Made by a program: the position numbers and the translations under genes. Positions 1 through 36,776 of a DNA stretch of 36,776 bases are shown one piece after another. The notes below the pieces were generated by a model. That model was not told the DNA's origin. It saw only the letters and a list, made by a program, of their open reading frames with translations, and did not search any database. This DNA comes from Nitrospinota bacterium. GTDB taxonomy: Bacteria > UBA8248. Position 1 is the stretch's first letter. Each line of letters opens with the position of its first letter. Where the stretch lies: the NCBI GenBank assembly GCA_009839615.1, contig VXPH01000152.1, positions 1 through 36,776 on the forward strand, written 5' to 3'.

Positions 1-196
1 GAGGGGGAGTCGAAGAGGCCGAGCGGTTTTTGCGAAGGCCGATTCGGTGGGGGGTGAAATGCGCTTTCTCGCCACTCCGGCTTATACCCCCCACCGGTTC
101 GCTTGCGGGCTTCGCCCTTACCTCACCGACTCCCCCTCAAGGGGGGAGTGAAACCCGGTGCGGCTTCGGTGAGCTTTTCCAACAACCCCGCATCAG
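1..196. repeat. Palindromic intergenic repeat, copy A (cut by window edge)
   Basis: This non-coding stretch shares long segments with 36388-36650. Shared blocks are the gaagaggccgag and gcgaaggccgattcggtggg segments, the ccccccaccg arm and the cgactccccctcaagggggg block ending in agtgaa. Its right end (about 140-190, ending ttttccaacaacccc) is the reverse complement of the left end of the other copy, so the element is built as an inverted repeat. It lies just past the 3' end of the RNase R gene, and the left part is missing because the window starts inside it. No transposase is nearby. A MITE-like or REP-like dispersed element is the likeliest reading. Confidence 0.7.
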
Positions 197-200
197 AGCC

Positions 201-2480
201 TCAGCGGCGTCTCCCTCGCCGGGGCGCCGTCTTTCCCCGCTTCCTGCGCCGGGGGCTTGAGAGTTTCTTTCTCTCGGGGGGCCGGTGGCCGGTGAGATTC
301 GCCCGGCGCGACTGCGCCGCCTCGCCGACCAGCTCTCGCGTCCCGCCCGCCATCAACTGGAACGTGACGCGCCGCGAAGCCAGTTCCACACCCTCCACCC
401 GCACGGTGACGGGGTCGCCCAGGCGGAACCGCCGGCCCGTCCGCCGGCCCAGAACCGCGTGCTCCTCGGGAATGAAGGCGTAATAATCGTCCGTCATGAA
501 TTCGAGGGGGACCATGCCCTCAACGTATATATCTTCCAACTCCACGAAAATCCCGAAATTCGCGACGCCCGAGACGTGGCCGCGAAAACGCCCGCCCACT
601 TTATCGCGCATGAAGAGCGCTTTCATGAAATCGACCATCTCGCGCGAGGCGGCCTCCGCCGTCCGGTCTCTTTCTGAAATATCACCGCAAAGGGCGGCGA
701 GCGGCTTCGCCTGCGGTTTTCTGCCATCGCCGCGCATGAGCCGCGCGAGCCTCCTGTGGACGCACAGGTCCGCATAGCGGCGGATGGGCGAGGTGAAGTG
801 CGCGTAGCGCTCGAAGCCCAGGCCGAAGTGAAGGGCGGGCGCCGCCTCGTAGCGCGCGAGCTTCATGCCCCTGAGCGCGGCGAGGTTCACGTAGCGCTCC
901 ACGTCCGAACCGCGCACGGTCTCGAATACCTCCTGAAACCCGCCCGGACGCTTGAGCGCCTCAATACGCGGCGCCTTCAGGCCCAGTCTGGAGAGAACCG
1001 CCCGCAAGCCTTCGAGATTCTCCTCCGCCGGCGCCTCGTGGACGCGGAAGACCGACGCGCCGCCCGCCTCGGCAAGATACTCGGCCACCGCCCGGTTCGC
1101 CGCCAGCATGCACTCCTCGATGAGCCGGTGGGCGGATGTCCTCGGCGCGCGCGCGATTCCCCTCGGCATTCCCTCCGCATCGAGCAGCACCTGCGCTTCA
1201 GGCAGGTCGAAGTCGAGGCTGCCCCGCCGCATGCGTTCCGCGTGGAGCTTGTCCGCAAGAGCTGCGAGTTCCCGGAGCGGCGCTTCGAGCGCGCGGGCGC
1301 TTTCGACCTCTTCTTTTTGCGGAATCTCCCCGCCCTCCAGGATGGCCGCCGCGCCGCGGTAGGTCAGGGAAGCGCGCGAGCGAATCCGCGCGAAGGTGAG
1401 CCGCATCGCCGTCCGGTTCCCGTAGCGGTCGAAATCGATGAAGACGCTTAAAACCCGCCGGACGGCTCCCTCGCGCAGGGAACACACCTCCCCCGTCAGG
1501 CGGGGCGGCAGCATGGGCACCGCCCTGTCCGGCAGGTAGACGCTCGTCCCCCGGTCGCGGGCTTCCTTGTCGATGGCGCCGCCTTCTTTCACGTAATGGC
1601 CCACGTCGGCGATGTGCACGCCGAGGCGACACCCACTTCTGAGCTTTTCAATCGAAACCGCGTCGTCGCGGTCGCGCGCGTCGAACGGATCGACCGTGAA
1701 CGCGCAAAGATCCCGCAAATCCTCTACACCCTCCGGGAAGGGAGTATCCTCCCGGGGCGGGGAGAGCCTCTTTTCTTCCTTCAGAACTTTTTGGGGAAAT
1801 TCCTCGCGTATCCCGTGCTTGGCGAGCACCATCCGACTCTCGGCGGCGGGGTCTTCGGGATAGCCGAACGACCTCAGAATGCACCCTTTGGCGGGCTCCT
1901 TCTGCGTGGGATAGCGGGTGATCTCCACCTCCACCCACTCGCCGCGCCGGGCCTCCCGGCGCTCCTTCGCGTCCAGCACCACGAGATGCGGTATGCGCTC
2001 TTCCTGGGGCTCCACCCACGCGCTCCGGCCCTCCACGCAAAGCCTGCCCACCAGGGTTTCGTGCGCGCGCTCGATCACGTCGAGCACGCTCCCCTCGCGC
2101 CTTCCGTCGGGATGGACCTTCTCCACACGGGTGGAGACCGTATCGCCGTCCATCGCGCCGCGCGTCCGGGTTTTCTTGATCATGATGTCGGTGGCTTTTC
2201 CATCGGCCTGATTCGGCGCGACGAACCCGTAGCCCTGCGCGTGTCCCCGGAAGACACCCTGATGGATGGAGAGAGAACCCGGCGTCGAGTAGCGCCCGCG
2301 AACGCGGACGAGCGCGCCCGCTTCCGCCATGGCGCGCAGGCGCTTCCTGAGCGCAGGCCGCGCGGCGGAGGGCACTTCGAGCAGGCGCACGAGTTCGCGC
2401 ACGGCCACCGGCCTGCCTTGCTCGGTGAGCAGGCGGATTACTTTCTTATCATCTGGAATCGCCTCTGGTTTTCGCTTCAC
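201..2480 (-). CDS. rnr: Ribonuclease R (RNB-family 3'-5' exoribonuclease)
   Basis: The 759-residue protein has the RNase R domain order. A winged-helix-like N-terminus (about 1-70) is followed by cold-shock OB domains (about 75-230) and the RNB catalytic domain, with its metal-binding run DPFDARDRDDAV near residue 265. The downstream motif FTSPIRRYADL is also present. An S1 domain lies at about 640-720 (GIFVELEDIYVEGMV), and the tail is rich in Arg and Lys. RNase R processively degrades structured RNA in the cytoplasm and helps in rRNA and mRNA quality control. It is the third gene of a minus-strand run after polA and a phosphatase, 12 bp from the phosphatase stop, so cotranscription is likely. 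The length is typical of the family. The ATG at 2480 is the first start after the upstream stop. RNase II is less likely because of the basic tail and N-terminal HTH. Confidence 0.96.
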   Translation of the reverse strand: MKRKPEAIPDDKKVIRLLTEQGRPVAVRELVRLLEVPSAARPALRKRLRAMAEAGALVRVRGRYSTPGSLSIHQGVFRGHAQGYGFVAPNQADGKATDIMIKKTRTRGAMDGDTVSTRVEKVHPDGRREGSVLDVIERAHETLVGRLCVEGRSAWVEPQEERIPHLVVLDAKERREARRGEWVEVEITRYPTQKEPAKGCILRSFGYPEDPAAESRMVLAKHGIREEFPQKVLKEEKRLSPPREDTPFPEGVEDLRDLCAFTVDPFDARDRDDAVSIEKLRSGCRLGVHIADVGHYVKEGGAIDKEARDRGTSVYLPDRAVPMLPPRLTGEVCSLREGAVRRVLSVFIDFDRYGNRTAMRLTFARIRSRASLTYRGAAAILEGGEIPQKEEVESARALEAPLRELAALADKLHAERMRRGSLDFDLPEAQVLLDAEGMPRGIARAPRTSAHRLIEECMLAANRAVAEYLAEAGGASVFRVHEAPAEENLEGLRAVLSRLGLKAPRIEALKRPGGFQEVFETVRGSDVERYVNLAALRGMKLARYEAAPALHFGLGFERYAHFTSPIRRYADLCVHRRLARLMRGDGRKPQAKPLAALCGDISERDRTAEAASREMVDFMKALFMRDKVGGRFRGHVSGVANFGIFVELEDIYVEGMVPLEFMTDDYYAFIPEEHAVLGRRTGRRFRLGDPVTVRVEGVELASRRVTFQLMAGGTRELVGEAAQSRRANLTGHRPPERKKLSSPRRRKRGKTAPRRGRRR

Positions 2481-2492
2481 GAGCGGGCCGGC

Positions 2493-3155
2493 TTATTCCA
2501 CTTCCTGCGAGGAAACCTGGCAGCAGTTCACGACCTCGCCCTCGGCGAGCTGCACGCAGGTCAGGCGCCCGCCCATTACGGCGGCCGTGTCGATCCCCAG
2601 GTAAAAGGGGAGTTCGTTCTTCATCTCCCATCCCGGCGTGTGCCCGAAAACGACGGGCTCGCCGAAATCGTATTCCGCATGGAGAAATTCCTCCCGTATC
2701 CAGACCATGTCCATCGGGTCCTGCCGGTCGACGGGAACGCCCGGCTTCAGGCCCGCATGCACGAAGATAAATCCGCGGCTCACATGAACCCACTCGAGGG
2801 CGTTGAAAAACTTCAGATGTTCGGGCGGCAGCCAAACGTCGCCGCTCGAATCGCGGTAATTCTCCAGCGTCGCGTCGCCGCCGTTCATCACGTAGACGCC
2901 CGGATGATAGCTCCCGCCGCCTGCGAGATAATCCATGAGCATATCCTCGTGGTTGCCTCGCAGGAATACGGTATTGGGGTATTCGCGCCTGAAGCGGATG
3001 AGCAAATCGACCACGGCCCTGGAATCCCGCCCCCGGTCGATGTAATCGCCGAGGAAGACGATTTCATCGTCCTCCTGGAAGGGCACGCGTTCCAGCAGGG
3101 CTTCGAGCATGTGAATCTGGCCGTGGATGTCGCCGACCGCGTAGAGGTTGGACAT
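2493..3155 (-). CDS. PPP-family metallophosphatase (Ser/Thr protein phosphatase or Ap4A hydrolase type)
   Basis: This 220-residue protein has all the PPP signatures: GDIHG (8-12), GDYIDRG (about 36-42), GNHE (about 67-70), a later VHAG and a GHTPG motif. These supply the Asp, His and Asn ligands of a two-metal centre that hydrolyses phosphate esters. Bacterial relatives include PrpA/PrpB-type phosphoprotein phosphatases and symmetrical Ap4A hydrolases. The short length (about 215-225) suits the small bacterial phosphoprotein phosphatases better than ApaH, but the substrate cannot be told. The gene lies between polA (18 bp upstream) and rnr (12 bp downstream) on the same strand, so the three are probably one transcript. 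A GGAGG stands about 14 nt before the ATG. The protein is expected to be cytoplasmic, with no signal peptide. Confidence 0.9.
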   Translation of the reverse strand: MSNLYAVGDIHGQIHMLEALLERVPFQEDDEIVFLGDYIDRGRDSRAVVDLLIRFRREYPNTVFLRGNHEDMLMDYLAGGGSYHPGVYVMNGGDATLENYRDSSGDVWLPPEHLKFFNALEWVHVSRGFIFVHAGLKPGVPVDRQDPMDMVWIREEFLHAEYDFGEPVVFGHTPGWEMKNELPFYLGIDTAAVMGGRLTCVQLAEGEVVNCCQVSSQEVE

Positions 3156-3173
3156 GGCGAACGCGCGCCTCCG

Positions 3174-5903
3174 CTACTTGAGCTCGCCCCAGTTCCCGCC
3201 CGTGCTCACGTCCACGTCGAGCGGAACGTGCAGGGGCATCGCGCCGCGCATCTCCTCCGCGACGAGGGAGGAGACGCTCTCGATTTCCGCGGGCGGTATC
3301 TCGAACAGGAGTTCGTCGTGCACCTGTACGAGCATGCGCGCCTGCTTCTCCTCCCGCTTCAGGCGGTCGGCGATGGCTATCATCGCGAGCTTGATGATGT
3401 CGGCGGCGCTTCCCTGGATGACGGAGTTCACCGCCGTCCGCTCGGCGGCGTTTTTCGCGTTGCGGTTCCGGCTGTTCAGATCGGGCAGATACCTGCGCCG
3501 GCCCATGATGGTGGAAACGTAGCCGCGCTCCCTGCCGCTCTCGATGGTCTTATCCACGAAGGCGGGCACGGCGGCGAAACGCTCGAAATAGGTGTCGATG
3601 AACGAGCGCGCTTCCGACTGGGGAATGCCGATGGCCTGGGAGAGGCCGAAGGCCCCCTGCCCGTAGATGATCCCGAAATTCACCGCCTTGGCGACGCGGC
3701 GCATCTCGGCGTCCACGCCGTCCAGCGCCACGCCGTAGACGGCCGAGGCGGTCGTGGCGTGGATGTCCTCTCCCTTGCCGAAGGCGTCGACCAGGGCCGG
3801 GTCGTTCGTGAAATGGGCCAGCACCCGCAGTTCGATCTGGCTGTAATCCGCAGAGAGGAGTTTCCACCCCTCCTCGGGCAGGAATGCCCGGCGGATCTGG
3901 CGGCCCAGATCCGTGCGGATGGGGATGTTCTGCAGGTTGGGGTCCGAACCGCTCAGCCGCCCCGTGGCGGCGACCGTCTGGTTGAAGCGCGCGTGGATGC
4001 GGCCCGTCCGGGCGTTCACCAGTTCGGGCAGGGTATCCACGTAGGTGCTCTTGAGCTTCGACAGCTGCCGGAAGTTCAGAATCTCCTGCGGCAGGGGGTG
4101 CTGCGGGGCGAGCCTCTCCAGGGTGTCGATGTCGGTGGAGGGGCCCGTTTTCGTCTTCTTGATCACGGGCAGGTTCAGCTTCTCGAAAAGGATGACGCGC
4201 AACTGCTGGGTGGAGTTGATGTTGAACGCCTCGCCCGCGAGTTCGTGGATTTCGCTCGTCATACGCTCCAGGCGCGCTTCGAGTTCCTTGCCCATGTTCC
4301 GCAGGAATTCCCGGTCCAGCCGGATGCCCGCACGCTCCATGTCGAGCAGGACGCGCAGGAGCGGGACTTCGAGTTCCTCGAAAAGGTTCGTGAGGCCGTC
4401 GTTTTCGAGTTGCGGGGCCATCTCGGCGGCGAGGCGGAAGGTGATGTCGGCGTCCTGGCAGGCGTAGGGGACCGCCGCCTCGACGGGCACGTGGGAGAAG
4501 GGGATCTCCTTGGCGCCCTTGCCGCACAGATCGGCGTATTTGATGGTCGTCACCCCGAAATACTCCTGCGCCAGGTGGTCCATCCCGTGGCTCCGGCGGC
4601 TCGAGAGCAGGAGGTAGGAGGCCAGCATGGTATCGAACAGGGGGCCGCGAACCTCGTGGCCGGCCTGTTTGAGCACCGCGATGTCGTATTTGATGTTCTG
4701 GCCGATTTTCTCGACCTCGGCCGATTCCAGGAGCGGGGAGACTTCAGCGAGCACGTCTTCGAGCGGAAGCTGGGGGCCCGCATCCATCATCTCGTGCCCC
4801 ACCGGGACGTAGAACGCGCGGCCAGGGGCGGCGGAGAAGCTGAAGCCCACGATGCGCGCCTGCATGGGGTCGAGCGAGGTCGTCTCCAGGTCGAACGCGA
4901 AGCGCCCCGCAGATTCCAGTTCCGCGATCAACGACGCGAGCTCTTCGGCGGTGCGGATGACGTGGTAGTCGCGCTCTTCTTCTTCGGCAGCGGGGGCCTC
5001 CTCAAGCGCGGTTTCTTCGGCGTCTTCTGCGCTGTAGCCGGGGAGTTGCTCGATGATGCTCTTGAATTCGAGTTCTTCGACGAAGAGTTTCCGGCCCGCC
5101 TCGATGTCGGCGTCGCCGAGGCGGCAGGATTCCAGGTCTCCCTCGAGAACGAGATCGCGCTTGATGGTGCAAAGCTCGCGCGAGAGGCGCGCCATATCGA
5201 CGTTTTCCTCGATGTTCTCGCGCTGTTTGGGGCGCTTTATCTGATCGGTGGAGGCGAGCACTTCTTCGAGTCCGCCGAACTGCTGGATGAGGGCGACGGC
5301 GGTTTTCTCCCCGATGCCCGGCACGCCGGGGATGTTGTCCGTCGAATCGCCCATGAGCGCCTGGATATCCACGAATTTCTCGGGCGGCACGCCCCATTTG
5401 GCCTCGATCTCGGCCGGCCCCATCTCCTCGTCCTTCATCGGGTCCCAGATGCGCACGTTTTCGGATACGAGCTGGGCGAAATCCTTGTCCGCCGTGACCA
5501 GCACGACCTCGAAATCCTCCGCTTCGGCGCGCGCGGCCAGCGTGCCGATGATGTCGTCGGCCTCGGCCCCGACCTGCACGAGCAACGGAACCCGCAACAC
5601 CTCGACCACGCGGTGCATGTAGGGGATCTGCTCGACCAGGTCTTCGGGCGCGGCGTCGCGGTTTCCCTTGTAGTCGGGGTATATCTCGTGACGAAACGTG
5701 GGTTCGGGGCGGTCGAAGGCGATGGCGACGTACTCGGGCGCGCGCTCGCGGATGACTTTCAGGAGCATTCGGGCGAAGGCCAGCGTGCCGCCCGTGGGCA
5801 CGCCCTTCGAGTTCGAAAGACGCTGGCGCATCGTGCCGTAATAGGCCCGGAACATGTAGCCCGAGCCGTCGATGAGATAGATTCGTTTCTTGTCTTCGCT
5901 CAT
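3174..5903 (-). CDS. polA: DNA polymerase I
   Basis: The protein is about 909 residues long with the full three-domain layout. The 5'-nuclease domain (about 1-290) includes GDSTDNIPGVPGIGEKTA. The 3'-5' proofreading exonuclease (about 315-500) keeps its acidic residues in FDLETTSLD, GQNIKYD and YACQDAD, so proofreading should be active. The polymerase domain (about 530-909) has motif A DYSQIELRVLAHF, motif B RRVAKAVNFGIIYG and motif C VQVHDELLFE. It fills gaps and removes RNA primers in replication and repair. An in-frame ATG 12 bp upstream (5915) would add MRRV. I prefer 5903, whose MSEDKKRIYLIDG opening fits the family, but neither start has a strong ribosome-binding site. It is the first gene of the polA, phosphatase, rnr run. 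Confidence 0.97.
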   Translation of the reverse strand: MSEDKKRIYLIDGSGYMFRAYYGTMRQRLSNSKGVPTGGTLAFARMLLKVIRERAPEYVAIAFDRPEPTFRHEIYPDYKGNRDAAPEDLVEQIPYMHRVVEVLRVPLLVQVGAEADDIIGTLAARAEAEDFEVVLVTADKDFAQLVSENVRIWDPMKDEEMGPAEIEAKWGVPPEKFVDIQALMGDSTDNIPGVPGIGEKTAVALIQQFGGLEEVLASTDQIKRPKQRENIEENVDMARLSRELCTIKRDLVLEGDLESCRLGDADIEAGRKLFVEELEFKSIIEQLPGYSAEDAEETALEEAPAAEEEERDYHVIRTAEELASLIAELESAGRFAFDLETTSLDPMQARIVGFSFSAAPGRAFYVPVGHEMMDAGPQLPLEDVLAEVSPLLESAEVEKIGQNIKYDIAVLKQAGHEVRGPLFDTMLASYLLLSSRRSHGMDHLAQEYFGVTTIKYADLCGKGAKEIPFSHVPVEAAVPYACQDADITFRLAAEMAPQLENDGLTNLFEELEVPLLRVLLDMERAGIRLDREFLRNMGKELEARLERMTSEIHELAGEAFNINSTQQLRVILFEKLNLPVIKKTKTGPSTDIDTLERLAPQHPLPQEILNFRQLSKLKSTYVDTLPELVNARTGRIHARFNQTVAATGRLSGSDPNLQNIPIRTDLGRQIRRAFLPEEGWKLLSADYSQIELRVLAHFTNDPALVDAFGKGEDIHATTASAVYGVALDGVDAEMRRVAKAVNFGIIYGQGAFGLSQAIGIPQSEARSFIDTYFERFAAVPAFVDKTIESGRERGYVSTIMGRRRYLPDLNSRNRNAKNAAERTAVNSVIQGSAADIIKLAMIAIADRLKREEKQARMLVQVHDELLFEIPPAEIESVSSLVAEEMRGAMPLHVPLDVDVSTGGNWGELK

Positions 5904-5946
5904 CACTCGACGCATGAAAGAGGATCAGGGGCGGCTCGGCCCCAAA

Positions 5947-6047
5947 GTTGCACGGAAGCGCTTTTCCCGCAACCCGCAGCGGTGAACTGCGTCTCTCCGG
6001 CCGTGATTCTGGTTTCGCACGGAACTGCCGGTGCGCTTCCGTGCAAC
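5947..6047. repeat. 15-bp perfect inverted repeat with 71-nt spacer
   Basis: The left arm 5947-5961 (gttgcacggaagcgc) is exactly the reverse complement of the right arm 6033-6047 (gcgcttccgtgcaac). A related partial copy (cgcacggaa) sits in the spacer. It lies 44 bp upstream of the polA start. There is no T-run, so it is not a simple terminator. It could be a remnant of a small mobile repeat or a long stem in a 5' leader. Confidence 0.6.
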
Positions 6048-6352
6048 CGATCAATACCGGCGCGCGCTCTTGGCTCCGGACAAAACCATTCCACTCCTTC
6101 GGGACAGGTCGCAACCTCGGAAGGGCACAGAGGCCCCTCCGCTGCGGACCCTCTCCCCGGCGGGGAACCCTCACGCGCATTACCCCGCATTTGCCGTCGC
6201 CGGGTTTCGCCCGGGATACGGCACAATCCGCCGCGAGGAGGGCGTTCCCATGCGCTCAGGCGGTGCGGAAAAACGCAACGAGGCGAGGATGTCGAAACGG
6301 AGTTCCCCCCGCAAACGGAACGAAAAGCCCCGCTTCGAATTTCCGAAAAATT

Positions 6353-6407
6353 CGATAAATATCGATAAATTCACGATGTTTTTCGATAAAAAACTGAAAA
6401 TTTATCG
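6353..6407. promoter_or_regulatory. Phased CGATAAA repeat cluster (possible operator)
   Basis: The 8-mer cgataaat occurs at 6353-6360, 6363-6370 and, inverted, at 6400-6407. A one-base variant, cgataaaa, lies at 6384-6391. The first three direct copies start at 6353, 6363 and 6384, that is 10 and 21 bp apart, or about one and two helical turns, which favours cooperative binding on one DNA face. The segment is far richer in AT than its surroundings and lies about 155-210 bp upstream of arsM. The binding protein is unknown. Confidence 0.4.
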
Positions 6408-6561
6408 TATTGAAATATATGGGGTTGCGCTGAAAAATCTCATTTGGGGCGGTGGGCGGACACGCTCCGCTTCCCTCCTCTCCCGCATACTTGTTATCCT
6501 GCTCACATACGGGGTGTCTGTCTACAAAGCCCCAGGATTGCCATCGAGGAGGTTTCCATCC

Positions 6562-7338
6562 ATGTCCGCAGAATGCTGCGACGATGCGGGAAGCATCAAA
6601 AGCGCCGTCCGGGAACTCTACGCCAGAGTCGCGGCGGGCGAGGTTTCCTGCTGCGGAGAGGCGGACGCCGAGATGCCCATGGGGGCTGAGAACGTCCAAA
6701 GCATCGGCTATACGGAAGATGCCGTGGGAGAGCTTCCCTCGGACATCTTGAGCGCCAACGCTGGATGCGGCAATCCGATACGGGACGCCGCTCCCCAACC
6801 GGGCGAGACGGTGCTGGACCTGGGCTCGGGCGCGGGCCTCGATTGTTTTCTCGCCGTGAAGGAGGTGGGGCCGGAGGGGAGCGTCATCGGTCTCGATATG
6901 ACGGACGAAATGCTGGATAAGGCGGAGAGAAACAAGCAGAGCATGGGGCTTCAAAACGTCTCGTTCAGAAAAGGCGAGATGGAGAACATGCCGATTGAGG
7001 AAGGCTCGGTCGACGTCGTCATCAGCAACTGCGTCATCAACCTCTCGCCCGATAAGACGGCCGTGTTCCGCGAATCGTTTCGCGTGCTGCGCCCGGGCGG
7101 GCGCTTCGTGGTGTCGGACGTCATCAGAGGGGGCGAACAGGCAGGAGACGAAACTATCGATCCTTCCGCAGAAGCCTCCATCGCGGATTGGTGCGCGTGC
7201 ATCGCCGGCGCCATCAGCGAGGATGCGTACATCGCAGGCCTGCGCGAGGCCGGTTTCGCCCAAGTGGAAATCATCAACCGCAAACCCTATGTCGCGCCGC
7301 AGCTTGCGAGCGCGACCATCCGCGCCCTCAAGCCCTGA
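6562..7338 (+). CDS. arsM: Arsenite S-adenosylmethionine methyltransferase (ArsM-type)
   Basis: This 258-residue class I SAM methyltransferase has the SAM-binding motif [11 protein letters not shown] (about 84-94). It also shows the cysteines that define ArsM: Cys69 in AGCGNP, Cys157 in [10 protein letters not shown], and Cys211/Cys213 in WCACIAGA. These bind and methylate As(III), giving methylated arsenicals. An N-terminal double Cys (ECC) and a second pair near residue 30 are also seen. A longer open frame extends upstream to 6031, but the ATG at 6562 is preceded by GAGGAGG about 10 nt away and begins the conserved region, so I chose it. No arsR, arsB or arsC is adjacent, so this is a solitary arsM. 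The protein is cytoplasmic. The family call is strong; activity is inferred from the intact cysteines. Confidence 0.92.
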
Positions 7339-7404
7339 AATTCTTCGCTTCCATCCAACGCGGAAACAATGAGAATACCCCGCCCACGGGATGACGCCGC
7401 GCGG

Positions 7405-7435
7405 TTGACGCCTCTCGTGCGCGGGTGCTAACAAT
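7405..7435 (+). promoter_or_regulatory. Candidate sigma70-type promoter
   Basis: TTGACG (7405-7410) is followed after 18 nt by TAACAAT (7429-7435), about 36 bp before the amidohydrolase start at 7471. The -35 is good and the -10 weak. It would give the amidohydrolase and exporter genes a promoter separate from arsM. Confidence 0.35.
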
Positions 7436-7470
7436 CCGGTTCGGCTTTTCCCATCATGGAGACGAGAAGA

Positions 7471-8454
7471 ATGCACATCGACGCTCATTGCCACATATAT
7501 CCCGATGAATACTTTGAAATTCTCGAAAAAGAAGGCCCGCGCTACGGCGTCCGGCTCACCACGAACGCGGACGGCAAGCGCATCGTGGACATCAAGGGGA
7601 TGATGCACCCGCCCATCGAGCCTTTCACCAACGTGGACTTGAGGCTCGAAACCATGGACGAGATGAACCTGGACATGAACGTCCTCTCCTTCTCATCGAA
7701 CCCGGGCTGCTACTGGGCCGACGACGGCCTTGCCGATGAACTCTGCCAGGCGGCGAACGACGCCTACGCCGACATCATCGAGAAACACCCCACGAAATTC
7801 CACGGCCTGGCGTCGCTCCCCGCACAGAATATCGACCTCTCGGTCAAGGAACTCGAACGCTCTGTCAACAAGCTGGGTCTCAAGGGCGGATTTCTGAGCA
7901 CGAACGTGAACGGCCGGTATCTCGATGACGAGAGTTTCTACCCCATCTACGAGGCGGCGGCAGGCCTGGACGTGCCCATCATCGTCCATCCGGCCAATCC
8001 GGCGGGTGCTGCGCAGATGAAGGAATACCACCTGTTCAACCTTGTGGGGTTCCCCACGGAGAGCGCGAACAGCATCGGCAGGCTCATCTTCTCCGGCATT
8101 TTCGACAGGCTGCCGAACCTCACCTTCATCTTCCTGCACGGCGGGGGAACCGCGCCCTATCTGGTCGGGCGCTTCGCCCACGGCTGGAAGGTTCGGCCCG
8201 AGTGCAAGAACATATCGCGCGCCCCCATCGAGTATCTGCGCTCGAACTTCTATCTGGACATGCTGGTGTTCCATCCGCCCGTCGTGCGCTTTCTGGTCGA
8301 CGTCATGGGGGGAGACCGGGTCGTGCTGGGCACGGACTTGCCCTACGATATGACGGACACCGAAGCGGTCGAAACGCTCCGGGGAGCGGGACTGAGCCAG
8401 GAAGAATACGAGAACGTCTCGCACAAGAACATCCAGCGCCTGCTGAACCTCTAG
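7471..8454 (+). CDS. Amidohydrolase-superfamily protein, ACMSD-like (amidohydrolase 2)
   Basis: The 327-residue TIM-barrel metal hydrolase begins with the HxH metal motif (His6 and His8 in DAHCHIYP). It continues with a barrel histidine in IIVHPANP, a histidine in FIFLHGGG, and the conserved Asp of VLGTDLPYDM. This is the pattern of the aminocarboxymuconate-semialdehyde decarboxylase family, which decarboxylates or hydrolyses aromatic-derived acids. The exact substrate is unknown. An ATG 15 nt upstream (7456) is possible, but a GGAGACGAGAAG sequence lies directly before the ATG at 7471, so that start is preferred. The TauE-type exporter gene starts 18 bp downstream, and the two may be cotranscribed. 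No signal peptide is seen. Confidence 0.88.
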   Translation: MHIDAHCHIYPDEYFEILEKEGPRYGVRLTTNADGKRIVDIKGMMHPPIEPFTNVDLRLETMDEMNLDMNVLSFSSNPGCYWADDGLADELCQAANDAYADIIEKHPTKFHGLASLPAQNIDLSVKELERSVNKLGLKGGFLSTNVNGRYLDDESFYPIYEAAAGLDVPIIVHPANPAGAAQMKEYHLFNLVGFPTESANSIGRLIFSGIFDRLPNLTFIFLHGGGTAPYLVGRFAHGWKVRPECKNISRAPIEYLRSNFYLDMLVFHPPVVRFLVDVMGGDRVVLGTDLPYDMTDTEAVETLRGAGLSQEEYENVSHKNIQRLLNL

Positions 8455-8472
8455 CCGGATACGCCCGAGCCG

Positions 8473-9216
8473 ATGTGGCCATCCTGGGATATCACGCTTC
8501 TCGTCTTCGCAGCGGCCTTCCTCGAGGGCGCCGCGGGGATAGACTTCGGCCTCCTGGCGACGCCGGCGCTGGGCGCTCTCATCGGGGTGCGCGATTCCGT
8601 GCTCACCCTTTCGCTTCCGAACCTCATCCTGGTGGCGATTCGCGCGATCGGAGGCGGGGTTCCCGCCCCTTCGCTCAAACGCCTCATGCCCTTCCTGGGC
8701 GCGGGTGCTGCCGGCGCGGCCGTGGGCGTGCTGACGCTCATCGCCAGCCCGCCCACGTTCCTCAAGTGGTCGGTGGGCGTTCTCGTCCTGTTGTTCGCCG
8801 TCTACAGCATCTCGCGCCAGAGAGTCCAGCTCGACATGCGCGATGAGACCTTCTTCACCTATCTGGCCGGGTTCTTCGCGGGCGGCCTGAGCGGCTTTTC
8901 CTACGCGGGCAACCCCGTCAGCATCATGTATCTCGACAGCACGGGCGCGGGCCGTGCCCGGATGATGCGGCTCACCTACACTGGAGCACTCGTGTTCGCG
9001 AGCGTTCAGATAGCGGTGCTGAGCGGCTCGGGCGCGCTGGGGGCCTTCGAGTCCGCGCGCTCGGCCGTATCGATTCTCCCCGCCGTCGCCGGATTCCTGC
9101 TGGGAAGGCTTCTGCGCGGTCGCATCCCGCCCGCCATCGGCTTTACGCTTGGTCTGGTGCTGATGATTGCCGCAGCGCTCGCTTTGCTGATTTTCGGCCC
9201 TTCGGGGTGGAAGTGA
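8473..9216 (+). CDS. TauE/SafE-family membrane transporter (putative anion/sulfite exporter)
   Basis: This 247-residue integral membrane protein is built mainly of hydrophobic helices, about seven or eight by eye. It opens with LLVFAAAFLEGAAGIDFGLL, which resembles the first TauE/SafE helix. The second half repeats the pattern (FFAGGLSGFSYAGNP), as expected for the two-repeat TauE/SafE fold. Family members are implicated in export of sulfite, sulfoacetate or related C2/C3 sulfur compounds, but many homologues are uncharacterised. The gene follows the amidohydrolase by 18 bp. It converges on kdsD, and no clear terminator lies between them. The start codon has only a weak ribosome-binding site, consistent with coupling to the upstream gene. 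Confidence 0.8.
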   Translation: MWPSWDITLLVFAAAFLEGAAGIDFGLLATPALGALIGVRDSVLTLSLPNLILVAIRAIGGGVPAPSLKRLMPFLGAGAAGAAVGVLTLIASPPTFLKWSVGVLVLLFAVYSISRQRVQLDMRDETFFTYLAGFFAGGLSGFSYAGNPVSIMYLDSTGAGRARMMRLTYTGALVFASVQIAVLSGSGALGAFESARSAVSILPAVAGFLLGRLLRGRIPPAIGFTLGLVLMIAAALALLIFGPSGWK

Positions 9217-9274
9217 AGCAACGGGAGAAAGCCGCGCCAGGGCGCCTCGGAGAAATCAGTCTAAGAGAAAAAGT

Positions 9275-10237
9275 CTACACAACACCCGCGCGCAGCAGGT
9301 GGTGTAAGTGCAGCACGCCCGCCAGGCGTCCATCCGGGCCTTCGGTGACCGCCAAGGAGGTGATGGCGCTCGCCTCCATCATCTGAACTGCGGCGGCGGC
9401 CATTTCTTCCTGATCTATCGTCTTGGGAGTGGACGTCATCAAATCAGCGGCTTTCAATTCCGGCAGATCCCCAATCTTTTCCATCGCGCGTCTCAAGTCT
9501 CCGTCCGTGATGACGCCGCGCAACTCCTGACCGGGACCCGCCACGCACGTCATCCCCAGCCTCTTGGCGCTCATCTCACGCACGACCTGAGCCAGGGAAG
9601 CCGCCTCCTCCACGCGCGGGACGCCGCCGCCCGCAACCATCAGTTCTTTCACGCGAATGAGCTTCTTCCCCAATACGCCTCCGGGATGGAAGCGCGCGAA
9701 ATCCTCGGGCTGAAACCCCCTCGCTTCCAGAACGGCCATCGCCAGCGCATCGCCCATCGCCAGGGCGGCGGTGCTGCTCGCCGTGGGCGCGAGTTGAATC
9801 GGGCAGGCTTCTTCTTTCACGTGAATGTTCAGTACGGCTTGCGCCGCGCGCCAAAGGGTGGAGTGCTCGGTTCCGGTGATGGCGATGAGCGGCGTGCCAA
9901 GCCGGGCGAAGATGGGCAGGATGCGCACCACCTCGTCCGTCTCGCCGCTGTAGGAGAGCGCGACGACGGCGTCGTCTTTCGTCACCATGCCCAGATCGCC
10001 GTGAACGCCCTCGGCGGGGTGCAGGAAATAAGAGGGCGTGCCCGTGCTCGCGAGGGTGGCGGAAATCTTCTGTCCGATCAGCCCGCTCTTCCCCATGCCG
10101 GTGACCGCGACCTTGCCCTTGCACCCCAGAACGATATCGACCGCCTGGATGAACCCTTCATCCAGCCGGGTGATGAGTCCTGCGAGCGCCTCGGCCTCGA
10201 TACGAAGCGTCCGCGCGCCCCTCTCGACAGGATTCAT
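9275..10237 (-). CDS. kdsD: D-arabinose-5-phosphate isomerase (KdsD/KpsF type)
   Basis: The 320-residue protein has an N-terminal SIS sugar-isomerase domain (about 30-175) followed by two CBS domains (about 205-320). SIS motifs seen include GMGKSGLIGQKI, SYSGETDEV and the PTASSTAALAMGDALA block. FARFHPGGVLGKKL, typical of this enzyme, is also present. It converts ribulose-5-phosphate to arabinose-5-phosphate, the first step of KDO synthesis for lipopolysaccharide, which supports a Gram-negative organism. It stands alone here, convergent with the TauE gene and divergent from yebC, with no other kds or lpt genes nearby. The length matches the family (about 320-330). GutQ and KpsF paralogues have the same activity and cannot be separated by sequence alone. 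Confidence 0.93.
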   Translation of the reverse strand: MNPVERGARTLRIEAEALAGLITRLDEGFIQAVDIVLGCKGKVAVTGMGKSGLIGQKISATLASTGTPSYFLHPAEGVHGDLGMVTKDDAVVALSYSGETDEVVRILPIFARLGTPLIAITGTEHSTLWRAAQAVLNIHVKEEACPIQLAPTASSTAALAMGDALAMAVLEARGFQPEDFARFHPGGVLGKKLIRVKELMVAGGGVPRVEEAASLAQVVREMSAKRLGMTCVAGPGQELRGVITDGDLRRAMEKIGDLPELKAADLMTSTPKTIDQEEMAAAAVQMMEASAITSLAVTEGPDGRLAGVLHLHHLLRAGVV

Positions 10238-10362
10238 GGAAGATACTGTTTTTCGAGAACTCAGAACCCATCCTCCCCGGAGTCGTCTGGCCGAAAAATA
10301 TCACTCCATCACCAAGGTGTCCACGCGGGGCGTTTCGAGACCGCGCCCGGCAGGCCCAAGTC

Positions 10363-10391
10363 TTTACTCCCACCGCCCCCCATGCTAGAAA
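10363..10391 (+). promoter_or_regulatory. Candidate promoter of yebC-ruvCAB
   Basis: TTTACT (10363-10368) and TAGAAA (10386-10391) are spaced by exactly 17 nt, each matching four of six consensus sigma70 positions. They stand about 85 bp before the yebC start in the gap divergent from kdsD. The assignment is by eye only. Confidence 0.4.
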
Positions 10392-10477
10392 TTATAGTCA
10401 GAATGCCTCATGAAGACGAATGCCCTTCGGTTGGAGAGGGATAGGCCCACCGCAGGAGAATCGCAGGAGTATCCGTC

Positions 10478-11227
10478 ATGTCCGGTCATTCCAAATGGAG
10501 CACCATCAAGCGGAAAAAAGGCGCGCTGGACGCCAAGCGCGGCAAGATTTTCACGAAACTCATCAAGGAGATCACCATCGCGGCCCGTCTCGGCGGAGGA
10601 GACCCGGACGGCAACCCCCGCTTGCGCACGGCGATTCAGACGGCGAAAGGGGCGAATATGCCCCAGGAAAACATCACACGCGCCATTGCCAAGGGGACGG
10701 GTGAACTCGAAGGCGTGAACTATGAGGAATGCGCCTATGAGGGCTACGGCCCCAACGGGGTGGCGATTCTCATCGCGGTGCTCACCGATAACCGCAACCG
10801 CACGGGTGCGGAAATCCGCCACATATTGACGAAAAACAACGGCACCATGGCCGAGCCGAACGCCGTGGCGTGGAACTTCGAGAAAAAGGGCTTGTTCCTC
10901 GTCCTCCAGGAGAGCGTAGATGAGGAGACGCTCATGGAACTCGCCCTCGAAGCGGGGGCGGAGGATTTCGAATCCAGCGATGATTTCTTCGAAATCCACA
11001 CGGCGCCGGATGCGTTCGAGTCCGTGCGCGAGGCGCTCGAGCAAAGCGGGATACCGACGGAATCGGCCGAACTCGCCATGCTGCCCAAATCGACGGTGAA
11101 GCTCGAAGGCAGGGAAGCAGAGCAGATGCTTCGCCTCATGGAAGCGCTCGAAGACAACGACGACGTGCAGAACGTCTACGCGAACTTCGACATTTCAGCA
11201 GAACAGATGGCGGAAGCATCCGCATAA
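10478..11227 (+). CDS. yebC: YebC/PmpR-family protein (TACO1-like translation or transcription factor)
   Basis: The 249-residue protein begins [20 protein letters not shown], the classic YebC opening. Further conserved runs are the IKEITIAAR helix, [15 protein letters not shown], and [23 protein letters not shown]. Family members have been described as DNA-binding regulators and, more recently, as factors relieving ribosome stalling at proline-rich sequences. The gene directly precedes ruvC, ruvA and ruvB, a very common bacterial arrangement. GCAGGAG lies about 7 nt before the ATG. The length is normal for the family. Confidence 0.95.
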
Positions 11228-11233
11228 ACGCAC

Positions 11234-11260
11234 AACCCACCGCCCGTGGGGTTTTCTTTT
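11234..11260 (+). terminator. Terminator-like hairpin between yebC and ruvC
   Basis: CCCAC (11236-11240), a five-base loop and GTGGG (11246-11250) are followed by GTTTTCTTTT. The TTG start of ruvC sits at the end of this T-run, so the hairpin may partly reduce ruvCAB expression or mask its translation start rather than fully end transcription. Confidence 0.45.
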
Positions 11261-11792
11261 GACGCGATCCGAAAACACATTCCGCGTTCTGGGCGTGGAC
11301 CCCGGCCTTGGCGTGACGGGATACGCCGTCTTGCGCCTCGATGAGGGCGAATACGAACCGCGCCTGGTGGACGGCGGGGTGCTCAAAAACGACTCAAGCG
11401 CGCCCATCGAGAAGCGCCTCTATGAACTGCACAAGGATCTCACCCAAATCATCGAGACGCACGGACCCCACGTGATGGCTGTGGAGAACCTCTACAGCCA
11501 CTACAAACACCCCCGCACCTCCATCATCATGGGTCACGCGCGGGGAGTGATCTTCCTCGCGGCGTCGCAGGCACACGTGCCCGTGGTCAGCTACGCGGCC
11601 ACGGAGATCAAGAAATCGCTCGTCGGCGCCGGACGCGCTACGAAGGCGCAGGTCCAGCGCATGGTGCAGCAACGCATGCGTCTGCACGATTTGCCCGAAC
11701 CCGCCGACGTGGCCGACGCCATCGCAGCGGCGTACTGCCATATCGACCGCAGCTACCTTAGGCGCACCCAGGCGATCGGGAGCGGCACATGA
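11259..11792 (+). CDS. ruvC: Holliday junction resolvase RuvC
   Basis: This 177-residue RNase H-fold endonuclease cleaves Holliday junctions together with RuvAB. The four catalytic acids are visible: Asp14 in GVDPGLGVTG, Glu76 in MAVENLY, and Asp150 and Asp153 in PADVADAIA. There is no ATG before the conserved core, and the best start is TTG at 11259, with GGGG about 8 nt upstream. That TTG overlaps the T-run of a hairpin after yebC. The last four bases overlap the ruvA start (ATGA), indicating translational coupling. The length is normal. Confidence 0.95.
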   Translation: MTRSENTFRVLGVDPGLGVTGYAVLRLDEGEYEPRLVDGGVLKNDSSAPIEKRLYELHKDLTQIIETHGPHVMAVENLYSHYKHPRTSIIMGHARGVIFLAASQAHVPVVSYAATEIKKSLVGAGRATKAQVQRMVQQRMRLHDLPEPADVADAIAAAYCHIDRSYLRRTQAIGSGT

Positions 11793-12412
11793 TCCGCCGG
11801 ATATCGGGAGAGATCATCGACGTTGACGCTGAATGCGCCATTTTGAAGACGCCGACCGGGGTCGCCTATGAAATACAGGTGGGCGGATACGCGGTGCATG
11901 AGCTTCAGGCGCTCATGGGCGCGCGCGAGGCAGTGGAACTCCACACCCACCATTACCTGGAGGGAAACGTCGCTACGGGACAACTCCTGCCCCGGCTGGT
12001 GGGGTTCCTCTCGGCGGAAGAAAGGGCGTTTTTCCTCTCTTTCATCAAGGTGCCCGGCATCAGCCCGAAAAGCGGGGTGCGGGCGATGAGCCTCCCTCCC
12101 CTTCAGATCGCGGAAGCCATCGCGACGGCGAACGCTACGCTGCTAACCAAACTGCCCGGCATCGGCAGAAAAAAGGCCGAGCAGGTGATCTCCACGCTCA
12201 GGGAGGAGATCGCGGAGCTTCACCTCACGTCGCCGCCCGATGCACGTCAAGAAACCACGCCCCTGCACGGGGACGTCATGGCCGTGCTGGTCGGGCAGTT
12301 GGGCTACCGCACGCCTGAGGCGGAGAACCTCGTGGAGCGCGCCGTCGCCTCGCTGGGAGCAGACGCGGAGGCCGAGGCCATCCTGCAGGAAGTGTTCCGG
12401 CTGACCCGGTAA
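11789..12412 (+). CDS. ruvA: Holliday junction branch-migration protein RuvA
   Basis: The 207-residue protein has the N-terminal OB-fold domain (about 1-63), then two helix-hairpin-helix motifs, VPGISPKSGVRA (about 89-100) and LPGIGRKKAEQVI. A C-terminal three-helix domain (about 155-207) binds RuvB. It recognises four-way junctions and loads the RuvB motor. The sequence is rather divergent from well-known RuvA proteins in the OB domain and first HhH (SPKSG in place of the usual GPKTA). Its position between ruvC and ruvB leaves little doubt. It overlaps ruvC by 4 bp and ends 10 bp before ruvB. Confidence 0.93.
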   Translation: MIRRISGEIIDVDAECAILKTPTGVAYEIQVGGYAVHELQALMGAREAVELHTHHYLEGNVATGQLLPRLVGFLSAEERAFFLSFIKVPGISPKSGVRAMSLPPLQIAEAIATANATLLTKLPGIGRKKAEQVISTLREEIAELHLTSPPDARQETTPLHGDVMAVLVGQLGYRTPEAENLVERAVASLGADAEAEAILQEVFRLTR

Positions 12413-12422
12413 GGAGAAAACG

Positions 12423-13487
12423 ATGGTCATCGAGCGGCGCGTGAGCGCGAAGGCGGCGAGTCCGGCGGAGGAGCGAACCTTCACCTCGCTCAGACCCGCG
12501 AAGCTCGAAGAATACGTGGGCCAGACCGACCTGGTGGCGAAACTGCGGATCGCGCTCAAAGCCTCGCGCAGGAGAAACGAACCGCTGGGCCACATTCTCT
12601 TTCACGGGCCGCCGGGCCTGGGAAAGACCACGCTTTCGCACATCATCTCCGAAGAAATGGGCACCCGCCTCGTCAAGACCTCCGGACCTTCACTATCCAG
12701 GCCCGCGGACCTCATGGGAATCCTCACGGGCCTCACGCAGGGCGACGTGCTATTCATCGACGAGATCCACCGGATGCCCAGCGCGGTGGAGGAATTCCTC
12801 TACCCCGCCATGGAGGACTACCGCGTGGACTTCGTCGTCGATAGCGGCCCCATGGCCCGCACCATCAACTTCCCGCTCAAGATATTCACGGCCGTGGGCG
12901 CCACGACGCGCCCGGGCGCCCTGACCGCCGCTCTGAGGGAGCGCTTCTATCTCGTCTACCACGTGGATTTCTACTCCGAGGACGAACTCGTTCAGATTCT
13001 CCTGCATAGCGCCGTGCGTCTCGAAGCCCCAATTGAAGAAGAGGCGGCGCGCGAACTCGCCCGGAGAAGCCGGGGCACGCCGCGGACGGCGAACCGGCTG
13101 CTGCTCTGGACGCGCGATTTCTGCCAAGCGCGTGGCGACGGCGCCATCAGCCTATCCAAAACACGCGAGGCGCTCGCCATGGAGGGCGTGGACGAACTGG
13201 GCCTCGACGCGCTGGACAGAAAGTATCTGAGGACGATCATCGACCAGTACGGCGGCGGCCCGGTGGGCGTGGAGGCCATCGCCGCCACCATGAACGAGGA
13301 GACGGACACCCTGGTGGACATGGTGGAGCCGTTCCTGCTGCGGGCGGGTTTCGTACAGCGCACGCGCGGCGGCAGGCGCGCCCCCTCAGCGGCGTATGCG
13401 CACCTCGGCGTCGCGCTGCCCAAAGGCGCCCAGCGGGAGCTTTGGGAGGGCGCCGCGAAGGATGAAGAAACCGATACGTCCGCTTAA
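12423..13487 (+). CDS. ruvB: Holliday junction branch-migration ATPase RuvB
   Basis: This 354-residue AAA+ motor has Walker A GPPGLGKTT (62-70) and Walker B DVLFIDEIHRM. The sensor/arginine region is VGATTRPGALTAALRERF, and the C-terminal winged helix contains QYGGGPVGVEAIAATMNEE. It drives branch migration with RuvA. AAGGAG lies about 7 nt before the ATG. The protein is slightly longer than average because of a C-terminal extension of charged residues. It is the last recombination gene of the yebC-ruvCAB run, and the DUF2905 gene starts 15 bp later. Confidence 0.97.
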   Translation: MVIERRVSAKAASPAEERTFTSLRPAKLEEYVGQTDLVAKLRIALKASRRRNEPLGHILFHGPPGLGKTTLSHIISEEMGTRLVKTSGPSLSRPADLMGILTGLTQGDVLFIDEIHRMPSAVEEFLYPAMEDYRVDFVVDSGPMARTINFPLKIFTAVGATTRPGALTAALRERFYLVYHVDFYSEDELVQILLHSAVRLEAPIEEEAARELARRSRGTPRTANRLLLWTRDFCQARGDGAISLSKTREALAMEGVDELGLDALDRKYLRTIIDQYGGGPVGVEAIAATMNEETDTLVDMVEPFLLRAGFVQRTRGGRRAPSAAYAHLGVALPKGAQRELWEGAAKDEETDTSA

Positions 13488-13502
13488 AAGGAAATAAAAC
13501 AG

Positions 13503-13727
13503 ATGGAGCCTTTCGGCGGTTTCGGAAAAACGCTGATCCTGCTCGGCGCGGTCCTGATGGTCTTAGGAGTGATATTTCTGATTGCGCCCAAGATCCCGTT
13601 TCTCGGGAAACTGCCCGGCGACATTCACCTGAAGGGCAAGAACTGGAGCTTTTCCTTCCCCATAGTAACCAGCATCGTGATCAGCATCGTGCTGACGCTG
13701 CTCTTGAACCTTTTTTGGAGAAGATGA
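13503..13727 (+). CDS. DUF2905-family small membrane protein
   Basis: The 74-residue protein has two predicted transmembrane helices (about 8-30 and 50-71). The loop between them carries PKIPFLGKLPGDIHLKGKNWSFSFPI, matching the DUF2905 pattern. DUF2905 genes are often found next to ruvB or queA, which fits the 15-bp spacing here. The function is unknown. An AAGGAA ribosome-binding site precedes the ATG. The gene converges on the SDR gene at 13737 with only 9 bp between them. Confidence 0.85.
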   Translation: MEPFGGFGKTLILLGAVLMVLGVIFLIAPKIPFLGKLPGDIHLKGKNWSFSFPIVTSIVISIVLTLLLNLFWRR

Positions 13728-13736
13728 CTTAGCGCC

Positions 13737-14501
13737 CTACTTCCAGCCCCCGCCGCCGTTCACGTACACGGTATCCGCCGTCATGAACGCGCACGCATCC
13801 GAACACATGAACAACACCAACTCGCCGATTTCCTCCGGCGTGCCGAAGCGGCCCATCGGTATCTGAGCGCGCATCGACTCCTTGAGTTCCTCTGAAGAAA
13901 CATCGTGAAACGGCGTGTCGATGGGTCCGGGGGATATGGACATGCACCGGATACCCCTGTCCGCGAACTCGCGGCCCACGCCCATGCTCATCGTCACCAC
14001 GGCGCCTTTGGCCGCCGCGTAGTGAACCGAGTGGCCCGGCCCGCCGCGCTTGTGCGCCATGCTCCCGATGTTGACGATGACGCCCCCGCCGTTTTCGAGC
14101 ATTTCGGGAATAGCGGCCTGCATGCAGTAGAAAACGCCCTTGACGTTCAGGTCGAACGTCCGCTCCCAGAGGTCGTCGTCGATGTTCAGAAAATCGGAAC
14201 GCCTGAGAGCGGCGCCCGCGGAGTTGAGCGAGAAATCGACCCGGCCGAACCGCTCCTTGGCGCGCCTCGTCATCTCGAACGCCTCTTCGCGCGAGGTGAC
14301 GTCCACCTTCATGTGAACGCCCCGGCCTCCGTTTTCCGTAACGCGCTCGGCGATCTCGGCAGCGCCTTCCTCATCGAGGTCCGCGCAGAAGACGTTGGCT
14401 CCCTCGCGCCCGAATATGAGCGAGGTCTCCTTGCCGATGCCGCTGGCCGCGCCGGTGACGATGATGGTTTTCCCTACGAAATAATCAGGTGTCTTGGGCA
14501 T
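13737..14501 (-). CDS. Short-chain dehydrogenase/reductase (SDR)
   Basis: This 254-residue classical SDR has the cofactor motif TGAASGIG (about 16-23). ADLDEE at the end of beta-2, with an acidic residue, suggests NAD(H) preference. The active-site set is NSAG (usually NNAG), the serine of NIGSMAHK, and YAAAK (Tyr and Lys). The C-terminal GGGGWK is typical. The substrate is unknown; homologues oxidise or reduce secondary alcohols and 3-ketoacyl groups. It lies 38 bp downstream of the 2-hydroxyacid dehydrogenase gene on the same strand, so the two probably form a two-gene transcript. A GGAG lies 8 nt before the ATG. Confidence 0.88.
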   Translation of the reverse strand: MPKTPDYFVGKTIIVTGAASGIGKETSLIFGREGANVFCADLDEEGAAEIAERVTENGGRGVHMKVDVTSREEAFEMTRRAKERFGRVDFSLNSAGAALRRSDFLNIDDDLWERTFDLNVKGVFYCMQAAIPEMLENGGGVIVNIGSMAHKRGGPGHSVHYAAAKGAVVTMSMGVGREFADRGIRCMSISPGPIDTPFHDVSSEELKESMRAQIPMGRFGTPEEIGELVLFMCSDACAFMTADTVYVNGGGGWK

Positions 14502-14539
14502 CGAATAACTCCAAAGTTTGGGAGATTATGAGTTCCGGT

Positions 14540-15541
14540 TTATGCGTTCGCGTCGGCGGTGATGATGCGCTGCATCTCGTATTCCTCATCCGGCACGAGC
14601 CCCGGAATCGGCTCCCCCGCTAGAAAGCACAGGACGTTTTCCGTGGCGTCGAGTTCCATCTGCAGGCGCGAGGAGCGCGCCCGCGCGCCCAGGTGCGCGG
14701 TGAGAATGCAGTTGGGCGCTCCCACCAGGGCTCCCCGGTAGGGCTCTTCGGGGAAAACGTCGATTCCCGCACCGCCCAGATGACCCGAGCGAAGCGCGCG
14801 CGCAAGCGCCTCATCGTCCACGATGACGCCGCGTGCCGTGTTGATGAGGAACGCGCCCTTTTTCATCATCGCGATTTCGTCTTCCCCCATCATGTGGATC
14901 GTCTTCGGTGTGGCGGGAACGTGCAGGGAGACGGCGTCGGCGCGGCGGTAGATATCTTCCTTTTCGGCCCATTCCACGCCGTAGCGCTCGCCGAATTCCG
15001 CATCGGGTAATATATCGTTCGCGATGATTTTCGCCCCGAAACTTGAAACATGGCGTATTACTTGCTTGCCGATGCGGCCCACACCGATGACGCCCAAGGT
15101 AATCTCATCGAGCGTGCGGCCCATGTATTGAAGCCACTCGCCGCGCAGGAGCGCGTTGTGCGAGTGATGCACGCCCCGCAGGAGCGAGAGCAGGTGGCTG
15201 AGCGTCAGTTCCGCCACGGCTTCCGAGTTCGCCCCGGGGGTGTTCGCGACGAGAATGTTTCTCTCCCTCGCCGCGTTCAGGTCCACCGTTTCAAGACCCA
15301 CCGTGGCGCGAGATATGAACTGCAGCCCTTTCGCCAAATCCAGTATCCTGGGGTTGAAGGGTTCCAGACCCGCGATGACGGCGTCGAAACCGTCGCGAAT
15401 CATCTCGGCGAATTCATCCTCGTTCGGCCGCTTGCCCAGCGTGTTGCGCACGTACTCCACGCCCGCGCTTTCGAGCATCTCGATGGGCTTGGGGTCGATC
15501 TCCCCGAACGGCGTGGTTGAGACGAGTATGCGGGGAGGCAT
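14540..15541 (-). CDS. D-isomer-specific 2-hydroxyacid dehydrogenase (SerA-like)
   Basis: The 333-residue protein has a flavodoxin-like substrate domain and an inserted NAD-binding Rossmann domain with GVIGVGRIGKQV (about 150-161). Catalytic residues are in place: Arg in NTARGVIVDD, Glu in DVFPEEP, and His in TAHLGARA. It is likely to interconvert a 2-oxoacid and a D-2-hydroxyacid with NAD(P). No C-terminal ACT domain is present, so it is not a full-length regulated phosphoglycerate dehydrogenase. The motif that usually reads GVGVDNVD is SRATVGLETVD here, a mild divergence near the substrate site. It is the first gene of a two-gene minus-strand unit with the SDR. A GGGAG lies 8 nt before the ATG. 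Confidence 0.88.
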   Translation of the reverse strand: MPPRILVSTTPFGEIDPKPIEMLESAGVEYVRNTLGKRPNEDEFAEMIRDGFDAVIAGLEPFNPRILDLAKGLQFISRATVGLETVDLNAARERNILVANTPGANSEAVAELTLSHLLSLLRGVHHSHNALLRGEWLQYMGRTLDEITLGVIGVGRIGKQVIRHVSSFGAKIIANDILPDAEFGERYGVEWAEKEDIYRRADAVSLHVPATPKTIHMMGEDEIAMMKKGAFLINTARGVIVDDEALARALRSGHLGGAGIDVFPEEPYRGALVGAPNCILTAHLGARARSSRLQMELDATENVLCFLAGEPIPGLVPDEEYEMQRIITADANA

Positions 15542-15764
15542 GGAAAATCTCCCAGAAATTCAGGGGCAACGAACCAAACTTGTTTCACGGCTGGTGCAAG
15601 AATCATCTCAATGGGTTAAAGTATGAAAAACCCAGCGGAGATTACATGCCTCGAAGAAGCGATGTCAAACTCGGAGAGGCATCTGATATGATGGCCGTCT
15701 ACCCCCGGCGGAGCGGTGTGCCAAGCGGCGCGTCCGCCTACCGAAGTCGAGCCGGAGGAGTAGT

Positions 15765-15800
15765 ATGGCCAAGAACGTCGATGGATGGAGAACAAGATGA
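15765..15800 (+). CDS. Possible 11-codon leader peptide
   Basis: ATG at 15765 follows GGAGGAG (15754-15760) with a short spacer and encodes MAKNVDGWRTR before TGA. Such a strong ribosome-binding site before so short an ORF in a leader is suggestive but not proof. It has no homology that I can recognise. Confidence 0.25.
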   Translation: MAKNVDGWRTR

Positions 15801-15807
15801 GTTGAAC

Positions 15808-15894
15808 ATGAGATGCGTCGGGCATTTCCTCCCGCCCGGCCCTTGGCAGAACGCCGTCTGGATTATCGAGGCGTGGCGCTTTTCGCCTCGATGA
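15808..15894 (+). CDS. Possible 28-codon tryptophan-rich leader ORF
   Basis: ATG at 15808 opens a 28-residue frame with three Trp codons in its second half (PWQNAVWIIEAWRFSPR). It stops at 15894, 15 nt before the next gene. Its last codons form the hairpin 15865-15892, so ribosome position on it could alter folding. The ribosome-binding site is weak. It may be chance. Confidence 0.2.
   Translation: MRCVGHFLPPGPWQNAVWIIEAWRFSPR
15865..15892 (+). promoter_or_regulatory. Leader hairpin abutting the Shine-Dalgarno of the gene at 15910
   Basis: ATCGAGGCG (15865-15873) pairs perfectly with CGCCTCGAT (15884-15892) around a 10-nt loop. The AGGAGG of the downstream gene starts at 15897. There is no T-run, so a role in translation or RNA stability is likelier than termination. 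Confidence 0.45.
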
Positions 15895-15909
15895 ACAGGA
15901 GGAAAAATA

Positions 15910-17130
15910 ATGGGTCCCATTACCGCGGCGAGTGAGTCATACGAAACGCTGATGGATCTGAAATACGACAAGGAAATCATCGACAAAATAAAAGCCCTGG
16001 CACCACAGATGGAAGAGCTGGCGGCCGAGATCGACCGCGAGGGCCGCTTCCCCACCGAGAACTACAAACTGCTCGTCGACGCGGGCCTGAACGCCCTGTG
16101 CATCCCCGAGGAATGGGGCGGTTCGGGCGCGAATTCCCTCACCTACAACATGGCGCTCGCCGAACTGGGCAAAGCGTGCGCCTCCACCGCGCTGACCTGG
16201 AACATGCACCAGACCTGCGTGAGCCTGTTCTTCGCGCTGGCGAACGAGGAGCAGAAAAAACGGGTGCTCCCCGACATCGTGGAGAACGGAAAACTGTTTT
16301 CCTCCGTCACGGCGGAGCGCGGCATGAGCTTCCGCCACCTCGTGACGCTCAAGACCATCTTCTCCCCCGTCGAGGGCGGCTACCGACTGAGCGGCAGGAA
16401 GATTTCCGCCTCGATAGGCGAGCATGCCGATTACTACTTCACCACCGGGTTTCTGGAGGGCAAGAAAACCGCCGCCGAAGCCATCATGACCGCCGTGCTC
16501 CACAAAGACTACGCGGGCTCATCCGTGGAGGTGGTATGGGACACCATGTCGATGCGGGGAACGGCGAGTGACGACATCATCTTCGAGGACACCTTCGTCC
16601 CGAACGAGGACATCCTGGGGGGTGAGAACTTCATCGGCGCGCTGGGGAAAATCGACATCACCATGTTCCACTTAGGCTTTTCCGCCGCTTATCTCGGCAT
16701 CGCGGAAGGCGCCTACAATCATCTGGCGGAGTATGTGCGGACGACGCAGTACCCGCCCAACCCGGAACCCTTGAGCCACAACGAGTTGTACCAGAGCAAC
16801 ATCGGCGAATTGAGTTCGGAGCTCCGGGCCGCGCGGATGCTGCTTTACGAGGCGTCGCACGTGAAGGAACAGGGAGACGGCATGGCGAATCAGGACACGG
16901 TGAAGACCGTCATGCAGTCGAAGTACGTCTCGTGTGAGGTCTGCGCCAAGGTGGTGCAGCACGCGATGCGGCTGGTAGGAGGTCGCTCCATCGCGCGGCG
17001 CTATCCCTTCGAGCGGTTCTACCGGGAGGGCATCACCGGCGTAGTGATGCCGCCTGCGAACTCGCGCTGCATCGAGGTGGCCGGCTGCATCGAACTGGGT
17101 CTCACGGGCATGGTGCTGCAATACGGCTAG
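15910..17130 (+). CDS. Acyl-CoA-dehydrogenase-fold flavoprotein lacking the usual catalytic glutamate
   Basis: This 406-residue protein has the three-part acyl-CoA dehydrogenase layout: N-terminal helices (about 20-140, including IPEEWGGSGANSLTY), a middle beta domain (about 145-250) and a C-terminal helical bundle. Near the C-terminus, where medium- and short-chain enzymes have YEGTSQ with the catalytic Glu, it has MPPANS (378-383), so that Glu is absent. This suggests a non-classical reaction. It may be closer to the DszC/SfnB-type flavin-dependent oxygenases, which share the fold and also lack the base. The start at 15910 has a strong AGGAGG 7 nt before it. It stands alone on the plus strand behind an unusual leader. 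The substrate is unknown. Confidence 0.8.
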   Translation: MGPITAASESYETLMDLKYDKEIIDKIKALAPQMEELAAEIDREGRFPTENYKLLVDAGLNALCIPEEWGGSGANSLTYNMALAELGKACASTALTWNMHQTCVSLFFALANEEQKKRVLPDIVENGKLFSSVTAERGMSFRHLVTLKTIFSPVEGGYRLSGRKISASIGEHADYYFTTGFLEGKKTAAEAIMTAVLHKDYAGSSVEVVWDTMSMRGTASDDIIFEDTFVPNEDILGGENFIGALGKIDITMFHLGFSAAYLGIAEGAYNHLAEYVRTTQYPPNPEPLSHNELYQSNIGELSSELRAARMLLYEASHVKEQGDGMANQDTVKTVMQSKYVSCEVCAKVVQHAMRLVGGRSIARRYPFERFYREGITGVVMPPANSRCIEVAGCIELGLTGMVLQYG

Positions 17131-17177
17131 GCGGCATCATCACCGAGAGCGGTCCCGAAAGTCAGGAATAACTTGCC

Positions 17178-17519
17178 TTACTCCAGCAACGAAATGGGAC
17201 GGCGGCCCGCGAACCCCCCTTCATAGCTGTGGAAATGTTCGATGTCGTCCTCGCCGAGCTTCCAGCAGTAATAATAGCCGTCTCCCGAATCAAAATCCGC
17301 CAGCCACAAGCCCTTGACCTCCACGCCCAAGTCTCTGACGGCCTTCACCCATTCTTGAACCGCGTCATTCATGAGTCCCTCGATGCGCTTGATATCGCCC
17401 GACCCCTCAGGGCTTTCCAACTCTTCGCGCAACGCCTCGACGACGTCGTGGTAGTGCTGCGTCACTTCCCTGATCTGCGGCAGCAGAGCACGGGCTTCCT
17501 GCAGCGTAAAGATAGCCAT
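17178..17519 (-). CDS. DUF2203-family protein
   Basis: This 113-residue protein opens with IFTLQEARALLPQIREVTQ. It has a heptad-like helical region (about 15-60), then a conserved C-terminal part with VKGLWLADFDSGDGYYYCWKLGEDDIEHFHSYEGGFAGR, the DUF2203 signature. Function is unknown. The ATG at 17519 has AAGGAA about 7 nt upstream; a TTG one codon earlier (17522) is also possible. It lies 119 bp after the acyl-CoA-dehydrogenase-fold gene on the same strand and converges on the plus-strand gene at 15910-17130. It is probably cytoplasmic. Confidence 0.85.
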   Translation of the reverse strand: MAIFTLQEARALLPQIREVTQHYHDVVEALREELESPEGSGDIKRIEGLMNDAVQEWVKAVRDLGVEVKGLWLADFDSGDGYYYCWKLGEDDIEHFHSYEGGFAGRRPISLLE

Positions 17520-17638
17520 CAACGTTCCTTTGCAATATGGCCGGGGTTATCTGCTCTCTCCGGCGAGGTTGCGGTTTCTAAAAGCCAGGCGGGCACGGAC
17601 CGCTTTCATGAGACGCCCGCCTTTTGATCGGGGTTTTC

Positions 17639-18799
17639 TCACTCTCCCCGGCGCTGCGAGAATTTTCTCCCGAAAATGCCAGAGGCGATGACGTTTCGCT
17701 GCGCCTGGGTGGTGCCGCCGCCGATGGTGAACATCCGCACGTCGCGCGCCATGCGCTCGATCGGCAGATCGCGCGAATAGCCCGCCGCTCCGAAAATCTG
17801 GAGCGCGTCATTCGCCACCTTGATCGAGGCTTCCGCCGAAAACGTCTTGGCGATGGCGGCGAGGTGCATGTCGGGAAAACTCGTCTTCGGGTCTTCCTGC
17901 ACCGCCGCCCGGTGGAGCAGCAGCCGCGCGGCGTCGAGCTGGATGCGTCCGTCCGCCAGAATCCACTGAAGCCCCTGGAACTCCGATATCGGGCGGCCGA
18001 ACTGGCGGCGTTTTTTCGCGTATTCCACCGCCTGGGCGAAGGCTCCTTCGGCGAGGCCCAGGGCCACCGTACCGGCACCCACGCGCTGCGCGTTGTAGGC
18101 GGCCATCAGGCGGCCGAAACCCACCGTCACCAGGTTTTCCCGGGGCACACGGCAGTTCTCGAAAATCTCCTCACTCTCGGGAATTCCCCGCAAGCCCATC
18201 ATGAAGGCGCGCTCCCCGACCCGGAAGCCCTCCGCTCCCAACTCCACGATCAGGGCGCCGATTCCCTGCTCGTCCCCTCCGTGCACCACGCGGGCGAACA
18301 CGAGGTTGATGTGCGATACCCCTGCGCCGGTGATCCATTTCTTCTTGCCGTTCAGGATATATTCATCGCCGTCGAGCACGGCCCGCGTCGTCATGTCGGT
18401 GGCGGCGCTCCCCGCCTCGGGCTCTGTGATGACGATGGCGGGCTTATCGCCGTTCAACACCATGGGCAGATACTTTTTCTTCTGCTCCTCGGTGCCATAT
18501 TTGATGATCGCCCCCACCACGCCCATGTTGCTGTCCACCACGATGCGTCCCGTGATGCCGCAGACCTTGGCCATCTCCTCGACCACAAGGACCGCCTCGA
18601 TGAGCGGGCGCTCGGGGCCGCCGTATTCCTCGGGGATGTTCATGCCCATGAAGCCGGCCTCGGCCAGAATCTGCGCGTTCTCCCAGGGGTATTCCTCGGT
18701 CTCGTCCCAATGCGCCGCCCTGGGCGCTATCTGGCTCTCGGCGATTTCGCGGGCTTTTTGCCGGATTTCCCGTTGAGCGTCGGTGAGGTCGAAGTCCAC
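17639..18799 (-). CDS. Acyl-CoA-dehydrogenase-fold protein, possible 3-sulfinopropionyl-CoA desulfinase-like
   Basis: The 386-residue protein has all structural marks of acyl-CoA dehydrogenases: ITEPEAGSAATDM (FAD/substrate loop), WITGAG, RRQFGRPISEFQGLQW and the C-terminal ERMARDVRMF. The position of the catalytic Glu in MCAD-type enzymes (YEGTSQ) reads IGGGTTQ (359-365), with Gly361. The alternative isovaleryl-CoA-type Glu position reads NAQRVGAG with Gln238. An Arg at 85 (ITGRIVVD) stands in the substrate region. From memory, an Arg near 84 and a Gln replacing the base characterise 3-sulfinopropionyl-CoA desulfinase of Advenella; this is a recalled match, not a search. The start is GTG at 18799, with AGGAGG about 8 nt upstream. 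If it is not a desulfinase, it is an ordinary uncharacterised dehydrogenase. Confidence 0.8.
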   Translation of the reverse strand: MDFDLTDAQREIRQKAREIAESQIAPRAAHWDETEEYPWENAQILAEAGFMGMNIPEEYGGPERPLIEAVLVVEEMAKVCGITGRIVVDSNMGVVGAIIKYGTEEQKKKYLPMVLNGDKPAIVITEPEAGSAATDMTTRAVLDGDEYILNGKKKWITGAGVSHINLVFARVVHGGDEQGIGALIVELGAEGFRVGERAFMMGLRGIPESEEIFENCRVPRENLVTVGFGRLMAAYNAQRVGAGTVALGLAEGAFAQAVEYAKKRRQFGRPISEFQGLQWILADGRIQLDAARLLLHRAAVQEDPKTSFPDMHLAAIAKTFSAEASIKVANDALQIFGAAGYSRDLPIERMARDVRMFTIGGGTTQAQRNVIASGIFGRKFSQRRGE

Positions 18800-19016
18800 C
18801 GAGGCCTCCTTTCAGGTGCAAGTAGCGAAGGATCAAGAAAATTCGTTATGCAACGACTCGCCCGGGCGCGCAAGGGGAAGTGAGAACGAATGGGGCAACC
18901 CCGTAGGATTGTAGTAAGGACAACCCTTTTGGGTTGTCCTGCCCCCTATGGTTGTCCCTCATGAGGATAGGCACAGGGGCCTGTCCCTACGGAATATAAT
19001 GGCCAACCCTCGCGTC
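18800..19016. repeat. 217-bp gap with a 10-bp perfect hairpin and repeat-like sequence
   Basis: AGGACAACCC (18917-18926) and GGGTTGTCCT (18931-18940) form a perfect 10-bp stem around TTTT. Related ggttgtcc and cctgtccctacgg sequences follow, including caccatagg-like phrasing also typical of dispersed intergenic hairpins. There is no T-run in either direction, so it is not a standard terminator. It separates the crotonase gene from the next minus-strand gene and could stabilise or trim the transcript. Confidence 0.5.
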
Positions 19017-19772
19017 CTACCTCCCCTTGAAGCGCGGCGGTCTTTTCTCCTTGAAAGCGCGCACGCCTTCTTCCGCGTCTTTGGTCTCGAGGAGGCGCTT
19101 CAGGATCACGTCGCCGAAGCGCAGGGCGTCTTCCATCGTCATATCGCGCGCGCGGACGGTGATCTCCTTGATGGCGCGCACCGCCAAAGGCGCGTTCGCC
19201 AGCACTTGTCGCGCGATCTTCTCGGTCTCCTCCAGCACTTTTTCCTTGGGCACCACCTTGTTCACGAGGCCGAGCCTGAGCGCGGTCTCCGCGTCAATGG
19301 GCTCGCCCGTGAACAGATGATAGTGCGCGAGGTTGAAGGGCAGCAGCTTCGCCAGGAGAATCGGCCCGCTGACGGAAGATATGCCGCGAACGACCTGCGG
19401 CCAGCCGAGCTGCGTGTCTTCGGCCATCACACGCACGTCGCAGGAGAGCGCGATGCCTGCCCCGCCTGCCAGGCAGAACCCGTTGATCGCCGCGAAGCAG
19501 GGCTTAAAAAGCTCCATGATGACCTGGTAGAGGTCGGAGACGGGTTTGACCTCCCCCTCCTCGGGCGGCGGCTCGGTGAGGTCGTGGCCGCTTGAAAACG
19601 CCTTTCCGTTCCCCGTAATCAGACACCCCCACACGCCGGGGTCGCGCTCCATCTCGTCGAAGAGCGCGAAGATGCGCTCGCTCATCTCGTGGTTGATCGC
19701 GTTCATCTTCTCCGGCCTGTTCAGCGTGATGCAGGCCAGCTTGTCCCTCACCTCATATTCGACCAGCGCCAT
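19017..19772 (-). CDS. Crotonase-superfamily (enoyl-CoA hydratase/isomerase-like) protein with altered active site
   Basis: This 251-residue protein follows the crotonase fold, with the oxyanion-hole segments GKAFSSGHDL (56-65) and NGFCLAGGAGIALSCD (97-112). In enoyl-CoA hydratase the second segment ends GGGCE and a later one reads GQPE, the two glutamates that add water. Here these read GGAGI (Gly106) and GWPQ (Gln126), so both catalytic glutamates are missing. Classical hydratase activity is therefore doubtful. A different CoA-thioester reaction (isomerase, hydrolase, decarboxylase or dehalogenase) is possible. It sits in a minus-strand acyl-CoA gene run, 23 bp after the HAD gene. GAGGGGAC precedes the ATG at 19772. 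The annotation as enoyl-CoA hydratase would be by fold only. Confidence 0.85.
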   Translation of the reverse strand: MALVEYEVRDKLACITLNRPEKMNAINHEMSERIFALFDEMERDPGVWGCLITGNGKAFSSGHDLTEPPPEEGEVKPVSDLYQVIMELFKPCFAAINGFCLAGGAGIALSCDVRVMAEDTQLGWPQVVRGISSVSGPILLAKLLPFNLAHYHLFTGEPIDAETALRLGLVNKVVPKEKVLEETEKIARQVLANAPLAVRAIKEITVRARDMTMEDALRFGDVILKRLLETKDAEEGVRAFKEKRPPRFKGR

Positions 19773-19795
19773 GTCGTCCCCTCTGTTTCTTGCGT

Positions 19796-20584
19796 CTAGC
19801 CGCCCGGCAGATGCGGCATCAGATCATCGAGCGTCTTGACTTCCAGATCCGCCGTCACGTCCGGATCCCCGGCAATTACGCCCCAGCGGTTCACCCACAC
19901 GGTGGCCATGCCCACCTTCTGGCCGCCCGCGATGTCCGTCCTCAGGTTATCCCCCACCATGAGGGCATGGCGCGCTTCCACGCTCAGCTCTTCGAGCGCC
20001 TCTTCAAAAAGAAAAGGCTCGGGCTTCCCGAAAAACACCGGCTCACGCCCCGCCGCCGCCCGCACGGACGCCACGATGGCGCCGCCTCCGAGCGAGAACG
20101 AGCCATCCTCGCTCGGCAGGCGCACGTCGGGGTTCATGGCGACGAAACGCGCCCCCCGGCTCACCGCCCGCGCGGCGGCGCTCAAGGTCTCGTAGGTGAG
20201 GTCCTCATCCAGACCGACGAGGACGACGTCTGCCCTCTCTTCCTCGTCAGGCCTCAAAATCTCGAAACCACCCGATGCGACCGCACTTTTGAGCGAATCC
20301 GTCCCCAGCACGAATGCGCTGCCCGATCCGAAGTTCTTCCTCAGGAACGAGCCGACACGGTCCAGGGCGGCCACGATGAGGTTCTCTCCAGGGTCCAGGC
20401 CGATCCCCGCCATGTGGGCGCGAATCTCCGCCGCCGTGCTGCGGCTGATATTCGTGATGAAGCGATGAGGCAGATCTCTCGCCTTGACGGCCTGCATCAA
20501 CTCCCGTCCGCCGGGCATCACCTCGTCTCCGGCGAAGAAAACCCCTTCCAGGTCGAACACGAAAGCCTTCTTGTCATGAAACAT
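19796..20584 (-). CDS. HAD-IIA-type phosphatase (NagD-like)
   Basis: The 262-residue HAD-superfamily protein has motif I FDLEGVFF (Asp11), motif II ITNISRST (about 43-50), motif III Lys in FFGKPEP and motif IV VGDNLRTDI. The cap between motifs II and III is of the C2 (NagD/4-nitrophenylphosphatase) type. Normally motif I reads DxD; here the second acid is Glu13, a conservative but unusual change at the general acid/base. It probably hydrolyses a small phosphorylated metabolite, substrate unknown. It lies 9 bp after the CoA-transferase gene and 23 bp before the crotonase gene, clearly within the same transcript, though its link to acyl-CoA chemistry is unclear. Confidence 0.85.
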   Translation of the reverse strand: MFHDKKAFVFDLEGVFFAGDEVMPGGRELMQAVKARDLPHRFITNISRSTAAEIRAHMAGIGLDPGENLIVAALDRVGSFLRKNFGSGSAFVLGTDSLKSAVASGGFEILRPDEEERADVVLVGLDEDLTYETLSAAARAVSRGARFVAMNPDVRLPSEDGSFSLGGGAIVASVRAAAGREPVFFGKPEPFLFEEALEELSVEARHALMVGDNLRTDIAGGQKVGMATVWVNRWGVIAGDPDVTADLEVKTLDDLMPHLPGG

Positions 20585-20593
20585 GACGGCCTC

Positions 20594-21802
20594 TCAGATC
20601 GCCTTGCGCTCTCTTAGCCGCTCGATTTCCGCGTCGCTCAGGTCGAGCACTTCCTTGAGCACCTCTTCGGTGTGCTCACCCATCAGGGGCGGCGGCGAGG
20701 GGGCCGCGCCCCAGGTGCCCTCCATCTTGATGGGCGTGTTGAACGTGCGCATCTCGCCGAGTTCGGGGTGCGTCATCTCCACCACCATCTCGCGCGAGCG
20801 CGTCTGGGGATCGTTCAGCGCCTCGTCGATGGTCTGAATCGGCCCGCAGGGGACGCCGTGCGCATCGATACGCTCTATCCAGTGCGCGGCGGTGTTCGTC
20901 TTGTAGACTTCCGAGAGCTTTGCGTCCACGTACTCGCGGTTCTCGAGGCGGGTGGGGCGATCCTTCATCCTCGGGTCGTCCTTCCACTCGGGATGGCCCA
21001 GCGCGTCGCAGAGGCTCTCGAAGAAATGATCCAGAATGGCGTCGAGCACGAGCCACTTGCCGTCCCCGCACTGGTACGCGCCGATGGGAACGGCGGAGGC
21101 GTGCCCCGTGCCCATCGGCTCGGCCACGTCGCCCGCCGTCAGGTAGTACTGCGCGCGGTAGCTCGCGAGATATAGCTGGCTGTCCAGGAGCGAGACGTCC
21201 ACCTTCTGGCCCACGCCCGTCCGCTCGCGCTTGTAGAGCGCCGCCAGAATCCCGTGGGCGGCGAACATTCCGCCTCCCATGTCCCCCATCGGAACGCCCA
21301 GGCGCACGGGCGGCCTGCCCGGCTCGCCGGTGAAGCTCATGATGCCGCCGCGCCCCTGGATGATGAGGTCGAGCGCGGGCTTGTCCTTCTGGGGACCGGT
21401 GAGTCCGTAGCCGGTGACGGATGCGCTGATGATGCGCGGGTTCACCACTTTCAGCGTTTCGTAGTCCGCGCCGAGCCGCTCGAGGACGCCGGGGCGGTAG
21501 TTGTCATAGACGACGTCGGAGCGCTTCACCATCTCGCAAAAGACGCGGTAACCCTCCTCGTCTTTGAGGTTCAGGAAAATGCCCCGCTTGTTCCTGTTGA
21601 GCGCGATGAAGTAGGCGCTCGTCTCCCCGACGTAGTGCGGGGGCATCGTGCGGACGAGGTCGCCCCTGCCCGGCACTTCTATCTTGATGACGTCCGCGCC
21701 CAGATCGGCCAGCACCATGCTGCCGTAAGGGCCGGCGAGCAGGGCGGAAAGATCGAGTATGCGCACGCCATCCAGCGGCTTTTCCAAAACTGATTCCCCC
21801 AC
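20594..21802 (-). CDS. Class III (CaiB/BaiF) CoA-transferase
   Basis: This protein of about 402 residues matches the family III CoA-transferases: LDGVRILDLSALLAGPYGSMVLADLGADVIKIE at the start, IALNRNKRGIFLNLK, and the catalytic-Asp segment VPMGDMGGGMFAAHG. It moves CoA between carboxylic acids without a separate ligase. The substrate is unknown; succinyl-CoA-dependent activation of an organic acid fits the neighbours. Open frame extends to 21889 but would overlap the upstream gene. I take GTG at 21802, just after the mutase small-subunit stop and before the conserved core, although no strong ribosome-binding site is seen. It is the third gene of the mutase cluster. Confidence 0.87.
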   Translation of the reverse strand: MGESVLEKPLDGVRILDLSALLAGPYGSMVLADLGADVIKIEVPGRGDLVRTMPPHYVGETSAYFIALNRNKRGIFLNLKDEEGYRVFCEMVKRSDVVYDNYRPGVLERLGADYETLKVVNPRIISASVTGYGLTGPQKDKPALDLIIQGRGGIMSFTGEPGRPPVRLGVPMGDMGGGMFAAHGILAALYKRERTGVGQKVDVSLLDSQLYLASYRAQYYLTAGDVAEPMGTGHASAVPIGAYQCGDGKWLVLDAILDHFFESLCDALGHPEWKDDPRMKDRPTRLENREYVDAKLSEVYKTNTAAHWIERIDAHGVPCGPIQTIDEALNDPQTRSREMVVEMTHPELGEMRTFNTPIKMEGTWGAAPSPPPLMGEHTEEVLKEVLDLSDAEIERLRERKAI

Positions 21803-21818
21803 GAAAGATGCGCCGCCG

Positions 21819-22220
21819 TCAGGCCGCGTTGTTCCGGATGTAGGAGACGACTTCGGCCATCTCCGCATGGTGGTTGAACACTTCGGCAACGCCTAGGGAT
21901 TTCAGCTGCACCACGTCGCGCTCCAAGATGTTCCCGCCCAGGATGACGAGGCAATCATCGAGTCCTTCTTCGGCGATTCTCGCCATGAGCCTGCGCGCAA
22001 TCCCCATGTAGGAGCCCGAGAGTATACTCAGGCCGATCACGTCCACGTTCTCCTGTATCGCGACGGAGACGATCTGCTCGACCGTCTGCCGAAGGCCCGA
22101 GTAGATCACCTCCATGCCTGCGTCTCTCAGCGCGTGGATGATGACCTTGACGCCCCGGTCATGCCCGTCGAGGCCCGGCTTCGCCATCAGTACCCGTATG
22201 CGTTTGTCTTGCGCCACCAT
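21819..22220 (-). CDS. mcmA2: Cobalamin-binding small subunit of acyl-CoA mutase
   Basis: This 133-residue B12-binding domain has the DxHxxG motif (GLDGHDRG) that holds the lower cobalt ligand. GLSILSGSY and VILGGNI follow, typical of methylmalonyl-CoA mutase C-terminal domains. It overlaps the large-subunit stop by one base (TGATG), so the two are translated together. Open frame runs upstream to 22346, but the ATG at 22220 begins the conserved sequence. Stand-alone small subunits of this size are known for methylmalonyl-, isobutyryl- and 2-hydroxyisobutyryl-CoA mutases. The symbol follows the methylmalonyl-CoA mutase name but substrate is not certain. Confidence 0.92.
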   Translation of the reverse strand: MVAQDKRIRVLMAKPGLDGHDRGVKVIIHALRDAGMEVIYSGLRQTVEQIVSVAIQENVDVIGLSILSGSYMGIARRLMARIAEEGLDDCLVILGGNILERDVVQLKSLGVAEVFNHHAEMAEVVSYIRNNAA

Positions 22221-23869
22221 CAAACGACCGACGGCTCCACGTAGGCGCCGAAGGCGCTGCGCATTACCCCGGTCATCTCTCCCACCGTCAGGCCCGCGCG
22301 GGCGGCGTCCATGAGATAAGGTACGAGGTTCTCGCTCGACTCGCACGCTCTCGCCAGCTTTTCGAGCTGCGCAGCCGCTTCGCCCGCATCGCGGGCGGCC
22401 TTCACCCGTGCGAGGCGCTCTTTTTGCTTTTCGAGCACCGAATCGTCCGCCTCGTAGAGACCCTCGCCCGCGCTCATGCGGTCTTCCTCCTCGGAGGTGA
22501 ACTTATTCACCCCCACCCACACCTGCTCGCCTTGTGCGATTTTCCGCTGGTGCTCATAGGCCTGACGCGCCAAGAGTCTCTGGATTTCCCCGCTCTCGAT
22601 GAAGGAGACGATTCCGCCGCGCGATTCGTAATCGTCCACGATGGCCTGAATCTCCGCTTCCACCTGATCCGTCACGGCCTCCACTGCATAGCCCCCCGCC
22701 AGCGGGTCGACCGTGTCGGCCACGCCGCTCTCATGGGCGATGACCTGCTGGATCCTAAGCGCCGTGCGGATGGACTCGTCCGAGGGAATCTCGAAGGCCT
22801 CGTCGAAACACGCCATGTTGACCGAGCGCGTGCCGCCCAGCACGGCGACCAGGGTGAAGAGCGTCTGGCGCACGATGTTGTTGAGCGGTTCGCGCGCCGC
22901 CATGCGGCTGCCGCAGTTGCCGGTCGAGAACTTAAGCTGCATGGTTTTCGGGTTTTTCGCGCCGTATTTCTCCTTCATCGTGCGCGCCCAGATGCGCCGC
23001 GCGGCGCGCAGTTTGCCGATCGATTCGAGCAGGTTGAACGGCCCGACGCCCCCGCCGACGGACAGGTGGAACGACATCGTGGGCACGAAGTCATCCACGT
23101 GGAGGCCGCGCGCAGTGAGTTCGCGTATGTAGGCCAGGGCGTTCAGGATGGGAAAGGCGACGTCCTGCGCGAGGGTGGCGCCCGTTTCGGCGATGTGGGT
23201 AGCCGATACGCTGACGGCGTTCACGCGCGGGCAGTGCTTCGCGTTGTATTCGATGATGTCGGCCACCAGGCGCATGGAGGGTCTCGGGGGAAATATCCAC
23301 GTGCCCCGGCCTATGTATTCCTTGAGCATGTCGTTCTGGAAGGTGCCGCGCAGCTTCTCCAGTGCGACGCCCTGGCGCTCGGCGGCGATGAGCCAGAACG
23401 CCTGTATGATGGCGGCGGTCGAGTTGATGGTGTGCGATACGCTCACCCTGTCGAGCGGTATGCCCTCGAAAACGTCCGCCATGTCCTGGGCGGTGTCCAC
23501 GGCGACGCCCAGGCGGCCCACGTCGTCCTGTGCGGCTTCGTCGTCCGAGTCCAGCCCAAGCTGCGTGGGGAGATCGTAAGCCATCGAGAGACCCGTCTGG
23601 CCGTTTCCGAGCAGAAAATTGAACCGCGCGTTGGTGTCCGCCGAGGTGGAAAAGCCCGCGTACTGGCGCATCGTCCACAGCGAACCCCGGTACATCGTGG
23701 GGTAGATGCCCCGCGTGTAGGGGTATTCTCCCGGCGCGCCGAGCTTTTCCTGATACACGGCGTCGGGCGCATCGGGCTCGTACACCACGGGCACGGGCTT
23801 CCCCGAGTTGTAGGCCGCCTCGCGGACGGGACGCTCTTTTTTCGCGCCGTTATCCTTGGGCTTAGCCAT
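22220..23869 (-). CDS. mcmA1: Acyl-CoA mutase large (catalytic) subunit, methylmalonyl-CoA mutase-like
   Basis: The 549-residue TIM-barrel subunit of an adenosylcobalamin-dependent mutase keeps Tyr70 in WTMRQYAGF (Tyr89 of the Propionibacterium enzyme). It also keeps Arg200 in PPRPSMR (Arg207) and His225 (His244). These favour methylmalonyl-CoA over isobutyryl-CoA type. Two positions differ: the arginine usual in YRGRxWTxRQ is Ser63, and the tyrosine of SGYH is Thr224 (SATH). The substrate may therefore differ. The protein lacks the cobalamin domain, which is supplied by the next gene. AGGAG lies about 8 nt before the ATG. No MeaB-type chaperone, epimerase or propionyl-CoA carboxylase is in the window, so the full propionate pathway is not shown here. 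It heads a minus-strand run down to the HAD and crotonase genes. Confidence 0.9.
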   Translation of the reverse strand: MAKPKDNGAKKERPVREAAYNSGKPVPVVYEPDAPDAVYQEKLGAPGEYPYTRGIYPTMYRGSLWTMRQYAGFSTSADTNARFNFLLGNGQTGLSMAYDLPTQLGLDSDDEAAQDDVGRLGVAVDTAQDMADVFEGIPLDRVSVSHTINSTAAIIQAFWLIAAERQGVALEKLRGTFQNDMLKEYIGRGTWIFPPRPSMRLVADIIEYNAKHCPRVNAVSVSATHIAETGATLAQDVAFPILNALAYIRELTARGLHVDDFVPTMSFHLSVGGGVGPFNLLESIGKLRAARRIWARTMKEKYGAKNPKTMQLKFSTGNCGSRMAAREPLNNIVRQTLFTLVAVLGGTRSVNMACFDEAFEIPSDESIRTALRIQQVIAHESGVADTVDPLAGGYAVEAVTDQVEAEIQAIVDDYESRGGIVSFIESGEIQRLLARQAYEHQRKIAQGEQVWVGVNKFTSEEEDRMSAGEGLYEADDSVLEKQKERLARVKAARDAGEAAAQLEKLARACESSENLVPYLMDAARAGLTVGEMTGVMRSAFGAYVEPSVV

Positions 23870-23986
23870 CGTTCACTCCTGTGAAAGCGAAAAAATCACT
23901 CTCATGCGAACACGAAAAACATAGAGAAAATCTCTCTACTGATTATCACACTCTCCCCCCAAGGCCAACGAGAAGGCCCGCGCCCA

Positions 23987-24015
23987 TTGACCCGGAACGC
24001 CCCGGTGGAGAGAAT
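23987..24015 (+). promoter_or_regulatory. Candidate promoter of the SDR and ATP-grasp pair
   Basis: TTGACC (23987-23992) and GAGAAT (24010-24015) are 17 nt apart in the divergent gap before the SDR gene. The predicted start would leave about 30 nt before a strong AAAGGAGGAG ribosome-binding site. This is a visual assignment. Confidence 0.45.
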
Positions 24016-24053
24016 CGGGAAAAACCCGACACCCCAAAGGAGGAGAACCAGAC

Positions 24054-24833
24054 ATGAGTCAATCCCTTTTCGATCTGAGCGGTGCGAAGGCGCTCATAAC
24101 GGGCGCTGGCCGCGGCATCGGGCGCACGCTGGCCGAGGGCTTCGCCGCCGCGGGCGCTGACGTCGCCATCGCGGACATCGACATCGAACCCGCGGGCGAA
24201 GCGAAGGAAGCCATCGAGAGCATGGGCCGCAAATGCGCGCTCATCCAGGCCGACGTGACCGACATGGAATCGGCCGAGCGCATGGTAATAGAAGCCGCAG
24301 CAGCACTCGGCGGCCTCACCATTCTGGTGAACAACGCGGGCACGAACGTGCGGAAAACGCTCTGGGACATCAGCGAGGCGGATTGGGACAGGATCCTCGA
24401 CCTGAACTTGAAGAGCATCTTTTTCATCACGCGGCGCGCGGGCGAGGAGATGAAGAAAGCGGGCGGCGGCAAGGTGATCAACATCTCATCCCTGATGGGC
24501 TGGTCCGTCTTCCGGAATCCCCGTCAGCAGTGCTACGGGCCTTATACGTCTTCGAAGAGCGGCCTCATCGGCCTGACGCGCGTCTTCGCCCGCGAGTATG
24601 CGACGGACAACATCCAGGTGAACGCCATCTGCCCCACCTTCATCGAAACGGAACTCACCGCCTCCCTGCAGGAGGACGAACTCATCTACGACGCCATCTG
24701 CGAGAGAACGCCCATGGGCCGCTTCGGGCAGATGAGGGAACTGGTGGGCCCGGCCATCTTCCTGGCTTCCGAGGCGAGCAGCCTCGTCACGGGCACATCG
24801 CTCCTGGTCGACGGCGGATGGTATGCCACCTGA
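24054..24833 (+). CDS. Short-chain dehydrogenase/reductase (SDR)
   Basis: This 259-residue classical SDR has TGAGRGIG (about 17-24) and an acidic patch after beta-2 (ADIDIE), suggesting NAD preference. VNNAG, ISSLMGW with the catalytic serine, YTSSK and the C-terminal LLVDGGWYAT are also present. It resembles gluconate-5-dehydrogenase and 3-oxoacyl reductase members, but the substrate is not known. AAAGGAGGAG precedes the ATG. Its last 11 bases overlap the ATP-grasp gene, so the two products are likely made together. The gene is divergent from the mutase cluster. Confidence 0.88.
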   Translation: MSQSLFDLSGAKALITGAGRGIGRTLAEGFAAAGADVAIADIDIEPAGEAKEAIESMGRKCALIQADVTDMESAERMVIEAAAALGGLTILVNNAGTNVRKTLWDISEADWDRILDLNLKSIFFITRRAGEEMKKAGGGKVINISSLMGWSVFRNPRQQCYGPYTSSKSGLIGLTRVFAREYATDNIQVNAICPTFIETELTASLQEDELIYDAICERTPMGRFGQMRELVGPAIFLASEASSLVTGTSLLVDGGWYAT

Positions 24834-26076
24834 AGAAGGAAAACGCGTTCTCCTGCTCATGACGACGGCCACCTACCGTGCATCCGCCTACATGGCGGCG
24901 GCTCAGGAGATGGGCGTCCGCGTCACGGTGGGAACCGACCGGCCCGACCTACTGGCCGAACTGAACCCGGGCGGCTCCATTACGCTCGATTACGGTCAAC
25001 CTGAGGTAGGCGCGGGCCTCGTCGAATCGTTCGCAAAGGAGTTCCCCATCGACGCTATCGCGCCGGTGGACGACGATACGCTCATCCTGGGCGCGATGGC
25101 CGCCGAAGCGCTGGGGCTGCCCTACCATCCCGTGGAGGCCGCCCGCACGACGCGGAGCAAATACGAACTCAGGAAAGTGCTCTCCGAAGAGGGCCTGCCC
25201 TCGCCCTCGTTCCGCCTCGTCTCCGCCCAGGAGGAGCCGGAGAAAATCGCTGCGAGCATCCCCTACCCCTGCGTGCTCAAGCCCACTTTCCTCGCCGCCA
25301 GCCGGGGCGTGATTCGCGCGAATGACCCGGCGGAATTCGCGGAGGCCTACCGCCGGGTCGGCGCGATACTGGAAGACCCCGAGACCATCGCGCGCGGCGG
25401 GGCGGAGGCGCGGATGATCCTGGTGGAAGATTACCTGGGCGGCATCGAGGTGGCGGTGGAGGGCCTCGTCGTGCGCGGCGAGGCGCACATTCTCGCCATC
25501 TTCGACAAGCCCGACCCGCTCGAAGGCCCCTTTTTCGAGGAAACCATCTACGTCACGCCCTCAAGGCTGCCGGAAGAAACGCAAGCCGCCATTCGCGAAG
25601 AAACCATACGCGCCGCCCGCGCCATCCGCCTGCGCGAGGGGCCCCTCCACGCGGAGCTTAGAATCAACGACGCGGGCGAAATCCATGTGATCGACGTGGC
25701 GAGCCGCGCCATCGGCGGGAAATGCTCGGGCGCGCTCGAATTCGGCGGCGGCGCCTCACTCGAATGCCTCATCCTCTCGCAAGCCCTGGGCGTCGTGCCC
25801 CCCTCCATGGAACGCGAGAAAAAGGCTTCCGGCGTCATGATGATCCCCATCCCCGGCGCGGGGGTGCTGAAGGGAGTCGAGGGCAAAGAGGAAGCCCTGG
25901 CCGTACCCGGAATCGTGGAAGTCGACATATCCATCCACATCGGAGGCCGCGTCGTGCCGCTGCCCGAGGGAGAGAGGTACCTGGGCTTCATCTTCGCCAA
26001 GGGGGAGCGACCCGAAGAGGTGGAGGCCGCCCTGCGCGCCGCGCACGCGAAACTCCGCTTCGATATCGGGGAATAG
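24823..26076 (+). CDS. ATP-grasp ligase (L-amino-acid ligase-like)
   Basis: The 417-residue protein has a preATP-grasp N-terminal domain (about 8-110), a central ATP-grasp domain and a C-terminal LAL-type domain. Central motifs are YPCVLKPTFLAASRGV (ATP-binding Lys) and VEDYLGGIEVAVEG, followed by the metal/substrate segment EIHVIDVASRAIGGKCS. The C-terminal motifs are PIPGAGVLKGV, ALAVPGIVEV and ERYLGFIFAKG. The family joins a carboxylate, via an acyl phosphate, to an amine to form an amide or dipeptide. Its ATG at 24823 lies inside the SDR gene (11-bp overlap), with a weak ribosome-binding site, indicating coupled translation. An amino-acid or acid-amine ligase acting with the SDR is a reasonable guess, but the product is unknown. 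Confidence 0.85.
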   Translation: MPPEEGKRVLLLMTTATYRASAYMAAAQEMGVRVTVGTDRPDLLAELNPGGSITLDYGQPEVGAGLVESFAKEFPIDAIAPVDDDTLILGAMAAEALGLPYHPVEAARTTRSKYELRKVLSEEGLPSPSFRLVSAQEEPEKIAASIPYPCVLKPTFLAASRGVIRANDPAEFAEAYRRVGAILEDPETIARGGAEARMILVEDYLGGIEVAVEGLVVRGEAHILAIFDKPDPLEGPFFEETIYVTPSRLPEETQAAIREETIRAARAIRLREGPLHAELRINDAGEIHVIDVASRAIGGKCSGALEFGGGASLECLILSQALGVVPPSMEREKKASGVMMIPIPGAGVLKGVEGKEEALAVPGIVEVDISIHIGGRVVPLPEGERYLGFIFAKGERPEEVEAALRAAHAKLRFDIGE

Positions 26077-26082
26077 CGCAAG

Positions 26083-26108
26083 AAAAAAGGCCGGCCCGAA
26101 AGCCGGCC
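26083..26108 (-). terminator. Rho-independent terminator of the nfuA-like gene
   Basis: Read on the minus strand, GGCCGGC, a six-base loop and GCCGGCC are followed by TTTTTT. It lies between the stops of the convergent ATP-grasp and NfuA-like genes. The weaker plus-strand tail may make it partly bidirectional. Confidence 0.8.
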
Positions 26109-26131
26109 CTTCGTGCGTTTAGCCGAAAAAC

Positions 26132-26680
26132 TTACTTTTTCGTCGGCGCGTAGTAGGGGTTCGTGCCCGCCGCGTGGTCGGTGGTGTCGACCACCTGAAT
26201 TTCGGGGTCGAGTTGCTGCAGCCTGGCCTCGACGCCGGACTTGAGCGTCACGTCCGCCATGCCGCAGCCCGCGCAGCCGCCGCCCATCTGCACGAACACG
26301 CGCTTCTCCTCCACGTCCAGGAGGCTGATGAAGCCGCCGTGAGAGGCCACGGCCGGGTTGATCTCCGTGTCGATGATCTCCTGAATCTGATCGAGGAGGG
26401 ACATGTCGCCATCCGACATTTCGCGCGTCACCTTGAAGCCGCTCGTGGGGCCTTCGGTGACGAACTCGATCTGGGCCTTTTCTGCTCTATCGACGTGCTC
26501 GGGCGAGGCGAAGACGCCCAGCAGGGGATTCTCCACGCGGATGTACTGGTCCGCATCCTCGTCCCGCACCAGGTCGAGCTTGTAGCCGCCCTCGAAGCTG
26601 ATCAGAATTCCGGCGAAACCGCCGCCGTTTTGCTCCATGATTTCCTTGACTTTATCCGCCGCCGCCTCGTTTATCTTCAT
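26132..26680 (-). CDS. nfuA: NfuA-like iron-sulfur cluster carrier
   Basis: This 182-residue protein has an N-terminal degenerate A-type domain (about 1-95) with the fold pattern but none of the cysteines of true A-type scaffolds. A C-terminal Nfu domain (about 100-182) has the cluster-binding GGGCAGCGMADVTLK (CxxC). The same two-domain design and similar size are seen in Escherichia coli NfuA, which delivers Fe-S clusters to target enzymes. The C-terminal tail after residue 165 is a short hydrophilic extension. GGAG lies about 8 nt before the ATG. The gene stands alone, convergent with the ATP-grasp gene and ending in a good terminator. Confidence 0.9.
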   Translation of the reverse strand: MKINEAAADKVKEIMEQNGGGFAGILISFEGGYKLDLVRDEDADQYIRVENPLLGVFASPEHVDRAEKAQIEFVTEGPTSGFKVTREMSDGDMSLLDQIQEIIDTEINPAVASHGGFISLLDVEEKRVFVQMGGGCAGCGMADVTLKSGVEARLQQLDPEIQVVDTTDHAAGTNPYYAPTKK

Positions 26681-26814
26681 GGCTTTGCTCCAATATTTTT
26701 TATCCAGGAATGATGACTATTCCCATACGCCCCACAAGCATATCACGGCGCGCCTGAAAGGCAAAAGGAATAAACGGATGTCCGCTGTCTTCGAGTCTCG
26801 AATGCGAGAAAACG

Positions 26815-27672
26815 CTAGAGAGGGGTACGCGCCTTGATGTCCTCTTCGGTCACGTCCCCCATGTAGACGTAGCCCGTCTCCTCCACGCTCCCGCTGCCGA
26901 TGTAGATGCCCACCGCCTCGATGGGATCGGTATCGCTCAGGTTGTGGAGCCAGTGTTCCACCCCCTTGGGGATGTAATGGAAATGCCCGCCGCGCACCTC
27001 GACGCGGTCCGGACCCGCCCCCGCCAGGCCGTGGCCGCTGATGATGTAGTATATCTCCTCGCAGTTGTCGTGCCTGTGCTTCTTGTGCACCGCACCCGGG
27101 AAGAATCGTGCGCGAAACAGCGTCGTATCGCTGCCGTTGTGCCGCCCGATGGGGAGCCGGAAGTCGGTGATCGACCAGCCCTCGCCCTCGTTCATGTTTT
27201 CAGGCTGCACGTCGTCCAGGTGCACCAGGATGCCGTCGGTTATGCCCGCACGCGGCATATCGAGGTCGGCTTGCGTCACGTCGCCGCGAAACCCATAGCC
27301 CGTGCCCGCCACGCTCGGCGCGCCGAGATAGAACCCGACCACCATCGCCTCTTCGTCTTCCGTCTCGTTGTAGAAGAAATGGGTCGAGCCCTTGGGCATG
27401 AGGCGGCAGTGGCCCTCGCGCACCTCGGCGCGCTCCTCGCCCTGGCCGACCACGCCGTGACCCTTGAGATACACCGCTATTTCCTCGCACTCGCTATGCA
27501 AGTGTTTCGCGTGCGTGGAGCCGGGCCGGAAGATGGAGTGAAAAGTCGTCGTCGAGCTACCGTGCGCGCCGGTGATGGGCAGGCGAAACTCCGAGATCGC
27601 CCAGCCCTCCTTTTCCTCCATCTTCTCGGGCGTTACGTCGTCGATGTGCACCAGGGGGTATTGAAGCGGCAT
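26815..27672 (-). CDS. Bicupin protein A
   Basis: The 285-residue protein is made of two tandem cupin units (about 8-131 and 148-278), each starting with a D-V-x-P-E-x-M-x-E-x-E-G-W phrase. Both have metal sites: His57, His59, Glu63/64 and His98 in unit 1; His199, His201, Glu205/206 and His240 in unit 2. It is a paralogue of the next gene upstream (27726-28598), and together they carry four related cupin units. The function is unknown; double cupins include dioxygenases, decarboxylases and isomerases. GAGGAA precedes the ATG. It follows the paralogue by 53 bp and the zinc dehydrogenase further upstream, forming a likely three-gene unit. Confidence 0.85.
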   Translation of the reverse strand: MPLQYPLVHIDDVTPEKMEEKEGWAISEFRLPITGAHGSSTTTFHSIFRPGSTHAKHLHSECEEIAVYLKGHGVVGQGEERAEVREGHCRLMPKGSTHFFYNETEDEEAMVVGFYLGAPSVAGTGYGFRGDVTQADLDMPRAGITDGILVHLDDVQPENMNEGEGWSITDFRLPIGRHNGSDTTLFRARFFPGAVHKKHRHDNCEEIYYIISGHGLAGAGPDRVEVRGGHFHYIPKGVEHWLHNLSDTDPIEAVGIYIGSGSVEETGYVYMGDVTEEDIKARTPL

Positions 27673-27725
27673 AAAATGTTCCTCACAGAATAGTTGTTCT
27701 TCTCAAAACAGGACGATCGCGAAGC

Positions 27726-28598
27726 CTATTCGATAGCGCCCGTCCGCTGTTTCAGGTCCTCATCGGTCACCGGCCCCAGGTACTCGAAGCCGCTCTCATC
27801 CAGTCCGCCGACGCCAATGTACCAGCCCGGCGCGGAAAGGTCTTCGGTGTCGTCGATGTTCGCGAGCCAGTGCTCCGTGGCGGCGGGGATGTAGTTGACG
27901 TCGCCTGCGAACACTTCCCCGCGATCGTTCCCGATGCCCGCCAGGCCGCGGCCCTTCAGGATGTAGCATATCTCCTCGCAGTTGTTGTGGCGGTGCTTCA
28001 TGTGGATGGTGTGGGGGCCGAAGTAGCCCTGCATCCAGCACGAGCCCGCGCCGACGCTGCGGTTTAACGGCTCGTTGAAGTAATCCTGCGTCCAGCCCTC
28101 CTCATGCGACACCTTGACGTGAGGAACCTCGTCGTTGTGCACGAGCGGATGCTTGAGAGCGGCGGCATTGAGCGTGCGCGGGGCGGTGATGTCGGCCTCG
28201 GTGATATCGCCGAGGTAGATGCGGCCCGTGTCCTTAAAATAGGGAACGCGGTCGTAGAACCCGATGATGATGAGGGGATCGTGCCGGCCCAGGTTCACGA
28301 GCCAGTGCTCCACGCCCTTAGGGATCAGGTGGAAGTGGCCCGCGTGGACCTCGGCGCGATCCTCCCCCGCGCCCGCCAGGCCGTGGCCGCTCACGACGTA
28401 ATACTGCATCTGGCAGTTCTCGTAGCGGTGCTTGTGGATGCGCTCGCCGGGGGCCAGGGTGGCGTGGTACATGATGGAAGAAGACCCCTCCTTCCCGCTC
28501 ACGACGACCCTGAAATCGGAGACGTTCCAGCCCTCTTTCTCATCGAGTTTCTCGGGCGTCACGTTGGCGATGCGGATGTAGGGATGTTCAAAAGCCAT
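27726..28598 (-). CDS. Bicupin protein B
   Basis: This 290-residue two-cupin protein is a paralogue of bicupin A. In unit 1 (about 8-133) two usual metal ligands are changed: the second His is Tyr59 and the Glu is Gln63 (HKHRYENCQMQ), while His57 and His98 remain, so metal binding there is doubtful. Unit 2 (about 152-282) keeps His202, His204, Glu208/209 and His243. The gene therefore looks like one active and one structural or regulatory cupin unit. GAGGAGG lies about 8 nt before the ATG. It is 48 bp after the dehydrogenase gene and 53 bp before bicupin A. Confidence 0.85.
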   Translation of the reverse strand: MAFEHPYIRIANVTPEKLDEKEGWNVSDFRVVVSGKEGSSSIMYHATLAPGERIHKHRYENCQMQYYVVSGHGLAGAGEDRAEVHAGHFHLIPKGVEHWLVNLGRHDPLIIIGFYDRVPYFKDTGRIYLGDITEADITAPRTLNAAALKHPLVHNDEVPHVKVSHEEGWTQDYFNEPLNRSVGAGSCWMQGYFGPHTIHMKHRHNNCEEICYILKGRGLAGIGNDRGEVFAGDVNYIPAATEHWLANIDDTEDLSAPGWYIGVGGLDESGFEYLGPVTDEDLKQRTGAIE

Positions 28599-28646
28599 GA
28601 CGACCTCCTCTTTTGCCGGAGAAAAACCCGCGCGCGTCGGCGGGCG

Positions 28647-29675
28647 TCAGTTCGCGATATCGATCACCGCCCGGAGCGTGCCGCCGTCTCCGCCTGCGTC
28701 GACGAACTCGAAGCCCGCCTGGATGTCGTCGAGCGCGAAGTGGTGGGTGACGAGGGGTTCCAAGTCGATTTGCCCGGTCGCCACCAGGCGGATGGCGCTC
28801 TCGAAATCCTCCGGCAGGCCCGCGCGCGAGCCGATGACGGTCAGATCCTTGAAGTAATAGGCCTGGCCCGGCACCCCGTCGACCTGCGCCGGCCCGATGC
28901 CGAACTGGAGAATCGCGCCGCCGGGCCGCACCATGTCATAGGCCTGCACCATAGTCTCGGCCGCACCCGCCGTTTCGATCACGATGTCGGCGCCCAGGCC
29001 GTCGGTGAGATCGCGTACGGCTTCCACGGGATCCACCTCGCCGGCGGGAACGATTTCATCAGCACCCATCTCTTTCGCCACCTCGAGCTTCCACTTGCTC
29101 CTCGTGACGGCGATGACGGACGATGCGCCTGAGACTTTCGCCAGCTGCGTGTGGAGCAGGCCGCTGCTCCCCTGTCCCAGGACGGCCACACGCGCACCCG
29201 CGATGTAGGGCGCTTTCCTCTGGCTGTAGACGACCGTGTAGAGACCCACGAAGTTCGTCGCCGCGGCGAAACTCACATGCTCCGGGAAGGCGAAAGCTTC
29301 GGTCTCGCGCACGGCGATGTATTCGGCGAAGGTGCCGGGCACCTCGCGGCCCCTGAGTCCCCCGTGCAGGCAGATGTTCGTCAGCCCGCGCACGCAGTAG
29401 AAGCACGTGCCGCAACTCGAAAGGGGGTTCAGCACCACCCGGTCGCCGACCTTGAGCCGCGTGACGCTCTCGCCCACCTGCTCCACCGTGCCGGTGCACT
29501 CGTGGCCGGGAATCAGGGGGATGCGCGCGGGCATCTTCCCCGCCCAGATGGATACGTCGGTTCCGCAGATGGCCGAAGTCGCCACCCGCACCAGCGCGTG
29601 GTCGGCGGGCAGGCCGGGGTCGGGCTGATCGCCCACGCTCATCACGCGCGTTTTTTCAAGCAATGCCGCTTTCAT
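28647..29675 (-). CDS. Zinc-dependent medium-chain alcohol dehydrogenase
   Basis: This 342-residue MDR enzyme keeps the catalytic zinc ligands: Cys in AICGTD and the GHE motif (IPGHECTGTVE). It also has four structural-zinc cysteines (SCGTCFYCVRGLTNIC) and a Rossmann motif GQGSSG. It oxidises or reduces an alcohol/carbonyl substrate with NAD(P). The exact substrate is unknown; threonine, sorbitol and other polyol dehydrogenases share this pattern. It is the first gene of an apparent operon with bicupins B and A, implying a shared pathway. GGAG lies about 9 nt before the ATG. Length and domains are ordinary. Confidence 0.9.
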   Translation of the reverse strand: MKAALLEKTRVMSVGDQPDPGLPADHALVRVATSAICGTDVSIWAGKMPARIPLIPGHECTGTVEQVGESVTRLKVGDRVVLNPLSSCGTCFYCVRGLTNICLHGGLRGREVPGTFAEYIAVRETEAFAFPEHVSFAAATNFVGLYTVVYSQRKAPYIAGARVAVLGQGSSGLLHTQLAKVSGASSVIAVTRSKWKLEVAKEMGADEIVPAGEVDPVEAVRDLTDGLGADIVIETAGAAETMVQAYDMVRPGGAILQFGIGPAQVDGVPGQAYYFKDLTVIGSRAGLPEDFESAIRLVATGQIDLEPLVTHHFALDDIQAGFEFVDAGGDGGTLRAVIDIAN

Positions 29676-29809
29676 GAATTTCTCCGCCAGAACACGAGAT
29701 TACGTTTCGGGAAAATGAGAGTCGCTTGCGCCCAAGAATACGGCATCGCGGCGATATGGAAAAGCGCGGTTGGAGACAAACAGAAAACGGAAATTCCTGG
29801 ACCAGAAGA

Positions 29810-30106
29810 TCAACTTTGAGGTGAAGCCGGGTCATCATCCTTTTTTCCAACAATACTCCAAAGGTCCATTGGAAAAAGTCGTACTGCTTGGGATTCAAGA
29901 TCATCACGATAGCTAGATTTGGTGAATCGAAAGGTTACGCTATAGCCATCACGACGCCAATCTTTATCCTTAGTCCCACCCCACGGTATTCGATTGTTAC
30001 CTTCTTTTTGACAATACTGCGCAAGCGCGCGCAGGCAACCGACAACTGCACGATCTTTCGTCTTAAAAGTGATGCTAAAATGGTAGTTGACATGTTCACT
30101 TGCCAT
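29810..30106 (-). CDS. Orphan 98-residue hypothetical protein
   Basis: I do not recognise this protein. It is small and charged, with Asp/Lys/Arg-rich stretches (about 44-60) and an acidic C-terminal tail (KKDDDPASPQS). It has no signal peptide or obvious membrane helix. GAGGAG (30117-30122) lies 10 nt before the ATG, which supports translation. It lies in the AT-rich patch and its codon choice differs from the neighbours, pointing to horizontal origin. The neighbours give no clue to function. Confidence 0.6.
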   Translation of the reverse strand: MASEHVNYHFSITFKTKDRAVVGCLRALAQYCQKEGNNRIPWGGTKDKDWRRDGYSVTFRFTKSSYRDDLESQAVRLFPMDLWSIVGKKDDDPASPQS

Positions 30107-30212
30107 TTGTTCAAGGCTCCTCTGACTCGTTAATCATCCTACGCAATCTCTCTATCGAAAGCATATATAAATTTCATCTAATTGCTAGTTCTTTGGGAAT
30201 CCGTTCGTTCTG

Positions 30213-30251
30213 CTGCTTTTGGAGTCCCTTCCAAAGCAGATAGTTTTTTCA
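30213..30251 (+). terminator. Plus-strand terminator-like hairpin with no plus-strand gene
   Basis: CTGCTTTTGGA (30213-30223) and TTCCAAAGCAG (30229-30239) can pair with a single bulge, followed four bases later by TTTTTT. It faces plus-strand transcription, although the neighbouring genes are on the minus strand. It might end an unrecognised plus-strand RNA or be a remnant. Confidence 0.45.
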
Positions 30252-30342
30252 AAATATAGAGGATATCAAAACCCTAAACTAAACAACTCCCATAGAATAT
30301 GCCTGCACTACGCCGCGCATTCGCAATTTGAAGAATTTCCTC

Positions 30343-31506
30343 TCACCGCGCCTCGAAGAAGCGGCGCACGGCGCGGTCGGCGGCGAATTCGCCGTTTATG
30401 GCGTCGCGCAGCCAGTCGGCCACCATGAGGTAGAAATCGGGCAGGCGCCCGCCCATCGTGTGGGCCTCGTTCTCATAGACCCAAAGCTCCTTCGGGCCGC
30501 CCAGGAGGTCGAAGAGCCGCTCGGCGTCTTCCAGCGGGCACAACTCGTCGAACTCACCCATCGCGAGCAGGGTGGGACACTTGATGTCGCCGGCGATATG
30601 CTCCAGCGTCATCTGTTCGGCCATGGCGTCGAACTCATCTTCGTCATGGATGTTGGACATGTACTGGTAGTTCGCCCGGTAGGCGGGCTTTCCATGCTTG
30701 AAGATGGAGTCTTTCTGGAGGTAGACGCCCATCGCGCCCACGCAGGCCTTGAGACGCGAATCGTGCGCCGCCACGCGCGGCCCCCAGTAGCTGCCCATGC
30801 TCCAGCCGTAGAGGCCGACTTTACCGGCGTCCACCTCGGGGCGTGATTCGAGAAAATCGATGGCGGCAGCGCCCGCGCGCTCGAAGTTGTCGAGCGTCAC
30901 CCAGGTCTCGCGCGTGTTGCTCTCCCCCTGGCCGGGGCCGTCGATGCTGAGCGTGGCGAGGCCGCGCCGCCGGAAGTGGTTGTGGTAGGGATTGGGGAGA
31001 AACTCCTTGATGGTGTCCATGCCCGGGACGATGATGACGCAAGGCGCATTCGGCACGCCCGGCACGGTCTGCAGGATGCCCGGAATCGTCTTCCCGTTCT
31101 CGAAGGGAATCTCCACCCGCTCGACGGGCGCTTCATCGAAAAGCTCGATGAACTTCTCGTAGCAGGCGATCATCTTGGCGTAGAGTTCGAGCTTTTGCGC
31201 AGTGTTCTTGTGGATGACGCCGCAGGCGGGGCCGTAATACAGCGCCGCGCGGTGGTAGAACTCCGCCGCCGACTCAAGATGGCCCACCGCCTCGGCCTCG
31301 CGTGCCAGCGCTTCCTCCTGGGCGGCGGTGCGCGCCCACTCCTTGGGCACCTGGCCCGGTATCTTGATGCGCTCGGTGGTTCTCCTGACGTCGGCGGGCC
31401 GGAAGCCCCACTCCACGTACATCACCGAGCGGAAGGCGTAGACGTCGTGAACCTTGTAGAACTCCTCCGTCACCCACCCCTGGCCGCGGCGGCTCCTGTC
31501 GGTCAT
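30343..31506 (-). CDS. Alpha/beta hydrolase (FrsA/DHPON-hydrolase-like)
   Basis: This 387-residue protein has a helical N-terminal cap-like region (about 1-125) and an alpha/beta hydrolase core. The catalytic triad is visible as Ser236 in GWSMGS, Asp320 in GEFDELCP and His349 in NEAHTMGG. The long N-terminal extension resembles FrsA-type and 2,6-dihydroxypseudooxynicotine-hydrolase-type enzymes, which cleave esters or C-C bonds. Substrate is unknown. It begins 7 bp after the racemase-like gene, with a weak ribosome-binding site, so the two are cotranscribed. It is the last gene of the catabolic group before the AT-rich patch. Confidence 0.87.
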   Translation of the reverse strand: MTDRSRRGQGWVTEEFYKVHDVYAFRSVMYVEWGFRPADVRRTTERIKIPGQVPKEWARTAAQEEALAREAEAVGHLESAAEFYHRAALYYGPACGVIHKNTAQKLELYAKMIACYEKFIELFDEAPVERVEIPFENGKTIPGILQTVPGVPNAPCVIIVPGMDTIKEFLPNPYHNHFRRRGLATLSIDGPGQGESNTRETWVTLDNFERAGAAAIDFLESRPEVDAGKVGLYGWSMGSYWGPRVAAHDSRLKACVGAMGVYLQKDSIFKHGKPAYRANYQYMSNIHDEDEFDAMAEQMTLEHIAGDIKCPTLLAMGEFDELCPLEDAERLFDLLGGPKELWVYENEAHTMGGRLPDFYLMVADWLRDAINGEFAADRAVRRFFEAR

Positions 31507-31513
31507 CGGGGAT

Positions 31514-32236
31514 CTAGGCGCGGCGCGCCGGAGCCAGATGTTCGCGCATCAGTACGCCGCCGGCGGTGGCTTCTCCCTCGAAGCCCGCCTTCTGGAGCGT
31601 GTGCCACATGGCGGTGGTGTTGCTCGTGAGCACGGGCTTTCCGAGCGCCGCTTCGAGGACGTCCACCGATTCGAGCGAGCGGAAGTTCGTGCAGCTGATG
31701 AAGATGCCGTCGGCTTCCGCGCAGTCCACCTCGCGCGCCAGGGCTTCTGAGTTCTCGGGCGGCAGGAAGGCGGGGCATTCGACGTTCTGGCCCCGCTCGG
31801 CCACCACCTCGATTCCCTTGTCTTTCAGGAAGACGGTGAGCCGCTCGTTCAACCACTGTGGATACGGCGAGGCGAGTGCCACCCTGGCGACGCCCATCTC
31901 GCGCATGGCCTCGGTGAGGGCAGTGGAAGTCGTGGTGGCGGGAACCCCCGTTCGCTCCTCGATGACCGCGATGATGTCTTCATCCATGCCCGGGCGCACG
32001 AAGCTGCCGCCGGTGCAGCCGAAGCAGATGGCGTCGAGACTCGCGTGGCCGAGCAGGTCGGCGAGTTCGGGCACCACCTCTATCATGTGCAGGAGGGTTT
32101 CCTCCTCATCGTCGGTGTGGGCGATGCGCGTGAAGTGGACCGATACGCCCGCAGGCGCCATGCGCTGGCATTCGTACTCCATCACCGTGTTCCAGGATGG
32201 AACGATGATGCCGAGCTTTTTCTTCCAATCCGTCAT
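31514..32236 (-). CDS. Asp/Glu racemase or maleate cis-trans isomerase-like protein
   Basis: The 240-residue protein belongs to the Asp/Glu/hydantoin racemase and maleate isomerase superfamily. Both active-site cysteines are kept: Cys74 in FGCTGGSF and Cys182 in ISCTNFRSLE. Arylmalonate decarboxylases keep only one of these, so a racemase or cis-trans isomerase is likelier. Maleate isomerase makes fumarate from maleate in aromatic and nicotinate breakdown. The start has GGAGG about 8 nt upstream. The alpha/beta hydrolase follows by 7 bp. A repeat-rich 471-bp gap with a terminator separates it from the gene upstream, so it may have its own promoter. Confidence 0.86.
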   Translation of the reverse strand: MTDWKKKLGIIVPSWNTVMEYECQRMAPAGVSVHFTRIAHTDDEEETLLHMIEVVPELADLLGHASLDAICFGCTGGSFVRPGMDEDIIAVIEERTGVPATTTSTALTEAMREMGVARVALASPYPQWLNERLTVFLKDKGIEVVAERGQNVECPAFLPPENSEALAREVDCAEADGIFISCTNFRSLESVDVLEAALGKPVLTSNTTAMWHTLQKAGFEGEATAGGVLMREHLAPARRA

Positions 32237-32380
32237 GGGGAATCCTCCGGTGCGGGGAGTCTGTATTCGTGTGATACGGAAATGATAAAGAAGCCGGAAT
32301 TATAAGTCCATCGCCCTTAAAACGCGCGAACAGGGGTTGTGGAAAAAGTCCGATGAATGAGCGTTTGCGTCTTTTGTAGT

Positions 32381-32403
32381 GACAGCCCCTCCTCGGGGCT
32401 GTC
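32381..32403. repeat. Hairpin repeat (9-bp stem)
   Basis: GACAGCCCC (32381-32389) and GGGGCTGTC (32395-32403) pair perfectly around a five-base loop. No T-run follows, so this looks like a dispersed intergenic hairpin rather than a terminator. Confidence 0.6.
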
Positions 32404-32408
32404 CCACA

Positions 32409-32534
32409 GACCTGCGTGTCCGCCCCAAACGCGAAGCTCGCATATCGAATGGAAATCGGGAGCCGGAACGCCAAAGGGGGAGAAAACCTCAACAAGGTCT
32501 GCATCAACAACCGGGCGGACACGCAGGTCCGCCC
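32409..32534. repeat. 17-bp inverted arms with nested hairpin
   Basis: GACCTGCGTGTCCGCCC (32409-32425) is the exact reverse complement of 32513-32529. The right arm is itself part of an 8-bp hairpin (gggcggac / gtccgccc, 32513-32534). The phrase GGGCGGACACGCAGGTCCGCCCC is familiar as a common intergenic repeat in several bacterial lineages; that is recollection, not a search. Confidence 0.6.
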
Positions 32535-32623
32535 CTACGGGAAACACATTCCCTGCTTCCGGGAATTTTTTCGACAGCCCCCTCAAGGGGGGAGTGAACT
32601 TCAAAAGCGGGTGCGCAACAAGA

Positions 32624-32651
32624 AAAGGGCGGCCCACGCGAGCCGCCCTTT
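32624..32651 (-). terminator. Rho-independent terminator of the DRE-TIM enzyme gene
   Basis: AAAGGGCGGC and GCCGCCCTTT (10-bp arms at 32624-32633 and 32642-32651) form a perfect stem. On the minus strand it is followed by TTTTCTTG. It lies 57 bp beyond the stop of the gene at 32708. Confidence 0.8.
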
Positions 32652-32707
32652 CATTTTGTTTCTGCCGCGCGCAGGTCAAAAACCAACCCGCGCCTGCGGA
32701 GTGAAAC

Positions 32708-33928
32708 CTACTTCGCTCCCGCCAGTTCCTTGAACTCGTCCATCGTGAGGAGGCGATGGAGGCTCAGGGATTTCTCCTTGACGTCCATCAGGAGCGCCAT
32801 TTTCTCCTCCTCGGAGGCCGTGATGCCCAACTGCTCCAGGAAGAGGTTGATGGAGTCGATGCCGCTCCCCTTGCCGATGACGGGTTCGGGTTCGCTCTGG
32901 CCGACGAGGCCGGCGCGGAAGGGCACGAGTTCGGTCGGGAAGTCCTTCTCGCAGTTCTTGAGCCAGCTCACGATGATGCCGCTCTCGATGTCGTAGAGGT
33001 TATCACCCACCACGCAGCGGTTGGGCGCCAGGCTGATGCGCCCGCACTCCTGCACGAGGCGCGAGACCTCGGTGAATTTCTCGGTCTTTAAGCCCATGTC
33101 CACGTCGTACATGGTGAGCATCGCAAGCGCCAGTTCCTCGTACGCCGCGTTGCCCGCTCGCTCGCCGATGCCGCTCACGGAGGTCTGCGCCACCTGGCAG
33201 CCCTCGGCCATCGCCATCAGCGTGTTGGCGACGCCCATCCCGTAGTCGTCGTGGAAGTGGGGCTCGAAGGGCTCGTCCGGGAACACTTCGCGCATCTTCT
33301 TGATGACGTAGGGCACGGTGTGCGGGCTGAGAACGCCGAACGTGTCCACGATCGCCAGCGCGTCCATGTGGCCCTCGGTCGCCACCTTCTTGAGAAGTCC
33401 CAGCACCCAATCCAGCGGGGCGCGGGAGAAATCGATGGGGAAGAACACGGTGTAGAGGCCGCATTCCTTCGCCACCTGCGTGGCCTTGACGGAGGTGTCG
33501 ATGGCCTTGTCGAGCTCCCACTTGTAGGCGCGCTCGATCATGTGCGTGGAACTCGGCACTTCCATCACCACACCCTTGACGCCGGTGTCGGCGGAGCGCT
33601 TCACGTCGTCCGCCATGCAGCGCGCGAAGCTGAACACCTCGGTGTCCGTGCCTTCGAGGCGCTTGACGATCTCGCGGATCGCCGCTTCGTCCGACGGCGA
33701 GACCACCGGCATGCCGGCCTCGATGCGGTGCACGCCCGTCTCGGCGAGGGCTTCGGCGATCCGGATTTTCTCGTCCTTGTTGAACATGACGCCCGCCTGC
33801 TGCTCGCCGTCGCGGAGCGTCACGTCGTGTATCTTGGGGTTGGGATCGAACTTGATATTGGAGGTCACCTCGCCCTCGAAGTTCCACGGGCTGGTGAACC
33901 ACATATCGGTGTTCCAGGGTTCGCTCAT
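32708..33928 (-). CDS. DRE-TIM metallolyase (HMG-CoA lyase/isopropylmalate-synthase-like)
   Basis: This 406-residue TIM-barrel enzyme has the DRE-TIM signature VTLRDGEQQ (Arg39, Asp40) and metal ligands His224 and His226 in EPHFHDDYGMG. SVSGIGERAGNA is the typical C-terminal barrel motif. Family members condense acetyl-CoA with a 2-oxoacid (isopropylmalate, homocitrate and citramalate synthases) or cleave such adducts (HMG-CoA lyase). The lack of a LeuA-type regulatory domain and the position in a catabolic run point to a non-LeuA role. The start ATG has GGAGAATCATGAG upstream. It lies 113 bp after the M24 gene and ends in a strong terminator. Confidence 0.85.
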   Translation of the reverse strand: MSEPWNTDMWFTSPWNFEGEVTSNIKFDPNPKIHDVTLRDGEQQAGVMFNKDEKIRIAEALAETGVHRIEAGMPVVSPSDEAAIREIVKRLEGTDTEVFSFARCMADDVKRSADTGVKGVVMEVPSSTHMIERAYKWELDKAIDTSVKATQVAKECGLYTVFFPIDFSRAPLDWVLGLLKKVATEGHMDALAIVDTFGVLSPHTVPYVIKKMREVFPDEPFEPHFHDDYGMGVANTLMAMAEGCQVAQTSVSGIGERAGNAAYEELALAMLTMYDVDMGLKTEKFTEVSRLVQECGRISLAPNRCVVGDNLYDIESGIIVSWLKNCEKDFPTELVPFRAGLVGQSEPEPVIGKGSGIDSINLFLEQLGITASEEEKMALLMDVKEKSLSLHRLLTMDEFKELAGAK

Positions 33929-34041
33929 CTCATGATTCTCCTATTCGCCTTTTCGGGAGGCGATTTCCCTGCATCGCGAATTTGAAAGACGCTCCCGCCC
34001 GCGCCCCAGGCGGCGGGGACACGGGCGGGATATTACAACCG

Positions 34042-35391
34042 CTACTCGGGCAGCTCGAAGCGAGGCTCGCCGCGCGACTTCGCCGAGAAGTCGAAGTAGG
34101 GCGAATCCTCGATGCACTCGTCGTAGTGCGAGGAGCCCGTGAAGACGACGGGGCCGTCGGGGCCGACGAGCACGTTCTCTTCCAGGCGCACCGTCTGGGG
34201 AAGCCCCGGGTGTCCGGCGAACGTCTCGATGGCGAAGTACATGTTCTCCTTGATCTCGACCGGGTAATCGAGGCTGTAGGCGCGGCTGATCCACATGCCC
34301 TCATACAAGTCCAGGCCGATGGAGTGCGCGAACTGCTGGAGCGTCACCGTGCCGTAGCGGTCATCGGCGTAAACGGGGAACTGCTCGGCCACATCCTTGG
34401 ACGTCTTGCCCGGCACGAGCTGGGTCATGCCCGCATACATCGTGTCGTAGACCTCTCGGTAAAGTTCTTTTTCCTTCTTCGTCCAGCCGCCGCCGCACTT
34501 GAAGCAGCGCACGTAGTCGACGAAGTAGCCGCCCGGGCCGATGGCGTTGATGTCGACGACGACGAGGTCGCCGTCCCGGATCATCTTATCCGTGTGCCAA
34601 CGGCGGTAGGGGCTGGTGTTTCCACCCGAGGCGACGATGATGTCGTAGACGAAATCGAAGCCCTCTTCGTAGAGCAGGTTGTTCACCCACGCAGTGAGGT
34701 CGCACTCGCGGATGCCGGGCTTGAGCCACTCGTTCCTGATCTTCCACATGCAGGTGTCGCCGATGGTGGAGCTGATCTTGAGGCACTCGATCTCCTCGGG
34801 CGTCTTGATGACGCGCGCCTCGCTCATCGCCGGCCACGCGTTCACCAGGTTCACGCCCTTCTCGGTGAAGGCGCTGTAGGCCTGCATGTCCATGATGTCG
34901 ATACCGATCCGCCCGTTGAGCGGGATGTTGTTCTCCTTGAGAACGTCGATCACCGAATCCGCCATGCGGTTCACCATCATCTGCTCGGCGGTCTCGGACC
35001 ACTTCCAGGTGATGGCGGGGCGGATGTTGCCCTCGAGCCAGGGCGCGTCGATCTTGGCGCACTCATAGTCGGAGCCCGCCGTCTCGAAGAGCACCGGCGT
35101 GTCCGCGCCGCGGCAGAGCACGGCGTAGCGGATGAAGATGTTGTTCTTCCAGTTGCCCTGGAAGACCGACGCGGTGTAGCGGATGTTCTCGCCCTTGTAC
35201 ATGATGATGGCGTCCATGTCGTGCTTTTCCATCATCGCCTTGGCGCGGGCGAGCCGGTCCTTGCGCATCTGGTCGAAGTCGACGCGGCGCTGCCAGTCAC
35301 TGCCCGTCTGGCTGAAGACGCGCCGGGGGGACTGGTAATGCTCTCTCTGCAAAAAGTCCATCGGCATGCCTTGTTTGCTCATTTCCACCAT
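34042..35391 (-). CDS. M24-family metallopeptidase-fold enzyme (creatinase/DddP-like)
   Basis: The 449-residue protein has a creatinase-like N-terminal domain (about 40-190) and an M24 pita-bread domain. All five metal ligands are kept: Asp280, Asp292, His356, Glu389 and Glu404. Length and N-terminal motif (MMEKHDMDAIIMYKGENIRYTAS) recall DMSP lyase DddP. As far as I remember DddP numbering (D295, D307, H371, E406, E421), the ligand spacings agree closely (12, 64, then near 34 and 15). The catalytic Asp of DddP is one position off here (GLDLYE). Xaa-Pro peptidase, ectoine hydrolase and creatinase are alternatives. AGGAGG precedes the ATG. The GntR gene lies 86 bp upstream on the same strand. 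Confidence 0.83.
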   Translation of the reverse strand: MVEMSKQGMPMDFLQREHYQSPRRVFSQTGSDWQRRVDFDQMRKDRLARAKAMMEKHDMDAIIMYKGENIRYTASVFQGNWKNNIFIRYAVLCRGADTPVLFETAGSDYECAKIDAPWLEGNIRPAITWKWSETAEQMMVNRMADSVIDVLKENNIPLNGRIGIDIMDMQAYSAFTEKGVNLVNAWPAMSEARVIKTPEEIECLKISSTIGDTCMWKIRNEWLKPGIRECDLTAWVNNLLYEEGFDFVYDIIVASGGNTSPYRRWHTDKMIRDGDLVVVDINAIGPGGYFVDYVRCFKCGGGWTKKEKELYREVYDTMYAGMTQLVPGKTSKDVAEQFPVYADDRYGTVTLQQFAHSIGLDLYEGMWISRAYSLDYPVEIKENMYFAIETFAGHPGLPQTVRLEENVLVGPDGPVVFTGSSHYDECIEDSPYFDFSAKSRGEPRFELPE

Positions 35392-35477
35392 GAAAATTCC
35401 TCCTATACGGAAATGTGGGTGAAGCGTTCAAAAAATAAGGTCAAAATAGCCCACCAAAAAAGCGCGCCCGCTCTTTC

Positions 35478-36212
35478 TCAGACGCGCATTGCTCCTCCGT
35501 TTCTCGATACGGCCAGCGCCTCCTTGAGCCGCGCGCCCTCGGCCGCCATGTGCTCGCGCATGGCGCGCGCGGCGCTTTCCGGCTCGCCCGCCTCCACGGC
35601 GGCAAGCAGCTTCTCGTGCTGGCGCAGCGCCTCGTCCGGCTGGCCGGGCGTTCCGATGATCTTGCGCTGGCTCTTCTCGATGAGACCCGCGATGGCCTCC
35701 CACACCGTCCGCAAGACGGCGTTCTCCGCCGCCTCGCACAGCGCGCGGTGCCAGGCGACGCCCGCGCGCACAAAGGCTTCGGGCCTGTCGATGCGCTTTC
35801 GCATCTCCTCGGTGTGGCCGCGCAGGCGTTCTATCTGCTCTCCGGTTCGGCGCTCCGCCGTGAGGCGTGCGATCTGCTCTTCGAGCCCCTGACGCACCTC
35901 CCAGAGTTCGAGCAGGGTGTCTTCCTTCACGTCGAGTAGAAACGCCAGGCTCTCGCGCACGGTGGCGAGGTAAGGATCCACCGTGAGGTTTCTCAAGAAT
36001 GCACCCTGCCCGCTCCTCACCTCGATAAGCCCCGTGGTGTCGAGGGCGCGCAGGGCTTCGCGCACCGAAGGCCTGCCGATGCCAAGCGTCGCCGCGAGTT
36101 CACGCTCAGACGGCAGCCTGTCGCCGGGCGTGAGCTTGCGCTTGCGGATGAGCTGCTGAATCTGCTCCACCACGTCTTCGTAGAGCCTCGTTTTTCTCAC
36201 CGGCTTGAGCAA
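35478..36212 (-). CDS. FadR-subfamily GntR transcriptional regulator
   Basis: This 244-residue regulator has an N-terminal winged helix (about 8-75) with the GntR motif LPSERELAATLGIGRPSVREALRAL. The C-terminal FCD ligand-binding domain (about 90-230) includes WHRALCEAAEN and ARAMREHM, consistent with metal and carboxylate sensing. It starts with TTG at 36212, with GGGAGG about 7 nt upstream; GTG at 36200 is the alternative. It is first in the minus-strand catabolic run, followed by the M24 and DRE-TIM genes. A TGGT-N3-ACCA site 98 bp upstream suggests autoregulation and probably control of those genes. The inducer is likely an organic acid of that pathway. Confidence 0.92.
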   Translation of the reverse strand: MLKPVRKTRLYEDVVEQIQQLIRKRKLTPGDRLPSERELAATLGIGRPSVREALRALDTTGLIEVRSGQGAFLRNLTVDPYLATVRESLAFLLDVKEDTLLELWEVRQGLEEQIARLTAERRTGEQIERLRGHTEEMRKRIDRPEAFVRAGVAWHRALCEAAENAVLRTVWEAIAGLIEKSQRKIIGTPGQPDEALRQHEKLLAAVEAGEPESAARAMREHMAAEGARLKEALAVSRNGGAMRV

Positions 36213-36300
36213 GAAACCGCCTCCCTAGGACGCAAGCCATCCCGAGCGAAGAGGTAAAACCGCACGGGGATTATCATTGTTGTATCAACCCGAAAACTTC

Positions 36301-36321
36301 CTGGTCAGATGGTATGACCAG
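36301..36321. promoter_or_regulatory. FadR/GntR-type operator
   Basis: CTGGTCA (36301-36307) and TGACCAG (36315-36321) are perfect inverted arms. Inside them TGGTATGACCA (36310-36320) matches the FadR-subfamily consensus TNGTNNNACNA exactly. It lies about 90 bp upstream of the regulator start, next to a minus-strand TTGACA at 36342-36347 (tgtcaa on plus), where bound protein could block RNA polymerase. Confidence 0.7.
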
Positions 36322-36387
36322 TACCAGCCCCCACGCCCCCTTGTCAACAGGTGTGAGGCGGTTTTTCGTCTTGTGAGCAGCGCGCAT

Positions 36388-36650
36388 GGGTTGTTGAGAA
36401 GCCCAAAAGGAGCGCACCGAAATTCACTCCCCCCTTGAGGGTCTGGCTTCCCGAGGGGAAAGCCAGACGAAGAGGCCGAGCCCCTGGGCGAAGGCCGATT
36501 CGGTGGGGGGAGGTTTGCTCTGTGGCATGTCCCCCCACCGATTCGGTTTCGGGTTTACACCCTCACCTCATCGACTCCCCCTCAAGGGGGGAGTGAATTC
36601 CCTCTCTCGTTGATTGCACCCGACTCTCAAGGGGCTGTTGAAAAAGTCCG
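36388..36650. repeat. Palindromic intergenic repeat, copy B (complete)
   Basis: The element runs from gggttgttgagaag (36388) to ggggctgttgaaaaagtcc (36631-36649). It holds opposing ttcactccccccttgaggg (36423-36441) and ccctcaaggggggagtgaa arms, an internal gtctggctt/aagccagac hairpin (36441-36468) and the cggtgggggg/ccccccaccg pair. Copy A at the start of the window shares most of these blocks and differs in the internal hairpin part. It is non-coding, with no transposase. Confidence 0.7.
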
Positions 36651-36674
36651 CGTCGCTCGGAACTGACCAACACC

Positions 36675-36700
36675 GTCATTCCGGCGAAAGCCGGAATCCA
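36675..36700. repeat. Dispersed GTCATTCC hairpin
   Basis: ATTCCGGC and GCCGGAAT (36678-36685 and 36690-36697) form an 8-bp stem within gtcattccggcgaaagccgg. This phrase is widely seen between genes in proteobacterial and related genomes. It is adjacent to copy B of the palindromic element. Confidence 0.6.
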
Positions 36701-36776
36701 TTTGCGGATGCGGATGAATGAACGGTGGCGTTTCCTTCCCCACCGATGCGCAGGAACTCGGCAAAAAGGCAAAAGG

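Follow-up and report, generated by a model that had tools for sequence, protein, structure and literature searches.

A desulfinase-like protein of the acyl-CoA-dehydrogenase fold encoded in a Nitrospinota genome

The window, by which we mean the whole stretch of 36,776 nucleotides analysed here, comes from a Nitrospinota bacterium and carries on its minus strand, at 17639..18799, a complete open reading frame (ORF) of 386 amino acids with a GTG start. It encodes a desulfinase-type protein of the acyl-CoA-dehydrogenase fold (Acd-like; gene acd), in which the acyl-CoA-dehydrogenase N, middle, and C domains of Pfam were all recognized. A Shine–Dalgarno-like sequence, AAAGGAGG (18805..18812, minus strand), lies 5 bases before the GTG and was kept in all five genus sequences. 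The codons of the active-site residues Arg85, Gln238, and Gly361, assigned by alignment, lie on the same strand at 18545..18547, 18086..18088, and 17717..17719, respectively, as calculated from the GTG at 18799. Downstream of acd, after a gap of 116 bases, follows a gene for a DUF2203 protein (17178..17522, minus strand), which adjoined acd in five of five related loci of the genus.

Upstream of acd and on the same strand, profile matches identified a crotonase-family protein (19017..19772), a HAD-IIA hydrolase (19796..20584), a class III CoA-transferase (20594..21889), and the B12-binding small subunit (21819..22346) and large subunit (22220..23869) of a B12-dependent acyl-CoA mutase. The ORFs listed in this row either overlap or are separated by gaps of 9 and 23 bases. 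Translation of the small mutase subunit probably starts at an ATG near 22222, which overlaps the mutase stop. The crotonase has Gly and Gln at the columns that we take to be those of the two catalytic Glu residues of hydratases, and is thus probably not a plain hydratase. The large mutase subunit scored 451 bits for 2-hydroxyisobutyryl-CoA mutase versus 382 bits for methylmalonyl-CoA mutase. Its pocket columns are altered in the alignment: the equivalents of Tyr89 and Arg207, presumably the methylmalonyl-type residues, are retained, and Thr and Gly stand at two other conserved columns. The genome encodes at least three further mutases, and the mutase and CoA-transferase were also found in a second genus, on contigs ending at that point. 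Divergent from the mutase operon lie genes for an SDR protein and an ATP-grasp ligase (24054–26076), whose order was kept in the second genus (L153).

The window has a gap of 217 bases between the crotonase gene and acd, compared with about 220 to 650 bases in four relatives, and the upstream DNA of this gap is repeat-rich and unalignable between relatives, with a mean column identity of 37%. Palindromic, repeat-rich DNA fills about 18880–19016 of the window and the same gap in loci L021–L024, varying in length and sequence between these close relatives. The block right before acd, containing CCTTGCGCGCCC...GAGTCGTTGCATAAC, was common to all five genus sequences with a mean column identity of 85% over 114 aligned columns, and within it a promoter-like arrangement of TTGCGC, 17 nt, and CATAAC (18845..18875, minus strand) was near-invariant in all five. 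A sigma-70 scan did not report this conserved block, so the word promoter is used here by inference from its conservation. The arrangement suggests for acd a transcription unit separate from the mutase operon, perhaps shared with the DUF2203 gene, and acd probably has a promoter of its own.

The first-pass annotation of this DNA had described an enzyme in which both usual positions of the catalytic Glu are changed and an Arg stands in the substrate region, like the 3-sulfinopropionyl-CoA desulfinase AcdDPN7 of Advenella mimigardefordensis (5af7, 5ahs; NF042439). Its residue numbering and the ORF coordinates were right, as Arg85, Gln238, and Gly361 align exactly with Arg84, Gln246, and Gly366 of crystallised AcdDPN7, and it is Arg84 and Gln246 that we take to define the 3-sulfinopropionyl-CoA desulfinase family. 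At the Gly361 column, the alignment has Glu in eight of eight ordinary acyl-CoA dehydrogenases (ACADs). The Gln238 column, presumably that of the isovaleryl-type catalytic Glu, has Glu in the own-genome paralog L002 and several relatives. Neither position is acidic in the window protein, which has the Arg and Gln of the desulfinases, no catalytic Glu, and no isovaleryl-type hallmark, Gln238 standing in its place.

The best PDB sequence match was likewise AcdDPN7 (5af7), with 426 bits compared with 289 bits for the next, the acyl-CoA dehydrogenase 5ol2. The two proteins are 56% identical in a two-sequence alignment, and the segments around the active site, which were chosen by us, are 72% identical to AcdDPN7 as against 51% for the rest. 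When the same comparison was made for four paralogs from the own genome, the two figures lay within 6 points of each other. The desulfinase model NF042439 was the best NCBIfam match with 552.7 bits, the second model reaching 350, and this score lies below the annotation cut-off of 600. Twelve of 14 sampled genomes with other clade members had a match above that cut-off, and two fell short too. The window protein further differs from AcdDPN7 in its motif at Gly361 (IGGG, versus AGG in AcdDPN7) and in the loop before the Gln238 helix, which is 6 residues shorter.

An AlphaFold model of the protein (pLDDT 90.4) had 5ahs as its best structural match, with a Z score of 55.2 and an rmsd of 1.4 over 381 residues, whereas the first entry outside the AcdDPN7 enzyme had a Z score of 49.1. 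The predicted structure is thus of the acyl-CoA-dehydrogenase fold and closest to AcdDPN7, and this match speaks for fold, not for function. Glutaryl-CoA dehydrogenase (3mpi, 1siq), which probably has a carboxylate-binding Arg at the place of Arg85, shares the fold with the modelled window protein, but is a poorer match than AcdDPN7 in sequence (196 versus 426 bits) and structure (Z 47.1 versus 55.2). It also retains the catalytic Glu, in a YEG motif, according to PMC8360864, unlike the window protein.

A scan of a species-genome collection gave 65 loci, which were divided on the basis of their residues into 62 close relatives and three ordinary dehydrogenases (L080–L082; L082 was also left out of the trees). 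The 62 loci together with the window and AcdDPN7 make up 64 clade rows. The Arg/Gln/Gly triplet occurred in all 64 and in none of the nine outgroup rows, and was absent from the distant locus L082 as well, so it is not a chance combination. The alignment took in seven of the 24 further ACAD matches from the own genome. Twenty columns, the triplet and 17 more, were fixed or nearly so in the clade (63 or 64 of 64) and absent from eight ordinary ACADs, the ninth outgroup row, paralog L002, being omitted from this comparison. The window protein carries all 20, as does AcdDPN7; one of them, Gln382, lies beyond the end of the outgroup rows and therefore tests nothing.

The clade was separated from ordinary ACADs with a support of 98/97 in the first tree and of 100/100 in a larger tree with more relatives, from which 16 near-duplicates and three distant paralogs had been dropped, and the window protein lay inside it. 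It did not group with isovaleryl- or glutaryl-type dehydrogenases, as would have spoken against the annotated active site; the trees held ordinary paralogs rather than those reference enzymes. Within the clade, the six sequences of the genus, including the window, formed the deepest branch, sister to the other 58 rows of the first tree. In the larger tree, this branch was joined with a support of 93/76 by two relatives from one genome of the order of Comamonas. Both trees placed the Nitrospinota branch outside the branch with the characterised enzyme. The genus branch lacks the 6-residue stretch before the Gln238-bearing helix and departs from the clade at 13 columns that are otherwise fixed (95% or more), this gap included. 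Paralog L002 (G000:C157:2214-3350), in which Asp takes the place of Arg85, Glu that of Gln238, and the usual motif reads AGG, attached to the desulfinase clade at its base by a long branch.

The motif at the Gly361 position was GGG in 35, AGG in 28, and SGG in one of the 64 clade rows. An Act-type transferase was not in view for 25 of the 29 GGG rows outside the genus versus 8 of the 28 AGG rows, which links the GGG part of the clade less firmly to the known pathway. The genes around several GGG relatives gave no hint of function. The two relatives from the order of Comamonas (L188:6949-8115 and L189:9461-10636), which carry Arg, Gln, and GGG and are possibly sister to the Nitrospinota branch, lie in catabolic clusters with genes for a CoA ligase, crotonases, an enolase-superfamily enzyme, a thiolase, and a Cys/Met PLP enzyme. 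Another group of ACADs, comprising L178:9998-11173 on a Sagittula plasmid, L184, and L187, has GGG or AAG and a Glu at the Gln238 column; genes for a CoA-transferase and a crotonase adjoin that of L178.

In Variovorax TBEA6, act, acdA, and mdo form one cluster, and in Advenella 3-sulfinopropionate is activated by SucCD (PMC6370202, PMC5373536). Among the 57 clade loci outside the genus, 25 had a class III CoA-transferase beside acd, like the act/acdA pair of Variovorax (PMC6370202), which counts in favor of a desulfinase. These 25 transferases formed one clade in a quick tree with many long branches (SH-aLRT 99). The CoA-transferase of the window fell outside this clade and was rejected as an Act ortholog; it scored 290 bits with the succinate-glutarate CoA-transferase model, compared with 476 and 507 bits for two acd-adjacent transferases. 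The window therefore has no Act-type CoA-transferase beside acd, a neighbor that is not required, since Advenella activates its substrate with SucCD.

According to PMC8050391, Gln-type thiol dioxygenases can be told by a Gln at one column. A longest-ORF survey of neighboring genes was muddied by shadow ORFs and was used only to spot frequent families, among them one with a CDO_I-matching representative (L056) at eight loci. Two CDO-like proteins are encoded in the genome, and 17 of the 18 genomes of the family had at least one match. As candidates for the 3-mercaptopropionate dioxygenase Mdo, the family-wide protein L085/L130 was rejected on account of an Arg in the Gln-type column and the lack of a clear partner for Arg168, both read from the alignment. 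The second thiol dioxygenase (C137) was read by eye only, and the cupins at 26818–28598 match Cupin_2 and Cupin_1, not CDO_I. No Gln-type 3-mercaptopropionate dioxygenase was thus identified among the two CDO-like proteins, since the first of them has Arg at the Gln-type column, and the window differs from the AcdDPN7 system in having neither an Act-type nor a Gln-type Mdo neighbor.

The first-pass annotation had also suggested that the TauE/SafE-family gene, correctly placed at 8473..9216 on the plus strand (PF01925), might be the partner of an enzyme that releases sulfite. An ortholog of this gene was present in 16 of the 18 family genomes, among them 10 of the 11 genomes whose genera lack the desulfinase. 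TauE thus occurs across the family with or without acd, shows no specific link to it, and was rejected as its partner. The annotated desulfinase-like active site, now joined by the clade and the fold, was borne out, while the role given to TauE was not. Four genes of the sulfite-oxidase family were found in the genome, and the product of one is closest to animal sulfite oxidase and SorA, at a score far below the SorA cut-off (231 of 600).

The gene acd was present in six of the seven genomes of the genus with 96–100% identity and, at E 1e-90, in none of the 11 genomes from the family's other genera. Its absence from genus g2 is weak evidence, because in G001 and G002 the contig breaks off within the CoA-transferase or shortly behind it. 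The same applies to G009, the genome of which is 79% complete and also lacks the close mutase and transferase. The closest relatives include three metagenome-assembled genomes (MAGs) named Nitrospinota or Nitrospinae, and one close-relative MAG is named COS4_bin_23. Since seven Nitrospinota MAGs were reported from a study of reef demosponges including Coscinoderma matthewsi (PMC8163846), this name points to a sponge origin, and the host, an uncultured marine bacterium, is probably a sponge symbiont. A search of the open literature, with most subscription papers outside it, returned no paper linking a desulfinase to Nitrospinota.

The genes upstream of acd would also suit an enzyme that dehydrogenates and decarboxylates a substituted malonyl-CoA, as does the benzylmalonyl-CoA dehydrogenase IaaF, which was compared by its published description only. 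In such a route, a substituted succinate would be activated by the CoA-transferase and rearranged by the B12 mutase to a substituted malonyl-CoA, which the window enzyme would oxidise and decarboxylate for the next steps of beta-oxidation. In that description, IaaF orthologs have no catalytic Glu and show GGG instead of YEG, and the CoA-transferase IaaL and the B12 mutase IaaGH are encoded in the iaa operon (PMC8360864). The window protein has the same GGG in its IGGG, the mutase, CoA-transferase, and crotonase genes lie on the same strand nearby, and the Thr and Gly of the mutase could mean a larger substrate; the mutase among the neighbors thus counts against a desulfinase and fits an IaaF-like enzyme. 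However, GGG is not diagnostic of IaaF, because 35 of the 64 desulfinase-clade rows carry it, four of them beside an Act-type transferase. The active-site segments are nearly those of AcdDPN7, a variable, unalignable gap and the conserved 5′ block separate acd from the mutase and CoA-transferase genes, and no mutase was found in the available flanks of the 57 relatives outside the genus. IaaF itself is placed by its authors on an isolated branch of its own, outside every other subfamily (PMC8360864). No IaaF was identified among plasmids and 399 genomes of one order, where the GGG relatives L178 and L184 have Glu at the Gln column. We regard an IaaF-like route as rather unlikely. That mutase and desulfinase form one route, in which the thioester carbon of a branched 2-sulfinoacyl-CoA would be moved to give a 3-sulfinoacyl-CoA for cleavage by the desulfinase, appears very improbable.

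The deep branch with its altered loop raises the possibility, which we consider unlikely, that the pocket of the clade, devoid of a base and bearing Arg, was kept for another short acid-bearing CoA thioester, for example to isomerise a succinyl-like substrate or to carry out an elimination on it. The surroundings of the possible sister sequences L188 and L189, which share Arg, Gln, and GGG and lie near a CoA ligase, crotonases, and a thiolase, would agree with such a change, while the conservation of all 20 clade-specific columns in the window protein argues against it. The overall fold and domains seen here would also fit an ordinary acyl-CoA dehydrogenase whose base had been displaced, but with Glu at neither usual position and no grouping with ordinary paralogs, we give this explanation hardly any credence.

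The window protein is, in our estimation, probably a deep-branching desulfinase with 3-sulfinopropionyl-CoA or a near analogue as its putative substrate. The score below the NF042439 cut-off, the deepest branch, and the 6-residue loop deletion count against this assignment, as do a CoA-transferase outside the Act clade and the lack of a Gln-type dioxygenase. For the substrate, the reaction, the role of Arg85, and the fate of sulfite, we infer the following course. The terminal group of a short CoA thioester, a sulfinate or else a succinyl-like carboxylate, would be held by Arg85, and with no catalytic Glu at either usual site, abstraction of the alpha-proton would be suppressed. Cleavage would instead fall on the C–S bond, next to the flavin, and yield propionyl-CoA and sulfite without any net change in redox state, and the sulfite could be removed by a sulfite-oxidase-family enzyme encoded elsewhere in the genome.

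For annotation, these findings carry the warning that proteins with GGG and no catalytic Glu can be decarboxylating dehydrogenases as well as desulfinases, for which the Arg/Gln pair may serve as the better marker. Should the window protein be a desulfinase, the reaction would extend to a phylum distant from the Pseudomonadota, where it was worked out. It would then provide a sink for organic sulfur of the 3-mercaptopropionate type in a genus probably living in marine sponges, which suggests that the host takes part in the recycling of organic sulfur.
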